Positions 1 through 64,000 of a stretch of 64,000 nucleotides of DNA are shown piece after piece. The translations under genes were made by a program, and so were the position numbers. Below the pieces are notes generated by a model. That model was not told where the DNA came from and did not search any database. It saw only the letters and a program-made list of their open reading frames with translations. The DNA is from Tahibacter soli. Lineage in GTDB: Bacteria > Pseudomonadota > Gammaproteobacteria > Xanthomonadales > Rhodanobacteraceae. Position 1 is the stretch's first letter. Every line of letters starts with the position of its first letter. The stretch lies in assembly GCF_025717065.2 (NCBI RefSeq), contig NZ_JAOVZO020000020.1, positions 620,001-684,000 of the forward strand, read 5' to 3'.

Positions 1-1
1 C

Positions 2-1861
2 GCCGGCGCGAGCGGCAGCGTCTCGAATCAAGGCACGATCAGCTACGACTCGAACGGCGACGGCACGAACGACGCGACCGCGACGACCGACGATCCGGGC
101 ACCGGCGCCGCGAACGACCCGACGACCTTCGGCATCACGCCGACGGCCGACCTGTCGATCACCAAGACCGACGGCGTGACGAGCGTGACCGCGGGCGGTT
201 CGACGACGTACACGATCGTCGCGACCAACACCGGCCCGAATTCGATTACCGGTGCGACCGTTGCCGACACGTTCCCGGCCAGCCTCACCTGCACGTGGAC
301 CTGCGCGGGCAGCGACGGCGGCACCTGCACGGGCAGCGGCTCGGGCAACATCGCCGACACGGTGAACCTGCCGTTCGGCGCGGCCGTCACGTATACTGCC
401 GTGTGCGCGATCAACGGCTCGGCGACGGGCACGCTCTCGAATACCGCGACCGTTGCCGTACCGGCCGGCGCGATCGATCCGACGCCGGGCAACAACAGCG
501 CGACCGACACCGACACGATCGTCGTGCCGGCGGCCGTCACGGGTACGAAGACGGTATCCGGCACGTTCCTGCCGAACGGCACGGTGACGTACACGATCGT
601 GTTGAACAACGCCGGCGGCGCCGCGCAGGGCGACAACCCGGGCAACGAATTCTCGGACGTGCTCCCGGCGTCGCTGACGCTCGTGTCGGCGAACGCGACG
701 AGCGGCACGGCCGTGGCGAGCGTCGCGACGAACACGGTCACCTGGAACGGCCCGGTTCCGGCCGGCGGCAGCGTGACGATCACGATCACGGCAACCGTGA
801 ACGCAAGCGCGACCGGCACGATCAGCAACCAGGGCACGATCGCCTACGACGCGGACAACAACGGCACGAACGAGTCGAACGGCGTCACCGACGATCCGGG
901 CACGGGCGTCGCGGGCGATCCGACGTCGTTCGCGCTCGGTGCGGCGGCCGACCTCGTCGTCACCAAGACCGACGGTCTCACCGCCGTCGTGGCCGGGACG
1001 AGTTCGACCTACACGATCACGGTCGGCAACCTCGGTCCGAGCGCGATCACCGGGGCGACGGTCACCGATACGTTCCCGGCCGAATGCACGGCGCCGACCT
1101 GGACCTGCACGGCTACCGGCGGCGGCACCTGCCCGCCGGGCGGCAGCGGCGCGATCGCGGCGAGCGTCGATCTTCCGGTCAGCGCGATGGCGACGTTCAC
1201 GGCGACCTGCCCGGTCGGCGCGGCCGTCCCGACGGGCACGGTGATCACGAACACCGCGACCGCGGCGGTGCCGGTCGGCGCGAGCGATCCGAATCCGGCC
1301 AACAACAGCGCGACCGACACGACGACCGTCAGCGCGGGTCCGTCCGCGAGCGTGTCCGGCACGAAGACGGCGGCCGGCGCGTTCGTCGCCGGCGGCACCG
1401 TGACCTACACGATCGTGCTCACGAACGCCGGCCTCGGCGCGCAGGCCGACAATCCGGGCGACGAGTTCAGCGACGTGCTGCCCTCGCAGCTGACGCTCGT
1501 ATCGGCGACCGCGACGAGCGGCACGGCCGTGGCGAACGTCGGCACGAACACGGTGACGTGGAACGGCACGATCGCGCCGGCCGGCACGGTCACGATCGCG
1601 ATCACGGCGACGATCAACGCCGGCGCGACCGGCACCGTCAGCAACCAGGGTCAGATCTTCTTCGACAACGACGCGAACGGCACCAACAACGCGACGGTGA
1701 CGACCGACGATCCGGGCGTCGGCGGCCCGGCGGACTCGACCGACTTCGTCGTCGGCGGCCCGGTGCAGATCGTGCCGGTGCCGGGCCTGACGCCGTTCGG
1801 CCTTGCGCTGCTCGCGATCGGCCTGGCATTTGCCGGCGCGCGCCGCCGGCGGTACGGTTAG
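2..1861 (+). CDS. DUF11-repeat surface/secreted protein with C-terminal sorting tail (5' truncated by window)
   Basis: The reading frame is open from base 2, so the N-terminus and any signal peptide lie outside the window; about 619 residues are visible. The protein is built from Ig-like DUF11 modules rich in Thr, Asn, Gly and Ala. Two module types alternate: type A begins ADLSITKTDG or ADLVVTKTDG and type B begins VTGTKTVSG or VSGTKTAAG. The A+B unit recurs every 272 codons (816 nt; compare 536 with 1352). Type B ends in an acidic NGTN...TDDPG segment like a calcium-binding loop. The last ~30 residues are a proline-led hydrophobic stretch (VPGLTPFGLALLAIG) ending in GARRRRYG, which fits an IPTL/PEP-CTERM type sorting tail: cleavage-site-like motif, one membrane span, Arg cluster. 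Role is probably cell-surface architecture or adhesion. DUF11 is certain; the sorting class is an inference. Confidence 0.85.
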   Translation, partial: AGASGSVSNQGTISYDSNGDGTNDATATTDDPGTGAANDPTTFGITPTADLSITKTDGVTSVTAGGSTTYTIVATNTGPNSITGATVADTFPASLTCTWTCAGSDGGTCTGSGSGNIADTVNLPFGAAVTYTAVCAINGSATGTLSNTATVAVPAGAIDPTPGNNSATDTDTIVVPAAVTGTKTVSGTFLPNGTVTYTIVLNNAGGAAQGDNPGNEFSDVLPASLTLVSANATSGTAVASVATNTVTWNGPVPAGGSVTITITATVNASATGTISNQGTIAYDADNNGTNESNGVTDDPGTGVAGDPTSFALGAAADLVVTKTDGLTAVVAGTSSTYTITVGNLGPSAITGATVTDTFPAECTAPTWTCTATGGGTCPPGGSGAIAASVDLPVSAMATFTATCPVGAAVPTGTVITNTATAAVPVGASDPNPANNSATDTTTVSAGPSASVSGTKTAAGAFVAGGTVTYTIVLTNAGLGAQADNPGDEFSDVLPSQLTLVSATATSGTAVANVGTNTVTWNGTIAPAGTVTIAITATINAGATGTVSNQGQIFFDNDANGTNNATVTTDDPGVGGPADSTDFVVGGPVQIVPVPGLTPFGLALLAIGLAFAGARRRRYG

Positions 1862-1871
1862 AACGCAAGAA

Positions 1872-1939
1872 GCGCCGCCGCGCAATGTACGCGGCGGCGC
1901 TCATCCTCGGGGCCCGGCATTGATGCCGGGCTTTTTTTT
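1872..1939 (+). terminator. Tandem hairpin terminator after the DUF11 gene
   Basis: Two stems follow the stop codon: an 11-bp stem at 1872-1882/1890-1900, and then a perfect 9-bp inverted repeat at 1912-1920/1923-1931 followed by eight T residues (1932-1939). The second is a classical intrinsic terminator. Confidence 0.85.
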
Positions 1940-2041
1940 GCCGGCTTTTTGGCGCAGAACCTCGGTTCTGGTACCCTTCGCGCCCTCGCGCCGGCCCAGA
2001 CGCCGGCGACGCTCTTTCCAAGCCGCCTTCCCGGAGCCTTC

Positions 2042-2845
2042 ATGCCCAGACCCGCCGTCAACGTCGCGGTGCGCGCCGCGCGCGCAGCCGGAACCCTGAT
2101 CCTGCGCAACCTCAATCGCGTGGAAGGCCTGGTCGTGATGGAAAAAGAGCGCATGGACTTCGCCAGCGAAGTCGACCGCGCGGCCGAGGCGCTGATCATG
2201 CGCGAGCTCAAGCGCGCGTATCCGCGCCACTCGTTTCTCGCCGAGGAATCGGGCGAGCACGGCAGGGCGCGCCAGCAGTGGGTGATCGACCCGCTCGACG
2301 GCACGCACAACTTCCTGCGCGGCTTTCCGCATTTCTGCGTGTCGATCGCGATGCTCGAAGACGGCGAGCCGGTGTACGGCGTGATCTTCGATCCGCTGCG
2401 CGACGAAACCTTCACCGCGAGCAAGGGCGACGGCGCGTTCCTCAACGACCGCCGCATCCGCGTGAGCCAGCGCGAAGGCCTGCCCGGCGCGCTGCTCGCG
2501 ACGGGTTTCCCCTATCGCCAGCGCCGCCATCTCGACGCGCAGCTCGAAGCGACGAAGCTGCTGCTCGGCAGCGCCGAGGACATCCGGCGCACCGGTTCGG
2601 CAGCGCTCGATCTGGCCTACGTCGCCTGCGGCCGTCTCGACGGCTACTACGAAACCGGCCTGAAGCCGTGGGACATGGCGGCGGGCTGCCTGCTCGTGCG
2701 CGAAGCCGGCGGCCGCTACTGCGATTTCGCCGGCCGCGAAGGCCTGCCCGAATCGGGCAACCTCGTCGCGGGCAGCCACAAGGTCGCTTTCGGCATGGTC
2801 GAGACGATGGCGCCGGCGCTGACGCCGGTGTTGCTGGCGGGGTGA
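2042..2845 (+). CDS. suhB: Inositol monophosphatase family protein (SuhB-like)
   Basis: This 267-residue protein has the FIG/IMPase fold signatures: EESGE near residue 65-70, the metal site WVIDPLDGTHNF (residues about 79-90) and the C-terminal WDMAAGCLLVREAGG motif with its catalytic Asp. These bind Mg2+ and the substrate phosphate. Family members hydrolyse myo-inositol-1-phosphate or related sugar phosphates; the gammaproteobacterial homologue SuhB also works in rRNA antitermination and ribosome maturation. The ATG at 2042 was chosen because it starts the conserved N-terminus (MPRPAVNVAVRAARAAG); the frame upstream has no family similarity. It is alone between the DUF11 terminator and a repeat element, facing the convergent sec operon. 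Confidence 0.92.
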   Translation: MPRPAVNVAVRAARAAGTLILRNLNRVEGLVVMEKERMDFASEVDRAAEALIMRELKRAYPRHSFLAEESGEHGRARQQWVIDPLDGTHNFLRGFPHFCVSIAMLEDGEPVYGVIFDPLRDETFTASKGDGAFLNDRRIRVSQREGLPGALLATGFPYRQRRHLDAQLEATKLLLGSAEDIRRTGSAALDLAYVACGRLDGYYETGLKPWDMAAGCLLVREAGGRYCDFAGREGLPESGNLVAGSHKVAFGMVETMAPALTPVLLAG

Positions 2846-2894
2846 GGTGCGACGCGTTCGCTTCGAACGCCGCACGGCGATCGGACGTACGACT

Positions 2895-3080
2895 CCCTCT
2901 CCCCCACACGCTTGTGGGGGAGAGGGTTGGGGTGAGGGGGCGGCGCTTCGCACTTCGTCGAGCTTGAAGAAGTACTAGACGTCGCCCCCTTGACGTACAT
3001 GGATGTACTAATGCCGCGAGTGCAGGATGCACAGGAGCGGCCACCCTGCCCTCTCCCCCAAGCAAGCTTGGGGGAGAGGG
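2895..3080. repeat. Dispersed palindromic repeat, copy 1 (long form)
   Basis: The element is bounded by two strong stem-loops, ccctctcccccac...tgtgggggagaggg at its left and ccctctcccccaag...cttgggggagaggg at its right. Between them are ttggggtgagggggcg, a cttcgtcgag core and a segment with nested palindromes (gtacatggatgtac, gtgcaggatgcac). Length is about 186 bp. It lies between convergent suhB and secF, where it may help terminate transcription from either side. The same two-hairpin layout recurs at five other sites in the window. Confidence 0.85.
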
Positions 3081-3091
3081 TTCAAGCCAAA

Positions 3092-3126
3092 AAAACGGCC
3101 CGGTTTCCCGGGCCGTTTTGTTTTTG
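3092..3126. terminator. Bidirectional intrinsic terminator (secF/suhB side)
   Basis: A 9-bp GC stem at 3095-3103/3108-3116 is flanked by an A-run on the left and TTTTGTTTTT on the right, so it can end transcription on both strands. It lies just past the secF stop codon. Confidence 0.8.
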
Positions 3127-3144
3127 CGGCTTCGACGCGACGCC

Positions 3145-4167
3145 TTACGGCATCCGCGCCAGCTCCGGATCTTCCTTCGTCTGCGGCATCAGATCCTGCT
3201 TCGACACGCCGAGCCACAGGAGGATCGGGTTGGCGAAGAAGATCGACGACAGCGTGCCGATGAAGATGCCGATCAGCATGATCAGGCCGAAGTTTTCGAG
3301 CGCCGGACCGCCGACGAAGAACAGCGTGCCGACCGCGAGCGACGTCGTCAGGCCCGTCATGATCGTGCGCGACATCGTCGAGTTGATCGAACGGTTGAGG
3401 ATCTCGTACGGCTCGCCCTTGCGCGAGCTGCGGAAGATTTCGCGCACGCGGTCGAACACGACGACCTTGTCGTTGATCGAGTAGCCGACCACCGACAGCA
3501 CCGCGGCGAGCGCCGGCAGGTCGAACTCGCGGCCGGTCAGCGCGAAGACGCCCACGGTGAGCAGCGTGTCGTGGATTTCGCTCGCGACCGCCGACACCGC
3601 GAAGCGCCATTCGAAGCGCATCCACAGGTACACCATGATGCCGATGATGACGAACAGCACCGCGACGAGACCGTCGCTGCGCAGTTCCTCGCCGACCTGC
3701 GGGCCGACGAATTCGCTGCGCTTGACGACGACGTCGGCGCGATCGGCCTTGAGCGCCTTCAGCACTTCGTCGGCGATCTTGTTGTTCGCCGCGTGATCGG
3801 CCGGCGGCGCGGCTTCGGCCGCGGCCTTGTCGTCGGCCGGCTTCGCATCGGCCGGCGGCATGGCGGCCGCCTGCGCTTCGCCCTGCTGCGGCTTGATGCG
3901 GATCGCGTATTCGCGCGAGCTGCCGAGCGACTGCACGACGGCCTGGTGGAAGCCGCCCTTTTCGAGCGAAGCGCGCACGGCGGAGTCGTCGGCCGGCGTC
4001 TCGTACGCGACCTCGATCATCGCGCCGCCCTGGAAGTCGAGACCGTAGTCGAGACCGCGCACGAAGATGATCGCCACGGACAGCACCATGAGGATCAGCG
4101 AAATCGCCAGGGCGGGCTTGCGCACCGCCATGAAGTCGATGTTGGTATTGGCCTTGAAAAGTTCCAT
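3145..4167 (-). CDS. secF: Protein translocase subunit SecF
   Basis: SecF is the smaller RND-like partner of SecD; together with YajC they use the proton motive force to aid late steps of SecYEG protein export and membrane protein release. The 340 residues contain the N-terminal membrane span, the GLDYGLDFQGGAMIEV motif (SecD/SecF signature), a periplasmic P1 domain with an unusual Ala/Pro/Lys-rich insertion (roughly residues 95-125), then five closely spaced membrane helices. VVGYSINDKVVVFDRVRE is the conserved TM4/5 motif with its functional Asp and Arg. It starts 15 bp after the secD stop, behind a purine-rich gaaaggga, and is the last gene of the yajC-secD-secF operon. Confidence 0.97.
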   Translation of the reverse strand: MELFKANTNIDFMAVRKPALAISLILMVLSVAIIFVRGLDYGLDFQGGAMIEVAYETPADDSAVRASLEKGGFHQAVVQSLGSSREYAIRIKPQQGEAQAAAMPPADAKPADDKAAAEAAPPADHAANNKIADEVLKALKADRADVVVKRSEFVGPQVGEELRSDGLVAVLFVIIGIMVYLWMRFEWRFAVSAVASEIHDTLLTVGVFALTGREFDLPALAAVLSVVGYSINDKVVVFDRVREIFRSSRKGEPYEILNRSINSTMSRTIMTGLTTSLAVGTLFFVGGPALENFGLIMLIGIFIGTLSSIFFANPILLWLGVSKQDLMPQTKEDPELARMP

Positions 4168-4182
4168 GTTCCCTTTCTCCCG

Positions 4183-6048
4183 TCAGACCGACAACGTCTT
4201 CACGCGGCGGCCGCCGAAGATCAGGCCGACCAGAACGTGAGTGACGGTGACCGACGTGAACATCGACGTGATGATGCCGATGGCGAGCGTGATGGCGAAG
4301 CCGCGGATCGGGCCCGAGCCGAACGCCATCAGGCCGAACGCGGCAATGAGGTGCGTGACGTTCGCGTCGAGAATCGTCGCCCACGCCTTTTCATAGCCGC
4401 CCTTGATACTCGCCATCGGCGTGGAGCCGTTGCGCGATTCTTCGCGGATGCGTTCGCAGATCAGCACGTTCGCGTCGATCGCCATGCCGAGCGTGAGCAC
4501 GATGCCCGCGATCGCCGGCAGGGTGAGCGTCGCCTGCACCAGCGACAGGATCGCCACGAGCAGCACGAGGTTGAGCAGCAGCGCGACGTCGGCGATCAGG
4601 CCGAACAGCTTGTAGTACAGGCCGACGAACAATACGACCAGCGTCACGCCGATGACGACCGACAACAGGCCCTTGGCGATGTTGTCCTGGCCGAGGCTCG
4701 GACCGATCACGCGTTCCTCGACGATGTCGACGGGCGCGGCGAGCGAACCGGCACGCAGGAACAGCGCGGTTTCCGACGCCTCCTTCATGCTGCCGAGGCC
4801 CGTGGTCTGGAACTGCTTGGAGAACACGCCCTGGATCACCGCGTTGGAGACCACTTCCTCCTTGACGGTGGCCGTGCGCACTTCCTTGCCGTCGACGATC
4901 TTCACTTCCGGAATGCGCTCGATGTAGACGACGGCCATGTTCTTGCCGACGTTGTTCATCGTGAAGTCGAGCATCTTCTTGCCGCCGTTCGCGTTCAGCG
5001 TGACGTGCACGGCCGGCGTGCCGGTGCGCTGGTCGGGCTGCGCCGACGCGTCGACGAGCTCGTCGCCGCTGACGATCACTTTCTTCTTGAGCAGCACGGG
5101 GCGGCCGTCTTCGCGCATGCGGTACAGGCGCGAGTCGGGCGGGATGTTGCCGGTGCGTTCGGCGGTGGCCGGGTCGTTGGTCATGTCGACCGCGCGATAT
5201 TCGAGCGTCGCGGTCGCGCCGAGCACCTTCTTCGCCGCTGCGGTGTCCTGCAGGCCCGGCAGCTCCACGACGATGCGCGTGTCGCCCTGCTGCTGGATGA
5301 TCGGTTCGGCGACGCCGAGCGCGTTGATGCGGTTGCGCAGCGTGCCGACGTTCTGGCGGATCGTGTTGAGCGCGAGCTCCTTGAGCTTCTCCGGACGCAC
5401 CTTCGCGACGAGCGCGAACGCATCGCCGGTCGTGGCGCCCTCGGTGATGATCAGCTCGGGGAACGCCTTGCCCGCGATGCCGGCGAACTTCGTGCGGTCT
5501 TCGGCCGAGCGCAGCGTGACGACGACGCCCTGAGCGCCGCGCTCGGCGCGGCTGTTGCCGATCTTGTTCTCGCGCAAGAGGCTGCGCAGTTCGTCGGTGT
5601 AGTGCTGCTCCTGCTTGTCGACGACGCTCTTCTGATCGACTTCCATCAGGAAGTGCACGCCGCCCTGCAGATCCAGGCCCCACGCCATGCCGTGCGCGCC
5701 GATCGACGTGAGCCAGCCCGGCACGGTCGACGCGAGGTTCAGCGCGACGACGTAGCCGGCCGAATCGATGCCGGTCTTGACCGCGTCGGACGCCTTGGTC
5801 TGCGTTTCGAGGTCGGGCACGCGCACGAGCAGGCGGTCGCCTTCGAGCTCGACCGCGGTGAAGGCGATCTTCTGCGTCTCCAGGATGCCCTGGACCTTTT
5901 CCTTCAGCGCGCCGTCGACGGTGAAGCCGCGGTTCGCCGAAATCTGCACGGCGGGCTGCTTCGGATACATATTGGGCAGCGCGTACAGAAATCCGAACAG
6001 CAGCGCCAGCACCACCAGCGCGTATTTCCAGCGGGGAAACTCGTTCAT
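4183..6048 (-). CDS. secD: Protein translocase subunit SecD
   Basis: This 621-residue protein has the complete SecD architecture: an N-terminal membrane helix, a large periplasmic P1/P4 region containing MAWGLDLQGGVHFLMEV, and a C-terminal block of five helices with TLGMAIDANVLICERIREE, the conserved proton-relay motif (Asp and Arg residues). It forms SecDF with the downstream SecF. The length agrees with E. coli SecD (615 residues). The ATG at 6048 is followed directly by a basic-hydrophobic start (MNEFPRWKYALVVLALL) suited to a membrane anchor. yajC lies upstream with a 61-bp gap. Confidence 0.97.
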   Translation of the reverse strand: MNEFPRWKYALVVLALLFGFLYALPNMYPKQPAVQISANRGFTVDGALKEKVQGILETQKIAFTAVELEGDRLLVRVPDLETQTKASDAVKTGIDSAGYVVALNLASTVPGWLTSIGAHGMAWGLDLQGGVHFLMEVDQKSVVDKQEQHYTDELRSLLRENKIGNSRAERGAQGVVVTLRSAEDRTKFAGIAGKAFPELIITEGATTGDAFALVAKVRPEKLKELALNTIRQNVGTLRNRINALGVAEPIIQQQGDTRIVVELPGLQDTAAAKKVLGATATLEYRAVDMTNDPATAERTGNIPPDSRLYRMREDGRPVLLKKKVIVSGDELVDASAQPDQRTGTPAVHVTLNANGGKKMLDFTMNNVGKNMAVVYIERIPEVKIVDGKEVRTATVKEEVVSNAVIQGVFSKQFQTTGLGSMKEASETALFLRAGSLAAPVDIVEERVIGPSLGQDNIAKGLLSVVIGVTLVVLFVGLYYKLFGLIADVALLLNLVLLVAILSLVQATLTLPAIAGIVLTLGMAIDANVLICERIREESRNGSTPMASIKGGYEKAWATILDANVTHLIAAFGLMAFGSGPIRGFAITLAIGIITSMFTSVTVTHVLVGLIFGGRRVKTLSV

Positions 6049-6109
6049 GCCGTAAATCCCAGGATTGGCCGCGCCCCTCGCGCGGCGACGTTGCGTTCCG
6101 CGTCGCGGT

Positions 6110-6445
6110 TTACGCCGATTTCAACGTGCCTTTCGGCAGCACGGCGGTGATCGCCTGCTTCTGCAGCTTGATCTGTACATTCGGCGCAATTTCCACCGTG
6201 ACGTACGAATCGGTGATTTCTTCGATGCGGCCGAGCATGCCCGCCGCGGTGACGACTTCGTCGCCCTTGACGAGCGCGGCGATCATCGAGCGCTGCTCCT
6301 TGGCGCGCTTCATCTGCGGGCGGATCAGCATGAAGTAGAAGATCGCGAAGATCGCGAGCATCGGCAGGAGGCTCATGAGGCCGCCGCCCGGAGCCGGTTG
6401 CGCCGGCGCCGCCTGCGCAAAAGCGCTGGAAATGAAGAAGTCCAT
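6110..6445 (-). CDS. yajC: Preprotein translocase subunit YajC
   Basis: YajC is the small single-span accessory protein of the Sec holotranslocon. The 111 residues contain a hydrophobic helix (about residues 22-42), the conserved FYFMLIRPQMKRAKE junction, and the cytosolic YajC domain with GDEVVTAAGMLGRI. The ATG at 6445 was chosen because MDFFISSAFAQAA is the usual family N-terminus and GAGA-rich purines precede it. It heads the yajC-secD-secF operon and is divergent from rnfC. Confidence 0.95.
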   Translation of the reverse strand: MDFFISSAFAQAAPAQPAPGGGLMSLLPMLAIFAIFYFMLIRPQMKRAKEQRSMIAALVKGDEVVTAAGMLGRIEEITDSYVTVEIAPNVQIKLQKQAITAVLPKGTLKSA

Positions 6446-6590
6446 GGTGTTCTCTCGCTGGTTGTAAAGGGTCTTGCGGTCGTCGTCGAACGTGCCGGAC
6501 CCGCAAAAAGGCCCGGGATTATGCCATGCGGCCGGTCGGGGCGCATCGCAAGGGCGCATTGCCGCCGCGCCGCGCCGCTACAATGGACGC

Positions 6591-8153
6591 ATGGCCCTTT
6601 CGCGATTCCACGGCGGCCTGCGCCTGCCGCCGCAAAAACCGGCCGCGGCCGCCGCCGTCGTTCCCTGCCCCCTGCCGCCCGAACTCGTGCTGCCGCTCGC
6701 GCAGCACGCCGGCCTCGCGGCCGAACCGTGCGTCGTGCCCGGACAGGTCGTGCTGCGCGGCGACACCGTCGCACGCGCCGCAGCCGGCCTTAGTGCACCG
6801 GTGCACGCGTCGAGTTCCGGCGTCGTGCGCGCCATCGAATCGCGGCCGCTCGCCGGCGGCGACGGACCGTGCATCGTCATCGAGCCGGACGGCCGCGACA
6901 CATGGAACCGCCTGCCGCCGCTCGCCTGGCGCGACGCCGAACCCGCGGCGTTGCGCGAGCGCGTGCGCGAGGCCGGCATCGTGGGCCTCGGCGGCGCCGC
7001 GTTTCCGAGCCCCGCCAAGCTCGCCGCGTCCGTCGCGACGCTGATCGTCAACGGTGCCGAATGCGAGCCGCATATCGCCTGCGACGAAGGCCTCATGCGC
7101 GAGCGCGCGGGCGACGTGCTGCACGGTGCGGCGCTGCTCGCACGCATCGTCGGCGCCGGGCGCGTGGTCGTCGCGATCGAAGAACGCATGCTCGAAGCCC
7201 GCGCCGCGCTTGCGACGGCGCTGCGCGAATCCGGCCTCGAACCGATAGAAATCGTGCCCGTGCCGACGATCTATCCCGAAGGCGGCGAACGCCAGCTGAT
7301 CCGCGTGCTCACCGGCCGCGAAGTACCCGCCGGCGGCCTGCCGCGCGACATCGGCGTGCTGTGCCACAACGTGGCGACGGCGTACGCGGCGTGGCGCGCG
7401 GTCGCGCACGGCGAGGCGCTGACGTCGCGCATCGTCTCGGTCACCGGCGCCGGCGTGCGCGCGCCGCGCAACGTCGAAACACGGCTCGGCACGCCGATCG
7501 GGTTTCTCGTCGGCGCGGCCGGCGGCTACACCGGCGATGCGGCACGGCTCGTCGTCGGCGGGCCGATGATGGGCGCGGCGCTGCCGCACGACGCCGTGCC
7601 GATCGTCAAAGGCGCGAACGCGGTGCTCGTGCTCGGCGCCGACGACATCCGCGCGCAGGCGCCGGAGCTTCCGTGCATCCGCTGCGGCGAATGTTCGCGC
7701 GTATGTCCGGCGCAGTTGATGCCGCAGGAGCTGTACGCGGCGATTCGCGCGGGCGACGACACCGAAGTGCGCGCGCTGTCGCTCGACGCGTGCATCGAAT
7801 GCGGCTGCTGCGCGTATGTGTGCCCGTCGCAGATTCCGCTCGTCGACGCGTACCGGCAGGCCAAGCGCGCGTTCGCCGAGCAGCGCGCCGACCGTGCGCG
7901 CGCCGACCACGCGCGCGAACGTTTCCACGCGCGCACCGCGCGGCTCGAACGCGAGGCGGCCGAGCGCGTCGAACGCGTGGCGGCGCGGCGCGAGGCGCTG
8001 GCGCAGGAACAGGCCGCGAAGGCCGCGGCCGAAGCCGCGCCGGAACCCGAACCGCCGAAGACGATGGGCAAGTCCGACGTGCTCGCGGCGATCGCGCGCG
8101 CGAAGGCGAAGAAGGCGGCGCAAGGGAAGCCGCCGGAGGGCGACACGGAATGA
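6591..8153 (+). CDS. rnfC: Ion-translocating oxidoreductase subunit RnfC/RsxC
   Basis: RnfC is the peripheral NADH/ferredoxin-side subunit of the Rnf/Rsx membrane electron-transfer complex. The 520 residues contain an N-terminal barrel-sandwich region, the SLBB/NADH-binding core (GLGGAAFPSPAKL, NGAECEPHI, IYPEGGERQLIRVL), and two 4Fe-4S sites CIRCGECSRVCP and CIECGCCAYVCP near residues 360-410. The C-terminal ~100 residues are Ala/Arg/Glu-rich and probably helical or coiled coil, as in other proteobacterial RnfC proteins. The ATG at 6591 begins the conserved part. It is the first gene of an incomplete rnf cluster: no rnfA or rnfB lies beside it. A repeat element separates it from rnfD. Confidence 0.95.
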   Translation: MALSRFHGGLRLPPQKPAAAAAVVPCPLPPELVLPLAQHAGLAAEPCVVPGQVVLRGDTVARAAAGLSAPVHASSSGVVRAIESRPLAGGDGPCIVIEPDGRDTWNRLPPLAWRDAEPAALRERVREAGIVGLGGAAFPSPAKLAASVATLIVNGAECEPHIACDEGLMRERAGDVLHGAALLARIVGAGRVVVAIEERMLEARAALATALRESGLEPIEIVPVPTIYPEGGERQLIRVLTGREVPAGGLPRDIGVLCHNVATAYAAWRAVAHGEALTSRIVSVTGAGVRAPRNVETRLGTPIGFLVGAAGGYTGDAARLVVGGPMMGAALPHDAVPIVKGANAVLVLGADDIRAQAPELPCIRCGECSRVCPAQLMPQELYAAIRAGDDTEVRALSLDACIECGCCAYVCPSQIPLVDAYRQAKRAFAEQRADRARADHARERFHARTARLEREAAERVERVAARREALAQEQAAKAAAEAAPEPEPPKTMGKSDVLAAIARAKAKKAAQGKPPEGDTE

Positions 8154-8172
8154 GCAGCGGGAGCTTTGTGCT

Positions 8173-8357
8173 CCCTCTCCCCCACAAGCCTGTGGGGGAG
8201 AGGGTTGGGGTGAGGGGGCGGCGCATTGCGCTGCATCGAGGTCGAGGAAGTGCGCAGCGCCGCCCCTCACCTGCCGCACAGGGATGTGCCAATGCCGCGG
8301 GCGCAGGATGCGCACGAGCGGCCAGCCCTCTCCCCCAAGCAAGCTTGGGGGAGAGGG
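8173..8357. repeat. Dispersed palindromic repeat, copy 2 (long form)
   Basis: About 185 bp between rnfC and rnfD, with the same order as copy 1: left stem ccctctcccccaca/tgtgggggagaggg, ttggggtgagggggcggcgc, core, a segment with gatgtgccaatgccgcggg and gcgcaggatgcgc, and right stem ctctcccccaag/cttgggggagaggg. Its right edge lies only 9 bp before the GTG start of rnfD, so ggggagaggg can act as that gene's ribosome-binding site. Confidence 0.85.
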
Positions 8358-8366
8358 ATTCCCATT

Positions 8367-9407
8367 GTGAAAACCTTCGCCACCGCCCCCGCCCCGCACT
8401 GGCCCGCGCCGACCAGCGTGCGCCGGGTGATGCTCGACGTGCTGATCGCGCTCGTGCCCGGCGTCGCCCTGCACGTCTTCTTCTTCGGCCCGGCGATCCT
8501 CGTGCAGATCGCACTCGCGACCGGGTTCGCCGTCGCGCTCGAAGCGGCGATGCTGCGCGCGCGCGGCGCGCCGCTGCGGCCGTTTCTCGGCGACCTTTCG
8601 GCACCGGTCACGGCGGTACTTTTTGCGTTGTGCATTCCTCCGCTGAGTCCGTGGTGGATCGCGCTCGCCGGCATGACCGTCGCGATCGCGCTGGCCAAGC
8701 ACGCGTACGGCGGCCTCGGCCGCAACTTGTTCAACCCGGCGATGGCCGGCTATGCGATCGTGCTCGTCGCGTTTCCGCTCGACATGACGCGCTGGCTCGC
8801 GCCGGCGCCGCTCGACGTCGCGCCGGTCGCGTTCCTCGACGCGCTGCACGCGATCTTCACCGGCGCCCTGCCCGCGCCGCTCGCGTGGGACACGGTCGCT
8901 TCGGCGACGCCGCTCGACATCGTGCGCACGCTCGCGTCGAAAGACCTCATGATCGGCGAGATTCGCGCGAACCCCGCGTTCGGCGATTTCGGCGGCAAGG
9001 GCTGGGAGTGGATCGCCAACGCGTACGCGCTCGGCGGCTTCTACCTCCTGTGGCGCCGCGTGATCCACTGGCAGGTGCCGGTCGCGGTGATCGGCAGCGT
9101 CGTCGCACTGTCGGTGCCGTTCTGGCTCGCCGACGCCGACCGTCATCCGTTTCCGCTGCAGCACGTGTTTTCCGGCGGCCTCGTGCTCGCGGCGTTCTTC
9201 ATCGCGACCGACCCCGTCACCGGCTGCGCGACGCCGCGCGGACGGCTCGCGTTCGGTGCCGGCGTCGGCGTGCTGACGCTCGTGATCCGGCGCTGGGGCG
9301 CGTATCCCGACGGCGTCGCGTTCGCCGTGCTGATCATGAACTGCGCCGCGCCGCTGATCGATCGCTACACGCGACCGCGCGTGTTCGGGCACGGCCGCCA
9401 TGCGTAG
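8367..9407 (+). CDS. rnfD: Ion-translocating oxidoreductase subunit RnfD/RsxD
   Basis: RnfD is an integral membrane subunit that carries covalently bound FMN. The 346 residues contain about ten hydrophobic helices. SATPLDIVRTLAS resembles the S(G)ATPL flavinylation site of RnfD/NqrB proteins, with Thr as the attachment residue, and NLFNPAMAGYAIVL and FFIATDPVTGC are conserved family stretches. The GTG at 8367 is preferred because the upstream part of the open frame is repeat-element sequence with no family similarity, and because a purine block lies 9 bp before it. The stop overlaps the start of rnfG by 8 bp, which suggests translational coupling. Confidence 0.92.
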   Translation: MKTFATAPAPHWPAPTSVRRVMLDVLIALVPGVALHVFFFGPAILVQIALATGFAVALEAAMLRARGAPLRPFLGDLSAPVTAVLFALCIPPLSPWWIALAGMTVAIALAKHAYGGLGRNLFNPAMAGYAIVLVAFPLDMTRWLAPAPLDVAPVAFLDALHAIFTGALPAPLAWDTVASATPLDIVRTLASKDLMIGEIRANPAFGDFGGKGWEWIANAYALGGFYLLWRRVIHWQVPVAVIGSVVALSVPFWLADADRHPFPLQHVFSGGLVLAAFFIATDPVTGCATPRGRLAFGAGVGVLTLVIRRWGAYPDGVAFAVLIMNCAAPLIDRYTRPRVFGHGRHA

Positions 9408-9993
9408 CGGCGTACGCGCGCTCGCCGTCGCGCTGCCCGCCTGCGCCGCGCTGCTCGCGATTGCGACCTGGGCGACGCACGCGCGCATCGAGCGCGAAGC
9501 GCATCGCCACGCGCTCGCGCTGCTCGCGAGCGTGCTGCCGCCCGACGCGTACGACAACGATCCGCTCGCCGACCGTACGGCCGTGACGCAACCCGACGCG
9601 TTCGGCACGCGCGAGCCGGCGAACGTGCTGCGCGGCCGGCTCGGCGGCAAGCCGAGCGCGGTCGTCGTCGACGCGGTCGCACAGGGCTATGCCGGGCCGA
9701 TACGCCTCGTCGTCGGCGTGCGCTACGACGGCGGCGTCGCCGGTGTGCGCATTGTGGAACATGCCGAAACGCCGGGACTCGGCGACGCGTTCGCCACCGA
9801 CGGCGGCGCGTGGCTCGCGCGCTTTCGCGATCGCGGCGCCGACGCGCGCTGGGCCGTGAAGAAGGACGACGGCGACTTCGACCAGTTCGCCGGCGCGACG
9901 ATCACGCCCCGCGCGATCGTCGCGGCCGTGCGCAAGGCGCGCGAATACTGCACGGCGAACCGCGACGCGTTGTTCGCCGCGCCGGAAAAGTAG
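9400..9993 (+). CDS. rnfG: Ion-translocating oxidoreductase subunit RnfG/RsxG
   Basis: RnfG is anchored by one N-terminal helix and exposes an FMN-binding domain to the periplasm. This 197-residue copy has the anchor at residues about 7-24, the RLVVGVRYDGGVAGVRIVEHAETPGLGD core typical of FMN_bind domains, and FAGATITPRAIVAAV, where the Thr of GAT is the expected FMN phosphoester site. The family consensus there is SGAT; Ala replaces the Ser. It overlaps the end of rnfD and ends 9 bp before rnfE, in a single co-transcribed block. Confidence 0.93.
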   Translation: MRSGVRALAVALPACAALLAIATWATHARIEREAHRHALALLASVLPPDAYDNDPLADRTAVTQPDAFGTREPANVLRGRLGGKPSAVVVDAVAQGYAGPIRLVVGVRYDGGVAGVRIVEHAETPGLGDAFATDGGAWLARFRDRGADARWAVKKDDGDFDQFAGATITPRAIVAAVRKAREYCTANRDALFAAPEK

Positions 9994-10002
9994 AATCGCG
10001 CG

Positions 10003-10509
10003 ATGAACGAGATCCATCGCGACCATGCCTTGTTGCTCGGCGCCCTGCCGCTCGCCGCCGTCGCGACCGACGCCGGCCGTGCCGCGGGGCTTGCGGCCGC
10101 CGTCGTCGTCGCGTCGTTGATCGCGATGGCGCTCGCCGCCGCAACGCGTGTCGCCGCGCGCGGCGCGATCGGCATGCCGGCGTTCGCGCTCGTCCTCGCG
10201 ACCGCGGTCGGCGTCGCGGGGCTCGCGCTCGCGGCGTGGCGCTATCCGCTGTACCGGCCGATCGCCGCGGCGCTGCCGCTCGTCGTCGCGAACGTCGCGT
10301 GGCTCGCGCGGTGCCGCGACGCGCCGCTCGCCGCGTGGCGAGGGCCGGTGCTGGTCGCACTGCTCGTACTCGTCGTCGGCGTGCTGCGCGACGCGCCGTT
10401 GCCGGCCGCGCTCGCGACGCTCGCCGCGACGCCGGCCGGCATCTTCATCCTGCTTGCGCTCGGCCTGGCCGCGCGTCAGGCGCTCACTCGAGAATCCGCC
10501 GCCGCATGA
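10003..10509 (+). CDS. rnfE: RnfE-like membrane protein, shortened and lacking the family cysteines
   Basis: Its place between rnfG and nth, and a run of five or six hydrophobic helices, identify it as the RnfE position of the cluster. At 168 residues it is much shorter than usual RnfE (about 200-230). Two stretches align with RnfE hallmarks but have lost the cysteines: LLGALPLAAVA (residues 11-21) where the family has LLGLCPLLAVT, and LVVANVAWLARC (93-104) where the family has a TNC...GRA motif. In RnfA/RnfE pairs those cysteines bind an intramembrane 2Fe-2S cluster. C104 is the only cysteine and is not in the motif position. The gene may be a divergent functional variant or decaying. ATGA overlap couples it to nth. 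Confidence 0.75.
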   Translation: MNEIHRDHALLLGALPLAAVATDAGRAAGLAAAVVVASLIAMALAAATRVAARGAIGMPAFALVLATAVGVAGLALAAWRYPLYRPIAAALPLVVANVAWLARCRDAPLAAWRGPVLVALLVLVVGVLRDAPLPAALATLAATPAGIFILLALGLAARQALTRESAAA

Positions 10510-11141
10510 ACGCCGCGAAGCGCACCGAAATCTTCAGCCGCCTGCGCGAGATCAACCCGCACCCGACGACGGAGCTCGACTACTCGACGCCGTTCGAGCT
10601 GCTCGTCGCCGTCACGCTGTCGGCGCAGGCGACCGACGTCGGCGTCAACAAGGCGACGAAGAAGCTGTTCCCGGTGGCGAACACGCCGCAGGCGATCGCC
10701 GATCTCGGCGAAGAAGGGCTCAAGCGCTACATCTCGACGATCGGGCTGTACAACGCGAAGGCGAAGAACGTGGTCGCGACGAGCCGCATCCTCGTCGAAC
10801 AGTACGACGGCGAAGTGCCGCGCACGCGCGAAGCGCTCGAAGCGCTGCCGGGCGTCGGGCGCAAGACGGCGAACGTCGTGCTGAACACCGCATTCGGCGA
10901 GGCGACGATCGCGGTCGACACGCATATCTTTCGCGTCGCGAACCGCACGGGCCTTGCGCCGGGCAAAACCGTTCGCGCGGTGGAAGACAAACTGGAAAAA
11001 ACCACACCGCAAGAATTCAAGCGCGACGCGCACCACTGGCTGATCCTGCACGGGCGTTACGTGTGCAAGGCGCGCAAACCGGCGTGTCCGGAGTGTGTGA
11101 TTCGGGATTTGTGCGAGTACAAGGACAAGACGCCGAGCTAA
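10506..11141 (+). CDS. nth: Endonuclease III (DNA glycosylase/AP lyase)
   Basis: Nth removes oxidised pyrimidines and nicks the abasic site. The 211 residues contain the helix-hairpin-helix LPGVGRKTANVVL with its catalytic Lys, the catalytic Asp in VDTHIFRVANR, and the C-terminal 4Fe-4S loop with cysteines spaced C-x6-C-x2-C-x5-C (CKARKPACPECVIRDLC). Length is the same as E. coli Nth. The start codon overlaps the rnfE stop. The rnf-nth arrangement is conserved in gammaproteobacteria and may reflect shared iron-sulfur biology. Confidence 0.97.
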   Translation: MNAAKRTEIFSRLREINPHPTTELDYSTPFELLVAVTLSAQATDVGVNKATKKLFPVANTPQAIADLGEEGLKRYISTIGLYNAKAKNVVATSRILVEQYDGEVPRTREALEALPGVGRKTANVVLNTAFGEATIAVDTHIFRVANRTGLAPGKTVRAVEDKLEKTTPQEFKRDAHHWLILHGRYVCKARKPACPECVIRDLCEYKDKTPS

Positions 11142-11270
11142 GCTCGGACAGGCGTCGGCGAGCAACCTGCTTCGTCGATACGCGGGATGTCGACCGAACC
11201 GGATGTCCCGGTCCGGTCGACTGTTCCGTCTGAAACGACAAATGGACAATCTCGTCGTTTCGAAGGGCGG
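11142..11270. other. Intergenic boundary with two inverted repeats
   Basis: No gene is visible between nth and the minus-strand islet. Two 8-bp inverted repeats are present: GTCGACCG/CGGTCGAC at 11189-11196/11214-11221 and GAAACGAC/GTCGTTTC at 11232-11239/11254-11261. Neither has a T-run. They could be weak terminators or simple remnants at an islet edge. Confidence 0.4.
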
Positions 11271-11588
11271 CTACGAAGGCGCGCCGTCGCCGCGGCCGTT
11301 CCTTTTCCAGAGTTCACTTCTGGCCCCGGAAAAAGCTGGGGCCCTCGAGAGGTCGTCGAGACTCCCAAACCCAGGGAGCGTGGACTTCAGACCTTCGACC
11401 AGTTCGGCAAAATTCTTGTCGAACCCCGAAACCCAGGACTCCTCGCCATTGCTGCCAATAAAGACAAGCACAACTTCATCGTGAGTCACGGCATCTCGTG
11501 ACACCGCAACCACACGCTGGACTTGTGCAAGCTCAATCAGAGTGCGATGGAACGGCCCAGTCCTTCGTACGATCGTACCGTCGACCAA
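11271..11588 (-). CDS. Small unknown protein, start uncertain (possibly frameshifted at codon 2)
   Basis: I do not recognise the family. The frame encodes a compact soluble domain with a clear protein-like pattern (RTGPFHRTLIELAQVQRVVAVSRD, then VVLVFIGSNGEESWVSGF). The earliest in-frame start is a TTG at 11588, but plausible coding sequence (KSTKIYFETNIT) continues upstream to 11627 and then meets a TGA. The nearby ATG at 11631 is out of frame by one base; removing one A would give M-A-K-S-T-K-I-Y-F. So the gene is either read from the TTG or broken by a one-base insertion. It ends the minus-strand islet and lies 11 bp after the preceding gene's stop if the ATG is counted. Confidence 0.55.
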   Translation of the reverse strand: MVDGTIVRRTGPFHRTLIELAQVQRVVAVSRDAVTHDEVVLVFIGSNGEESWVSGFDKNFAELVEGLKSTLPGFGSLDDLSRAPAFSGARSELWKRNGRGDGAPS

Positions 11589-11641
11589 TGTGATGTTGGT
11601 TTCAAAATAGATTTTCGTTGATTTGGCTCATGGTTGGTCGA

Positions 11642-11896
11642 TCAGTCGTAGCCCAACGGAAACCAGATGCCTCTCCATACGACGACGCCCATGTTTGGAC
11701 GAATGCGCAGGTCCTCGATCCTCGAAACATCGATGTCCGCTTCCATATCGGCTACGGTGAAGGCGACTCCTCGGAACACCTTCTCACGCAACAGGCTCAT
11801 CGCATCATCCGCAGAGCGGGCGGTGACGCCGCAGCCGAGCCGCAGCGCATCGATCGGTATAGGTTCCCGGAATCGGATCCAATATCTCGTCAGCAT
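11642..11896 (-). CDS. Small unknown protein (84 aa), islet gene
   Basis: A short acidic protein with no signal or membrane span. It starts at an ATG preceded by a strong Shine-Dalgarno (ggaggggag, about 3 bp away), which supports it as a real gene. Recognisable stretches are YWIRF, RLGCGVTARSADDAMSLLRE, and the C-terminal RPNMGVVVWRGIWFPLGYD. I recall similar hypothetical proteins near toxin or immunity loci, but I cannot name a family and infer nothing firm about function. Codon use is less GC-biased than neighbouring core genes. Confidence 0.65.
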   Translation of the reverse strand: MLTRYWIRFREPIPIDALRLGCGVTARSADDAMSLLREKVFRGVAFTVADMEADIDVSRIEDLRIRPNMGVVVWRGIWFPLGYD

Positions 11897-12013
11897 TTCT
11901 CCCCTCCGACTTCAAAGACACGCCGGCGGACGTTCCGGGCGAGGCGCCCCACCATACGGAGCGCAAACAACTCAACCGCGCGCCGGGTCGCCTCGACACG
12001 CGATCGCGCATCG

Positions 12014-12211
12014 TTACGACTTTTTGAATACTGAAAAATACCAGTATACAAAGAACGAACTACTTAAGAACACAAACAGAAGCAAGCATTTGACGCCCGT
12101 CCATATCTCGGCGCGGTATGCGAAGAAAGCACAGAAGACGAGCCCGACGGCAACCAGCGCCAGCCACTCGATGACGTGCCTCTTGAGAAGATCAGCGCGT
12201 TTTTTGTCCAT
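12014..12211 (-). CDS. Small two-span membrane protein (65 aa), islet gene
   Basis: After a basic start (MDKKRADLLKRH) come two hydrophobic helices (about residues 13-31 and 39-58) separated by RAEIWTG, and a short FSVFKKS end. No family is recognised. The ATG at 12211 is preferred over an upstream TTG because the charged N-terminus leads directly into the first helix. The gene is markedly AT-richer than the surrounding chromosome, which fits acquired DNA. It could be an immunity-type inner-membrane protein, but this is speculative. Confidence 0.6.
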   Translation of the reverse strand: MDKKRADLLKRHVIEWLALVAVGLVFCAFFAYRAEIWTGVKCLLLFVFLSSSFFVYWYFSVFKKS

Positions 12212-12271
12212 GGCGACCGTGTTTGCGTTCAAAGCGGATTCACTCGATCACTTTCCCGCACCACGGCGGCG

Positions 12272-12724
12272 TCAAAGCAGCACGCCCGTTCCGAGCTGCA
12301 CCTGGATGCCGTCGCGCCGCAAATACGCCTCGTCCCAGCGCTGAACCACAACAAGGTATGTTTCCATTTCCGCCATCAGGACCGCACCGACCCGTTCGAA
12401 AGGCATGGCCGAGAAGCATGCCAGCGCTTTCTGAAATCGCACCCCGTAACGCGATCCGTCCGAAACATCGAAGTGCGCGCCTGTCGACAGTTCGTACGGG
12501 GCACCGCGCCAGAAAGTTTCGTAGCGGCGGCCGTCGCCGTCCAGTTCCATCCACAGGTCGAACCAGATCTTGACCGGGCCCGGCCGCTCGATGCGAATTC
12601 TCGGATAGCGTCCTAGCGTCATCGGATCGACGGGGCGAAAGCCGTAACGCTGGCAGTACGCGTCAAAAATCGGCCGCACCTCGTGCAGATGCTCGCCCAA
12701 CGCCGCGTAGTCGGCTTCATTCAT
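12272..12724 (-). CDS. Unknown soluble protein (150 aa), islet gene, possibly immunity-like
   Basis: The protein is acidic and aromatic-rich with segments PIFDAYCQRYGFRPVD, RIRIERPGPVKIWFDLWMELD and VVVQRWDEAYLRRD. The frame is open further upstream, but the ATG at 12724 begins the well-behaved globular part (MNEADYAALGEHLHEV) and the codon usage is consistent from there. No family is recognised. Size, composition and its company of three other short minus-strand genes resemble orphan immunity genes from polymorphic toxin systems; that is only an inference. Confidence 0.65.
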   Translation of the reverse strand: MNEADYAALGEHLHEVRPIFDAYCQRYGFRPVDPMTLGRYPRIRIERPGPVKIWFDLWMELDGDGRRYETFWRGAPYELSTGAHFDVSDGSRYGVRFQKALACFSAMPFERVGAVLMAEMETYLVVVQRWDEAYLRRDGIQVQLGTGVLL

Positions 12725-13093
12725 GACGTCGATTCCGATCGGGTTCGGCGAGAGTTCCGGCGCGGGGATACCGCCCGGCAATACCGCCCGACAATCGACA
12801 GCTCGTTCGAAAAGAAGTGCCCGGGATCCCCGGCGCCGGGATGCGGGGCAGCACGACGTGCGGCTCCCCCAAACCGGCATAAGCTTTCAACCGAGCACCA
12901 TTCGACGCATCCCGGACGCGATGTTGCAATGCAGCCGTACGCCCGAACGCGCGCCGGACCAACGGGAGGTCGGGTGAAAGATCGTGTCGAAACACAACAT
13001 GGCGCGATTCGTGCTTTGCCCCATCGCCGCCGCGGCATTAAAATTGCGTTAGTCGCGGCAGATCCGCTCCAGTTCCCATAACAAGGCAAAACC
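12725..13093. other. Intergenic region upstream of the porin
   Basis: No convincing gene. The right end holds a candidate sigma-70 promoter reading toward the porin: TTGCCC at 13016-13021, 17-bp spacer, TAAAAT at 13039-13044, then aaggcaaa as ribosome-binding site just before the ATG at 13094. The left part is ordinary GC-rich sequence. Confidence 0.4.
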
Positions 13094-14224
13094 ATGTTCA
13101 CGAAACCCGTACTCGCGGGCGCCCTTGCGCTCGCCCTCGCCGGCCCGGCCCAGGCCTACGACTGGCTCAACGACTGGCCGACGAAGTTCAAGACCGACGA
13201 CGGCGTCGAATTCGGCGTTAAGGGCAATTTCCAGTACGACCTCAACGCGTTCAGCGACGAGGTGTCGAATCCGAACATCCAGACGTGGCGCCGCAAGGAG
13301 ACCTATCTCTACGCGAAGAAGAACGGCGTGTGGGAACTGACCGCCGGCTACGATTTCCAGAGCCGCCTGTGGGTCGACGCGTTCTTCCGCATCTTCACGA
13401 AGAACGCCGGCGACTTCCGCATCGGCCAGTCCAAGACCTGGGTCGGCTACGACGAAGGCACCGTCGGCTCGGGCGCCACGACGTTCCTGGAACGCCCGCT
13501 GCCGGTGCAGGCGGTCAACCAGGGCCGCCGCATCGGCCTCGACTGGACCTACGAAAAAGTGCCGGGCGTGATCCTGCAGGCCGGCTACTACTCCGGCGGC
13601 GACTTGAACGGCGACAACGACGGCAACACCTGGGCCGGCCACGTCGTGTGGAATCCGGTCAAGACCGACAAGAGCGTCGTGCACCTGGGCCTCGCAGGCT
13701 CGGTCGAAGAGCGCGACGACGAGGTCGCCCGCTTCCGCGCGCGCCCCGAGGCCAACCTCACGGCGCTGCGCTTCGTCGACACCGGCAATCTCGCCGGCAC
13801 CGACCGCATCAACCGCTTCGGCGTCGAAGGCGCGTGGGCCGAAGGTCCGTTCTCGGTCGTCGGCGAATGGCTGCAGATCAGCGCGAACCGCGACAACCGT
13901 CCGGACTACGTCGGCGACGGCTACTACGTGTACGGCAGCTGGGTCGTCACCGGGGAGTCGCGCGCGTACAAGAGCGGCGCGTTCGGCAACGTCAAGCCGG
14001 CCAATCCGTGGGGCGCCGTCGAACTCGCGCTGCGCTATTCGCAGCTCGACCTCAACGACGGCCTGGTCAAGGGCGGCAAGCAGCACGACTGGACGTTCGG
14101 CGCGAACTGGTACCTCGGCACGCACCTGAAGCTGCAGGCGAACTACATTCGCGCGACCAGCGAGCGCGGCAATCTCTCGGTCGATCCGAACATCACCGAA
14201 GTGCGCGCGCAGGTCTACTTCTGA
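13094..14224 (+). CDS. Phosphate-selective porin O/P family outer-membrane protein
   Basis: A 376-residue beta-barrel protein with a cleavable signal peptide (residues 1-21, cut after AQA). Alternating aromatic/hydrophobic strands continue to the end, and the last residue is Phe (QVYF), the usual BAM-recognition C-terminus. The order of motifs (KGNFQYDLNAF, RRKETYLYAKKNGVWELTAGYDF, RIGQSKTW, LERPLPVQAV, RRIGLDW) matches the OprO/OprP family, which forms trimeric channels for phosphate, polyphosphate or other anions. The actual substrate cannot be read from the sequence. It is monocistronic, flanked by its own promoter candidate and terminator. Confidence 0.9.
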   Translation: MFTKPVLAGALALALAGPAQAYDWLNDWPTKFKTDDGVEFGVKGNFQYDLNAFSDEVSNPNIQTWRRKETYLYAKKNGVWELTAGYDFQSRLWVDAFFRIFTKNAGDFRIGQSKTWVGYDEGTVGSGATTFLERPLPVQAVNQGRRIGLDWTYEKVPGVILQAGYYSGGDLNGDNDGNTWAGHVVWNPVKTDKSVVHLGLAGSVEERDDEVARFRARPEANLTALRFVDTGNLAGTDRINRFGVEGAWAEGPFSVVGEWLQISANRDNRPDYVGDGYYVYGSWVVTGESRAYKSGAFGNVKPANPWGAVELALRYSQLDLNDGLVKGGKQHDWTFGANWYLGTHLKLQANYIRATSERGNLSVDPNITEVRAQVYF

Positions 14225-14307
14225 CCGTCATCTAGGGCGCCGCACGGCCGGCGCCTCGTCGCAACGCGTGCACGTCTCATCGGCACGAGTTTGCGAAAAC
14301 TGCCGAC

Positions 14308-14342
14308 AAGGGGCGCGGAGCAATCCGCGCCCTTTGCTTTTG
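14308..14342 (+). terminator. Intrinsic terminator after the porin gene
   Basis: A GC-rich stem (aaggggcgcgga / tccgcgcccttt, loop gcaa) is followed by a T-rich tail (tgctttt), 85 bp past the porin stop. Confidence 0.7.
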
Positions 14343-14773
14343 CGACCATCCGTCGCGCCGGACGTCGCGGGTCGGCGACGATTCACGCGGATCGTCGCGC
14401 ACGCAAGCGATTGATCGGCCAAGCGAAGATTGCGCATCCGCCCGCACCGCGCCGGAACAATGGCAAGATGCGCCTTTTTCCACGAACGACTTCTTAACGG
14501 TGCGGCGCGTATGAAAGCTTTTGCGATCAGCCCGGGTCTTGAATGCGCGACGGACGACAACCGCGTCGCCCGTTGATTGCCACTCACGATCCGGCGCCTT
14601 GCACTGCAGCATCGCATCCGCTTGTGAGCCGCAATACGTAAGGCATAACGTTATCGTCCCGCGCGGACGGAGGGCAGACCTCAAGGCAGGTTCTCCCACG
14701 CGCGAGGCGGTGCAGCTGCAACCGCAGCCGATACCCCTGCGAGCTCGCGCTCGCCCACCACGGAGAACTTGCA
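14343..14773. other. Leader/promoter region of the RiPP cluster
   Basis: No gene is convincing in this 430-bp stretch. It contains a perfect 10-bp palindrome ATAACGTTAT at 14645-14654, notable in GC-rich DNA and 120 bp before the precursor start, and cggag at 14760-14764 as the ribosome-binding site. Bufferin-type operons are often driven by ECF sigma factors under copper or other stress, but I see no promoter I can assign with confidence. Confidence 0.4.
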
Positions 14774-15244
14774 ATGTCCACGAAGATCGCGAAACCGCTG
14801 ACCCTCGCCTTCATCGGCAGCCTGTCCGTCGCGTCGCTCGCGCACGCCGACACCGCGTTCCAGCTCAACCAGCTCGCCGGCGGCTACATGACCACCGGCT
14901 TCGGCGAGGGCAAGTGCGGCGAAGGCAAGTGCGGCGTCGCCAAGATGGATACGAACAAGGACGGCTCGGTGTCGAAGGCCGAGTTCGACGCAGCCGGCGG
15001 CAAGAAGTTCGACGCCATCGACACCGACAAGAACGGCTCGATCAGCGAAGCCGAGTTCGCCGCCCACATGAAGGCGCACGAAGGCAAGTGCGGCGAAGGC
15101 AAGTGCGGCGGCGCCAAGAAGTCGGCCGAAGGTTCCTGCGGCGGCGACAAGGGCGACAAGAAGGCAACCGAAGCCGCCGCCGGCGCCAAGAAGAAGGCCG
15201 GTGAAGGCAAGTGCGGCGAAGGCAAGTGCGGCGGCAGCATGTAA
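14774..15244 (+). CDS. HvfA/bufferin-type RiPP precursor with two EF-hand loops
   Basis: A 156-residue secreted precursor. The signal peptide runs to AHA (residues 23-25). Then comes [11 protein letters not shown], typical of HvfA/BufA-like precursors. Six EGKCG motifs occur as three tandem pairs (residues 45-54, 103-112, 144-153) plus one EGSCG (119-123), giving seven cysteines in total. Between the first and second pairs lie two canonical EF-hand loops, [12 protein letters not shown] (59-70) and [12 protein letters not shown] (83-94). In studied relatives the DUF692/DUF2063 enzyme pair converts EGKCG cysteines to oxazolone/thioamide or thiooxazole groups that bind copper. Here copper-type and calcium-type ligand sites sit in one chain. 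The stop codon overlaps the ribosome-binding site of the next gene (taaggag), so the two are translationally coupled. The EF-hand fusion is the unusual point. Confidence 0.88.
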
Positions 15245-15254
15245 GGAGTCCGCG

Positions 15255-16112
15255 ATGAGCCCGCGTACCGCGTTTCACGGCGCGGGCCTCGGCCTGCGGC
15301 GAGCCCTGATGGGCTCGCTGCGGGATGCGCCCGACGCTGCGATCGACTTCTTCGAAATCGCGCCGGAAAACTGGATCAACGTCGGCGGCGCGCTCGGGCG
15401 CGAACTGCGCGCCTTTACCGAACGCCACGCGTTCGTCTGCCACGGGCTGTCGCTGTCGCTCGGCGGTCCCGAACCGCTCGACGAAACGCTGCTCGTCAAA
15501 ATCCGCCGCCTGATCGACGCGCACGGCATCGCGCTCTACAGCGAGCACCTGTCGTACTGCTCCGACGACGGCCATCTGTACGATCTGATGCCGATACCGT
15601 TCACGGCAGAAGCGGTCGACTACGTCGCCGCGCGCGTTCGCCGCGCGCAGGACGTGCTCGGGCGCCGCATCGCGATCGAAAACGTGTCGTACTACGCCGC
15701 GCCGGGCCGCGAGCTCGACGAGGCGACGTTCGTCCGCGCCGTACTCGACGCCGCCGACTGCGACCTCCTGCTCGACGTCAACAACGTCTACGTCAACAGC
15801 ATCAACCACGGCTACGACCCGGACGCGTTTCTCGCGGCGATGCCGGGCGAACGCATCGCGTACTACCACGTCGCCGGGCACTACGACGAAGCGCCAGATC
15901 TGAAGGTCGATACGCACGGCGCGCCCGTGATCGATCCGGTCTGGTCGCTGCTCGAACACGCCTATGCGCGGTTCGGGGTACGTCCGACGCTGCTCGAACG
16001 CGACTTCAATTTTCCGCCGCTCGCCGAACTCGTCGGCGAGCTCGATCGCATCCGCGCCGCGCAGGCGCGGCACGAACAACCCGCGCGGGCACGCCATGTC
16101 GCCGCCGGCTGA
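15255..16112 (+). CDS. hvfB: DUF692 multinuclear iron oxidase (HvfB/BufB-like RiPP enzyme)
   Basis: A 285-residue TIM-barrel enzyme of the MNIO (DUF692) family, which uses two or three iron atoms to oxidise precursor cysteines. Visible family motifs: FFEIAPENW (about residues 31-39), [43 protein letters not shown] and [10 protein letters not shown]; their His, Glu, Asp and Asn residues are the iron ligands. The ATG at 15255 follows a perfect aaggag at 15243-15248. It overlaps hvfC by 17 bp. Its substrate is inferred to be the EGKCG protein encoded immediately upstream. Confidence 0.94.
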
Positions 16113-16872
16113 ACCGTCGCGCACCCAGGATCTGCAGCGGCATTTCGCGGCGTGCATCCGCGCGCCGGAGTCGGCCGACCTGCCCGACGGCGTCGCGCCC
16201 GAACGCATGGCCGTGTACCGCGAGCTGTTCTTCAACAATGTGGAAGGTTTGCTCAGTGCGAATTTTCCGGTCATCCGTTCGCTGCGCGGCGATGACGCGT
16301 GGTATGCCCTGGCGCGCGACTTTCTGCGCGAACACCGCGCACAGACGCCGCTGTTTCCGGAATTCGCGCGCGAATTTCTGCGCTATCTCGAACGGCGGCA
16401 GGGCGAAGACCGCGGCGATCCGCCGTTTCTGCTGGAACTGGCCCACTACGAGTGGGCCGAACTCGCGCTGTCGCTCGACGAGCATGAAATCGCCGATGCC
16501 GCACACGATCCCGACGGCGACCCGGTCGCCGGCGTGCCGGTGGTTTCGCCGCTCGCGTGGCCGCTCGGCTATCGCTACCCGGTGCATCGGATCCGTCCCG
16601 ACTATCAGCCCGACGCCGCGCCGGACGAGCCGACGCTGCTCCTGCTCGTGCGCGATCGCGCCGACGAGGTCGGGTTCATGGAAATCAACGCGATCACCGC
16701 GATGCTGATCGAGCGTCTGCAAGAAAACACGCGGAGCACCGGTCTTGAAGTGCTCGATGCACTGCTGGCGGAAGTCGCGCCCGATCACGTCGAAAAGCTG
16801 CGGGACGGCGGCATTGCAATGCTGCGCGAACTGAGGCGTCGTGACGCGATTCTGGGTACGACGGCCGCGTAA
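16096..16872 (+). CDS. hvfC: DUF2063 (HvfC/BufC-like) RiPP partner protein
   Basis: A 258-residue protein of the DUF2063 family. The N-terminal domain has the conserved [36 protein letters not shown] and [10 protein letters not shown] segments; the C-terminal half is a wHTH-like/MbnC-like domain. In bufferin and HvfA clusters this protein binds the precursor leader and assists the MNIO enzyme. The start at 16096 lies inside the 3' end of hvfB, the usual coupled arrangement. A repeat element follows immediately and separates it from the DoxX gene. Confidence 0.92.
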
Positions 16873-16876
16873 TTCT

Positions 16877-17010
16877 CCCTCTCCCCCGACGGCTGTCGGG
16901 GGAGAGGGCCGGGGTGAGGGGGCGACGCGTCGCACTTCGTCGACGACGAGGAAGACGGCGACGTAACCCCTCGCCCTGCCCTCTCCCCCAAGCGAGCCTG
17001 GCGGAGAGGG
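16877..17010. repeat. Dispersed palindromic repeat, copy 3 (short form)
   Basis: About 134 bp between hvfC and hvfD. Left stem ctcccccgac/gtcgggggag, then ggggtgagggggcgacgcgtcgc, the cttcgtcgacgacgagg core, and a right stem ccctctcccccaagc that pairs imperfectly with gcctggcggagaggg. The changed right stem marks it as a decayed copy. Confidence 0.8.
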
Positions 17011-17047
17011 TTGCAACCTCTTCCACAACACCACAAGAGAACAACCG

Positions 17048-17713
17048 ATGAGTACCCTCGCAACCGGCGTCCTGAACGCCTGGGAAGGCTTGAACGCGCG
17101 CCTGCGCGGCGCCGGCGAAGTGCTGCCGCGTTTCGTCCTGCGCCTCGTCATGGGCTGGGAATTCTGGGAATCGGGCCTGGAAAAGCTGCACGGCGAAAAC
17201 TGGTTCGCCGATATCCAGGCCAAGTTTCCGTGGCCGTTCAACGTCATTCCGGCCGACCTGTCGTGGAGCGTCGCGACCTGGTTCGAGATCGCCGGCGGCC
17301 TCGCGCTGTGGCTCGGCTTCGGAACGCGCTTCTTCGCGTTCTCGCTGCTGTTCCTGACCTTCGTCGCGACCGCCGCCGTGCACTGGCCCGACATGTGGAC
17401 GATGTGGAGCGATCTTCTGAAAGGCTATGCGATCACCGACGCCGGCCACGGCAACTTCAAGCTGCCATTGCTGTTCGTCGTGATGCTGCTGCCGCTGATC
17501 TTCAACGGCCCCGGCAAACTGAGCGTCGACTACGTCATTGCGCGCCTCGTCGGCGCCACGACCTATCCGGCGGCCACCAACGATTTCTACACCTGGGCGA
17601 TCGCCGCCGCGGTCGTCGGCCTGCCGTTCCTGATGCTCACGCCGCTGTCCGGCGCCGCGCTCCTCGCGCTCGCGGCCGTACTCGCGCTGATCGGCCGCTA
17701 CCTGCGCCATTGA
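17048..17713 (+). CDS. DoxX-family membrane protein (HvfD-like)
   Basis: A 221-residue integral membrane protein. It starts with a short amphipathic region, then [21 protein letters not shown], the DoxX signature, followed by four or five hydrophobic helices ([57 protein letters not shown]-terminal [15 protein letters not shown]). DoxX proteins occur as the last gene of many HvfABCD/bufferin clusters; the proposed roles, redox or transport of the modified peptide or its metal, are not settled. A ribosome-binding site (agagaa) precedes the ATG. The gene is 175 bp from hvfC because of the intervening repeat. Confidence 0.88.
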
Positions 17714-17841
17714 CGAATGCGCAGCGATCGCGGCGCATTCGTTGCGAATCGGTTAAAAACGCGTCGCGTATGAACCGCACGCTACCCACGGGTCGCCGCC
17801 GCGCTTTGGCCGGGGCGGCGCATCCGGTATCCTTCCCGCCC

Positions 17842-18495
17842 ATGTCAGAGCCCCTGCCCGTCGCCATCCAGCTGGCGAACCGTTTTCGCGGATTCCTGCC
17901 GGTCGTCGTCGATGTCGAAACCGGCGGTTTCGACTGCGAACGCGACGCGCTGCTGGAAATCTCCGCCGTTGTCATCCGCATGGACGCCGACGGCTGGGTG
18001 CATCCGGAACCCGCCGTGTCTTCGCACGTCGTGCCGTTTCCGGGCGCCAACATCGATCCGCGTGCGCTGGAAATCACGGGCATCGATCCGACCCACCCGT
18101 TTCGCGCGGCGCTCGACGAGAAAGAAGCCCTCGACCACGTGTTCAAGCCGGTCCGCCGCGCGATGCGCGCGAACGACTGCCAGCGCGCGATCCTGGTCGG
18201 CCACAACGCGTCGTTCGACCTCAACTTCCTCAACGCCGCGATTCGTCGCACCGGCCACAAGCGCAGCCCTTTCCACTTGTTCAGCTGTTTCGACACCGCG
18301 ACGCTCGGCGGCCTCGCGTACGGCCAGACGGTGCTGTCGAAAGCCGTATCCGCGGCCGGTTTCGAGTGGAACAGCAACGAGGCGCATTCGGCCGTCTACG
18401 ACAGCGAGCAGACGGCCCGGCTGTTCTGCGCGATCGTCAACCGCTGGAAGGCGATGGAAGACGCCTGGCGTGCCAACGCGTCGGCCGCGGCTTGA
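17842..18495 (+). CDS. rnt: Ribonuclease T
   Basis: RNase T trims 3' ends of tRNA and other stable RNAs. The 217 residues show the DEDDh exonuclease motifs: VDVETGGFD (Exo I, about residues 24-32), [11 protein letters not shown] (Exo II) and [11 protein letters not shown] (Exo III with catalytic His and Asp). [13 protein letters not shown] and the [19 protein letters not shown] segment are RNase T-specific. The ATG at 17842 starts the family-length protein; the open frame upstream is not conserved. It is followed closely by an FmdB-type gene. Confidence 0.95.
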
Positions 18496-18526
18496 ACGCG
18501 CGCACGGCCGCCTACAGTTCGACGCC

Positions 18527-18808
18527 ATGCCGATCTACGAATACATCGCCGACACCGACGGATGCGCGCACTGCGCGACCGGTTTCGACGCGCTGCAGAA
18601 ACTCGCCGACGCGCCGCTGACGCAGTGTCCGCGCTGCGGCGGGCAGGTCCACCGCAAGCTGTCGGCGCCCAGCGTCGCGATCGGCGGTGCGCACCTGACG
18701 ACCGAAAAGCACGCAGGCAAGCACGGCTTCACGCAATACCGCCGCGCCGGCGGCGGCGTCTACGAAAAAACGGCCGGCAAGGGCCCGAAGTACATCAGCG
18801 GCGACTGA
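18527..18808 (+). CDS. FmdB-family zinc-ribbon protein
   Basis: A 93-residue protein starting MPIYEYIADTDGC, the hallmark of the FmdB/CxxC putative regulatory family. Four cysteines at C13, C16, C34 and C37 form the zinc ribbon; in many homologues the first pair reads CGxxF, so the CAHC spacing is a minor variation. The tail is basic and Gly/Lys-rich. The role is unproven; homologues are called regulators of amidase or formamidase genes. It lies 31 bp after rnt. Confidence 0.88.
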   Translation: MPIYEYIADTDGCAHCATGFDALQKLADAPLTQCPRCGGQVHRKLSAPSVAIGGAHLTTEKHAGKHGFTQYRRAGGGVYEKTAGKGPKYISGD

Positions 18809-18829
18809 CAGGCCAGCCGCGCGGACGCG

Positions 18830-19096
18830 TCAGCGGATTTCCTGGATCGCCACGACCTTGCCCTGCTCGATCGTGATCTGAATCGTCTTGTTGTCGCGGA
18901 AATACTCGTAGCGCTCGGCCTGTTTCGCGCCGTACTTGTTCTCGACCGGTTCGGTACGGTCGGGATTGCCGGCGATCTGCACGACCTTGCCGACGCCGTC
19001 GCCGACGCTGATCACCTTCGACCCGATGCGGACGGTGTCGCCGGCATGCGCGTCGAGTGCGACGAGGGCGGCGGCGGCGAGAACGAGACGTTTCAT
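18830..19096 (-). CDS. DUF2845 family exported protein
   Basis: An 88-residue small secreted protein. Signal peptide MKRLVLAAAALVALDAHA is followed by a domain with RIGSKVISVGDGVGKVVQIAG, NPDRTEPVENKYG and RYEYFRDNKTIQITIEQGKVVAIQEIR, which matches the DUF2845 pattern (SmpA/OmlA-like fold of paired strands). Function is unknown. The ATG at 19096 was chosen because it begins the signal peptide. It is convergent with the FmdB gene. Confidence 0.88.
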   Translation of the reverse strand: MKRLVLAAAALVALDAHAGDTVRIGSKVISVGDGVGKVVQIAGNPDRTEPVENKYGAKQAERYEYFRDNKTIQITIEQGKVVAIQEIR

Positions 19097-19187
19097 GGAG
19101 CGGCTCCGAAGGCGGACGCGCCCCGGGCCGGCGCCGCCGGCCTGTACGAAGTCGCGTCCGGTCGGCGCGATCATAAAGGTTGCGTTG

Positions 19188-19222
19188 AATAAAACACGGC
19201 CCGCTTCAATCCGCGGGCCGTG
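19188..19222 (-). terminator. Intrinsic terminator of the roadblock/GTPase operon
   Basis: Read on the minus strand, a 10-bp perfect stem (cacggcccgc/gcgggccgtg, 19195-19204/19213-19222) is followed by ttttatt. It lies 60 bp beyond the stop codon of the last roadblock gene. Confidence 0.75.
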
Positions 19223-19284
19223 CCCGGCCAGCCTTCCTTCAGGTTCGCCGAACGTACGTAGCCGCACGCACGGACGATTGCCGC

Positions 19285-19644
19285 CTACGCGAATTCCAGC
19301 TGCTGCTCGAAGCTCTTGAGCTCGTGGCGCGACAGCGCGAGGTTCGACTTGGCGCGGTCGAGCACGACGTACAGAAACAGCGCCGCATTGCGCTCGAGCG
19401 GGCGGATCAGGTGGTACTGGCGGCTCAGACTGATGAGGATGTCCTCGATCGAATCGTCGAGCTTGAGCGACGAGGCCACGCGGCGCTTGGCCTTGACGAC
19501 TTCGGCGTTGCCGCTCGCGGCGAGATCGAGATCGACGTTGCCGCCGCCGAGCTTGGCGAGCGCCATGCCGCTGTCGGAATCGACGAGCGCGGCGCCGACG
19601 AATCCGTCGATCGAGGAGAGAGCACTGAGGTCGAGCTTGGCCAT
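19285..19644 (-). CDS. Roadblock/LC7-like protein (second of the cassette)
   Basis: A 119-residue alpha/beta protein. Segments FVGAALVDSDSGMALAKLGGG, AEVVKAKRRVASSLKLDDSIEDILISLSRQYHLIRPL and ALFLYVVLDRAKSNLALSRHELKSFEQ follow the roadblock/LC7 order: central sheet, long helix, final helix. Such proteins bind small Ras-like GTPases and can act as GAPs or scaffolds. It is the last gene of a four-gene minus-strand operon with an MglA/Rag-like GTPase. The start was set at the ATG at 19644, where the domain begins. Confidence 0.72.
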   Translation of the reverse strand: MAKLDLSALSSIDGFVGAALVDSDSGMALAKLGGGNVDLDLAASGNAEVVKAKRRVASSLKLDDSIEDILISLSRQYHLIRPLERNAALFLYVVLDRAKSNLALSRHELKSFEQQLEFA

Positions 19645-19691
19645 GATGTTTCCCGCTGTCTGAGCTGCCCGCAACCGGCGGGCGACGGTGT

Positions 19692-20138
19692 TCAGGCCTG
19701 CGCGGTCTGCGACGCCTGGTGTTGTTCGATCCACGCGTCGACCGCGCGGCCGATCGTGGCGGCCGTCGTGCGCGTCTCGTGCAGGATGATGCCGAGGTTC
19801 GTGCTCGGCCTTGCCAATGTGGAAACGACGAAAAGCTCCTTCCTGCTCGGCACGCGCTGCGCGAAGAACGTGCCGTTCAGCGCGTTGACGACGACGTACT
19901 GCGAACGATCGATGCGCACCTCGCGCCCGATCGTTTCGCCGAGCGCGACCATCGAACCGATCATCGCGGCGATGCGCTGCGGATCGGCGTCGTTGTCGAC
20001 GACGTGCGACACGAGCCGCCCGTCGACCGTCGCGATGACGCAGCCGATCGCGGCGGGAATGCGGCCGTGCAGGTCGCGCACGGCGTCGTCGATGGCCGTT
20101 TTGAGCGTTGCGGGCAGGTTGCGCGAAATCTGGCTCAT
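19692..20138 (-). CDS. Roadblock/LC7-domain protein (first of the cassette)
   Basis: A 148-residue protein with a helical N-terminus (LPATLKTAIDDAVRDLHGRI) and a roadblock core: GCVIATVDGRLVSHVVDN, RIAAMIGSMVALGETIGREV and YVVVNALNGTFFAQRVPSRKELFVVSTLA. The core is closer to classical bacterial roadblock (MglB-like) proteins than that of its downstream partner. Its start codon overlaps the stop of the GTPase gene (ATGA), so it should be made together with the GTPase, and it is likely its regulator. Confidence 0.8.
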   Translation of the reverse strand: MSQISRNLPATLKTAIDDAVRDLHGRIPAAIGCVIATVDGRLVSHVVDNDADPQRIAAMIGSMVALGETIGREVRIDRSQYVVVNALNGTFFAQRVPSRKELFVVSTLARPSTNLGIILHETRTTAATIGRAVDAWIEQHQASQTAQA

Positions 20139-20731
20139 CGGGCTCTCGCTGTCTGTACGTAGTCGAGCCAGGCGTCGGGCGCGTCGGCTTGGGAATCGTC
20201 GGCCGCCAGCGTTTCGATCTGCTCGAACAGCACTTCGAGGATGCCGACGACATCGTCGCGCCGGCGCACGTCGGCGCCGATGACCGGCAGGAAGCTGCCG
20301 TGACGGGCGACGGCCTCGACGTAATCGTCGAGCGTCGGACTCGGATGGGTGTCGAGGCGGCCGACCGCGACGACGAGGCGTCCCGCGCCGATCTGCGGCG
20401 CGAACGCCGACAGGTACTCGTCGAGATCGGCCAGCGGCGCGGGCCGGGAGTTGTCGATCAGCACGACGACGCCGAGCGCGCCCTGCGCGAGCAGCGGCCA
20501 CATGAATTCGAAGCGCTTCTGCCCGGGCGAGCCGTACAGCCGCAGCATGTCGCCCGTGTCGAGCGTGATCTCGCCGTAGTCCATCGCGACCGTCGTTTCG
20601 GCCTTGCTCGACTCGGCGAAGTCGGTGTTCTCCACTTCGGTGCTGATCGGGTCGATCTCGCTGATCGCGCGGATCGCCGTCGTCTTGCCCGCGCCCATGG
20701 GCCCCGCGAACAACAGCTTCACGTCGCTCAT
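20135..20731 (-). CDS. Ras-superfamily (Rag/MglA-like) GTP-binding protein
   Basis: A 198-residue single G-domain protein. Walker A is GPMGAGKT (residues 10-17), the switch I Thr is in AETTVAMDYGEI (45-55), and the switch II region is YGSPGQKRF (66-74). The usual DxxG aspartate of switch II is replaced: the motif reads GSPGQ. The G4 base-recognition motif NKxD appears as GRLD (124-127), so the Asp is kept and the Asn/Lys is not, and guanine specificity is less certain. Similar proteins annotated as ATP/GTP-binding are paired with roadblock proteins in many bacteria. Overlaps on both sides (ATGA) show tight coupling. Confidence 0.85.
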   Translation of the reverse strand: MSDVKLLFAGPMGAGKTTAIRAISEIDPISTEVENTDFAESSKAETTVAMDYGEITLDTGDMLRLYGSPGQKRFEFMWPLLAQGALGVVVLIDNSRPAPLADLDEYLSAFAPQIGAGRLVVAVGRLDTHPSPTLDDYVEAVARHGSFLPVIGADVRRRDDVVGILEVLFEQIETLAADDSQADAPDAWLDYVQTARAR

Positions 20732-21696
20732 GAGCGGTCGGCCTGCAGCACGCGGCGGATCGACGAGATCGCCTGGCGTTCCTTGCTGTGCGCGACCATC
20801 GCGCCGAGCCGCACGGCGCCGGCGGGTACCGCGGCAACCTGGGCCGGCAACGCCACGGCCACCAATTCGTCGTGAAAGAAGTCGCAGACGCGGCACGCAT
20901 TGAGAAAGCCGTACACGAGCGCGGGCGGCGCGATCGCCAGCGCGCACAGCGATGCCGCGTCGTGCGTGCCGGCGCGCGTCTGCGCGATGAGTTCGGCGAA
21001 CGCGCGCGGTCCGCCGGCCGCCAGATACGGCCAGCCCTTGAGCTTGAGCACACGGAGAGACGCGAGCGCCGGCAGCGGGCCGCGGCCGCCGGCGCGCACG
21101 CCGAACTGCCACAGCAGCGGTTTCAGGGGAACCTGGCGCGCCGTCGCCGGAATCGTGGCGCTGGACGCGACGAGCGCAAAACCTTCTCGCGCCATCTCGG
21201 CGAGCAGCGTTTCGGGATCGGCGTCGACCGTGCCGTAGTGCGTCCATGTGCTCGCACGCGGATCGGCGAGCGCGATCGTGCGGTGGCCGACGCGCCACTC
21301 GATCGTCCGGGCGTCCGACGCGGCGAGTTCGCACCAGCGCGCGAGCCACTGCCAGGCGAGCACGTCGAGCGCCCGTCTCTCGACCGGCTCGGGTCGCAGC
21401 CAGAGCGCGATCTGCCGCATGGCATCGAGCAGCGCACCGGCGCGCCACGGCGTGTCGATGCGCACCGCGTCCACGCGGCCGTCCTGACGCCGGACGTCGG
21501 CGACCAGGTTCGGCGAGATATCGTGCGCGTCGGCCGCACGCAGCACGACATCGGCGCTTGCCGCGTCGGTGAACGTCCACGACAGGCCGGATGCGTGCGG
21601 CTGCAAGCCCTGCAGCATCCGCTCGACGAGCGACTTGCGATACGCCGGAAGATCGACGGCAATCGAGAACGGCACTGCGCTTTGCGTGTTGGTCAT
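20728..21696 (-). CDS. Unknown protein heading the GTPase-roadblock operon
   Basis: A 322-residue soluble protein with no family I can name. The N-terminal ~110 residues (FSIAVDLPAYRKSLVERMLQGLQ, then SADVVLRAADAHDISPNLVADVRRQDG) look like an alpha/beta regulatory domain. The C-terminal ~130 residues (RVLKLKGWPYLAAGGP, CALAIAPPALVYGFLNACRVCDFFHDELVAV) are helical with two close cysteines. A start four codons upstream at 21708 is also possible. Its stop overlaps the GTPase start. A role as sensor or effector for the GTPase is inferred only from the operon. Confidence 0.7.
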   Translation of the reverse strand: MTNTQSAVPFSIAVDLPAYRKSLVERMLQGLQPHASGLSWTFTDAASADVVLRAADAHDISPNLVADVRRQDGRVDAVRIDTPWRAGALLDAMRQIALWLRPEPVERRALDVLAWQWLARWCELAASDARTIEWRVGHRTIALADPRASTWTHYGTVDADPETLLAEMAREGFALVASSATIPATARQVPLKPLLWQFGVRAGGRGPLPALASLRVLKLKGWPYLAAGGPRAFAELIAQTRAGTHDAASLCALAIAPPALVYGFLNACRVCDFFHDELVAVALPAQVAAVPAGAVRLGAMVAHSKERQAISSIRRVLQADRS

Positions 21697-21708
21697 GGTT
21701 CGAACCAT

Positions 21709-22128
21709 TGCGAGCGACAACCCCGGATACGTGGTTTCACCCGCACGGATGACAGGCACCCAGCGGCGCCCGGACCCGATCGAGATGAAAACCTGCGGCG
21801 ATGCGAAGCGCGTACCGGCGGGGAGCGCTTCACGCGGAAATCCGGCCGATCCATGCGGCACAGGACACAAGCATTGTTGCGGATGAAACGCGAAACGGCT
21901 CACGCACACTTGTAAACAACTGAGAAGATTTAACGCCTTCTTTGTCCACCCCGGAGACAATGCGCACTCGCGAAACAATTCTTGTGGGTTGCAGAACGAA
22001 CATCGAGACCATCGTCCATTGCGCCGACAGGCATTCAGTCGCTAAGGGCGTTTGAAACGTTTTGGCAGGACCGCAGACGGGCGCACCTGCCTTGACCTTG
22101 CCCCAGCGCACCCGATATCGCGACCACG
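21709..22128. other. Divergent intergenic region
   Basis: About 420 bp between the GTPase cassette (minus) and a GNAT gene (plus). It must hold both promoters. It is locally AT-richer around 21905-21940 (aacaactgagaagatttaac), a likely promoter zone for the minus-strand operon, but no unambiguous -35/-10 pair or operator was found. Confidence 0.35.
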
Positions 22129-22596
22129 ATGCATCGCACCTACACGATCGAACTGGCCCAGGCACGCGACATACCGCGCATCGCGGCGATGTCGCGCGAA
22201 TTCATCGAGCAGGGCCTCGGTTGGCGCTGGGGTCCGGGGGCGGTGCAGCGCTGCGTGCGCGATCGCGCGACGAACGTCGCCGTCGCACGCGACGTCGACG
22301 GCGCGCCGGCCGGCTTCGGCATCATGAAGTACGGCGTCACCGACGCGCACCTGCTGCTGTTCGGCGTCGCGCCGGCCCAACGCCGCCGCGGCATCGGCGC
22401 GGCGCTGCTGGCCTGGCTCGAAGCATCGGCCGTCACCGCCGGCATCGAACTCGTGTTTCTCGAAGCGCGCGCCGGCAACGTCGCCGCGCGCGAGTTCTAC
22501 CGCAGCCGGGGCTACCGCGAACTGACCGTACTGCGCGGCTACTACCGCGGCCAGGAAGACGCGGTGCGGCTCGGCAAGGATCTGACGGAAAAGTAG
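22129..22596 (+). CDS. GNAT-family N-acetyltransferase (RimI-like)
   Basis: A 155-residue acetyl-CoA-dependent acyltransferase. The core has HLLLFGVAPAQRRRGIGAALLAWLE, with the QRRRGIG acetyl-CoA pyrophosphate loop (motif A), and FLEARAGNVAAREFYRSRGYRE (motif B with the late N-x-AREFY segment typical of RimI-like enzymes). The N-terminal HRTYTIELAQARDIPRIAAMSREF is the usual first strand and helix. Substrate cannot be predicted. It stands alone and ends in a hairpin at 22605-22632. Confidence 0.88.
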   Translation: MHRTYTIELAQARDIPRIAAMSREFIEQGLGWRWGPGAVQRCVRDRATNVAVARDVDGAPAGFGIMKYGVTDAHLLLFGVAPAQRRRGIGAALLAWLEASAVTAGIELVFLEARAGNVAAREFYRSRGYRELTVLRGYYRGQEDAVRLGKDLTEK

Positions 22597-22604
22597 CGGA
22601 TCGT

Positions 22605-22632
22605 CGAGAAACGGGCTCCTGCCCGTTTCTCG
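22605..22632 (+). terminator. Hairpin after the GNAT gene
   Basis: A perfect 11-bp stem (cgagaaacggg/cccgtttctcg) with a 6-nt loop starts 8 bp after the stop codon. There is no strong T-run, so termination efficiency is uncertain. Confidence 0.5.
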
Positions 22633-22706
22633 ATCGAGCGGCGCAAGCCAAGCTTGTGCTCCCTCCGAAAATCCATCGCTTGCGCGATCGGCTTTCGAGC
22701 GGTGCG

Positions 22707-23381
22707 CTAGCGCCGCGAGGCCACCCACACGAGATGCCGCGCGCCCTTGTTGCCGTGCGCCCGCACCGTGACCTCCTCGACCGCGAAGCCGCTCTTGCGC
22801 AGCCGTTCCGTGAAGCGCCGGTCGGGCCCGGCCGACCACACCGTCGCGACACCGCCGGGCTTCAGCGCCGCGTACAGCGCGTTGAGACCGCCGGCGCCGT
22901 AGATCCAGGCGTTGCTCGCATGCGTCAGGCCGTCCGGACCGTTGTCGACGTCGAGCATCACCGCGTCGTACTGCTGCGTCGCCGCGCGAAGCACGCTCGC
23001 GACGTCGGCGACCCGCACGTCGACGCGCGGATCGCCCAGCGGATGGCCCGCGTGCGCGCCGAGCGGCCCGCGATTCCATTCGACGACGCCGGCGACCAGT
23101 TCGGCGACGACGACGCGCGCGTCGGGAGCGAGGTGCTTCAGGGCGGCTGCGAGCGTAAAGCCGAGTCCGAGGCCGCCGATCAGCACGCAAGGCTGCGCGC
23201 GAGCGGCGATGCGCCGGCAGGCGAGATCGGCGAGCGCGTCTTCCGAACCGTGCATGCGCGTGGACATGAGATCGCCGGTGCCGGCGATCTTGATCGAGTA
23301 GTGCGCGCCCTCCTGGAACAGCCGCAGCTCGCCGCCGCCGGGAATCGGGGCGGTGTCGATCAGGGTCATGCGCTGGGTCAT
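22707..23381 (-). CDS. Spermidine-synthase-like methyltransferase-fold protein
   Basis: The 224 residues have the Rossmann core of the spermine/spermidine synthase superfamily: VLIGGLGLGFTLAAAL (SAM/dcSAM glycine loop), VVVAELVAGVVEWNR (acidic ribose-binding residue), VDVRVADVASVL, and YDAVMLDVDNGPDGL (catalytic-region Asp). It lacks the N-terminal tetramerisation domain of true spermidine synthases, so the acceptor is unknown. Starts at 23381 and 23369 are both possible. It is convergent with the GNAT gene. Confidence 0.82.
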   Translation of the reverse strand: MTQRMTLIDTAPIPGGGELRLFQEGAHYSIKIAGTGDLMSTRMHGSEDALADLACRRIAARAQPCVLIGGLGLGFTLAAALKHLAPDARVVVAELVAGVVEWNRGPLGAHAGHPLGDPRVDVRVADVASVLRAATQQYDAVMLDVDNGPDGLTHASNAWIYGAGGLNALYAALKPGGVATVWSAGPDRRFTERLRKSGFAVEEVTVRAHGNKGARHLVWVASRR

Positions 23382-23507
23382 CGGCGGCGGTACGGGCGAG
23401 GCGGGCCGCGATGATACCGGCGGGCGTTAAACCCTGCGCGCGGTCGGTGCATCCGAATCCCCTGTCAGCGTATCCATACCCTTGTCCACGACCACAGCGA
23501 GCCCGAC

Positions 23508-24347
23508 ATGACCCGAATCCTCCTGGCCGTCCTCCTCGCCGCAGGCGCCGGCGCCGCGCTTGCCGACGACTGCGAATTCCACGCGCAGCGCAATCTCGAC
23601 CTGCCGGTCGAAAGCCTGAACCTGCTGCGCCTGCAGACGCGCGCCGGCGACCTGCGCATCAGCGGCGTCGCCGGCCTCAAACAGGTCGAACTGCGCGGCA
23701 ACGCCTGCGCGAGCTCCGCCGAATCGCTCGAACAGCTGCAGCTTCGGCACAACCGCAACGGCTCGACGCTGAGCGTCGAGACGACCTCGCCCGAATCGCA
23801 GAGCGGCTTCAAGCTGTTCGGTTCGACCTACGCGTATATCGATCTCGAGGTGCGCGTGCCCGAATCGTTCAACCTCGAACTCACCGATTCGTCCGGCGAC
23901 ATCGAAATCGCCGACGTCGGGGCGATCGAACTGACCGACAGCTCCGGCGACATCCGCATCCGCAACGCGCTCGGCGACCTGCGCCTCACCGACAGCTCGG
24001 GCGACATCAACCTCGACCGCATCGGCGGCAACGTCACGATCGTCAACGACAGCTCCGGCGACATCGAGATCGACGGCGTGCGCCGCAACGTCGACATCGA
24101 GGACGACAGCTCCGGCGACATCGTCATCGAAAACGTCGACGGCAACGCGCGCGTCGGCCACGACAGCTCCGGCGACATCCGCTTTTCCCGCATCGGCGGC
24201 AACGCCGACGTCGGCTCCGACTCGAGCGGCGGCATCTACGCCGACGGCGTAAAGGGCGATTTCACGGTGAAGCACAAGTCCGGCGGCAAGAACGGCATCT
24301 CGCACAACGACGTCGGCGGCCGGGTGAGCCTGCCGGAGCGCGACTAA
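23508..24347 (+). CDS. Exported DUF4097-type beta-helix protein with DSSGDI repeats
   Basis: A 279-residue exported protein: signal peptide MTRILLAVLLAAGAGAALA, then a small Cys-containing domain, then a solenoid. From about residue 125 onward the motif DSSGD(I) recurs seven times at intervals of about 17-22 residues (SSGDIEIADV, SSGDIRIRNA, SSGDINLDRI, SSGDIEIDGV, SSGDIVIENV, SSGDIRFSRI, SSGGIYADGV). Each unit is one coil of a parallel beta-helix as in DUF4097/DUF2807 proteins. Such proteins are periplasmic or envelope-associated; the role is unknown. It ends at a strong terminator. Confidence 0.85.
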   Translation: MTRILLAVLLAAGAGAALADDCEFHAQRNLDLPVESLNLLRLQTRAGDLRISGVAGLKQVELRGNACASSAESLEQLQLRHNRNGSTLSVETTSPESQSGFKLFGSTYAYIDLEVRVPESFNLELTDSSGDIEIADVGAIELTDSSGDIRIRNALGDLRLTDSSGDINLDRIGGNVTIVNDSSGDIEIDGVRRNVDIEDDSSGDIVIENVDGNARVGHDSSGDIRFSRIGGNADVGSDSSGGIYADGVKGDFTVKHKSGGKNGISHNDVGGRVSLPERD

Positions 24348-24450
24348 CGTCGAATACGCGCGTGAACGATCCCAACACGCTTCGTTAACCGAGTAATAAC
24401 CCCCGCAGCGTTAATCTTGCTGCCAGTTCGGAACACTCCAACGTACTCTA

Positions 24451-24481
24451 AGCCCCGACAGGATTGCCGGGGCTTTTTTTT
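24451..24481 (+). terminator. Intrinsic terminator after the DUF4097 gene
   Basis: Stem agccccg/cggggct with an inner ca/tg pair, followed by eight T residues, 104 bp past the stop codon. The 3' untranslated stretch between shows no gene. Confidence 0.85.
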
Positions 24482-24510
24482 GTCCGGGTTCCGGAAGCCG
24501 GCCGGATCGC

Positions 24511-24831
24511 CTACCCGTTGGACGCGAACTTGAGGCCGAGCACGCCGAGCACGATCAGCGCCAGCGACGCCAGACGAATCGCCGTGGCGGCTTCGCCGAA
24601 CCACACGATGCCGAGAATCGCCGTACCGGCCGCGCCGATGCCGGTCCAGATCGCGTAGGCGGTGCCGATCGGCAGTTCCTTGAGCGCGAGCGACAGCAGC
24701 CAGAAGCTGATCCCCATCGCCGCGAGCGTCAGCAGCGACGGAACGAGACGGGACCAGCCGCAGGTGTGCTTGAGGCCGATCGCCCAGCCGATTTCGAACA
24801 GGCCGGCCAGAATGAGATAGAACCACGCCAT
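24511..24831 (-). CDS. sugE: SMR-family guanidinium exporter Gdx (SugE type)
   Basis: A 106-residue small multidrug resistance protein with four membrane helices. It starts MAWFYLILAGLFEIGWAIGLK; the Glu in FEIGW is the conserved proton/substrate-coupling residue. The GWSRLVPSLLT loop, the central helix with LKELPIGTAYAIWTGIGAAGTAILGI, and the end GLKFASNG fit the Gdx/SugE branch rather than EmrE. Gdx proteins export guanidinium in exchange for protons. The guanidine-II riboswitch in its leader (24853-24900) strongly supports that substrate. The ribosome-binding site aaggag lies just before the ATG. Confidence 0.93.
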   Translation of the reverse strand: MAWFYLILAGLFEIGWAIGLKHTCGWSRLVPSLLTLAAMGISFWLLSLALKELPIGTAYAIWTGIGAAGTAILGIVWFGEAATAIRLASLALIVLGVLGLKFASNG

Positions 24832-24852
24832 GACGATGCTCCTTCTTGCGAA

Positions 24853-24900
24853 GTGAGGTCGTCCTCACGGGGTTAATGGTGCGCGCCGGGTCGTCCCGGC
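24853..24900 (-). promoter_or_regulatory. Guanidine-II (mini-ykkC) riboswitch
   Basis: On the minus strand the leader has two hairpins with identical ACGA tetraloops: gccggg-ACGA-cccggc (24900-24885) and gtgagg-ACGA-cctcac (24868-24853), separated by 16 nt. Paired GC stems with ACGR loops are the definition of mini-ykkC, in which the two loops pair around guanidinium. The second stem ends 21 nt before the ATG of the gdx gene, with the Shine-Dalgarno between, so ligand binding probably frees or exposes translation initiation. Identification rests on the motif and on the right downstream gene. Confidence 0.88.
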
Positions 24901-24981
24901 ACCGGCGCCTATTATCGGCCGGGCGCGTGAATCGGGTGTAACCCCGGGCGCGTCACGCGTCCCGGGGAGGTCGACGGGCGC

Positions 24982-25488
24982 TCAGCTCAGGCCGAGATAG
25001 TCGCGCTTGCCGATCGACACGCCGTTGTGGCGCAGGATCGCGTAGGCGGTAGTAATGTGGAAATAGAAATTCGGCAGCCCCCAGGTCACGAGATAGTCGG
25101 CGCCCGTGAACGTGAAGGTGCGGTCGCGCGCCTTGACGATCACCTCGCGCGCATCGGCCCCCTCGAAGCTCGAGGCGGGCACGCTCCGGACGAAATCCAC
25201 CGTCTTGCGGATGCGTTCGCGCAGTTCCGGCAGCGTCGTCTCCGTATCGGGAAAGCTCGGAATCTCGACGCCGGCCAAGCGACCGACCGTGGCCTTGGCG
25301 GTATCGCTGGCCGACTGGATCTGGCGCGACAGCGGGAACATGTCGGGCGCCAGGCGCGAGCCGAGCAGCACCGAAACGTCGTAGCCGCGCGCGACGGCGT
25401 CGGCCTCGGCCCTGTCGAGCAGCGCCGACAGGCTGTCGAACATATGCGTGATCGTGTTGACGACGGTGGCGTGAATCGACAGCGACAT
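24982..25488 (-). CDS. DUF1993 family protein
   Basis: A 168-residue helical protein. MSLSIHATVVNTITHMFDSL, LLGSRLAPDMFPLSRQIQSASDTAK, the IPSFPDTETTLPELRERI segment and LPNFYFHITTAYAILRHNGVSIGK are characteristic of DUF1993, a DinB/YfiT-like four-helix bundle. The conserved His and Asp suggest metal binding, but no enzyme activity is established. It is monocistronic; an ATG at 25488 begins the conserved N-terminus. Confidence 0.88.
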   Translation of the reverse strand: MSLSIHATVVNTITHMFDSLSALLDRAEADAVARGYDVSVLLGSRLAPDMFPLSRQIQSASDTAKATVGRLAGVEIPSFPDTETTLPELRERIRKTVDFVRSVPASSFEGADAREVIVKARDRTFTFTGADYLVTWGLPNFYFHITTAYAILRHNGVSIGKRDYLGLS

Positions 25489-25646
25489 GGGGATACTCCG
25501 AGGCGAAGGCGCGGGGACTGTGCCACGACGGACGCGAGGCGACCGGTGGCGAAACAGCCAATGAGGCGTGCGCGGCGCATTTCAAGCCGTGCGGCGCGTG
25601 TCGCTTCCCCGCGCGGCGCCGGGTAGAATCTCGCGCGCCATCGCAA

Positions 25647-25723
25647 GGCCCCGTAGCTCAGCTGGATAGAGCGTCCCCCTCCTAAGGGGAAGGTCGTACG
25701 TTCGAATCGTATCGGGGCCGCCA
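25647..25723 (+). tRNA. tRNA-Arg (anticodon CCU)
   Basis: A 77-nt cloverleaf: acceptor ggccccg/cggggcc, D-arm gctc/gagc, anticodon stem tccc/ggga around ctcctaa (anticodon CCT, which reads AGG), T-arm gtacg-ttcgaat-cgtat, discriminator G and encoded CCA. All stems pair without mismatch. Confidence 0.97.
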
Positions 25724-25816
25724 AATCGCGAAAAAAGGGCCGGCGACGCCGGCCCCAAAACACGGAGTGGGAGCGCGCGCTTCTGCGCCCCGCCGATCAT
25801 TCTGCGCAGGCGCGTC

Positions 25817-26614
25817 TCAGCGGTTGCGACGCGCGACGTAGATCGCCTCGCCGGCGCAAAACTCGGGGCTCGCCGTTTCGTTCGCGCTGTCGATCACGTC
25901 GAACCCCGCGCGCGCCAGCACGCGCCGCAGCGCGTCCGGCGCGAGCGCCCAGCGGAACGGCTCGCGCACCGACGCGAGCCAGCGCGCGACCCACGGCGAC
26001 GCATCGCCGAATCCCGCGCTGCCGTCCGCGCGCGGTGCCATCGCGGTGAACAGCAGGGTTTGCGGCGCGGTTGCCGACCGCGCGCCGCGCAGCAGCGCGC
26101 GCGCCGCGGCCGGCGCGAGATACATCAGCACCGCCTCGGCGATCCACAACGTCGGTCGCGGATCGTCGGCCAGGCGTCGCACGACATCCGCTTCGGCGCC
26201 GAGATCGGCGATGACGCGCGCGACCGGCGCTTCCGGCGCCGCCAGTTGCGCGCGCGCCCTCGCCTCGCGCGGATGCACCACCTCGACGACGTCGACGCCG
26301 AGCTCGCGCAGCGCAGGTCCGATGCCGTCGCAACCCGGCGCGAGCACGACGACGCGCTCGACGCCGCCCGCGACCGCCTGCTGCGCGGCCTGCCACAACA
26401 CGCTCTTGCGCGCGACGTAGTGCGCCGCGATACCGGGCAGCAGCCACGCCTCGAATCGCCGCAGCAGCGCCTCGACCGTGCGCGAACGCAGCCACGCCGG
26501 CGTCGCGCGCGCGGCCAGCCGGCGCGTCGCCGCGGGTACGTCGCGGGCGCGGCCGGCGCGCGCTTCGCCGTGCACGCCGAGCGCCACGAGCCGCGCGGTC
26601 GCGCTGAAGCTCAC
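25817..26614 (-). CDS. LCMT/Ppm1-family class I SAM-dependent methyltransferase
   Basis: 265 residues. Family features: SATARLVALGVHGEARAGRA at the start, LPGIAAHYVARK, the SAM glycine-region VVVLAPGCDGIG, the VVEVVHP acidic strand, VIADLGAE, LWIAEAVLMYL (Leu carboxyl methyltransferase hallmark), and the C-terminal FAGEAIYVARR-like end. Bacterial members methylate small carboxylates or polyketide-like substrates; the target is unknown. The GTG start overlaps the stop of the FAD oxidase gene by 4 bp, so the two are coupled and likely act on the same compound. Confidence 0.85.
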   Translation of the reverse strand: MSFSATARLVALGVHGEARAGRARDVPAATRRLAARATPAWLRSRTVEALLRRFEAWLLPGIAAHYVARKSVLWQAAQQAVAGGVERVVVLAPGCDGIGPALRELGVDVVEVVHPREARARAQLAAPEAPVARVIADLGAEADVVRRLADDPRPTLWIAEAVLMYLAPAAARALLRGARSATAPQTLLFTAMAPRADGSAGFGDASPWVARWLASVREPFRWALAPDALRRVLARAGFDVIDSANETASPEFCAGEAIYVARRNR

Positions 26615-28020
26615 GGCGCGCCCGCCAGCGTCGCCCGCAGCCGCCGATACCAGTCGCTCGCGAACACGCCTTGCGGATCGACGCGGTTTTTCAACGCGAA
26701 GAATTCGTCGATCCGCGGATAGGCGTGCCGCACCTGGTCGGCGCGCGCATACCCGTGGTAGGTCAGGTAATAGCTGCCGCCCAGCGACAGCGCGTTGTCG
26801 ATCAGGCGCCGGAAATCGTCGCGCGCGGCGGCGATGCCGGCGGCGTCGTGACGCACGTGCAGGTTGAACACGACGCACAGGAAGTCGTCGCGCGCCCACG
26901 GCAGCAGCGTTTCGCGGTCGGCGCGGATGCGGCGCACGGTGCCGTAGACGACGTCGGCGCCGTGCACGCGCAGATCGTCCGCGGCGCGATGCATGAACGT
27001 CGCCAGCTGCGCGGCCGGCACGTACATCTCGCCGATCATCTCCGAACCGCGATGGCCGAGCTCGTCGTCGAGCGCCGCGTGATAGCCGTCGGGATACAGG
27101 CCGAACTGATGATCGTCCGACGCGTAGCGCTGGCCGTCGCTGGCGAGATAGAACGCCGCGTAGCGCGCGAACGCCTCGCGCTTGTCCACGTGCGCGAGCC
27201 GCATCAGCGCGCGCCAGCGTTCCTCGTCGAGCGCGTGCGCGACCGGCGGCATCGCGGCGTCGTCCGGCAACGGCCGGTAGCAGGCGAACACGCCGCGGCG
27301 CAGGAAGTCGCCGTCGCGCGGATCGACCGCGAACTGGAAGTCGCCGTACAGACTGCCCTGCGCGATCTCGGCGTCGAACGCGACCGCGACGTCGGCGACG
27401 TCGACGAGGCGCACACGCCGTTCGAGCTTGCACCGCGGCACGAGCCGCAACGTTGCGGTATCGACCACGCCGAGCAGGCCGTAGCCGCCGATCGCCGCGG
27501 CGAAGAGTTCCGGCGCGCTCGCGCGGTCGACGTCGATCGCGTCGCCCGACGCGAGCACGAGCCGGAACCGCTCGATGTCGGCGACGAGCGGCGCGAAGTC
27601 GAGACCGCGTCCGTGCGCGTTCGCCGCGAGAGAGCCGCCGATGCTGAAGTCGTCCGCGCCGCTTTGCTTCTGGCGAATGCTCCAGCCGCGGCCCTCGGCG
27701 TCGCGCCGCTGCGCGAGCCACGCCTGCAGCGCCGGCCAGCGGATGCCGGCGTCGACGGTGACGAGACCGCGCGCCGCATCGAAATCGCGCACCGCCGCGT
27801 GGCGTTCGAGATCGAGCACGACGCCGCCGTGGCAAAACTGCTGCCCGCCCATCGCGTGCCGCGCGCCGGCGATCGCGAGCGGCACGCCGGCGCGTGCGGC
27901 GCGCGCGACGGCTTCCCGGATCGCCGGCAGGCCGGCGGGATGCTCCAGCGCGAGCGGCACGGAGGCGTTGAGCGCGCTGTGGCGGTCGTTGAGAACGACG
28001 GACGGCGGTCGCATGGTCAT
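26611..28020 (-). CDS. FAD-binding oxidoreductase (VAO/GlcD type)
   Basis: A 469-residue flavoprotein. The N-terminal FAD_binding_4 domain has PLAIAGARHAMGGQQ, TVDAGIRWPALQAWL and GSLAANAHGRGLDFAPLV (pyrophosphate-binding loop); AIGGYGLLGVVDTATLRLVPR closes the domain. The C-terminal part (YYLTYHGYARADQVRHAYPRIDEFFALKNRVDPQGVFASDWYRR) resembles lactone or alditol oxidase-type proteins. Substrate is unknown. Two in-frame ATGs (28020, 28014) are possible starts; 28020 was used. It is divergent from an HTH regulator across a 105-bp region with a perfect inverted repeat. Confidence 0.88.
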   Translation of the reverse strand: MTMRPPSVVLNDRHSALNASVPLALEHPAGLPAIREAVARAARAGVPLAIAGARHAMGGQQFCHGGVVLDLERHAAVRDFDAARGLVTVDAGIRWPALQAWLAQRRDAEGRGWSIRQKQSGADDFSIGGSLAANAHGRGLDFAPLVADIERFRLVLASGDAIDVDRASAPELFAAAIGGYGLLGVVDTATLRLVPRCKLERRVRLVDVADVAVAFDAEIAQGSLYGDFQFAVDPRDGDFLRRGVFACYRPLPDDAAMPPVAHALDEERWRALMRLAHVDKREAFARYAAFYLASDGQRYASDDHQFGLYPDGYHAALDDELGHRGSEMIGEMYVPAAQLATFMHRAADDLRVHGADVVYGTVRRIRADRETLLPWARDDFLCVVFNLHVRHDAAGIAAARDDFRRLIDNALSLGGSYYLTYHGYARADQVRHAYPRIDEFFALKNRVDPQGVFASDWYRRLRATLAGAP

Positions 28021-28087
28021 GGATCGGCTCCTGGTGTTCGCGGCGACGATGCGCAGCGCCCGCTCGCCGTGCAACACTTCCGACGAA

Positions 28088-28106
28088 AGTATCGTCTGGC
28101 GATACT
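28088..28106. promoter_or_regulatory. Candidate operator: 7-bp perfect inverted repeat in divergent promoter
   Basis: AGTATCG-tctgg-CGATACT lies between the divergent FAD oxidase and HTH-regulator genes, 20 bp before the regulator's ATG. The position is right for autoregulation and control of the oxidase/methyltransferase pair. Confidence 0.5.
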
Positions 28107-28125
28107 CGAAGTCCGGAGCCTGCCG

Positions 28126-28911
28126 ATGCCGCCCCTCGATTCGTCGCGCCTCCTCATCGATGCCCTGAAGCGCGCGCTGCGCGCCCGCGGGGTCACCTAT
28201 CGCGCCGTTGCGCAGGCGCTGGAATTGTCCGAACCGTCGGTCAAGCGACTGTTCTCGCGCGGCGGGTTTTCGGTCGAGCGGCTCGCGCAGGTGTGCGCGC
28301 TCGCCGATCTCGATTTCTTCGACCTCGCCAAGCTCGCGCGGCAACGCAGCGAACGCGCGACGCAGCTGTCGCTCGCGCAGGAACAGGCGCTCGCCGGCGA
28401 CGAGACGCTGATGCTCGTTTTCCACTTGTTGCTCGCGGGCTGGAAGACGGCCGATATCCGCGCGCACTACGGCCTGTCGGCGCCGGCGTCGGTCCGCGCG
28501 CTCGCGCGGCTCGACCGTCTGCGCCTGATCGTGCTCGAACCGGGCGACCGTGCGCGGCTCGCCGTACCGCGCAACGTCACCTGGCGCCGGCACGGACCGG
28601 TGCAGCGCCGCTACGGCGACGCGGCGCTGCGCGAGTTCATCGACGCCGGCTTCGACGGCGCCGACGAAATGCTGTTTCTCGAAACGCGCGAACTGGGCGC
28701 CGCGTCGCAGGCGCTGATCCGGCGCCGACTCGAACGGCTGGCGCAGGAATTTCTCGAACTCGCCGAACTCGACGCGTCGCTGCCGCCGGCCGCGCGGCGC
28801 AATACCGGCCTGGTGCTCGCGACGCGTCCGTGGGTGTTTTCGATCGCCAAGCCCGATGCGGCGCGGCGCGCGAAACGCGCCGCGCCGCGGGCTTCGCGCT
28901 TTACGGTTTGA
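28126..28911 (+). CDS. XRE-like helix-turn-helix transcriptional regulator
   Basis: A 261-residue regulator. An N-terminal HTH (ALKRALRARGVTYRAVAQALELSEPSVKRLFSRGGFSVERLAQVCALAD, residues about 11-60) is followed by a larger domain with a second small winged-helix-like segment (GWKTADIRAHYGLSAP) and a helical effector part. It is divergent from the FAD oxidase and lies just downstream of a perfect inverted repeat, so it probably controls that operon. A ggag precedes the ATG at 28126. Its 3' end overlaps the convergent dienelactone hydrolase gene by 11 bp. Confidence 0.82.
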   Translation: MPPLDSSRLLIDALKRALRARGVTYRAVAQALELSEPSVKRLFSRGGFSVERLAQVCALADLDFFDLAKLARQRSERATQLSLAQEQALAGDETLMLVFHLLLAGWKTADIRAHYGLSAPASVRALARLDRLRLIVLEPGDRARLAVPRNVTWRRHGPVQRRYGDAALREFIDAGFDGADEMLFLETRELGAASQALIRRRLERLAQEFLELAELDASLPPAARRNTGLVLATRPWVFSIAKPDAARRAKRAAPRASRFTV

Positions 28912-29689
28912 ACACGTCGGCGAAGAACGCGCGCATCTGCGCGAACGAGCGTTTCGCGGCGCGTTCGTTGTACAGGCAGCCGGGGATGCGGCCCTGCTCG
29001 TCCGGCTCGGCGAAGCAGTGCACGGCGCCGCCGTAGTTGATGAACTGCCAGTCGACCTTCGCGTCGCGCATTTCCTTTTCGAACGTCTGGATCGACTCGG
29101 GCGACACGAACTTGTCGTCGCCGCCGTTCATCACGAGCACCTTGCCCTTGATGTTCTTCGCCATCGTCACGTCGTCGCTCGCGAGGTTCGCATGGAACGT
29201 CGCGACGCCGGCGACGTCGGCGCCGCTGCGCGCGAGATCGAGCGCCGTGGCGCCGCCGAAGCAGAAGCCGATCGCGCCCCAGTTCTTGCCGTCGAGCGGC
29301 GCGCCGCCGGCCTGCTTTTTCAGCTGGTCGAGCGCGGCGTTGATGCGCTTGCGCAGCACATTGCGCTCCTTGTACATCTTTTCGGTCGCCTTGCCGGCCT
29401 CGTCGGGATTCTTCGGCCAGTTGCCGACGCCGTAGACGTCGGCCACGAGGATCACGTAGTCCTTGCCCGCGATCGTCGCGGCTTTCGACACCTGGTCTTC
29501 GCCCAGGCCCATCCAGTTCGGCGCCATGACGAGACCCGGACGCTTGGCGCCGGCGTCGTCGTAGACGAGCACGCTCTGCATCTTCGCGCCGTCGACGTCG
29601 TACTCGATCTTATTCGTGACGACGGCGGCGTGTGCGTTGCCGGCGAGCGCGAGCGCGGCGAACGCAAACAGGAAGGCGGCGGATTTCAT
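28901..29689 (-). CDS. Exported dienelactone hydrolase family protein
   Basis: A 262-residue alpha/beta hydrolase with a signal peptide ending AHA. The nucleophile elbow is GFCFGG, with Cys as expected for dienelactone hydrolases; MNGGDDKFVSPE carries the Asp and GAVHCFAEPDEQG the His of the triad. VMAPNWMGLGEDQVSKAATIAG and LVADVYG are further family landmarks. Periplasmic location suggests an ester or lactone substrate other than classical dienelactone. The ATG at 29689 was chosen because it begins the signal peptide. Confidence 0.9.
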   Translation of the reverse strand: MKSAAFLFAFAALALAGNAHAAVVTNKIEYDVDGAKMQSVLVYDDAGAKRPGLVMAPNWMGLGEDQVSKAATIAGKDYVILVADVYGVGNWPKNPDEAGKATEKMYKERNVLRKRINAALDQLKKQAGGAPLDGKNWGAIGFCFGGATALDLARSGADVAGVATFHANLASDDVTMAKNIKGKVLVMNGGDDKFVSPESIQTFEKEMRDAKVDWQFINYGGAVHCFAEPDEQGRIPGCLYNERAAKRSFAQMRAFFADVFKP

Positions 29690-29766
29690 CGGGCGTCTCC
29701 AGGGACTGACGGAACCCGAAGTGTCGCGCGTGGTCCGCGACGCGCACAAGCGCGACCTTTGCCGTG

Positions 29767-31134
29767 TTACGCGATTCCGATGCCGTCGATGCCCGCGATC
29801 GTCTGCGGATCGAATCCGGCGAGTTGCGCGAACGCACGGCCGCGGTCGGCGTAGTCGCGAAACTGGTCGAAACTCGGCGCGCCGGGCGACAGCAGCACGA
29901 CGCCGCCGGCCGGCGTCGCCGCACGCGCCGCGGCCACGGCTTCGCCGAGCGTCGCGCAGCGTTCGACGCGCAGCGCAGGCGCTTCTTCGGCCAGGAGCGC
30001 CGCGATGCGCGCGCCGTTCGCGCCGAGCGCGATCACCGCGTGCGGCGGATGCGCCCGGGCGTAACGTGCGAACTCGCGCCAGTCGAGTCCGCGGTCGAAG
30101 CCGCCGACGAGCACGCTGACCGCGCGGCCCTCGAGACTGCGCAGCGCCTCGATCGTCGCCTGCGGTGTCGTGGAGATACTGTCGTTGACGAACGCGACGC
30201 CGCCCGCTTCGCCCAGGCGCTGCAGGCGATGCGGCAGCGGCCGGAACGTGCGCGCGTGGGCGATCGCCGCGCGCGCCTCGCCGCCGGCGGCCTCGATCGC
30301 CGTCAGCGCGGCACACAGGTTCAGCGCGTTGTGTTCGCCCGGCAGCGGAAGGTCTGCGAGCGGCAGCGCGCGTTCGCCGCCATGGCAGACGTGGCCGTCG
30401 GCCACGTGCCAGCCGTCCGGCGTGCCGAACCAGCGGCGATCCGGATGCGCCGCGGTGCGCGCGGCGAGTTCGGGCTGCAGGCCGTTGACGACCAGCGTGC
30501 GCGCGCGTTCGGCGAGCGCGAGCTTGTCGCCGACGTAGCGCTCGCGCGAGCCGTGCCAGTCGAGATGTTCCTCGTAGACGTTGTTGATCACGCCGACGTC
30601 GAGCGGGCCCGCCTCGCGCGTCTGGAAACTGGACAATTCCACAACCCAGCGATCGACGATCGCGTCGGTGTCGATCAGTTCGAGCAGCGGCAGGCCGATG
30701 TTGCCGGCGAGCGCGACGCGCTGCCCGAGTCCGCGCAGGAGGTGCGCGACGAGCGCCGACGTCGTGCTCTTGCCCTTCGTGCCGGTGACGGCGATCACGC
30801 GCGCGTCGGGGTTTTCGGCGAACCACAGCGCGGTGCCCGACGAGACCGCGACGCCGGCGGCGACCGCGTCAATGAGCGCCGGCGCGTACGCGCTGACGCC
30901 CGGCGATTTGACGACGACGTCGAAGGTCCACAGAAGGCCCGCATACGGCTCGGCGGTGATGCATTCGATCGTGTCGCCGTACAGCGCCTGCGCGGTGCTC
31001 GCCTCGGCGGCGCTGCACAGCAGCGTGGGCCTGAGCGCGGGCAGGCGCAGACGCAACGCGGCGAGCACCGCCCTGCCCTCGCGGCCGTAGCCCCAGATCG
31101 CGACCCGCCGGCCGGCGAGATCAGCGATACGCAT
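29767..31134 (-). CDS. murD2: UDP-N-acetylmuramoyl-L-alanine--L-glutamate ligase MurD2
   Basis: A 455-residue Mur ligase. VTGTKGKSTTSALVAHLL is the ATP P-loop; AGNIGLPLLE, VELSSFQT and VGVINNVYEEHLDWHGS are the Mg/ATP and UDP-MurNAc-Ala regions; FVNDSISTTPQATIEAL and LVGGFDRGLDW mark the C-terminal domain. It is a MurD-like protein, and its direct coupling to a MurL gene (overlap of 14 bp at 31121-31134) indicates the MurD2 variant known from Xanthomonas oryzae, which adds L-Glu instead of D-Glu. The ATG at 31134 is preferred over a GTG three codons upstream. Confidence 0.92.
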   Translation of the reverse strand: MRIADLAGRRVAIWGYGREGRAVLAALRLRLPALRPTLLCSAAEASTAQALYGDTIECITAEPYAGLLWTFDVVVKSPGVSAYAPALIDAVAAGVAVSSGTALWFAENPDARVIAVTGTKGKSTTSALVAHLLRGLGQRVALAGNIGLPLLELIDTDAIVDRWVVELSSFQTREAGPLDVGVINNVYEEHLDWHGSRERYVGDKLALAERARTLVVNGLQPELAARTAAHPDRRWFGTPDGWHVADGHVCHGGERALPLADLPLPGEHNALNLCAALTAIEAAGGEARAAIAHARTFRPLPHRLQRLGEAGGVAFVNDSISTTPQATIEALRSLEGRAVSVLVGGFDRGLDWREFARYARAHPPHAVIALGANGARIAALLAEEAPALRVERCATLGEAVAAARAATPAGGVVLLSPGAPSFDQFRDYADRGRAFAQLAGFDPQTIAGIDGIGIA

Positions 31135-32458
31135 CGACGACACCGGCGAGGCGAGGCGCGATGCCGTGCTCGTCGGACGGCGCGAGCTGCGACGCGAGGT
31201 CGATCTCGCCCGCGTCGAGCTGCGGCAATACCTCGTCGACGAACCGCGCGACGATCGCGTCCTCGCGCCACTCGGCGCGCAGCGACAGCGCGTGCATCGC
31301 GGCGCGCGACTCGCGGCCTTCGCCGACGCATTCGAACGGCTTGTGTTCGCGAAACTCCATCAGCGCGTCGAAACCGGCCGTCTGCGTTTCGTCGTCGAGC
31401 AGATTGCGCCCGAAGATCGCGAGCAGGCGCGGCTTGGTCACGAACGGCGCGAGCGCCAGAAACACGAAATGGCATTTCGGACATTGTCCGCACCAGCGGT
31501 CGGCCGGCTTGGGCCCGAGGATCTTGAAGTTGCGGTTGCAGCTGGAAAACACGTCGTCGTAGCGCGTCTGCCGCGCGAACAGCTTCGTCACCGCCAGTTC
31601 CGACAGCGGTCGCAGCAGCGAGCAGTACGCAAGGTCGGCCGCGACGTGCGAGCGCAGGTACGCGGCGAAGCGGCGCTCGAATTCCCAGCCCTTGCTCCAC
31701 TGGTGGTTGACCGCCTGCCCCGCGTATTCGAGCGTCGCGCTCGACGCCGAGCGCTCGTTCGAAAACACCACGGCGTCGTAGCCGTACAGCACGGCGGCGA
31801 GCGCGAGGATCGCCGAATTGATCGCGGTGACCGGGATGTGCCCGTTCCATGCGCCGAGCTTGTTGTACTCGAACAATTCCGGCGCGAGCCGCCGCTCGAC
31901 GTTCAACCCCGGCAGGCCCGTGCGCTCGACGCACGCGGCGATCAGCGGCGACAGGCCGACCCACGCGGCGGTCGCGTCTTCATGCAGCGTTTTCAACAGT
32001 TCCACACTGACCAGCGAATCCTTGCCGCCGCCGACCGGCACGAGGCTGCGCGGCGGCAAGCCGATCGCCGCGGCCGGCGCGGGCGCCGACGCGCCGCGCG
32101 GAAAGCGGATGCGGCCGGCGAGATCGAGCTTGTTGTGGTACGCGAATTCGCCGAGGCCGTGGAAGTACAGCTCGTCGAGGAGATCGGCCGTCGCATCGTC
32201 GAGCGATCCGGCGTCGACGACGATCGCTTCCGGCACGCCGGCCTTGTAGTAGCTGACGCCGGCGACGAGATGCAGCAGCTTCAGCGCGGCGTCGAACGCC
32301 GCGCGGCGCGCGGGCGCGATCGCCGGCGCGCCGGGAAAGATCACACGCTCGACGAGTTCGACGCCGCCGTCGAACGCGTAGACGAGTTGCGCCTGCCCGT
32401 CGGCGTAGTCGGCGCGGACGAAACGGAAATGCCGCGACTGGCGCGGGTCGAACGACAT
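31121..32458 (-). CDS. murL: UDP-MurNAc-L-Ala-L-Glu epimerase MurL
   Basis: A 445-residue protein matching MurL, the ATP-dependent epimerase that converts the terminal L-Glu of UDP-MurNAc-L-Ala-L-Glu to D-Glu. The PP-loop-type signature LVPVGGGKDSLVSVELLK (near residue 145) and the Cys-rich stretch WCGQCPKCHFVFLAL are characteristic. Together with MurD2 it replaces the MurI/MurD route. A good aaggag precedes the ATG at 32458. It overlaps murD2 and stands upstream of it in the same operon. Confidence 0.93.
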   Translation of the reverse strand: MSFDPRQSRHFRFVRADYADGQAQLVYAFDGGVELVERVIFPGAPAIAPARRAAFDAALKLLHLVAGVSYYKAGVPEAIVVDAGSLDDATADLLDELYFHGLGEFAYHNKLDLAGRIRFPRGASAPAPAAAIGLPPRSLVPVGGGKDSLVSVELLKTLHEDATAAWVGLSPLIAACVERTGLPGLNVERRLAPELFEYNKLGAWNGHIPVTAINSAILALAAVLYGYDAVVFSNERSASSATLEYAGQAVNHQWSKGWEFERRFAAYLRSHVAADLAYCSLLRPLSELAVTKLFARQTRYDDVFSSCNRNFKILGPKPADRWCGQCPKCHFVFLALAPFVTKPRLLAIFGRNLLDDETQTAGFDALMEFREHKPFECVGEGRESRAAMHALSLRAEWREDAIVARFVDEVLPQLDAGEIDLASQLAPSDEHGIAPRLAGVVDAYR

Positions 32459-32550
32459 CACGAAGCTCCTTGCGACGCGGAAGTGGGAATTCTAGCGGTC
32501 ACGGCATCGTCCCGTAGCGCGCGCGGACGCCGGATGCGCACGGCGCGGCG

Positions 32551-35151
32551 TCACCATACGATCTCCTGCGCCGGTTCGCGCAGATTGTAGTGCGACGCCA
32601 TCACCGCGCCGTAGGCGCCAGCCTGAGCGACGACGACGACGTCGCCTTCGCGGCATTCCGGCAGGCGCCGGTTCGTGCCGAGCACGTCGCCCGATTCGCA
32701 GATCGGTCCAACGACCTGGTACAGCGTGTCGGCCGGATCGTCGAGGCGGCTGAGGTTCGCGATGTCGTGCCACGCCTCGTACAGCGCGGGGCGGATCAGC
32801 GCGTTCATGCCGGCGTCGAGCCCGACGTAGCGATAGTCGCCCTTGCGCTTGGTCTGCGTCACGCGCGCGAGCAGCACGCCGGCGTCGGCGACGAGATAGC
32901 GTCCCGGTTCGAGCCACAGCGCGAACTGCGGGTACGCGCGCTTGATCTCGGCCAGCGCCGCGTCGAGCGCGGCGAGATCGAGCGGCGCTTCGTCATGCCG
33001 CGCCGGCACGCCCAGGCCGCCGCCGATATTGATCGATTCGATGCGCGAAAAGCGCTGCGCGAGCGCGGCGAGCTGCGCGTACACCTCGCGCCAGTGCGCC
33101 GCGTCGAGAATGCCGGAGCCGAGGTGGGCGTGCAGGCCGGTCACGCGCGCGCCGTGGCGCCGCGCCAGCTCGCGGAACGTGTCGACCTGCGACAGATCGA
33201 GGCCGAACTTGGAACCGGCGCCGCCGGTGCGCACCTTGTCGTGATGGCCGCGGCCGACGCCGAGGTCCACGCGCAGGATCACGTCGCGGCCCGCGAACGA
33301 CTCGCCCCAGTGTTCCAGCGGATGCAGGTTGTCGAGCGTGACGAACGCGCCGCGCGCGAGCGCCGCTTCGTATTCGTCGCGCGCGGCGAAGTTCGGCGTG
33401 AACAACAGGCGCTCGCCGCCGACGATGTCGCCGGCGCGCTCGAGCTCGGGCAGCGACACGCACTCGAGCCCGAAGCCTTCGTCGGCGATCGCGCGCAGCA
33501 CGGCCGGATGGCTGTTCGCCTTGAGCGCGTAGAACCAGCGGTCGGGCGCCGCGAACGCGCGCAGCGCGCGTGCGCGTTCGCGCACGGTCGCCAGATCGTA
33601 GACGTAGCGCGGACCGCCGCTCGATCCGAGCGCGACGAGTTCGTCGCGGCGCGCGCGCCACCACGGCGTCGCGCGCGGCGCCTGCGCGGCGGCGTACAGC
33701 TCGCTCCACGCCGGGCCGAACACCGCCGGGTCTTCGGCGCGCAGCGCCTCGGCCTTGACGAGCCCCGCGTGCAGCGTCGGCACGAGGCCGTCGGCCGCCG
33801 CTTCGTCGACGACGATCGTGAGGTTGAGATTGTTCGACGACTGCGTCACCAGATGCACGCGCAGCATGTCGAATTCGGCGAGCACGCCGGCCAGGCGCGG
33901 CAGCAGCGAGCGCATGCCGCGGCCGACGAGCGTGATCGCCGCGCACGGCGCGATCACCTTGACGCGGCACACTTCGGCGAGATCCGCCGCGAGCGCGGCC
34001 AGCACGTCGGTCGTGACGAGGTTTTCCGACGGGTCGAGCGACACGGTGACGTTCGTTTCGGCCGAACTGATCAGATCGATGGACAGGCCGTGGCGCTTGA
34101 AGCGCTCGAACACGTCGGCGAGAAAGCCGACCTGCTGCCACATGCCGATCGACTCCATCGAGATCAGGGTGATGCCGCGCCGTTCGCTGATCGCCTTGAC
34201 GCTCGGCGCCGCGGCGCCGACCGTCGCGCCGATTTCGGTGCCGGGCAATTCGGGCCGGTTCGTATCGCGCACCGCGAGCGGCACGTGCGCCTCGCGCACG
34301 GGATTCAGGCATCGCGGATGCAATACCTTGGCGCCGGTCGTCGCGATTTCCTGCGCTTCCTCGTAGTCGAGCCGCGACAGCAGGCGCGCGGCCGGCACGA
34401 TGCGCGGATTGGCCGAAAACATGCCGGCGACGTCGGTCCAGATTTCTACTTTTTCGGCTTTGAGCAGCGCGCCGAAGTACGCCGCCGACGTATCGGAGCC
34501 GCCGCGGCCGAGGATCGCCGTTTCGCCGGCCGCGTTGCGCGCCATGAAACCCTGCGAGATGAACACGTCGCCGAGCGCGGCGAGGCGCGCGGCCATCGCC
34601 GGATCGGGCGCGGTCGGCACCGATGCCGAGAGATAGCGGCCCCACTCGGTCTGATTCGGCAGCGCCTGCGCGAGCAGGTGTTCGCGCGCGTCGAGCCAGC
34701 GCGTGGCCAGACCCTGCGCGGTGAGGTACGCGACGCCGAGCGTGCTCGACAACTGCTCGCCGAGCGCGAGCACTTCGGCCTGCCACGGCAGTGCGCCGTT
34801 TTCGGCGCGCGGGTCGGCCGCGAGCGCGGCGAGGCGGTCGAGCCAGTACTGCAATGTCGCGCGGTCGACGAGGCCGAGTTCGGCGAACATCGCTTCGTGC
34901 CGCGCGACGATCTCGTCGCGCACGCTCGCGCGGCGCGCCGCGTCGCCTTTCGACTCGGCGATGGCTTTGAGTTTGTCCGTGATGCCCGACAGCGCCGAAA
35001 CCACGATCAGCACGCGTTTTCCGCGCGCGCGCCAGTCGGCGGCGATGCGGCGGATGGTGTCCCAGCGGGGACGCGTGGAAACGCTGGTGCCGCCAAACTT
35101 GACGACGATCCAGCCGGCGTGCGCGTTAAGCGCCGGATCAACGGGATTCAC
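32551..35151 (-). CDS. lysAC: Bifunctional aspartate kinase / diaminopimelate decarboxylase
   Basis: A natural fusion of 866 residues. Residues about 14-460 are aspartokinase: VVKFGGTS (15-23), FISQGF, GRGGSDTSAAYFG, then two ACT domains (ISMESIGMWQQVGFLADVF; ITLVGRGM), the site expected for lysine inhibition. Residues about 510-866 are the PLP enzyme: PLP lysine K544 in FYALKANSHP, GGGLGVPAR, EPGRYLVADAG and the catalytic CESGD. It thus supplies the first and last steps of lysine/DAP synthesis. The GTG at 35151 is preceded by gaggag 6 bp away. This fusion is typical of Xanthomonadaceae. Confidence 0.95.
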   Translation of the reverse strand: MNPVDPALNAHAGWIVVKFGGTSVSTRPRWDTIRRIAADWRARGKRVLIVVSALSGITDKLKAIAESKGDAARRASVRDEIVARHEAMFAELGLVDRATLQYWLDRLAALAADPRAENGALPWQAEVLALGEQLSSTLGVAYLTAQGLATRWLDAREHLLAQALPNQTEWGRYLSASVPTAPDPAMAARLAALGDVFISQGFMARNAAGETAILGRGGSDTSAAYFGALLKAEKVEIWTDVAGMFSANPRIVPAARLLSRLDYEEAQEIATTGAKVLHPRCLNPVREAHVPLAVRDTNRPELPGTEIGATVGAAAPSVKAISERRGITLISMESIGMWQQVGFLADVFERFKRHGLSIDLISSAETNVTVSLDPSENLVTTDVLAALAADLAEVCRVKVIAPCAAITLVGRGMRSLLPRLAGVLAEFDMLRVHLVTQSSNNLNLTIVVDEAAADGLVPTLHAGLVKAEALRAEDPAVFGPAWSELYAAAQAPRATPWWRARRDELVALGSSGGPRYVYDLATVRERARALRAFAAPDRWFYALKANSHPAVLRAIADEGFGLECVSLPELERAGDIVGGERLLFTPNFAARDEYEAALARGAFVTLDNLHPLEHWGESFAGRDVILRVDLGVGRGHHDKVRTGGAGSKFGLDLSQVDTFRELARRHGARVTGLHAHLGSGILDAAHWREVYAQLAALAQRFSRIESINIGGGLGVPARHDEAPLDLAALDAALAEIKRAYPQFALWLEPGRYLVADAGVLLARVTQTKRKGDYRYVGLDAGMNALIRPALYEAWHDIANLSRLDDPADTLYQVVGPICESGDVLGTNRRLPECREGDVVVVAQAGAYGAVMASHYNLREPAQEIVW

Positions 35152-35538
35152 GGGACTCCTCGATCGTGCGGTGGCGCCGGATCGGCGCCGGCGCATTCTT
35201 TCTTGCACTGCAGCAGAACGCAACGAGCGCCGGTGCATAAGCCTCGCCGGCCGGCGGGCCGGGCCAGGGGCCGAAATCTGGCGAAACGCGGGCGCGAGGA
35301 ACACGCCGCACAATGAAAATTGCTATGAATTTTCATTCAATACGCGACGAAGAGACCTGTCCGATTTGCAATCGCGGGCGGAATTTCACGCACCGGCGAC
35401 GCAACGTCGGCACTGTGGAGCGCACCGCGTGAAGCCCGCGTCATTTCCTATCCTGTCAGTTCTGGCAGCTACTTTGCGCACAAATTCAGTCGCATAACGT
35501 TTTCACAGATGTGAAAACGCCGCTTCGGGGGAGCCGTC
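35152..35538. other. Divergent intergenic region with an AT-rich palindrome
   Basis: The 387 bp separate lysAC (minus) from an exported-protein gene (plus). No gene is supported. The notable element is a 26-bp palindrome at 35312-35337; the remaining sequence includes a ggggga ribosome-binding site for the plus-strand gene. Confidence 0.5.
35312..35337. promoter_or_regulatory. Candidate operator: 10-bp perfect inverted repeat, AT-rich
   Basis: AATGAAAATT-gctatg-AATTTTCATT is a perfect dyad in otherwise GC-rich DNA. It lies about 160 bp before the lysAC start and 200 bp before the plus-strand start, a position fit for a dimeric regulator of either gene. The regulator is unknown. Confidence 0.5.
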
Positions 35539-36288
35539 ATGAAAGCAATCCACTATCGTCTGGCGATCGCAACCGTTCTCGTCGTCGCGAGCGCGAGCGC
35601 CGTCGCGGGAACGCCGCGCGCGCGATCGGCCGCGGCGGGCGTCGACTCGACGATCACGCTGCTCGGCACGCCGGTCGCCGACGTCGCGCCGATGCCGTAC
35701 GTATCGGCGCACGCGTCGGCCGGCTTCTCGCACAACGACGCGCTGCCGCTCGTCAACACGGGCGGCATCAGCGCCGGCGCGCTGACCGTGACGACGAGCT
35801 GGTCGAACGTCGGCGGCGCGGTGAACAACACGTCGACCGCGCAGACGGACAATGCGGGCGTCAGCGTCGCAGGTCTCGTGTCGCTCGCGCTCACCGATGT
35901 CGACGCGAGCGCAAGCGTCGCCGGCGGCTGCCCGGCCGGCGGCCTGCTCGACACCGGCACGACGTCGATCGGCAGCCTGACGCTCAGCGTACTCGGCCTG
36001 CCCGTACCGCTCGGCGCGCTGCCGAATCCGATTCCGCCGAACTTCAACGTCACCGTGCCGCCGACCGCCGGCATCGCGTCGGCGATGATCCGCCTCAACG
36101 AACAGCTCGCGAGCGGCGACGGCGCGATCGTGACTTCACTGGACGTCAACGCCGCGCATGTTGAACTGGACCTGCTCGATCTGCTCGGCCAGCCGACGCA
36201 TGTGAGCCTCGTGGTGTCGAGCGCGTCGGCCAAGGTCGACTGCCGCACCGACGCGATTTTCGACGACGGTTTCAACGATCCGATCTGA
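35539..36288 (+). CDS. Exported protein of unknown function with IFxDGF-like C-terminal tail
   Basis: A 249-residue secreted protein with signal peptide ending near SAVAG. The body is Ala/Gly/Ser/Thr/Val-rich and beta-strand-like, with conserved-looking SWSNVGGAVNNTSTAQTDN and a choice-of-anchor type pattern (VSLALTDVDASASV). Two cysteines (GGCPAG and KVDCRTD) may form a disulfide. The tail DCRTDAIFDDGFNDPI matches a C-terminal IFxDGF motif; a similar tail ends the HAF-repeat protein at 53174. The start is the ATG at 35539 after ggggga. Function is not recognised. Confidence 0.75.
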   Translation: MKAIHYRLAIATVLVVASASAVAGTPRARSAAAGVDSTITLLGTPVADVAPMPYVSAHASAGFSHNDALPLVNTGGISAGALTVTTSWSNVGGAVNNTSTAQTDNAGVSVAGLVSLALTDVDASASVAGGCPAGGLLDTGTTSIGSLTLSVLGLPVPLGALPNPIPPNFNVTVPPTAGIASAMIRLNEQLASGDGAIVTSLDVNAAHVELDLLDLLGQPTHVSLVVSSASAKVDCRTDAIFDDGFNDPI

Positions 36289-36297
36289 CTCCCCCAA

Positions 36298-36342
36298 CTG
36301 CCGGAGTCCCCTGGTCCGAGGCGCGATTCCGGCAGCTTTTTT
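36298..36342. terminator. Intrinsic terminator between convergent genes
   Basis: A stem ctgccgga/tccggcag (36298-36305/36328-36335) with a long loop is followed by six T residues, ending at the stop codon of the opposing amidohydrolase gene. It terminates plus-strand transcription. Confidence 0.65.
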
Positions 36343-37997
36343 CAGGGTGTCCCGCGCCCGGCGACGCGTCCGTCGACATAGGTGGCGACGATTTTCAGCG
36401 CCGGCAGCTTCGCCTCCGGCGCGGTCAGCGGATCGGCGTCGAGCAGCACGAAGTCGGCGCGCATTCCGGGCGCCAGAGCACCGAGTTCCTTTTCCGCAAA
36501 TTGCGCTTTTGCCGCATCGCGCGTGAAGCCGGCCAGCGCCTGCTCGCGCGTGAGCCGTTGCTGCGGCAGCCAGCCGCCGGCCGGCTTGCCGTCGAGATCT
36601 TCGCGCGTGATCGCCGCGTACAGGCCGAGCAGCGGGCTCACCTTTTCGACCGGAAAATCGGAGCCGAGCGCGAGCGGTACGCCGGCCTTGACGAAACGCT
36701 GCCACGCGTACGCGCCGGCGAGGCGCTTCTCGCCGAGCCGGGCCTGCGCCCACGGCATGTCGCTCGTCGCGTGGGTCGGCTGCATCGACGCGGTGAGCTT
36801 CAGTTGCGCGAAGCGCGGAATGTCGGCGAGATCGACGACCTGCGCGTGTTCGATGCGCCAGCGGTGATCGGTTTTCGCGTCGTCGCCGAGCGCGGCGGCA
36901 TAGGCGTCGAGCACGAGGCGGTTGCCGCGGTCGCCGATCGCGTGCGTGGCCACCTGCACGCCGCAGCCCTTGGCCTTGCGCACGATGCGGGCGAGTTCCT
37001 CCGGCGACGTGACGAGAATGCCGCGGTTGCCGGGATCGTCGCTGTAGTCGGCGAGCAGCGCGGCGCCGCGGCTGCCGAGCGCGCCGTCGATGTAGAGCTT
37101 CACCGCGCGCATCGACAGACGTCCCGACGCGTGCGCGTACAGGCCGTTCCTGCACAGGGCGCCGAGCGCGGCGTGGTCGGCGTCGGCCATCGTGTAGATG
37201 CGCAGCGGCAGCTCGCCGGCGTCGGCGAGGCCGCGCAGCACGTCGAGATCGTCGAGGCTCACGCCGGCGTCGTGCACGCCGGTGATGCCGTTGGCGACGA
37301 GATCGGCGAACGCGAGGCGGTAGGCCTTGCGCTTGAGCTCGGCGTCGGGCGCCGGCATCGCGCCGTCGGCGAGCGCCGACGCGCCGTCGATCAGCACGCC
37401 GGTGGCCTTGCCGTCGGCGCGCACGATGCGTCCGCCGTCGGGCTGCCAGTCGCCGTCGAGCGACCGGCCGATCTTGTGCATCGCGGCCGTATTGATCCAC
37501 GTCGCATGGCCGTCGATGCGTTCGAGCGACACCGGGCGGTCGGGAAACGCGGCGTCAAGATCGAGCGCGGTCGGAAATTCCTTGCGCTCCCACGCGTTCT
37601 GGTCCCAGCCGCGGCCGACGATCCACGCCTGCGGCGGCAACTGCTTCGCATGCGCCTGCAGGCGCTCGATGATCTGCGCCTTCGAGCGCGTGCCGCGCAG
37701 GTCGGCGTTGAGCAGCGAAAGACCGAGGCCGAGCACGTGCGCATGCGCGTCGATGAGGCCGGGCACGACCGTCGCGCCGTCGGCGTCGATCGGCGTGGCG
37801 TCAGGATATTTCGCGACGACTTCCTCGCGTGAACCGACGGCAACGACCCGGCCGGCGTCATCCCACGCGAGCGCCGTCGCGGCGGGCCTGGTCGCGTCCA
37901 TCGTGTGGATTTTCGCGTTGACCAGCACGCCGGCCGCGTTCGCGGCGCCGGCCCAGCCCAAGGACAACAGCGCGGCGTACAGCAATCGATGCGGCAT
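36342..37997 (-). CDS. Exported amidohydrolase (YtcJ-like, metal-dependent)
   Basis: A 551-residue amidohydrolase with a signal peptide (MPHRLLYAALLSLGWAGAANA). The metal-binding DAHAHVLGLGL lies near residue 75; other metal and catalytic positions are in DGALGSRGAALL, VATHAIGDRGNRLVLDAY (two His), WRIEHAQVVD and LALGSDFPVE (final Asp). This order is that of the YtcJ subfamily, whose substrates are mostly undefined amides or carbamates. Start ATG 37997 was chosen because it opens the signal peptide. Its 3' end touches the terminator of the convergent upstream gene. Confidence 0.9.
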   Translation of the reverse strand: MPHRLLYAALLSLGWAGAANAAGVLVNAKIHTMDATRPAATALAWDDAGRVVAVGSREEVVAKYPDATPIDADGATVVPGLIDAHAHVLGLGLSLLNADLRGTRSKAQIIERLQAHAKQLPPQAWIVGRGWDQNAWERKEFPTALDLDAAFPDRPVSLERIDGHATWINTAAMHKIGRSLDGDWQPDGGRIVRADGKATGVLIDGASALADGAMPAPDAELKRKAYRLAFADLVANGITGVHDAGVSLDDLDVLRGLADAGELPLRIYTMADADHAALGALCRNGLYAHASGRLSMRAVKLYIDGALGSRGAALLADYSDDPGNRGILVTSPEELARIVRKAKGCGVQVATHAIGDRGNRLVLDAYAAALGDDAKTDHRWRIEHAQVVDLADIPRFAQLKLTASMQPTHATSDMPWAQARLGEKRLAGAYAWQRFVKAGVPLALGSDFPVEKVSPLLGLYAAITREDLDGKPAGGWLPQQRLTREQALAGFTRDAAKAQFAEKELGALAPGMRADFVLLDADPLTAPEAKLPALKIVATYVDGRVAGRGTP

Positions 37998-38222
37998 GAG
38001 CGGACTCCGGCAGGCGAAAGGCCGCACTGTGGCCCGCTGCGCGCCGCCGCGCAAGATTCCGACGGAGCCGCGCGCGGCATGGCACGGATCCCGAAAAAGT
38101 CGCGCGACGGATGATCGGCGAACGGCAACCCGCCGGTGCGGCATCGCTTTGTCGAATCCGGGTCATACTCCACCCGAAGGCAAGCGCAATGGGACCGCGG
38201 CGAGCCACCCGGGAAGCCATGC

Positions 38223-39251
38223 ATGTTGAACAAAGCCATAGCGCTTGCTTTCGTTCTTGCCGCAACGGCCGGGGGAATGGCCGTCGCCGGACAATCTCGA
38301 CCCGCCGATGGCGCCGTTGTCGACCCGAGCAAAGCGAACGACGAAAGCACCTGGGCGCAAGGGCCCTGGCAACCGCCTCACGGCTTGAAACAGTCTCCGA
38401 TCTGGCCGGGCGCCGCGCCCGACAACGATGCTCGCGCGACCGCGCAAGAGAGAGTCGAGATCGCTCGGACGCCGGATGCGCTGGAAGGATCGACGTCCGA
38501 GGCGGCCTGGGATGTTTCGGTTCCGACAATGACCGTATTTCCGCCCAAGGGACGCAACACCGGCGCGGCAATCATCGTGTTCCCGGGCGGGGGATTCAGG
38601 GCCGTGGTCGTTACGAAGCAAGGCACGGAGATCTGCAACTGGATCGCCGCGAAAGGCATTACCTGCGTACTTCTGAAGTATCGCGTTCCGGCCCGGGAAA
38701 ACCATCATTGGCCCGACGAATGCCCGTGCTATCCGCTTCAAGATGCGCAGCGAACGATCAAACTCGTTCGATCCAGGGCGCACGACCTTGGCCTCGACCC
38801 GACCAAGATCGGCGTCATGGGATTCTCGGCAGGCGGATTTCTGGTCGCGCAAACCAGCAACATCGTCGAGCCCGCCTACACCGAGGTCGATTCGGCGGAC
38901 AAACTCAGCAGTCGCCCCGATTTCGCCGTCGCGTTCTATCCGGGCCACCTCTGCCGAGACGGCGATGTGCTGGAATCTTCGATCAAGGTTTCGAAGAACA
39001 CACCCCCCACCTTCCTGCTGCAGGCCTGGGATGACGGTGTCGACCCTGTCTGCAACAGCACGATATACGCGCGGGCGCTCAACGCCGCCGGCGTTCCCAG
39101 CGAGGTTCATCTCTTTGCGAAAGGCGGCCATGCCTTTGGACTGCGCCGCATGGAACACCCTGTCGGCGCCAGCTGGCCTGCTCTGCTGGAAGCCTGGCTG
39201 CATGAAATCGGCGTATTGCCTCGAAAGGCCGCATCGGCCGGCGCAGACTGA
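38223..39251 (+). CDS. Exported alpha/beta-hydrolase (carbohydrate-esterase-like)
   Basis: A 342-residue protein with signal peptide (MLNKAIALAFVLAATAGGMAVAG). IIVFPGGGFRAVVV is the oxyanion-hole region, GVMGFSAGGFLVA the nucleophile elbow with Ser, AWDDGVDPVC carries the Asp and GGHAFGLRR the His of the triad. This layout resembles acetylxylan esterase/BD-FAE-type serine hydrolases, often acting on acetylated polysaccharides, but the true substrate is unknown. The base composition is somewhat less GC-rich than its neighbours, suggesting later acquisition. The ATG at 38223 opens the signal peptide. Confidence 0.85.
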   Translation: MLNKAIALAFVLAATAGGMAVAGQSRPADGAVVDPSKANDESTWAQGPWQPPHGLKQSPIWPGAAPDNDARATAQERVEIARTPDALEGSTSEAAWDVSVPTMTVFPPKGRNTGAAIIVFPGGGFRAVVVTKQGTEICNWIAAKGITCVLLKYRVPARENHHWPDECPCYPLQDAQRTIKLVRSRAHDLGLDPTKIGVMGFSAGGFLVAQTSNIVEPAYTEVDSADKLSSRPDFAVAFYPGHLCRDGDVLESSIKVSKNTPPTFLLQAWDDGVDPVCNSTIYARALNAAGVPSEVHLFAKGGHAFGLRRMEHPVGASWPALLEAWLHEIGVLPRKAASAGAD

Positions 39252-39407
39252 CCGTCCGTTCGTGCCGACTGCGTTTCGTGGCTCGGCCAGGGCCCTTGCG
39301 CCAAGCCCCGATCCGCGCGACGACAGCGCTTCGAACCGGTCGACGCGGCGAGATTGCCAAACGCGCGACCGCTCGGCCATGCTCCGCCGCATCAACAGGG
39401 GGTAACG

Positions 39408-40727
39408 ATGAGCGAAACGGGCAAGACCGGCTATGCGCGCCGGCTGGGCGTGTTCGACGCGACGATGGTCGTGGTCGGCGGCATCATCGGCGCGGGCATC
39501 TTTCTGAATCCCGCGGCGGTCGCGTCGCGCACCGAATCGGCCGGCATGACCACGCTCGCGTGGGGCGTCGGCGGCCTGTTCGCGCTGGCCGGCGCGTTCA
39601 TCTTCGCCGAACTCGGCGCGCGGCGCCCGCAGGCCGGCGGCGGCTACGTCTACCTGCGCGAAGCGTTCGGGCCGCTCGTCGCGTTCCTGTTCGGCTGGAT
39701 CATGCTGCTGGTCAACTATTCCGGTTCGATCGCCGCGGTGGCGACGATGTTCGCGACGTACGCATGCCGCCTCGCGGGCCTGCCGGACAATACCAACCTC
39801 GTGCCGCCGGTCGCGGTCGGCGCGATCGTGCTGCTGGCCGGCATCAACTACTACGGCATCCGCGCCGGCGCGCTCGTGCAGAACGTGTTCACGGTGCTCA
39901 AGCTCGCGGCGGTGGTCGCGGTCGTCGTCGCGGGCCTCGCGCTCACCGGCGTCGGCGACGGCGCGAACGTCGGGCGCGCGCTCGACACGCAGGCGAACTT
40001 CGGCAACGCGATGCTGCCGGTGCTGTTCGCGTACAGCGGCTGGTCGTATATCAACAACATCGCCGGCGAGATCCGCGATCCGCAGCGCAGCATCCCGCGC
40101 GCGCTCGTGCTCGGCATGCTCGCGTGCACCGCGTGCTATCTCGTCGCGAACTTCGCCTACCTGCACGCGCTCGGCCACGCCGGCCTCGCCGCGAGCACGG
40201 CGCCGGCCGCCGAACTCATGCAGCGCGCGTTCGGCCCGACCGGCGCGAACCTCATCGCCGCGGGCATCGCGATCTCGACGTTCGGGTTCTGCAATATCGC
40301 GCTCCTGTCCGGCGCGCGCGTGTTCCAGGTGATGGGTGCCGACGGCGTGTTCTTCCGCGGCGCCGCGCACATTCACGAAAAGCACCGCTCGCCCGATATC
40401 GCGCTGTTCGGACTCGCCGGCTGGGCCGTGATCCTGACGCTGTCGGGCACATACGGGCAGCTCCTCGACTACGCGACCGTCGGCGACTGGATCGGCGCGG
40501 CGATGGTCGGCGCGACGCTGTTCTACTACCGCCGCCGCGAAGGCGCCGACGGCGTGTTCCGGGCGCCGGGGTTTCCGCTGCTGCCGGTCGCCTTCATCGC
40601 CGCGGTCGGGTGGGTCGTGGCCTCCAGCGCGATCGCCAAGCCGCGCGACACGCTGATCGGCCTCGCCATCATCGCGGCCGGCGTGCCGGTGTACTACGCG
40701 TGGCGCCGCTTCGGCGTTCGCGCATAG
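39408..40727 (+). CDS. APC-superfamily amino acid permease
   Basis: A 439-residue transporter with about 12 hydrophobic helices. The first has GGIIGAGIFLNPAAVAS, the substrate-binding G-x-G helix of APC transporters; FAYSGWSYINNIAGEIRDPQRSIPRAL in TM6 is the second conserved region, close to LAT/APA-type exchangers. Substrate is not determined, probably a neutral or cationic amino acid. An aggggg-like ribosome-binding site precedes the ATG at 39408. No neighbouring pathway genes give a clue. Confidence 0.9.
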   Translation: MSETGKTGYARRLGVFDATMVVVGGIIGAGIFLNPAAVASRTESAGMTTLAWGVGGLFALAGAFIFAELGARRPQAGGGYVYLREAFGPLVAFLFGWIMLLVNYSGSIAAVATMFATYACRLAGLPDNTNLVPPVAVGAIVLLAGINYYGIRAGALVQNVFTVLKLAAVVAVVVAGLALTGVGDGANVGRALDTQANFGNAMLPVLFAYSGWSYINNIAGEIRDPQRSIPRALVLGMLACTACYLVANFAYLHALGHAGLAASTAPAAELMQRAFGPTGANLIAAGIAISTFGFCNIALLSGARVFQVMGADGVFFRGAAHIHEKHRSPDIALFGLAGWAVILTLSGTYGQLLDYATVGDWIGAAMVGATLFYYRRREGADGVFRAPGFPLLPVAFIAAVGWVVASSAIAKPRDTLIGLAIIAAGVPVYYAWRRFGVRA

Positions 40728-40838
40728 CACTTTGTAAACAAAGCCGCGTCGCGCGGACGCCGCCGCGGCACCGTCGCCCCGGTCCACAGCGGCCGCGGCG
40801 CCGTGCGACAATCCGCTTCTGACCCGCGGAGCAAGCCC

Positions 40839-41369
40839 ATGCGCGACCCCCAGAACAAAGCCGGCAAGGAGCCGGCGCCGGCCGCCCCCGCGGCGGCGAC
40901 CGGCCCGATCGAACTCACCATCAACGGCGAGAAATTCCGCCACACGGGCGATCCTGAAATGCCGCTCCTGTGGTACCTGCGCGACGTACTGCGCCTGACC
41001 GGCACGAAGTACGGCTGCGGCGTCGGCCAGTGCGGCGCCTGCACCGTGCACCTCGACGGCAAGGCCACGCGCGCGTGCCTGATCCCGATGGCGGCGCTCG
41101 CCAACCAGTCGATCACGACGATCGAAGGCATCGCCGGACCCGACGACCTGCACGCCGTGCAGCAGGCGTGGATCGAACACGACGTGCCGCAGTGCGGCTA
41201 TTGCCAGGCTGGCCAGATCATGGCGGCGGTCGATCTTTTGAAGCGCAAGGCGCAGCCGTCCGACGCCGACATCGCGAGCCTGACCAACCTGTGCCGCTGC
41301 GGCACGTACCCGCGCATCCGCAAGGCGGTCAAGCGCGCGGCCGAACTCATCGCCGGAGCCAAGTCGTGA
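40839..41369 (+). CDS. Molybdenum hydroxylase 2Fe-2S subunit (IorA-like)
   Basis: A 176-residue small subunit carrying two 2Fe-2S clusters. The first has the plant-ferredoxin pattern [15 protein letters not shown] with a later CLIP; the second is [12 protein letters not shown] and [13 protein letters not shown]. These are the hallmarks of xanthine dehydrogenase-family electron-transfer subunits, here of the two-subunit isoquinoline-1-oxidoreductase type. An Ala/Pro-rich extension of about 30 residues precedes the domain. The stop overlaps the start of the large subunit by 4 bp (GTGA). Confidence 0.94.
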
Positions 41370-43615
41370 GCGCGAAACTGTCGCGGCGCCAATTCGTCAG
41401 CGTCATGCTCACCGCGAGCGGCGCGCTCGTCGTCGGCCTGCGCCCGGCGCTCGCCGGCCCGCCGCCGAAGGTGCCGATGGACATGCTCGGCGAAGCGCTC
41501 ACATCGCTCGGCGCGTTCGTGCGCATCGAACGCAACAACCGCATCGTCGTCGGCGCGCGCGGCTGCGAAATCGGCCAGGGCGTCATGACGTCGCTGCCGA
41601 TGCTGATCGCCGAGGAACTCGACGCCGACTGGAATCGCGTGCGCGTCGAACAACTGCCGTACGGCTACGAAATCGGCGTCGACGGACCGCGCAACCGCTA
41701 CGGCGAACAAGGCGCAGGCGGTTCCACGAGCATACCGAACGGCTGGAAGGACCTGCGCCAGGTCGGCGCGGTCGCGCGCTGGCTGCTGATCGAGGCGGCC
41801 GCGCAGCAGTGGCAGCTGCCGCGCGAGCGCATCACGACCGAAGCCAGTCACGTGATCCACCCCGACGGCTCGCGCATGCCGTACGCCGAACTGGTCGAAC
41901 GCGCCGCGGCGATCCTGCCGCCGGCCGAGGCCGTGCCGCTCAAGAAGCCCGAAGAATTCCGCATCATCGGCAAGCCGGCCAAGACCGTCGACGCGCGCGC
42001 GATCGTCACCGGCAAGGCGCAGTACGGCATCGACGCGTACGTCGGCGGCGCGCTCGTCGCCGCGATCGTGCGCTGCCCGCACCTGGACGGCTCGCTCGCG
42101 TCGTTCGACGACGCGCAGGCGCGCAAGGTCGACGGCGTCGTCGACGTGTTTGCCATCGAAGGCCCGGTGCCGGGCTCGGCGTTCAATACGAATCTCGCGG
42201 CCGGCGTCGTCGTCGTCGCGGCGAACACCTGGGCCGCGCTCAAGGCGCGCAGCAAACTCAAGATCGAATGGAAGCCCGGCCCGTGGGCCGAGGAATCGAC
42301 CGCGCGGCTCGCCGCGGCGGCCGAAGAGGCGCTCAAGGGCGAAGGCCTCTCGCTGCGCGCCGACGGCGACATGGCCAAGACGCGCAAGGCGGCCAGGCGC
42401 ACGCTGAACGCAAAGTATACGGTTCCATTTCTCGCTCACGCGACGATGGAACCGCCGCACGCGCTGATCAAGCTCGAACCCGACCGCGCACTGCTCGTCG
42501 CGTCGCTGCAGGACCCCGACGACGCGTCGACGACGATCGCCGATCTCACCGGCCTTGCGCGCGAGAACATCGAGATCCGCATGACGCGCGCCGGCGGCGG
42601 TTTCGGCCGGCGGCTCAAGAACGACTACGTCGCCGAAGCGGTGATGGTGGCGAAGAAGGTCGGCAAGCCGGTCAAGCTCATGTGGTCGCGCGACGACGAC
42701 CTGCGCCACGACTTCTACCGTCCGTTCGGCGTGCACCGGCTCGAAGCCAACCTCGACCGCAAGAACCAGGTGATCGGTTTCACCCACCTGTGCGCGGCGA
42801 CGCCCGTCGCCTACCGCAACGCCTCGCTCAGGGAACGCCCGGCGAACACGAGCGTCCTCGACGCCGACGCGTTTCCGGCCGGCCTCGTCGCGAATTTCGA
42901 CAAGCGCTTCTTCACGCTCGAGTCGGGCATGCCGCGCGGCTGGTGGCGCGCGCCGTCGCACACGTTCCAGGCGTTCGCGACCGAAAGCTTCATCGACGAG
43001 ATCGCGATAGAAACGAAGCAGGACGCCGTCGCGCTGCGCCTGGCGCTGCTCGGCGAGCCGCGCGAGATCGACTACCGCGGCCATGGCGGCCCGAAGTTCG
43101 ACACCGGCCGTCTGGCCGAAGTGCTGCGCCGCTGCGCCGACGCGATCGACTGGAAGCGCAGGCGCACCGACGGCCGCGGCGTCGGTATCGCCTGCCACTT
43201 CACGTTCGGCGGCTACACGGCGCATGCGTTCGAAGTGTCGGTCGACGGCAGCGACCTGAAGATCCATCGCGCGGTGTGCGTCACCGACGTCGGCCGCGTG
43301 GTCAATCCGCTCGGCGTCGAGGCGATGATGATCGGCGGCACGATCGACGGCATCTCGACCGCGCTGAACCTTGCGATCACGGTCAAGGACGGTCAGGTAC
43401 AACAATCCAGTTTTGCCGACTATCCCATCGGCCGCATGGCGCAGATGCCGAACGACGTCGAAGTGATCGTCGTGCCGAGCGAGCGCGAGCCGGCCGGCGC
43501 CGGCGAAATGGGCGTGCCGACCGTGGCGCCTGCGCTTGCCAACGCGATCTACGCGGCGACGACCGTGCGCGTGCGCGAGCTGCCGATTCTGCCGGAGCTG
43601 CGGCGCAAACTTTGA
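41366..43615 (+). CDS. Molybdenum hydroxylase large subunit (IorB-like, Tat-exported)
   Basis: A 749-residue molybdopterin-cytosine-dinucleotide-binding subunit. The N-terminus [24 protein letters not shown] is a twin-arginine signal. The body has [99 protein letters not shown] and [23 protein letters not shown], where the Glu of GAGEMG is the catalytic-site residue. It works with the small subunit to hydroxylate an aromatic or aldehyde substrate in the periplasm. The GTG start overlaps the preceding stop. No MobA/CoxF-like maturation gene is beside it. Confidence 0.93.
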
Positions 43616-43639
43616 CGACGCACCGGTCGGGAGCCGCGA

Positions 43640-44401
43640 CTATTCCGCGTCGCAGTTCTCGACCGCCTCCATCGCGCGATCGGCCGTTTCCTTCGCCGTA
43701 TGCGCGTTGTACAGGCCCACGTACGCGCCGTATTTGCGCGCGAATTCCGCACCGGCGCTTTCGTCCGGGCTGTAGGCGCGCGCAAAGCGCGTCGGCTTGC
43801 AGCGCACGACGTTGTGGCCGCGCTGCGACAACTCGCGCGCCGCGAGCTTGCCGCGCTCGATCGGATCGCGCGGCGGCGCGGGCAGGGCCAGCCGCGGCGC
43901 GATCTTCAGCGAGCCGTCGGCGTTGTACAGCGTCGGCGCCGCTGGCGTTTCGACGACCGCCTCGGCACCCTCGCCCGGTGCGGGCGGCGCGACCGGCCGC
44001 GCGGCGCGTTCGGGCCTCGGCGGCGCCGGCGCGTTGCGCGCGGTGCCGGCCGGCGGCGCGGTCACGGCGAGCGGCGGCAATTCGTGTACGGCGGTTTCGG
44101 CGACATCGGGCGGCGGCGGCAGTTCGATCAGGCGCACCTGCACGACGCCGCTCGCATGACGATCGCCGAACGCGGGCGGTCGCATCCACTCGCGCGTGAG
44201 CAGCATCAGCACGATCTGCGCGACGAGCGCGATCGCGAGCGCGATGCGCATGCGCCGGCGATCGATCTCGGGCGGGCGCCAGCGGATCTCGTGCAGCAAC
44301 TGGCGCCGCGCCGGCAGCACGCGACCGGCCGCGACGGCGGGGTCGGCATGGTGCGGGTCGGCGTGACGCGCGGCGGCGCTGGCGGTCGAATTCGAGGACA
44401 T
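43640..44401 (-). CDS. Single-span proline-rich protein (TonB-like topology), paralogue 1
   Basis: A 253-residue protein of unknown function. The N-terminal ~50 residues are cytosolic (QLLHEIRWRPPEIDRRRM), then one hydrophobic helix (IALAIALVAQIVLMLLT), then WMRPP and a long Pro/Ala-rich periplasmic linker, and a C-terminal domain (KIAPRLALPAPPRDPIERGKLAARELSQRGHNVVRC...VENCDAE). It closely resembles the protein encoded at 46416-47342 in the RWRPP-DRR-helix-R(E/D)WMR region, so the two are paralogues. TonB-like topology is evident, but no TonB C-terminal signature is seen. Confidence 0.7.
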   Translation of the reverse strand: MSSNSTASAAARHADPHHADPAVAAGRVLPARRQLLHEIRWRPPEIDRRRMRIALAIALVAQIVLMLLTREWMRPPAFGDRHASGVVQVRLIELPPPPDVAETAVHELPPLAVTAPPAGTARNAPAPPRPERAARPVAPPAPGEGAEAVVETPAAPTLYNADGSLKIAPRLALPAPPRDPIERGKLAARELSQRGHNVVRCKPTRFARAYSPDESAGAEFARKYGAYVGLYNAHTAKETADRAMEAVENCDAE

Positions 44402-44586
44402 GCGCCGCCAAGTGTAGTCGGCACCGTTGCATGAAATAGCCGCACGCCGTTCGCGCGGTCACGAACGAGACAGCGAAGCCAGCGGTGTTGCGCCGATCGC
44501 GCGAAGGTCAAGTGCCGCGAGAGGGCGTCGCGCGCGGCGCGACGGCGGTCTACCATGGCCGTCCCCACCCCGTGAGGCGATTCGTC

Positions 44587-46239
44587 GTGAAGTCTTATCT
44601 CGCGCCATTGCTGCTCGTATCGCTGGTTCCGTGCGCTCAGGCCGCGGACGGCCCCGCGATCGATCCGAAGCTGTTGTCCGAAGAAGTCAAAACCCTGTCG
44701 TCCGACGCGTTCGAGGGCCGCGGCCCGGCGACCGCGGGCGAAACCAAGACCGTCGAATACCTGAGCGCCCAGTTCAAGGCAGTGGGTCTCGCGCCCGGCG
44801 GCGATCTCAAGAACGGCAAGCGCGAATGGACGCAGGCCGTGCCGCTCGCGCGCTCGGAGATCCAGGGTCCGATCAAGCTCGAACTGAAAGCCGGCGGCAT
44901 GGAGCAGCTGCTCAAGCAGGGCGAAGAGATCGCCGTGCGCGCGGCGCAGGACGGCTCGGCGCAAGTGTCGTTCGAAGACGTGCCGCTCGTGTTCGCGGGC
45001 TACGGCGTCAAGGCGCCGGAGCGCAACTGGGACGACTTCAAGGGCGTCGACCTCAAGGGCAAGATCGCGATCGTGCTGATCAACGATCCCGATTTCGAGA
45101 CCGGCAAGGGCGACTTCGGCGGCAAGGCGATGACGTACTACGGCCGGTGGACGTACAAGTACGAGGAAGCCGCGCGCCAGGGCGCCAAGGGCCTCCTGAT
45201 CGTGCACGAAACCGCGCCGGCCTCGTACGGGTGGGCGACGGTGAAAAACTCGAACACGAACACGATGTTCGACATCGTGCGCGACAAGCCCGCCGCGGCG
45301 CATCCGGCGTTCGAAGGCTGGATCCAGCGCGACTTCGCGGTCGACCTGTTCAAAAAGAGCGGCCTGGATTTCGACGCGCTCAAGAAGCAGGCGCAGACGC
45401 GCGAGTTCAAACCCGTGGTGCTCAAGGACGCGACGCTGTCGGCGAACTACGCGGTCAACCGCGAAGTCATCACGTCGCACAACGTCGTGGGCCGGCTCGA
45501 GGGCACGAAGCGTCCGGACGAAACGATCGTCTACAGCGGCCACTGGGATCATCTGGGCGTCGGCGCGCCCGACGCGAAGGGCGACAAGATCTACAACGGC
45601 GCGGTCGACAACGCGACCGGCATCGCGTCGCTGATCGAACTCGGCCGCGCGTTCGCAAAGGGCCCGAAGCCGGAACGCTCGATCGTGTTCCTCGCGGTGA
45701 CGGCCGAAGAAAAGGGCCTGCTCGGTTCGGAATACTACTCGGCCAATCCGCTCTACCCGCTCGCCAGCACCGTGGCGGTGCTCAACGTCGACGCGCTGAG
45801 CCCGTACGGCCCGACGCGCAACTTCACGACGTCGGGCAGCGCCAAGCAGGAACTGCTCGACCAACTCGTGGAAACGGCGAAAAAGTGGAATCTCGCCTAC
45901 GAAACGGACCCGAAGCCGGAGGCGGGCCATTTCTTCCGCTCCGATCACTTCCCGTTCGCCAAGCGCGGCGTGCCGGCGATTTCGTACGGCTCGGGCGACG
46001 ACTGGATCGACGGCGGTGTCGAAGCGGGCAAGAAGGCCGAAGACGCGTACACGGCCGACCGCTATCACCAGCCGGCCGACGAATGGGAGGCGAGCTGGCC
46101 GTTCACGGGCCTCGTGCGCGACCTGCAGGTGCTGCACGCGGTGGGCGCCGATCTCGCCAATTCCACGCGCTGGCCGAATTGGGATGCGAACTCGGAGTTC
46201 CGCGCGGCGCGCGATGCGACGGCGGCGCAGCGGAAGTGA
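44587..46239 (+). CDS. Exported M28-family zinc aminopeptidase
   Basis: A 550-residue secreted metallopeptidase. Signal peptide MKSYLAPLLLVSLVPCAQA precedes a propeptide/PA-like insert (residues about 90-290; VPLVFAGYGVKAPERNWDDF, GAKGLLIVHE) and the catalytic M28 domain: SGHWDHLGVG (first Zn ligands), GAVDNATGIASLIE, TAEEKGLLGSEYY (catalytic Glu) and FFRSDHFPFAKRGVPAI. The first codon is a GTG; gagg lies 7 bp before it. It is flanked by two minus-strand paralogues of a single-span protein and by a repeat element downstream. Confidence 0.92.
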   Translation: MKSYLAPLLLVSLVPCAQAADGPAIDPKLLSEEVKTLSSDAFEGRGPATAGETKTVEYLSAQFKAVGLAPGGDLKNGKREWTQAVPLARSEIQGPIKLELKAGGMEQLLKQGEEIAVRAAQDGSAQVSFEDVPLVFAGYGVKAPERNWDDFKGVDLKGKIAIVLINDPDFETGKGDFGGKAMTYYGRWTYKYEEAARQGAKGLLIVHETAPASYGWATVKNSNTNTMFDIVRDKPAAAHPAFEGWIQRDFAVDLFKKSGLDFDALKKQAQTREFKPVVLKDATLSANYAVNREVITSHNVVGRLEGTKRPDETIVYSGHWDHLGVGAPDAKGDKIYNGAVDNATGIASLIELGRAFAKGPKPERSIVFLAVTAEEKGLLGSEYYSANPLYPLASTVAVLNVDALSPYGPTRNFTTSGSAKQELLDQLVETAKKWNLAYETDPKPEAGHFFRSDHFPFAKRGVPAISYGSGDDWIDGGVEAGKKAEDAYTADRYHQPADEWEASWPFTGLVRDLQVLHAVGADLANSTRWPNWDANSEFRAARDATAAQRK

Positions 46240-46245
46240 CGAGAG

Positions 46246-46378
46246 CCCTCTCCCCCAGGCTTGCCTGGGGGAGAGGGTTGGGTGAGGGGGCGACGCGTCG
46301 CAATTCGTCGAACTCGACGCAAATTCCGGCGTCATCCCCCTCACCCGACCTCTCCCCCAACCGCAGTTGGGGGAGAGG
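46246..46378. repeat. Dispersed palindromic repeat, copy 4 (short form)
   Basis: About 133 bp between the M28 peptidase and the convergent paralogue-2 gene. Left stem ccctctcccccag/ctgggggagaggg, then ttgggtgagggggcgacgcgtcgc, core aattcgtcgaactcgacgc, tcaccc-type segment and right stem cctctcccccaa/ttgggggagagg. Confidence 0.85.
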
Positions 46379-46415
46379 AGCCATCCTCCTTACGTTTTGA
46401 TATTTCGTTGAATAT

Positions 46416-47342
46416 TTAACGAAACCCGTCACCCTCGACGGGTTTCTCTTCCGGCACCGGCAGGTTGAGATTCAACACCGGCGGCGTCTCTTCCGCCGCC
46501 GCAGCCGCAGCAGCCGCCTGCTCCGCACGCCGCACGGTCACGGCCTTCAGCGGCGCCTCGAACCGCAGCTTCTTCAGACCCTCCGGGTTCGGCGGTGCGT
46601 AACCGAACCCGCAGCCGCCAATGAACAGCACCCACGTGCACGTGATCTGGCCGCCGTCCTTCGTGCGCATGGTCTTGCTGACGATGTTGCGCCGGATGAA
46701 TTCGTCGAGCAGCGTTTCGTCGTCGGACGGCCAGTATTCTTCGAACTTCGTCGCCGTATACGGCAACGGCGAGTCGTGACGCAGGATCGGCGAGGCCACG
46801 ACCTTCGGCGCGCGGAACTCGAAGAACGGCCCCATCGCGGGTTCGGCCTCGAGCTTGGGCAGGTCGAGCCGGCCGTCGGGCGCGTACAGCCGCACTTGCG
46901 GCGTCGAATCGGCAACGGGCGCGGCCGGCGTCGCCGGTGCGCGATTCGTGCGCGGCGGCGCGCGGCGCGCCGACGGCCGTGCCGGCGTCGGCGCGGATAC
47001 TTGAAGCGGTTCGACTTCGTCGATCGGCGGCGGCGGCGACAGCACCGGCTCGACCGGCTCGACGAGGCTCACGACGATCACGTCGCTGCGGTCTTCCGGC
47101 GCGACCCTGAGCCGCATCCAGTCGCGCACGAACCACAGCCCGATCAGATGCAGCAGCAATGCGACGACGAACGCGACGGCAATGCCGCGGCGGTCGTACG
47201 GCGGCCGGCGCCAGCGCACGCTGCGCAGCCAGGCGCGGCCTTCATAGTCGAACGGCAGCGCCAGCGCCGCGGTCCGCGCAGGATCGCCCGGCGCGCCCGC
47301 AGGCTCGCTGTCGCGGAGAGACGAAACCGGCTGCGAGGACAT
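46416..47342 (-). CDS. Single-span proline-rich protein (TonB-like topology), paralogue 2
   Basis: A 308-residue unknown protein with the same plan as the one at 43640-44401: cytosolic WLRSVRWRRPPYDRRG, one helix (IAVAFVVALLLHLIGLWFV), RDWMR, a Pro-rich linker (LSPPPPIDEVEPLQVSAPTPARPSARRAPPRT) and a larger periplasmic domain (GPFFEFRAPKVVASP, SDDETLLDEFIRRNIV, ITCTWVLFIGGCGFGYAPPNPEG). The two cysteines in the TCTW...GGCGF region may pair. The C-terminal ~40 residues are Ala-rich then acidic. The two paralogues flank an exported peptidase; a common envelope function is likely but not known. Confidence 0.72.
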   Translation of the reverse strand: MSSQPVSSLRDSEPAGAPGDPARTAALALPFDYEGRAWLRSVRWRRPPYDRRGIAVAFVVALLLHLIGLWFVRDWMRLRVAPEDRSDVIVVSLVEPVEPVLSPPPPIDEVEPLQVSAPTPARPSARRAPPRTNRAPATPAAPVADSTPQVRLYAPDGRLDLPKLEAEPAMGPFFEFRAPKVVASPILRHDSPLPYTATKFEEYWPSDDETLLDEFIRRNIVSKTMRTKDGGQITCTWVLFIGGCGFGYAPPNPEGLKKLRFEAPLKAVTVRRAEQAAAAAAAAEETPPVLNLNLPVPEEKPVEGDGFR

Positions 47343-47442
47343 GGAGGGCGACCGCGGGAAGTCGGGGGAGCTTAGCCGAGCGCGGCTAAATCGCGGCTAA
47401 CCGGCGCCGCGAATGAATATTTCCACGAATATTCCACACTCG

Positions 47443-47472
47443 AAAAAAATACGGGCACCCGAAGGTGCCCGT
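47443..47472 (-). terminator. Strong intrinsic terminator (UUCG loop)
   Basis: Read on the minus strand: acgggcacc-TTCG-ggtgcccgt followed by atttttttc. A 9-bp GC stem closed by a stable UUCG tetraloop and a seven-base T-run, 70 bp beyond the stop of the glycine-zipper gene. Confidence 0.9.
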
Positions 47473-47542
47473 AGTCCCGAAGCCGGCATCATCCCGATAC
47501 CGGGCCGGCGGCCGTTGGAGTGCCGCCGTAGTGCGGCCGACG

Positions 47543-48121
47543 TTACTCGGCCGGTGTCACATCGCTGTCGACGCGAACCCGCAGGCGGTTGCCCGGATGG
47601 TGGTCCATCGTCGTGTGGTAGGTGCGGCCCTCGTAGCGGTACGTGACGTCGTAGCCGACCACTTCGTCGCTGCCGCGATATTCGGTCTGCGTGCGGCAGC
47701 GCGTGCGGTAGTCGGTCTCGTAGTAGCCGCTCGTCTCGTAGTAGCCGCCGTCGCGACGCGCGCGGTCGTGGCCGATCGAACCGCCGATCAGCGCGCCGGC
47801 GATCGTCGCGGCCTTGCGGCCGTCGCCCTTGCCGACCTGGTTGCCGAGCGCGCCGCCGATCACGGCGCCGAGCAGCGTCGAACCGGTGGAGTCGCGGCGC
47901 GCGGTATAGCCCGGAACGTAGCGATCGACCGGTTCGTCATAGCACACGTCGCGGCTGACCGGACGGCGATTGCTCTCGACGATGGGATCGACGTCGACGA
48001 CGGTCGCCCAGTCGTACCCGACGTCGCGGCCGCGGCTGTAGTAGCCGTCCTGCCACGCCATCGCGGAGCCGGCGAACGCAAGGCCCGCCGCCAAAGCCAG
48101 GGTGGTGTGGATACGCTTCAT
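47543..48121 (-). CDS. Exported glycine-zipper 2TM-domain protein
   Basis: A 192-residue envelope protein. Signal peptide MKRIHTTLALAAGLAFAGSAMA is followed by a Tyr/Asp-rich stretch, then the glycine-zipper LLGAVIGGALGNQVGKGDGRKAATIAGALIGGSIGHD (about residues 85-125), typical of 17-kDa-antigen/RcpA/SlyB-like proteins. The C-terminal region has paired Tyr-Arg-Cys motifs (TDYRTRCRTQTEYRG) and RTYHTTMDHHPGNRLRVRVD. No lipobox cysteine is present after the signal, so it is not an SlyB-type lipoprotein. An aggagg lies 7 bp before the ATG. Role unknown, perhaps envelope integrity. Confidence 0.88.
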   Translation of the reverse strand: MKRIHTTLALAAGLAFAGSAMAWQDGYYSRGRDVGYDWATVVDVDPIVESNRRPVSRDVCYDEPVDRYVPGYTARRDSTGSTLLGAVIGGALGNQVGKGDGRKAATIAGALIGGSIGHDRARRDGGYYETSGYYETDYRTRCRTQTEYRGSDEVVGYDVTYRYEGRTYHTTMDHHPGNRLRVRVDSDVTPAE

Positions 48122-48221
48122 ACTGACGCCTCCTGCGAGCCCAATGCCCGCTTGCGTGGCGATCAAAGTAGGCTCCGCGGACTGAATTACCAGTTAATTC
48201 CGGCGGTTGCCGCGCGTTCAT

Positions 48222-48956
48222 TCAGCTGCGGGTTGCGCTTGTAACTAACTGCAAAGTGGATTTTGCCAACCAGTCGGCAGCTCTGAGTGCGACGTCGTAC
48301 GCACAACGCCCCAGCAACGGCCCGACATGGCTCGCCTCGGGCAATTCGACGAGCGTCGCGCCCCAGGCATGCGCGAGCGCGACGCTCGCGCCGACCGGCA
48401 CGTCGTCGTCGCGACCGCTCGCGATCACGAGCACCGGACACGCCGGCGGCGCGACCGCGACGCCCGCGCGCGCCTCGCGCAGTACCGCGCCCGACTCGTC
48501 GCGCCAGCGCCGGAACGCGTACAGCCGGGCGGGTTCGTCCGCATCGGGCATCGCACGCACGGTGCCGCGCCACGACCGCGCCGTGCCCCACGGCACGACC
48601 GCGCGCGCGTCGGGCGCGGTCGGCGCGGCGGCGAAGCCGAGCGGCGGCACGGGATTGACGAGCACGAGCGCCGAGGCATCGATGTCGCGCGCGACCATCG
48701 CCGCGACGAGACCGCCGAGACTCGCGCCGATCAGCACCGGACGCGTCAGCGAAGACGCGCACGCGCGCATCGCATCGACGTAGTCGGCCAGATGCGTTCG
48801 TGCGATTCCTGCCGGCGTCGGCATCAGATCGGGCGCCTGCGTGCGCCAGCCGGCGACGCCGAGCGCATGGCGCCACACGTTCCACTCCCAGCCGCCGCCG
48901 CCCGCGCCGTGGATCAGCAGTGCATCGCGTACGGGCGCTCGTTCGATCGTTCGCAT
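48222..48956 (-). CDS. Alpha/beta-fold hydrolase
   Basis: A 244-residue soluble hydrolase. LLIHGAGGGGWEWNVWRHAL carries the oxyanion region, VLIGASLGGLVAAMVA the Ser nucleophile elbow, VLVIASGRDDDVPVG the Asp, and ELPEASHVGPLLG the His. Size and motifs fit small esterases or thioesterase-like members of the fold; the substrate is unknown. It is divergent from the CadC-like regulator at 49030 with 73 bp between them, which raises the possibility of shared control. Confidence 0.88.
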   Translation of the reverse strand: MRTIERAPVRDALLIHGAGGGGWEWNVWRHALGVAGWRTQAPDLMPTPAGIARTHLADYVDAMRACASSLTRPVLIGASLGGLVAAMVARDIDASALVLVNPVPPLGFAAAPTAPDARAVVPWGTARSWRGTVRAMPDADEPARLYAFRRWRDESGAVLREARAGVAVAPPACPVLVIASGRDDDVPVGASVALAHAWGATLVELPEASHVGPLLGRCAYDVALRAADWLAKSTLQLVTSATRS

Positions 48957-49029
48957 CGCGCGATTATCGGCGGCGCGAACGCCTCATGCGATGGCGCGGA
49001 TCGGACGCGCACGCTACCCTGCCGCGGTT

Positions 49030-51378
49030 ATGCGCTCGCGCGTCCATCATTTCGGCGACTACCAACTCGATCCCGCGGCGCGCGAACTGCGCTGCGCGGG
49101 CGCGTTCGTCGCTTTGCCGCCGCGCGCGTTCGAATGCCTCGCCTATCTCATCGAACAGCGCGAGCGCGCGGTCGGCCGCGACGAACTGATCGCCGCGGTG
49201 TGGGGCAAGGCCGACGTTTCCGACACGCTGCTCGCACAGACGATCCTGCGCGCGCGCCGTGCCGTCGGCGACACCGGCAACGAACAGCACGCGATCCGCA
49301 CCGTGCCGCGCTTCGGCTATCGCTGGGTGATGCCGACCGAAACGCTGACGAACGACACCGCACCGGTCGCGGAGACGACGGCACCGGTCGCGCCCGCGAC
49401 ACCCGTCGCCGCCGAACCGCCGGCGATCGCGGCGCCGCCGCGACCGCGCCGCATCTGGCCGGCCCTCGCCGCCGTCGCGCTGATCGCGGCGACCTCGCTC
49501 GGCATCGCGCTGTGGCCGTCGGCCGCGCCGCCGCCCGCCGCCGCGGCCAGGGCGAACGCACAGGGCGCGGCGATCGTGCTGCCTGTCGACGTCGAGGAAG
49601 GTCCGGAGTGGGCGTGGGTGCGCCTGGGCGTGATGGATTTCGCCGCATCGCGCCTGCGCGCGCGCGGCCGCGCGGTGCTGCCGAGCGAAACGACGCTCGT
49701 GCTGCTGGCGCGGCGCGACGGTACCGGCGACGCGCTCAGGCTCGCGCAGGACAGCGGCGCGCCGCTCGTGCTGGCGCCACGCGCGCGCCTGATCGACGGC
49801 CGCTGGCAGGTGCGGATCGACGCGCACGCCGGCGACGCGCCGCTGCAGCGCGTCGAGGCGAATGCGGCAAACGTGCTCGACGCGACGCGGCTCGCGCTCG
49901 ACCAGATCGTCGGGCCCGCGCACGGCGAAGCCGCCCCCGACCAGCGCGCCGAACGCCTGCAGCGCGCCGAGGCGGCGATGCTCGCCGACAACGTCGACGC
50001 CGCGCGCCGCGAAATCGCTGCGATCGCGGCACCCGACGACGACGCGGAACTGATCTACCGCCGCGCGCAGATCGATTTTCGCGCCGGCGACTACGAATCG
50101 CTCGACCGGCGCCTGCTGCCGCTGCTCGACCGGCTCGACCCCGCGCGCGAACCGCGCCTGCGGGGCTTCGTGCTGAACGGCCTCGGCTCCGCCGCGGTGC
50201 GGCGCAACCGCATGGCCGACGCGCAGCGCTGGTACGGCGAAGCGGTGGAACGCTTGAAACCGCTGAACGAAACGCGCGCGCTGGGCCAGGCCTATACCGG
50301 CCTCGGCATCACGCAGGCCGCGCAGCGTCAGTTCGACGCCGCGCTCGCGACGTTCGCGCAGGCGCGCGTCACGCTCGAGACGGCCGGCGACGCGCTCGGG
50401 GTCGCGCGCGTCGACGCCAACCTCGGCATCGTCGACGTCGAGCGCGCGCGCTATCCCGAAGCGATCGCCGCGCTGCGCCGCGCCGCGGCGCGCTTCGCCG
50501 CGTTCGGCGCGGTCAACGAACAGCTCACGACGCTGATCGGCCTCGCCCGCGCGCAGCTCGAATCGCTCGCGCCCGCCGACGCGATGCAGACGGCCGACGC
50601 GTTCTGGTCGCTGGCCGGCCGCAGCGCGAGTCCGCCGCTGCGGCACCAGATGGCGGTCGTGCGCGCCGACGTGCTCGCGCACTGCGGCCGTCTGATGGAA
50701 GCCCGCGCGCTGCTCGGCGGCCTGATGAAGGAAATCGATCCGACCGCCGAAGCCGACACGCTGGCGCGCGCGCAGGCCGTGCTCGCCCGGCTCGCGTTCG
50801 CCGACGGCGATACGGTCGAAGCGCTGCGGTTGACGAGCGCGGCCATCGAAACGCTGCCGGGCGAACAGTTCGAGCGCGAACTCGCCGAGCTGCGCCGGCT
50901 GCGACTGCGCGCGCTGCTGCTGCTCGAACGCGCGGACGAGGCGCGCGCGCTCGTCGTCGAGTTCACGCAATGGGCCGAGGCGAACGGCAACCCGTCGGCA
51001 CGGATCTACGCGCAACTCGCCGCGGCCGAGCTCGCCTGGCACGCGGGCCGGCGCGACGAGGCGCGCGCCGCGTACGAAAAGGTCTTGAGCGACGCGGAGG
51101 CCGCGAACATCCCGATCGACCTCGCCGCCGTCGTGCAGAGCTACGGCGGCGCGCTGCTCGAAGCCGGCGACCGCGCGGCGGCGGCGCCGGTGATCGCGCG
51201 CGTGGCGCGCTGGGCCGACGCCGACTACGGCTGTTCGATGCTGCAGGTGTGGTCGTACTGGGCGCAAGGCGACGAGCGCGGCTGGCAGGAGGCGCTGGAA
51301 AAGGCGCGCCGGCTCGCCGGCGAGCGCCCGATTCCGACCGCACTGGCCGAACCGCCACGGCCTCTGTCGTCGCCGTAG
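49030..51378 (+). CDS. CadC-like wHTH transmembrane regulator with TPR-rich periplasmic domain
   Basis: A 782-residue one-component membrane regulator. Residues about 5-101 are an OmpR/PhoB-type winged helix (FGDYQLDPAARELRCAGAFVALPPRAFECLAYL, VWGKADVSDTLLAQTILRARRAVGD, HAIRTVPRFGYRW). A Pro/Ala linker is followed by one membrane helix (142-163). The long C-terminal part carries a sensor-like segment (LPVDVEEGPEWAWVRLGVMDFAAS) and at least eight TPR-like helical pairs (ALGQAYTGLGITQAAQRQFDAALATFAQA and so on). The cytosolic DNA-binding domain and periplasmic sensor mark it as CadC/ToxR-like. The signal is unknown; the HAF-repeat protein gene downstream is a candidate target. Confidence 0.88.
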   Translation: MRSRVHHFGDYQLDPAARELRCAGAFVALPPRAFECLAYLIEQRERAVGRDELIAAVWGKADVSDTLLAQTILRARRAVGDTGNEQHAIRTVPRFGYRWVMPTETLTNDTAPVAETTAPVAPATPVAAEPPAIAAPPRPRRIWPALAAVALIAATSLGIALWPSAAPPPAAAARANAQGAAIVLPVDVEEGPEWAWVRLGVMDFAASRLRARGRAVLPSETTLVLLARRDGTGDALRLAQDSGAPLVLAPRARLIDGRWQVRIDAHAGDAPLQRVEANAANVLDATRLALDQIVGPAHGEAAPDQRAERLQRAEAAMLADNVDAARREIAAIAAPDDDAELIYRRAQIDFRAGDYESLDRRLLPLLDRLDPAREPRLRGFVLNGLGSAAVRRNRMADAQRWYGEAVERLKPLNETRALGQAYTGLGITQAAQRQFDAALATFAQARVTLETAGDALGVARVDANLGIVDVERARYPEAIAALRRAAARFAAFGAVNEQLTTLIGLARAQLESLAPADAMQTADAFWSLAGRSASPPLRHQMAVVRADVLAHCGRLMEARALLGGLMKEIDPTAEADTLARAQAVLARLAFADGDTVEALRLTSAAIETLPGEQFERELAELRRLRLRALLLLERADEARALVVEFTQWAEANGNPSARIYAQLAAAELAWHAGRRDEARAAYEKVLSDAEAANIPIDLAAVVQSYGGALLEAGDRAAAAPVIARVARWADADYGCSMLQVWSYWAQGDERGWQEALEKARRLAGERPIPTALAEPPRPLSSP

Positions 51379-51608
51379 CACTCGAATGTGACGGAGTTCC
51401 GCTTCGGCCTCGACAAAAAACACCGTCGAATCAACGAAGTGATGGAAAAGTAAGGCAACGTGAAACCTGCCGGCATCGAGCGCGAAAGCGCCCGATGGTC
51501 GGTGGCGAATACTCGAACGGCCCGCCGCTCCGGGTCGATCGCTCCAGCCGCGACCGGCCCGGCGACCCCGCGGCGGGAACTCTTTCGGGGCCATCGAGGA
51601 TTTCGTTC
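51379..51608. other. Intergenic region before the HAF-repeat gene
   Basis: About 230 bp with the start codon of the downstream gene preceded by tcgaggatttcgttc (ribosome-binding gagg). Sequence just after the regulator is AT-richer (51405-51450, aaaaaacaccgtcgaatcaacgaag), a likely promoter zone. No gene. Confidence 0.35.
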
Positions 51609-53174
51609 ATGCGCATTCGCGTTATCGCCGGGCTGATCAGCCTGACCTTGTGCGGCGCCGCCGGCGCGGCAGGTACCTTCACGTCGCTCAATCTGCCGAA
51701 CAGCCAGCTCGTCACGCTGTCCGAGCACGGCCGCGTCGCCGGCGGCAGCTACATGGGCGGCGGCGCCTGGCGCTGGACCGCGGCACGCGGCGCGCAGGAC
51801 TTCGACGGCTACTCCGGCATGAACGGGATGAACAGCTGGGGCCAGCCGCAGGCCGGCCAGCACGAGGACGCGAACGGCGTGCTCGTCGCGGCGCTCGCCT
51901 ACAGCAATTCCAACCTCGTCGAACCGACGCTGCTCGGCGGCCTGCCCGGCGGCGTGGCGCTCGACGGCACGCTCAGCTCGGCGTACGACGTCGCCGACGA
52001 CGGCACCGCCGTGGGCCTCGCCTTCACCGCCGACAACGCCGTCGCGTTCCGCTGGCAGGGTCCGACCGGCATGGTCGAGCTGCCGCGCATCGACACCGAC
52101 GGCGCGTCGCGCGCCAACGCGATCAGTCGCGACGGCAAGGTGATCGTCGGCTGGAACGACACGGCCGAAGGCTTTCGCCGCGCGGTGAAATGGGTCGACG
52201 GCAACATCACCGAGTTTCTCGACGCGGACGGCCTGCAGGTCGGCGAAGCGCTCGCGACGAACCGCGACGGCAGCGTGGTCGTCGGCGAAGGCGCCGGCAA
52301 GATGGGCGACGAAGCATGGCGCTGGACCGCCGCCACGGGCGTGCAGGCGATCGGCATCATCGGCAGCGGCAGCTTCTTCGATCGCGCGTACGCGTTCGGC
52401 GTCAGCGACGACGGCAACCTCATCGGCGGCGCGAGCGGCTTCGGCTTCGACCGCAAGGCGGTCGTATGGACGCCGGCCGGCGGCATGCAGCTGCTGACCG
52501 ACTTCCTCGCCGCGCGCAACATCGCGGTGCCCGACGGCTGGACGCTGAACTCGGTCACGGCCGTTTCCGGCGACGGCAAGGTGCTCGGCGGCTGGGGGTT
52601 CGACGCGACCAACCAGTTCAACTCGTTCATCGTCGAACTCGATCGCGTGCCGGCGCAGCGCGCCGTCGTCGAGGCCAAGGGCACGGTCGTGTGGAACGAC
52701 CTGACCGCCGGCCCGTTCGCCGGCCTGCCGCTCGAAACGCCGGTCACGATGAGCTTCAAGACGAACCCGGAAGGCATCGAGATCGATCCGGGCAGCTTCG
52801 TGCGCTACCCGATCGACGTCGCAACGTTCAAGCTCGAAGCCGGCAACGGCAGCGATACGCTGGTCGAGACGCAGGCCGGTCCGCTGCTCGGCATCGCCAA
52901 CGACTATCCGCTGTCCGACGGCATCCACATTTTCGAATCGCCGCTCGCGACCGCCGGCACGAGCATGGAGTTCGAACTGTTCAACCCGGGCGGCAACCTG
53001 TTCGACTCGACCGACATCAACAACGTCAACCGCACGATGGGACCGGAACTGTTCGAGAAGGTCGGCTGGTCGGTGTTCCAGGGCCAGGGCGGGCAGTTCT
53101 CGATGTCGATGATGCTCGAATCGGTCACGATCGAAGACGAGTGCGCGATCTTCTGCGGCCGCTTCGAAGATTGA
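51609..53174 (+). CDS. Secreted HAF-repeat protein with IF...F(E)D C-terminal tail
   Basis: A 521-residue exported protein. Signal peptide MRIRVIAGLISLTLCGAAGA. Several HAF-type beta-propeller-like repeats follow: GYSGMNGMNSWG, SSAYDVADDGTAVGLAFT, SRANAISRDGKVIVGWND, GEALATNRDGSVVVGEG, RAYAFGVSDDGNLIGGASG and NSVTAVSGDGKVLGGWGF, each containing the S-DG-VxVG signature. The C-terminal ~150 residues form a separate domain (VPAQRAVVEAKGTVVWNDL). The tail reads EDECAIFCGRFED, a variant of the IFxDGF-like ending also at 36288. Function is unknown; HAF-repeat proteins are secreted or surface-associated. Confidence 0.82.
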   Translation: MRIRVIAGLISLTLCGAAGAAGTFTSLNLPNSQLVTLSEHGRVAGGSYMGGGAWRWTAARGAQDFDGYSGMNGMNSWGQPQAGQHEDANGVLVAALAYSNSNLVEPTLLGGLPGGVALDGTLSSAYDVADDGTAVGLAFTADNAVAFRWQGPTGMVELPRIDTDGASRANAISRDGKVIVGWNDTAEGFRRAVKWVDGNITEFLDADGLQVGEALATNRDGSVVVGEGAGKMGDEAWRWTAATGVQAIGIIGSGSFFDRAYAFGVSDDGNLIGGASGFGFDRKAVVWTPAGGMQLLTDFLAARNIAVPDGWTLNSVTAVSGDGKVLGGWGFDATNQFNSFIVELDRVPAQRAVVEAKGTVVWNDLTAGPFAGLPLETPVTMSFKTNPEGIEIDPGSFVRYPIDVATFKLEAGNGSDTLVETQAGPLLGIANDYPLSDGIHIFESPLATAGTSMEFELFNPGGNLFDSTDINNVNRTMGPELFEKVGWSVFQGQGGQFSMSMMLESVTIEDECAIFCGRFED

Positions 53175-53254
53175 CGAAAGCGCGGCGTGCGAGCGTTCGG
53201 CCCGACAGGGGTGGGCCGAACCTCCACCACCGGCCCGCGCGCCGCCGTTTCGCC

Positions 53255-53288
53255 GCCCCGCGCCGTATCCCCGGCGCGGGGCGTTTTC
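53255..53288 (+). terminator. Intrinsic terminator after the HAF-repeat gene
   Basis: A GC stem gccccgcgccg/cggcgcggggc (53255-53265/53272-53282) with a short loop is followed by gtttt. Confidence 0.7.
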
Positions 53289-53503
53289 CATTTTCCGTTC
53301 CTACACCGCATCCTGTTGCGCATCGCAACTTGACGCTTGTGTGACAAGCGGCAAGGCTATGACCCACGGCAGCCCCGAAGCGGGTGCGGCCGTACCCGCC
53401 ATGACCGCCCGCCCGAGCGCTTTCGCTCGCTGCGGTCGCGCTCGACAAGAGCGGACGACCATGACGGCCCTTGAAACCATGCATCCGCTGGGAGGGTCAC
53501 GTC
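53289..53503. other. Intergenic region upstream of the EF-G-like gene
   Basis: About 215 bp. It ends with a strong ggagg Shine-Dalgarno (53490-53495) before the ATG at 53504. It contains several small inverted repeats (for example gagcgctttcgctc) but no supported gene. Confidence 0.35.
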
Positions 53504-55546
53504 ATGCCTTACGCCACAGACGGCATCCGAAACATCGCGCTCGTGGGCCACGCGAGCGCGGGCAAGACCACGCTGTTCGAAGCGCTGCTGCAGGCCGGCG
53601 GCGTCATTCAGACGCAAGGCTCGGTCGAGCGCGGCACGACGGTTTCCGACTTCGATCCGATGGAAAAGGAGCGCGGCCATTCGGTTGCGGCGGCCATCGC
53701 GTCGATCGACGTCGGCAACTGCCACATCAATCTCGTCGACACGCCGGGACATCCGGAGTTTCGCGGCCCGACGCTGTCGGCGCTCGCCGCGGTGGAAACC
53801 TGCGCGATCGTCGTCAACGCGCACAACGGCGTCGAGCACAGCACGCATCGCATGATGGAATATGCCAAATCGCGCGATTTGTGCCGAATGCTCATCGTGA
53901 ACAAGATCGACGGCGCGAACTGCCGCAAGGTCGTGGAACAGCTGCGCGAGGCGTTCGGCCCGGAATGCCTGCCGATCAACCTGCCCGCGCAGGACGGCAA
54001 GTCGGTCGTCGACTGTTTCTTCAAGCCCGACGGCGTCGCCGATTTCGACAAGGTGGCCGACGCGCACCAGCGCATCATCGACCAGGTGGTCGAGATCAAC
54101 GAAACCGTGATGGGCCATTATCTCGACGAGGGCGAGTCGGGCCTGTCCGGGCAGGAACTGCACGACGCGTTCGAGCAATGCCTGCGCGAAGGGCACCTCG
54201 TGCCGATCTGCTTCGTCTCGGCGCGCACCGGCGCCGGCGTGAAGGAACTCCTGGACCTCATCGACCGGCTGCTGCCGAACCCGAAGGAAGGCAACCCGCC
54301 GCCGTTCGTCAAGGGCAGCGGCGCCGACGCGGTGCAGATCGAGGCCACGAACGACGCGAAGGGGCACGTCATCGCCGACGTGTTCAAGATCGTCAACGAC
54401 CCGTTCGTCGGCAAGCTCAGCGTGTTCCGCGTCTACCAGGGCACGGTGAAGAAAGACACGCAGCTGTTCATCGACGACGGCAAGAAGCCGTTCAAGGTCG
54501 GCCACCTGTTCAAACTCAAGGGCAAGGATCACACCGAGATCGACCAGGCGATCCCCGGCGACATCGCCGCCGTGGCAAAAATTGAAGAAATCCACTTCGA
54601 CGCCGTCCTGCACGACTCGCACGACGAGGACCAGATCCACCTGAAGCCGCTCGACTTCCCCGTCCCGATGTTCGGACTCGCGGTGGAACCGGCGCACAAG
54701 GGACAGGAGCAGAAGCTCGCGACCGCGCTCGGCAAGCTCGGTGAGGAAGATCCGTGCTTCCGCGTCGAGCACAACAAGGAGCTCAACGAAACCGTCATCC
54801 GCGGCCTTTCGGACCTGCACCTGAAACTGACGCTCGAACGCATGAAGGAGCGCTACGGCGTCGAAGTGAAGTCGCGCCCGCCGCGCATCGCGTACCGCGA
54901 AACGGTCGGCGCGAACGCCGAAGGCCATCACCGCCACAAGAAGCAGACCGGCGGCGCGGGCCAGTTCGGCGAAGTGTTCCTGCGCATCGAACCGCTCGAA
55001 CGCGGCGCCGGCTTCGAATTCGTCGACGCGGTCAAGGGCGGCACGATCCCGGGCCAGTTCCTGCCGGCGGTCGAAAAAGGCGTGCGCCAGGTGCTCGAAC
55101 ACGGCGCGGTGGCCGGCTACCAGATGCAGGACGTACGCGTCATTGTGTACGACGGGAAATATCACCCGGTCGACTCGAAGGAAATCGCGTTCATGACGGC
55201 CGGCAAGAAAGCGTTTCTCGACGCGATCAGCAAGGCGCGGCCGACCCTGCTCGAACCCGTGGTGAATCTCGAGGTGTTCGTACCCGACGCGCAGATGGGC
55301 GACGTGACCGGCGGCCTTGCGAGCAAGCGCGCGCGCATCAGCGGCACCGATTCGGCGCGCGGCGGCGAAATCATCATCAAGGCGCAGGTGCCGCTCGCGG
55401 AAGTCTCCGACTACCAGACCGAACTCAAGTCGATGACCGGCGGTCGCGGTCGCTATGCGATCGAGTTCAGCCACTACGAGCCGGTGCCGCCGCAGGTGCA
55501 GAAACAGCTCGTCGACGCGTACAAGCCGAGGCATGAAGAAGACTGA
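53504..55546 (+). CDS. fusA2: Elongation factor G-like GTPase (EF-G2 type)
   Basis: A 680-residue translational GTPase. G1 is GHASAGKTTL (about residues 15-24), the switch I threonine lies in VERGTTVSDFDPMEKERGHSVAAA, G3 is DTPGHPEF, and G4 is VNKIDG. Domains II-V follow, with the KQTGGAGQFGEVFLRIEPL stretch of domain IV and GGRGRYAIEFSHYEPVPPQVQKQL at the C-terminus. The sequence is closer to the secondary EF-G paralogues (EF-G2) than to canonical FusA, lying outside any str operon. A single-copy role in translocation is not excluded. gggagg precedes the ATG at 53504. Confidence 0.9.
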   Translation: MPYATDGIRNIALVGHASAGKTTLFEALLQAGGVIQTQGSVERGTTVSDFDPMEKERGHSVAAAIASIDVGNCHINLVDTPGHPEFRGPTLSALAAVETCAIVVNAHNGVEHSTHRMMEYAKSRDLCRMLIVNKIDGANCRKVVEQLREAFGPECLPINLPAQDGKSVVDCFFKPDGVADFDKVADAHQRIIDQVVEINETVMGHYLDEGESGLSGQELHDAFEQCLREGHLVPICFVSARTGAGVKELLDLIDRLLPNPKEGNPPPFVKGSGADAVQIEATNDAKGHVIADVFKIVNDPFVGKLSVFRVYQGTVKKDTQLFIDDGKKPFKVGHLFKLKGKDHTEIDQAIPGDIAAVAKIEEIHFDAVLHDSHDEDQIHLKPLDFPVPMFGLAVEPAHKGQEQKLATALGKLGEEDPCFRVEHNKELNETVIRGLSDLHLKLTLERMKERYGVEVKSRPPRIAYRETVGANAEGHHRHKKQTGGAGQFGEVFLRIEPLERGAGFEFVDAVKGGTIPGQFLPAVEKGVRQVLEHGAVAGYQMQDVRVIVYDGKYHPVDSKEIAFMTAGKKAFLDAISKARPTLLEPVVNLEVFVPDAQMGDVTGGLASKRARISGTDSARGGEIIIKAQVPLAEVSDYQTELKSMTGGRGRYAIEFSHYEPVPPQVQKQLVDAYKPRHEED

Positions 55547-55743
55547 TCGCCTCGAACCGCACGGGTGGCGGATTTTCCCGCCGCTCGTGCGGGCCACGCT
55601 ATACAAAACGAACGGCTTGTACCAATCGATTCTCGCGGGGCACCGCCGCACCGCCCGGCAAGCAGAGGAACCGGCAGCACTGGGTCTCAAGACGGAATAT
55701 TCGGCGCCGGCAGCCGTGAGATAGTCCGCCGCTGGAACGAATC

Positions 55744-56274
55744 GTGAACGCCATGCGCGCCGGACTTCTCAACCGCAAAATCCACTATTGGCTGTCCGTA
55801 TGGCTCGCGCTGCCGATGGCGCTGATCGCCGTCACCGGGCTGCTGCTGCAGTTCAAGAAATCGCTGCCGTGGGTGCAGCCGCCCGAGCAGAAGCGCGAAC
55901 TCGCGCTGCCGATCGCCGACTGGACCGTGCTGCTGGCCGCGGCGCAAGAGCATCCCGATCTCGCGGTCGACGAATGGCGCGACGTCGAACGCGTGGAGCT
56001 GCGTCCGTCGAAGGGCCTGATCAAGCTGATCGCGAAATCCGGCTTTGAGGCGCAGTTCGACGCGCACACCGGCGAACTGCTGCAGGTGCTGCCGCGACGG
56101 TCCGACACGATCGAAGCGCTGCACGACGGCTCGTGGTTCGGCGGCACCGTGAAGTTCGGCTGGTTCGCGACGAGCGCGATCGGATTGTTGCTCGCGACAT
56201 TGAGCGGCATCTGGCTGTTCGTCGAGCCGTACATCGCGAAGGCGCGGCGTCGGCGGCGGCTCGCGCAGCACTAA
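55744..56274 (+). CDS. PepSY-domain membrane protein
   Basis: A 176-residue inner-membrane protein of the PepSY-associated-TM type: LLNRKIHYWLSVWLALPMALIAVTGLLLQFKKSLPW (first span with the conserved KIHYW-like His), a ~90-residue external PepSY-like domain (PIADWTVLLAAAQEHP, LIAKSGFEAQFDAHTGELLQVLPR), and a second span (FGWFATSAIGLLLATLSGIWLFVEP) with a basic end. Such proteins are often linked to siderophore or iron reduction systems. Starts at GTG 55744 and ATG 55753 are both possible. Confidence 0.82.
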   Translation: MNAMRAGLLNRKIHYWLSVWLALPMALIAVTGLLLQFKKSLPWVQPPEQKRELALPIADWTVLLAAAQEHPDLAVDEWRDVERVELRPSKGLIKLIAKSGFEAQFDAHTGELLQVLPRRSDTIEALHDGSWFGGTVKFGWFATSAIGLLLATLSGIWLFVEPYIAKARRRRRLAQH

Positions 56275-56387
56275 AAACGCCCGGTCGACCGGCGATGCGC
56301 CGCGCGGTCGACGTCTCGCGTCCCTACGCCTTTCACAAGATCGTCCGGCGGCTTCGCGTCGAATGCGCCACGGCTGCCGCGCCAAGC

Positions 56388-56406
56388 CGATAGCGAACCG
56401 CTATCG
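56388..56406. promoter_or_regulatory. Candidate OxyR-binding half-site upstream of catalase
   Basis: CGATAGCG-aac-CGCTATCG is a perfect 8-bp inverted repeat and contains ATAG-N7-CTAT, the spacing of one OxyR half-element. A second half-element one turn further on is degenerate. It lies about 80 bp before the catalase ATG, a usual position for OxyR control. Confidence 0.55.
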
Positions 56407-56483
56407 ATACGATTCGATCATTCGATTTTCCCTATCGTCACGCGGCCGCTAAGGTTCGTTCGTCCCCTACGGAGCCGCAAGCC

Positions 56484-57923
56484 ATGACCGACAAGACCCT
56501 GACCACGGCCGCGGGCCGCCCGATCGCCGACAACCAGAACAGCGAAACCGCCGGCCCGCGCGGCCCGGTGACGCTGCAGGATTTCTGGCTGATCGAGAAG
56601 CTGGCGCATTTCGACCGCGAACGCATTCCCGAACGCGTCGTGCACGCGAAGGGCTCCGCCGCCTACGGCACCTTGCGCGTCACGCACGACATCACGCGCT
56701 TCACTCGCGCAAAGGTGTTCGAGGCGATCGGCAAGGAAACGCCGGTCTTTCTGCGCTTTTCCACCGTCGCCGGCGAACGCGGCGCGGCCGACGCCGAACG
56801 CGACGTGCGCGGCTTCGCGCTGAAGTTCTACACCGACGAGGGCAACTGGGACCTCGTCGGCAACAACACGCCAGTGTTCTTCATCCGCGATCCGCTGAAA
56901 TTTCCGGACTTCATTCACACCCAAAAGCGCGATCCGGCGACGAACCTGCGCAACGCGACCGCCGCGTGGGATTTCTGGACGCGCCACCCCGAATCGCTGC
57001 ACCAGGTCACGATCCTCATGAGCGACCGCGGCCTGCCGAAGAACTATCGCCAGATGCACGGCTTCGGCTCGCACACGTACAGCTTCGTCAACGCCGCGAC
57101 CGAGCGGTTCTGGGTCAAGTTCCACTTCAAGTCGCAGCAGGGCGTCGAAAACTACACCGACGCAGAGGCCGCCGATCTCGTCGGACGAGACCGCGAAAGC
57201 GCGCAGCGCGACCTGTACGAATCGATCGAACGCGGCGACTTTCCGCGCTGGTCGGTCAAGGTGCAGGTGATGACCGAGGCCGACGCCGCGGCGTATCGCA
57301 TCAATCCGTTCGACCTCACGAAGGTGTGGCCGCACGCCGACTACCCGCTGATCGACGTCGGCGTGCTCGAACTCAATCGCAACGCGGCGAACTATCACGC
57401 CGAGGTCGAGCAGGCCGCGTTCAATCCCGCGAACGTCGTGCCGGGCATCGGCTTCTCGCCCGACCGCATGCTGCAGGGCCGTTTGTTTTCGTACGGCGAC
57501 ACGCAGCGCTACCGCCTCGGCGTCAATCACGGCCTGTTGCCCGTGAACAAGCCGCGCTGCCCGTACCACAGCGCGCACCGCGACGGCGCGATGCGATTCG
57601 ACGACAACGGCGGCTCGGATCCGAACTATCAGCCGAACGGGCGCGGCGGTCCGACCGACGACGCCGCCTACGCCGAACCGCCGCTGCATGCCGCGTTCGG
57701 CGGCACGGTCGCGCGCTACGAGCATCGCGAAGACGCCGACTATTACAGTCAGCCCGGCGCGCTGTATCGACTGATGACGCCGGCGCAGCGCGACGCGCTC
57801 GTCGGCAATATCGCACGCCATATCGCGAGCGTGCCCGACGACATCAAGCTGCGCGCGATCGCGCACTTCGCCAAGGCCGACGGCGAATACGGCGCGAAGG
57901 TAAAAGCCGCGCTCGGGTTGTGA
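56484..57923 (+). CDS. katA: Monofunctional haem catalase (clade 3)
   Basis: Catalase splits hydrogen peroxide. The 479 residues contain the essential distal His H54 in [12 protein letters not shown], the distal Asn in [10 protein letters not shown] (N127/N128), [19 protein letters not shown], and the proximal haem ligand Tyr Y337 in [14 protein letters not shown]. The size is that of small-subunit clade 3 enzymes. The final residues ([13 protein letters not shown]) match the family end. A likely OxyR element precedes it. A hairpin follows the stop. Confidence 0.96.
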
Positions 57924-57930
57924 CTGCCGG

Positions 57931-57959
57931 CGCGACGGCTCCGCCGGGGCCGTCGCGCT
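57931..57959 (+). terminator. Hairpin after catalase
   Basis: A perfect 10-bp stem gcgcgacggc/gccgtcgcgc with a 9-nt loop, 8 bp past the stop codon. No T-run, so its termination strength is doubtful. Confidence 0.4.
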
Positions 57960-58015
57960 TGCCATCGACACGGCGCAACCGCTAGCGTTCGAGCACCACG
58001 ACGAGCGACGCCGCC

Positions 58016-58162
58016 ATGACCATCCACTTCGCGCTTGCACCGCTGATCGCCCTGATCGCCGGCATTCTGATTCTGATCAGCCCGCGACTCCTCAACTACA
58101 TCGTCGCGCTGTATCTCATCATCATCGGCGTGATCGGGCTGTTTCCGAACCTGCGACTGTAG
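58016..58162 (+). CDS. DUF3096 family tiny membrane protein (48 aa)
   Basis: A 48-residue protein, MTIHFALAPLIALIAGILIL followed by ISPRLLNYIVALYLIIIG and VIGLFPNLRL. Two hydrophobic spans joined by SPRLLNY are the DUF3096 pattern, whose members are all about this size. The ATG at 58016 is preceded by gagcgacg as a weak ribosome-binding site. It sits between catalase and the convergent kdpE gene. Function is unknown. Confidence 0.8.
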   Translation: MTIHFALAPLIALIAGILILISPRLLNYIVALYLIIIGVIGLFPNLRL

Positions 58163-58168
58163 CGTCGC

Positions 58169-58861
58169 TCAGACGCCGCGCCAGCGGTAGCCGACGCCCG
58201 GCTCGGTTTCGAGCCAGCGCGGCGCGGCGGCGTCGTCGCCGAGCTTCTGACGCAGCTTGCCGACGGCAATACGCAAATAGTGCGTATCTTCCACATGCGT
58301 CGGTCCCCACAGTTCGCGCAGCAGCTGCTGCTGCGTGACCACGCGTCCGGCATGCCGCACGAGCAGTGCGACGATCGCGTATTCCTTGCGCGTCAGATGC
58401 ACCGCCGCGCCGTCGAGCGTCACTTCGCGCCGCGCGAGATCGATGCGCAAACGCCCGTCGTCGTACACCGGCGCGGCCGTTTCGCCGGGCCGCCCGCGCA
58501 GCAGCACGCGAATGCGCGCGGCCAGTTCCTCGACGCCGAACGGCTTGGTCACGTAGTCGTTCGCGCCGGCGTCGAGCGCGCGCACCTTCTCCGACTCGCT
58601 CGCGCGCACCGACAGCACGAGCACCGGTACCGCGCTCCATTCGCGCAACTGGCGCAGTACATCGTGACCCTCGATGTCGGGCAGGCCGAGGTCGAGCACG
58701 ACGAGGTCGATGCTGCGCGTCGCGGCGCGTTCGAGGGCTTCGTGCCCGGTCGCCGCGAGCAGCGTCGCGTAGCCCTGCGCGCGCAGGCTGATGTCGAGAA
58801 ACTTGCGGATCTGCGGCTCGTCGTCGACGACGAGCACGCACGGCAGGGCGGCGTCGTTCAT
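58169..58861 (-). CDS. kdpE: Two-component response regulator KdpE
   Basis: A 230-residue OmpR/PhoB-type regulator of the potassium-uptake system. The receiver domain has VVDDEP (acidic pocket), phosphoacceptor D57 in VLDLGLPD, and the TKPF lysine; the C-terminal winged helix has LTRKEYAIVALLVRHAGRVVTQQQLLRELWG and HYLRIAVGKLRQKL. It is the partner of the KdpD kinase encoded immediately upstream. Potassium limitation or osmotic stress is the usual trigger. Confidence 0.95.
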   Translation of the reverse strand: MNDAALPCVLVVDDEPQIRKFLDISLRAQGYATLLAATGHEALERAATRSIDLVVLDLGLPDIEGHDVLRQLREWSAVPVLVLSVRASESEKVRALDAGANDYVTKPFGVEELAARIRVLLRGRPGETAAPVYDDGRLRIDLARREVTLDGAAVHLTRKEYAIVALLVRHAGRVVTQQQLLRELWGPTHVEDTHYLRIAVGKLRQKLGDDAAAPRWLETEPGVGYRWRGV

Positions 58862-58899
58862 GCGCGGAGTGTGTCAGCGGCGCGCGCGCGTGTCGACGC

Positions 58900-61599
58900 T
58901 CAGGTGTCGGCGTCCACGTCGGGCTGCGGTTCGGCCGTCAGCGGCAGCACCACGCGTATCGTCGTGCCCACGCCGTCGTCGCCCGGCAACGCCTGCACCG
59001 CTCCGCCGTGCGCGCCGATCATGCCCTGGCAGATCGACAGGCCCAGGCCGGTGCCGTGCTTGCCGCGATCGCCGCGCTCGACCGAATAGAACATGTCGAA
59101 GATGCGCGCGCGCTCGTCTTCGGGAATGCCCGGCCCGGCGTCGGTCACGTCGATCGTCAGCTCGCCGCCCGAACGCGTCGCGCGCACGCGCACCGGCGCG
59201 CCCGCCGGTGAAAATTTTGCCGCGTTTTCCATAATATTGAACAGCGCCTGCTCGATCAGCGCCGGATGCACGTACATCAGCGGCAGCCCGGGCTCGATGT
59301 CGCGTTCGAGCGGCGTTTCGGGAAACGCCTTGCGCAGACGCAGCGCGCACGCGCCGACGATCTCGTCGAGCGCGACCCAGTCGCGCGCGAGCTTGAGCGT
59401 GCCGTGACCCAGTCGCGTCATGTCGAGCAGGTTCTGGATGTAGCGGTCGAGCCGCTGGCCTTCGGCGACGATGCCGCCGAGCAGTTCGTCGCGCTCGGTG
59501 CCGGCCATGCGCTCGCCGTAGCGCTGCAGGCTCTCGGCCGAGCCGAGCATCGCCGCGAGCGGCGAGCGCAGGTCGTGCGACACCGACGACAGCAGCGCCG
59601 CGCGCAGGCGCTCGGTTTCGCCCTGCACGCGCGCGTTCTCCAGCTCGTCGGCCAGCAGCGTGCGCGCGAGCGCCTGCGCGATGTCCTGCACGATCGCCTG
59701 CACGAGATCGCGCCGCTGCGGCGTCAGCACGGTTTCCTCGCGCGGCAGGCGCAGCGCGATGACGCCGAGCTTGCGGCCGTCGCCCGTCATCGGCAGCAGC
59801 CAGCAGCCCGACGCGTTCAGCGTGTCGGTGTAGCGGCCGGCCGGCTGGTCGTGGTTGAGCGCCCAGTCGGCGGCCGCGCGGTCGGTCGCGCCGAGCGCGA
59901 ACGCGGCCGGCATCGCCGCGGCGATCGCGAGCGGCTCGTTCGCGGCGGCCGGCGTCAGCACGGCCGCCTCGGCGTCGAACGCGCGCGCGAGCGTGCGCGC
60001 GCCGATCGCGGCGACCTGCCCCGCATCGGCCGCGGCGGCGAGATCGCGGCCGAGACGTCCGAGCAGGCTCGCGTGCGCGTTCGAGTCGCGCAGCATCTGC
60101 ACCTGCGCGGCAAGACGCGTGGCGAGCCGCGAACAGATCAGCGCCGTGGCGAGAAACAGGATCACGGTCAGCGCGTCGTTGCCGTTGGCGATCGCGAGCG
60201 TGTAGCGCGGCGGCGCGAAGAAAAAGTTGTAGCCGAGAAAGCACACCACCGCGCTGAACACCGCCACGCTCATGCGCGAGCGCACCGCGACGATCAGCAC
60301 CGCGACGGTGAAGATCTGCGACAGGTTCGACACCGACAGATAGCGGTCGGCCAGATGCGCGAGCGCGAGCGCGGCGAGCGACACCGCGAGCGCGAAGCCG
60401 TAGTCGCGCCACGGCCCGCGCGGCGTCTGCAGCGCGCGGCGCGACTTCGCGCGCGCGATGGGCGTGGCGACGATCGTCAGTTCCACGTGCGCGCCGCGCG
60501 CGAGCAGCTGCTGCGTCAGCGTGCGGTTGAACAATCGCGCGAACGGCCGATCGCGCGTGCGGCCGATCACGATCGTCGCGACGCCGTTGCGCGATGCGTA
60601 GCCGAGCAGTTCGTCGGCGACGTCGACGCCGCGCAGCGTCTCGACGTCGCCGCCGAGCCGTTGCGCCAGGCGCAGCGATGCGTCCAGGCGCGAGCGACGC
60701 TCCGGGTCGGCGGCCTCGCGGCCCGTTTCGACGTGCACGATCGTCCACGGCGCCTGCCGGCGTTCGGCGACGCGACGCGCGATGCGCACGAGGTATTCGC
60801 TATTCTCGCTGCCGTCGATCGCCGCGAGCACGCGGCGCCGCACCGGCACCGCGCCGCCGCCGAGCGCGGTCTGGTATTCGCGCAGGTCGGCATCGACGCG
60901 ATCGGCAACGGCCTGTACCGCAAGCTCGCGCAGCGCGGTCAGGTTCGACGCGGTGAAGAAGCGTTCGAGCGCGCTCGCCGCGAGTTCGGGCAGGTACACC
61001 TTGCCCTGGCGCAGCCGCGCGATCAGCTCGCGCGGCGGCAGGTCGATCAGCACCACGTCGCGCGCACGGTCGACGAACGCGTCGGGCACGGTTTCGCGCA
61101 CGCGCACGCCGGTGATCTGCTGCACGACGTCGTTCAGGCTTTCCAGATGCTGGATGTTGACGGTGGTGTAGACGTCGATGCCGGCCGCGAGCAGGTCTTC
61201 GATGTCCTGGTAGCGGCGCTCGTGGCGGCTGCCCGGCACGTTGCGGTGCGCGAGTTCGTCGACGAGCACCACGCGCGGACGGCGCGCGAGCGCGGCGTCG
61301 ACGTCGAACTCGTCGTGCGTGCGACCGGCGTGCGTCATCGCGCGGCGCGGCAGTATTTCCAGACCGTCGAGCAGGCTCGCGGTATCGGCGCGGCCGTGCG
61401 TTTCGACGAGGCCGACGACGACGTCGACGCCCTGGCGCGCGAGATCGCGCGCGGCCGACAGCATCGCGTAGGTCTTGCCGACGCCGGGCGCGGCGCCGAG
61501 AAACACCTTGAGCCGGCCGGCGCCGTCGTGATCGAGCTGGCCGAGCAGCGCGTCGGCTTTGGCGTGGCGTTCGCGGTCGGTGTCGGTGCTTTCTGCCAT
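58900..61599 (-). CDS. kdpD: Potassium sensor histidine kinase KdpD
   Basis: An 899-residue sensor kinase. The N-terminal KdpD domain has the Walker-like GAAPGVGKT (35-43) and VVGLVETHGR; a universal-stress-protein-like domain follows (RRRVLAAIDGSENSEYLVRIA). Four closely spaced helices (FALAVSLAALALAHLADR onward) form the DUF4118 region, then a GAF-like domain and the kinase core: HisKA SSVSHDLRSPLAAML with the phosphoacceptor His, and HATPase with NIMENAAKFSP and GTGLGLSICQGM. It senses low K+ or turgor and phosphorylates KdpE. A repeat element separates it from kdpC upstream. Confidence 0.95.
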   Translation of the reverse strand: MAESTDTDRERHAKADALLGQLDHDGAGRLKVFLGAAPGVGKTYAMLSAARDLARQGVDVVVGLVETHGRADTASLLDGLEILPRRAMTHAGRTHDEFDVDAALARRPRVVLVDELAHRNVPGSRHERRYQDIEDLLAAGIDVYTTVNIQHLESLNDVVQQITGVRVRETVPDAFVDRARDVVLIDLPPRELIARLRQGKVYLPELAASALERFFTASNLTALRELAVQAVADRVDADLREYQTALGGGAVPVRRRVLAAIDGSENSEYLVRIARRVAERRQAPWTIVHVETGREAADPERRSRLDASLRLAQRLGGDVETLRGVDVADELLGYASRNGVATIVIGRTRDRPFARLFNRTLTQQLLARGAHVELTIVATPIARAKSRRALQTPRGPWRDYGFALAVSLAALALAHLADRYLSVSNLSQIFTVAVLIVAVRSRMSVAVFSAVVCFLGYNFFFAPPRYTLAIANGNDALTVILFLATALICSRLATRLAAQVQMLRDSNAHASLLGRLGRDLAAAADAGQVAAIGARTLARAFDAEAAVLTPAAANEPLAIAAAMPAAFALGATDRAAADWALNHDQPAGRYTDTLNASGCWLLPMTGDGRKLGVIALRLPREETVLTPQRRDLVQAIVQDIAQALARTLLADELENARVQGETERLRAALLSSVSHDLRSPLAAMLGSAESLQRYGERMAGTERDELLGGIVAEGQRLDRYIQNLLDMTRLGHGTLKLARDWVALDEIVGACALRLRKAFPETPLERDIEPGLPLMYVHPALIEQALFNIMENAAKFSPAGAPVRVRATRSGGELTIDVTDAGPGIPEDERARIFDMFYSVERGDRGKHGTGLGLSICQGMIGAHGGAVQALPGDDGVGTTIRVVLPLTAEPQPDVDADT

Positions 61600-61629
61600 G
61601 TTGAAATTGTCACCGATCGGTCAAAGCCA

Positions 61630-61761
61630 TCTCCCCCAACTGCCGTTGGGGGAGAGGGTTGGGTGAGGGGGTGGCGTATCGCACTTCGTCGAGGTCGAGG
61701 AAAACCGCAGCGTCGCCCCCTCACCCCAGCCCTCTCCCCCAAGCAAGCTTGGGGGAGAGGG
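61630..61761. repeat. Dispersed palindromic repeat, copy 5 (short form)
   Basis: About 132 bp between kdpC and kdpD. Left stem ctcccccaac/gttgggggag, then ttgggtgagggggtggcg, core cttcgtcgaggtcgagg, cgccccctcaccccagccc and right stem ctctcccccaagc/gcttgggggagaggg. Confidence 0.85.
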
Positions 61762-61769
61762 AGACGTTG

Positions 61770-62378
61770 CTACTTTGTGCCCTGCGACGCGTCGAGCGCA
61801 AGATTGAGTTCGAGCACGTTCACGCGCGCCGCGCCGAACACGCCGAGCGTCGGCTTGCGCGTATGCGCCTTGATCGCCGCTTCGACGTGGGCGTAGGTCA
61901 GGCCGCGCGCCTGCGCGACGCGTGCCGCCTGCACGTGCGCCGCCGCCGGCGAGATATCCGGATCGAGGCCCGAACCCGACGCGGTCACGAGATCGCTCGG
62001 TATCTGCAGCGGCGCGACGCCGTCGCGCGCGGCGACGGCCGCGGAATCCTTCGCGATGCGTTCGCGCAGCGCCGGATTGCTGCTCGCGAGGTTGCTGCCC
62101 GACGCGGCCTTCGGATCGTAGCCGGCCGCCGACGGCCGCGGCTGGAAATAGCGCGCGTCGGCGAACGGCTGCGCGACGAGGCGCGAGCCGACGACGCGTC
62201 CGTCGCGCTCGATCAGGCTGCCGGTCGCCTGATGCGGAAACAGCGCGCCGCCGAGCACGGTCGAAACGACCGGATAGAAGAGGCCGCAGAAGACGACGAG
62301 GACGGCGCACCAGATCAGCGCGGGGGCGTAGCCGCCGCCGCGGTCGTCGAGGATTGTGGAATTGTCAATAGTGTTCAT
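61770..62378 (-). CDS. kdpC: Potassium-transporting ATPase KdpC subunit
   Basis: KdpC is the single-span accessory subunit of KdpFABC. The 202 residues contain one helix (ALIWCAVLVVFCGLFYPVVSTVLGGALFP), then ATGSLIERDGRVVGSRLVAQPFADARYFQPRPSAAGYDPKAASGSNLASSNPAL, the conserved cytosolic/periplasmic domain, and SGLDPDISPAAAHVQAARVAQARG near the end. It lies between kdpB and kdpD with repeat elements on both sides, so the operon is interrupted twice. The ATG at 62378 is preceded by aaggtgac. Confidence 0.93.
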   Translation of the reverse strand: MNTIDNSTILDDRGGGYAPALIWCAVLVVFCGLFYPVVSTVLGGALFPHQATGSLIERDGRVVGSRLVAQPFADARYFQPRPSAAGYDPKAASGSNLASSNPALRERIAKDSAAVAARDGVAPLQIPSDLVTASGSGLDPDISPAAAHVQAARVAQARGLTYAHVEAAIKAHTRKPTLGVFGAARVNVLELNLALDASQGTK

Positions 62379-62396
62379 GTTGTCACCTTGTCGTAG

Positions 62397-62531
62397 CCCT
62401 CTCCCCCGCATGCCTGCGGGGGAGAGGGTTGGGTGAGGGGGTGACGCGTCGCGCTGCGTCGAGATCGACGAAGACTCCGGCGCGGCCCCCTCACCCCGAC
62501 CCTCTCCCCCAAGCGAGCTTAGGGGAGAGGG
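62397..62531. repeat. Dispersed palindromic repeat, copy 6 (short form)
   Basis: About 135 bp between kdpB and kdpC. Left stem ccctctcccccgca/tgcgggggagaggg, then ttgggtgagggggtgacgcgtcgc, core ctgcgtcgagatcgacg, ccccctcaccccgaccc and right stem ctctcccccaagc/gcttaggggagag (one mismatch). Confidence 0.85.
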
Positions 62532-62537
62532 AGTTGT

Positions 62538-64000
62538 TCACCGCGCGCCGGTCACCGCCGCCAGCACCATATCGATCAGCTTGATCGCGACGAACGGCAG
62601 CATCACGCCGCCCACGCCGAACACCAGCAAGTTCCTGCGCAGCAGCGCTTCGGCACCGCCTGGCTTGAACGACACGCCGCGCAGCGCGAGCGGGATCAGC
62701 GCCGGAATGATCAACGCGTTGAAGATCAGCGCCGCCAGCACCGCGTTGACCGGCCCCGACAGCCGCATGATGTCGAGCGCCGCCATGCCCGGTATCGCCG
62801 CGACGAAGATCGCCGGGATGATCGCGAAATACTTCGACACGTCGTTGGCGAGCGAAAACGTCGTCAACGCGCCGCGCGTGATCAGGAGCTGCTTGCCGAT
62901 CTCCACGACCGACAGCAGCTTGGTCGGATCGGAATCGAGATCGACCATGTTGCCGGCCTCTTTCGCGGCCTGCGTGCCGGAATTCATCGCCAGGCCGATG
63001 TCGGCCTGCGCGAGCGCCGGCGCGTCGTTCGTGCCGTCGCCGACCATCGCGACGAGCCGGCCCTGCGCCTGTTCGTGACGGATGCGCGCGAGCTTGTCCT
63101 CGGGCTTGGCCTCGGCGAGAAAATCGTCGACGCCGGCCTCGGCCGCGATCGCCGCGGCGGTCAGCGGATTGTCGCCGGTGATCATCACCGTGCGCACGCC
63201 CATCGCGCGCAGCCGCGCGAAGCGTTCGCGCACGCCGTGCTTGACGATGTCGGCGAGCGCCACGACGCCCAGGATGCGGCTCTGGTCGGCGACGACCAGC
63301 GGCGTCGCGCCGCTCCTCGCCACGCGGTCGACCGCGGCGTCGAGATCGCCGGGCAGCGCGACGTTGCCGCCGCGCGCCCACGCGACGATCGCGCTGCGCG
63401 CGCCCTTGCGGATGCGCCGGCCGTTGGCGAGATCGACGCCGGACATACGCGACTCGGCACTGAAGGGAATGAACGTCGACTCGGCGACGTCGCCGGCGCT
63501 CGCGCCCTGCGCCTGTGCGAGCGCGACGATCGACTTGCCTTCCGGCGTCGGGTCGGCGAGCGAGGCGAGCAGCGCGGCTTCGCGCAGGTCCGGCGCGCGC
63601 GCGCCGCCGACGGCGATGAACTCGGTCGCGCGACGGTCGCCGAGCGTGATCGTGCCGGTCTTGTCGAGCAGCAGCGTATCGATGTCGCCGGCGAGTTCGA
63701 CCGCCTTGCCCGATTTGGCGATCACGTTCGCCTCGAGCGCGCGGTTCATGCCGGCGATGCCGATCGCGGGCAACAGGCCGCCGATCGTCGTCGGAATCAG
63801 ACACACGAGCAGCGCCACGAGCACGACGACGTCGATGTGCACGCCGGCCGACCGGCCGAGCGCCGGCAAGGTCACGACGACGGCGAGAAACACGAGCGTC
63901 AGCGCCGCGAGCAGCACGGTCAGCGCGAGCTCGTTCGGCGTCTTCTGGCGCTGCGCGCCTTCGACGAGCGCGATCATGCGGTCGAGGAAGCTCGCGCCGG
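62538..64000 (-). CDS. kdpB: Potassium-transporting ATPase KdpB subunit (N-terminus outside window)
   Basis: The P-type ATPase subunit of the high-affinity K+ pump KdpFABC. About 486 residues are visible; the first ~200 residues (A-domain and first helices) lie beyond the right edge, where the frame is open. Visible are [21 protein letters not shown], the phosphorylation motif DKTGTIT, the [11 protein letters not shown] nucleotide-binding region, [29 protein letters not shown] and [23 protein letters not shown] of the P-domain, and the C-terminal helices. It is expected to follow kdpA further right. Confidence 0.96.

Follow-up and report, generated by a model that had tools for sequence, protein, structure and literature searches.

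The locus analyzed here raises the question of why a cysteine-rich precursor peptide should hold a pair of EF-hand calcium loops between its EGKCG motifs, and whether Ca2+ takes part in what becomes of its cysteines. The locus lies in a stretch of 64,000 nucleotides of the Tahibacter soli genome (GCF_025717065.2, contig NZ_JAOVZO020000020.1, positions 620,001 to 684,000), referred to below as the window. The encoded protein has seven EGxCG motifs with cysteines at residues 48, 53, 106, 111, 122, 147, and 152; the EGKCG motifs start at residues 45, 50, 103, 108, 144, and 149, the single EGSCG at residue 119, and the EF-hand loops at residues 59 and 83 (Table 1). When the frame was reread, every position that a preliminary description from the letters alone had assigned to the reading frame, the cysteines, the EGKCG and EGSCG motifs, and the EF-hand loops was borne out, which confirms that sequence observation as correct in every detail. 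The fusion of a precursor to two EF-hand loops, also proposed there, agrees with matches above cut-off to both Pfam EF-hand_5 (E value of 2.1e-10, 40 bits; cut-off, 25.9) and NCBIfam NF050137, the HvfA-family KCGExKCG model (47.6 bits; cut-off, 19.5). A 14-base pattern describing EGKCG codons has six matches in the genome (6.65 Mb), each of them inside the precursor gene, and the reversed pattern, used as a control, has none. Together, the Pfam and NCBIfam scores and the codon-pattern search rule out a chance motif or a misread frame. The N terminus, which by eye reads as a putative Sec signal, is hydrophobic, ends in AHA, and is kept in relatives; A23 and A25 are shared by all 13 sequences that were aligned, that of the window among them.

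Table 1. Features of the hvfA locus, in coordinates of the window
Feature	Position	Strand	Remarks
Porin_O_P gene, upstream of hvfA	13094..14224	+	Profile match
Promoter-like block TTCTTAAC...TATGAAAG, upstream of hvfA	14491-14517	+	
Candidate leader RNA of hvfA	14686..14772 (to 14776)	+	Possible helix between 14686-14696 and 14762-14772
Short G+C-rich hairpin immediately 5′ of ribosome-binding site	14739-14754	+	
hvfA-type precursor with EF-hand core	14774..15244	+	ATG start, 156 aa
Putative N-terminal Sec-type signal sequence, residues 1-25	14774..14848	+	By-eye reading
N-arm, Cys48/Cys53	14906..14935	+	Last Cys 6 residues ahead of EF loop 1
EF-hand loop 1, residues 59-70	14948..14983	+	
EF-hand loop 2, residues 83-94	15020..15055	+	
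C-arm pair 1, Cys106/Cys111	15080..15109	+	
C-arm lone EGSCG, Cys122	15128..15142	+	
C-terminal pair, Cys147/Cys152	15203..15232	+	
hvfB, MNIO (DUF692) RiPP maturase	15255..16112	+	Profile match; ATG chosen by us
hvfC, DUF2063 partner (RiPP recognition) protein	16096..16872	+	Profile match; ATG chosen by us
hvfX, DoxX-family membrane protein	17048..17713	+	Profile match

The DUF692/DUF2063 enzyme pair on which the preliminary description had relied is encoded directly 3′ of the precursor, with both proteins above the cut-offs of curated NCBIfam models (HvfB, 435.6 bits against 360; HvfC, 297.2 against 142), as is HvfX (128.9 against 80). With the start codons that we chose, ten bases separate the precursor stop codon from hvfB, and hvfB and hvfC overlap by 17 bases. 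The nearest sequence matches in the PDB are the DUF692 protein 3bww for HvfB (E value of 3.9e-73) and 3dee for HvfC. By number and motif, R15, R16, and D250-F251 of HvfB correspond to R15, R16, and D249-F250 of FonB. In an alignment of 100 HvfB rows, R15 is present in 96 and R16 in all of the 97 rows with a residue there, D250 in all 100, and F251 in 99; HvfB appears to keep the FonB determinants of EGKCG processing. On the other side of hvfA, the Porin_O_P gene recurs in six genus relatives (loci L010 to L015; 66 to 73% identity, part of the gene held), making it a candidate, though unproven, member of the system. The same genome also carries a second, different MNIO locus (L002:1185-2310, on contig 14), in which ApyH (466.2 bits; cut-off, 400) follows an ApyA-type precursor whose last residue is Asp (90.1 bits; cut-off, 47); going by these profile matches, it is an aminopyruvatide-type cluster.

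The combined label given in the preliminary description, HvfA/bufferin type, holds for its HvfA (captophorin) half and fails for bufferins proper, which are ruled out because a Pfam search of the precursor gave no match to DUF2282 and the window MNIO misses the cut-off of the BufB model (261.4 bits against 310). Repeated EGKCG pairs beside genes for an HvfB-family MNIO, HvfC, and HvfX place the precursor with the HvfA type, at a score below the strict HvfA equivalog model NF050188 (44.5 against 95 bits). Two further candidates were rejected: lanmodulin (NCBIfam LanM NF053806, 29.5 bits against 135) and a XopAW-like effector (below the Pfam and NCBIfam cut-offs). As judged by its sequence, the window precursor is an HvfA-type RiPP precursor in an EF-hand-containing branch, and not a bufferin proper.

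Such fusions had been thought unpublished in the preliminary description, a belief that does not stand. EGKCG/EF-hand fusions are described in the accessible text of PMC12452194 (2025, Antoine et al.), and EfhP is another studied relative (PMC4053335, PMC9132961, PMC11559002); because both are published, the idea that the EF-hand-containing form is an already described subfamily, which had been named as counting against the proposal, largely applies. According to the accessible parts of these reports, DUF692 and DUF2063 genes lie in the efhP operon (PMC4053335). EfhP binds Ca2+ with a Kd of 13.7 µM and is predicted to be periplasmic, in a compartment whose Ca2+ is said to mirror or exceed outside levels (PMC9132961); it is described with four EGKCG repeats, and dual Ca/Fe sensing was proposed in 2024 (PMC11559002). 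A structural change of EfhP on Ca2+ binding and an effect on iron-uptake regulation are also reported (PMC9132961, PMC11559002). As for the chemistry, PMC13097082 and PMC13419390, in their accessible text, give the EGKCG modification as a 5-thiooxazole, revising an oxazolone/thioamide assignment. Copper binding by thiooxazole EGKCG peptides is reported in PMC13097082, and PMC12538549 describes a 5-thiooxazole on another EGKCG peptide together with Cu(I) binding by an EGKCG-derived peptide. In the open literature, including the running text of PMC12452194 as distinct from its Figure 3l and supplements, we found no report of a modified EF-hand form and none of EF-hands flanked by two cysteine arms. 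The EGKCG/EF-hand fusion is not new; the two-armed form is distinct and frequent among relatives.

To describe these relatives, we call a precursor a sandwich if cysteine motifs both precede and follow its EF-hands and single-armed if they only precede them. We classified 100 loci, 20 of them from a search of 97 same-family genomes and 80 being the best of 279 relatives of the window precursor, for which reason the set leans toward EF-hand forms. Three loci had no EGKCG precursor; among the other 97, 67 precursors have two EF-hand loops, 30 have none, and none has one. The search for further precursors with both motifs, called for in the preliminary description, thus found them in 67 of 97 cases (window counted) in this biased set, divided into 45 sandwiches and 22 single-armed forms, and the sandwich is the commonest EF-hand form within it. 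In a broader, less biased sample of 94 HvfB loci above cut-off, taken from 274 genomes across the class with the window's own locus left aside, we counted 59 EGKCG precursors without EF-hands, five sandwiches (one of which, L181, is the same protein as L036), and no single-armed form, the rest being eight with weak motifs and 22, some at contig ends, in which no precursor was found. The EF-hand form is a minority there, at five of the 72 precursors with any motif. A hidden Markov model of the EF module gave no hit in the 30 precursors that lack EF-hands (best E value, 1.8), so the module appears to be gained or lost whole. A single-strain oddity is ruled out, since the precursor is present in seven of eight genomes of the genus (the remaining assembly, in some 830 contigs, is 87% complete) and has relatives in other families.

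Some variants within the set deserve mention. The precursors of L027, a same-family genome, and L076, from Mizugakiibacter, are identical, and five sandwiches (L015 to L018 and L031) have a C-arm without any EGKCG. The EF-less precursors of L021 to L024 and L037 have a different middle part (DKAAQDKC or similar) with two extra cysteines, as well as EGSCS repeats, i.e., with Ser after Cys. Sixteen Pseudomonas EF/EGKCG loci have no neighboring MNIO gene (L070, L071, L073, L077 to L079, L081 to L083, L087, L091, L092, L099, L101, L105, and L107), and in three of them (L073, L077, and L081) the contig stops about 200 bases after the gene. All 16 of these genomes, and two others searched along with them, carry an MNIO, of whatever type, somewhere, in one case as a fragment only; the search covered these genomes, and L050 and L057 are two further EF loci of this kind.

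How these forms are related was approached through a quick, unrooted HvfB tree built from 100 loci with a precursor and a long enough HvfB, of which 50 are EF-less, 44 sandwich, and 6 single-armed. The three precursor states require seven changes on this tree, compared with 37.3 in shuffles. Of the 50 EF-hand rows, 47 fall within a single 58-row block, made up mostly of Lysobacterales and Pseudomonas, where the sandwich is the common state (41 rows). Five single-armed rows (Pseudomonas, Stenotrophomonas, and Rheinheimera) lie among the sandwiches of this block, in a group whose inner order is unsettled, and the sixth, from Nitrosomonas, lies at the block edge. A single EF-hand clade is rejected (p-AU of 7.6e-5). 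The simplest reading would be that the single-armed type descends from sandwiches through loss of the C-arm, with separate EF-hand gains elsewhere; because the tree is unrooted, the direction from sandwich to single-armed is one that we infer.

The calcium loops themselves are well kept. Among 103 distinct loops (49 first and 54 second), position 12 is E in every case, where the search pattern also allowed D and Q, and position 9, which the pattern left free, is S, T, or D in 102. Positions 1, 3, 5, and 6 prove less, because the pattern fixed them wholly or in part. Within the genus, the loop ligands are unchanged except for N3D and D5N in loop 1 of L013, and silent changes occur at positions 1, 9, and 12 of loop 1 and position 12 of loop 2; this codon check is weak because the remaining loop 2 ligand codons are invariant. 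None of the 67 EF-hand precursors has a cysteine inside the EF region. The last N-arm cysteine stands six residues ahead of loop 1 in 38 of the 45 sandwiches (nine in four others, and 13, 15, and 18 in the rest) and nine residues ahead in 21 of the 22 single-armed forms, with six in the remaining one. On the other side, the spacing floats, the first C-arm cysteine following loop 2 by 9 to 28 residues. In canonical EF-hand geometry, a residue six positions ahead of a loop lies in the entering helix; the N-arm modification site and loop 1 would therefore be physically tied, and the C-arm would be free relative to the calcium core. The fixed N-arm spacing can, however, also reflect descent. An AlphaFold model made with 25 sequences predicts a folded core with disordered arms: block means are 89 to 95 for residues 61 to 100 and 74 for residues 51 to 60, compared with a mean of 60.1 and a pTM of 0.40 for the whole model and values below 50 for most of both arms. 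A predicted helix at residues 92 to 107 runs into the first C-arm motif.

The region upstream of hvfA is also conserved in the genus and contains a candidate leader RNA, of which the 3′ strand (14762-14772) holds the GGAG ribosome-binding site. A 122-base leader folds at -57.9 kcal/mol with a z score of -3.41; a 163-base window leader reaches only -1.99 and prefers a different fold. Across the seven genus leaders, the scores lie between -3.93 and +0.08. Six of these seven (window, L010 to L012, L014, and L015) share a helix of 11 to 12 pairs that none of 100 shuffles reaches in any of the six and that is absent in L013; its predicted probability is 0.98 to 1.00 in the six and 0.00 in L013 (cut about 105 to 115 bases upstream). 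In RNAalifold, both sides changed in only three of the 36 pairs, and the covariation term was close to zero. The leader of L037, a distant hvfA without EF-hands, has a helix of 12 pairs at the corresponding position, built from other bases, and, like the genus leaders, it has two hairpins after this helix; a longer fold of it favors another pairing (helix at 0.02 versus 0.63). By shuffling, ten of 97 leaders have a P value of ≤0.05. The helix scores 27 in the window and 26 in L037; of 260 control genes, none attains the former value and one attains the latter. The hvfA leader may, on these folding predictions, act as a translational control that hides the ribosome-binding site.

An Rfam search of the leader gave no match, ruling out an element known to Rfam. 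Our leader model R1 matched 40 of 233 family genomes at an E value of ≤0.1, seven strongly, all of them genus hvfA leaders, and 33 weakly (7e-4 to 0.09). For eight of these 33 (L210 to L217), about 3 kb was scanned and contains neither EGKCG nor EGSCG; five of the eight are homologous stretches. Weak, chance-level matches also occur elsewhere in the window and in other loci. A decoy ribosome-binding site competing for the hiding strand is not supported in the six genus leaders and is possible in L037. Within the HvfB block, 45 of 55 leaders have a short hairpin immediately 5′ of the ribosome-binding site, compared with 19.7 in shuffles (maximum, 28); outside it, 24 of 42 do, compared with 11.9 (maximum, 17). 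Because the hairpin is enriched there too, it is not special to the block. Farther upstream, the promoter-like block is kept in the window, L011, L012, L014, and L015 and altered in L010 and L013. A consensus scan upstream of hvfA found no sigma-70 site, so a sigma-70 promoter there is not supported.

Cytosolic Ca2+ is too low for folding an EF-hand pair. This background enters the reading that we favor, at slightly better than even probability, in which the window encodes the precursor of a copper-binding thiooxazole peptide that is modified in the cytosol, exported, folded by Ca2+ in the periplasm, and left with two copper arms. HvfB and HvfC would oxidize the cysteines of the EGKCG motifs, and perhaps of the EGSCG, to 5-thiooxazoles on the unfolded chain in the cytosol, and Sec would export the protein while it is still unfolded. 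The higher Ca2+ of the periplasm would then fold the EF-hand pair into a compact, Ca2+-bound core, and the short N-arm, in fixed register to loop 1, and the long, flexible C-arm would jointly bind Cu(I) and so protect the envelope. For the window precursor, we infer all three: modification, copper binding, and Ca2+-driven folding. Several results count against this reading: the low score with the strict HvfA model, the minority share of EF-hand forms in the broader sample, the five sandwiches whose C-arm has no EGKCG, and the Pseudomonas EF loci lacking an MNIO next to the precursor gene. Which of its cysteines would be modified can be judged by analogy to FonBC, which, according to the accessible text of PMC13097082, tolerated replacement of the Lys by A, R, or T, took only Gly or Ala after Cys in a double-variant panel, and left a lone repeat unmodified. 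On this substrate range, the EGKCG pairs should be good substrates and the lone EGSCG is doubtful; isolated as it is, it may stay a thiol.

Two alternatives, each of them unlikely but to be taken seriously, assign the EF-hands another role. The protein might be a calcium sensor first, i.e., an EfhP-like periplasmic Ca2+ sensor whose modified arms report or tune with a second metal, iron or copper, so that the Ca2+ state would change metal or partner binding. EfhP, with its two EF-hands, four EGKCG repeats, Ca2+ binding, and effect on iron uptake (accessible parts of PMC9132961 and PMC11559002), speaks for a sensor, and the publications on it point to regulation by Ca2+ and iron, not copper, which counts against the favored reading. 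Through the near-fixed spacing between cysteine and loop 1, Ca2+ could influence the thiooxazole closest to it, whereas the register of the C-arm is not fixed. No more and no less probable is the idea that the EF-hand pair is a passive, folded spacer that keeps a sticky, copper-loaded peptide soluble or confined to the periplasm, with Ca2+ in a purely structural role and irrelevant to copper. The all-or-none behavior of the module, without a trace in the EF-less precursors, and the repeated switching of precursor type relative to the HvfB tree, where one EF-hand clade is rejected, are consistent with such a core, as is the report that an EGKCG product made with copper precipitated, for which aggregation was proposed (accessible text of PMC13097082). 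However, the near-fixed spacing of the N-arm cysteine to loop 1 exceeds the needs of a spacer.

That Ca2+ alters copper binding at all seems to us rather improbable. It is tempting to speculate further, as a joint reading that we hold to be decidedly improbable, that the locus encodes a two-metal clasp under a leader RNA that hides the ribosome-binding site: a copper buffer that depends on calcium and is regulated through its own RNA. The single-armed EfhP type would then be a trimmed descendant. Folding by Ca2+ would here lock the nearest N-arm thiooxazole and bring it near those of the C-arm, copper would not be bound tightly until the peptide had left the cytosol, and translation of the precursor would be switched by the leader RNA. 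Least probable is that the cysteines of the EF-hand branch remain plain thiols, as the Pseudomonas EF loci without an adjacent MNIO gene (16, three of them contig-cut) might suggest, given that hvfB in the window begins ten bases past the precursor stop with its family motifs kept and that those 16 genomes still carry an MNIO, one only as a fragment.

EF-hand captophorin precursors link research on bacterial Ca2+ sensors such as EfhP with that on MNIO-made copper peptides. As a natural construct, the sandwich allows one to ask directly whether modification, folding, or copper binding is under Ca2+ control, with the single-armed relatives as a comparison supplied by evolution. If Ca2+ does control copper binding, this would explain the presence of a Ca2+-binding protein in a copper-peptide operon.

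Among known systems, the lanmodulin structures 6mi5 and 8fns (the latter deposited as an EF-hand domain-containing protein) are the best PDB sequence matches of the precursor, over the first EF-hands only, and leave out the cysteine arms beyond residue 52. Bufferins Buf1 and Buf2 belong, according to the accessible text of PMC12452194, to the shared class of exported, MNIO-modified copper peptides; the window precursor differs from them in lacking DUF2282 and in an MNIO below the BufB cut-off. With HvfA/oxazolin, fontiphorin, and other captophorins (PMC13097082, PMC13419390) it shares EGKCG pairs, HvfB/HvfC-type enzymes, and a DoxX gene; their product is a 5-thiooxazole, and no EF-hands are named in the accessible text of these papers. 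EfhP (PA4107) of Pseudomonas, as described in the accessible reports, has two EF-hands and DUF692 and DUF2063 genes in its operon in common with the window, and four EGKCG repeats and measured Ca2+ binding of its own. The single-armed Pseudomonas relatives, to which we liken EfhP by its description only, end in a tail without EGxCG motifs. Closest is the Buf_EGKC|EF-hand_5 chimera, type 2 of PMC12452194, which, in the accessible text, has a signal or membrane segment, a short EGKCG segment predicted to be unstructured, two EF-hand_5 domains, and MNIO, DUF2063, and DoxX neighbors. The window precursor likewise has an EGKCG segment and two EF-hand_5 domains beside an MNIO gene, as judged with Pfam and NCBIfam models rather than with the Buf_EGKCG profile of those authors, and all 25 sandwich proteins of our set A2, that of the window among them, have E values of ≤0.001 for both EF-hand_5 and NF050137. 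By sequence, its paired loops have canonical ligands at positions 1, 3, 5, 9, and 12, and AlphaFold pLDDT values below 50 for residues 29 to 50 and 112 to 156 agree with an unstructured EGKCG part. Whereas that text places the EF-hands C-terminal to the EGKCG part, in the window precursor they are followed by a further cysteine arm, in which residues 103 to 153 carry five more motifs.
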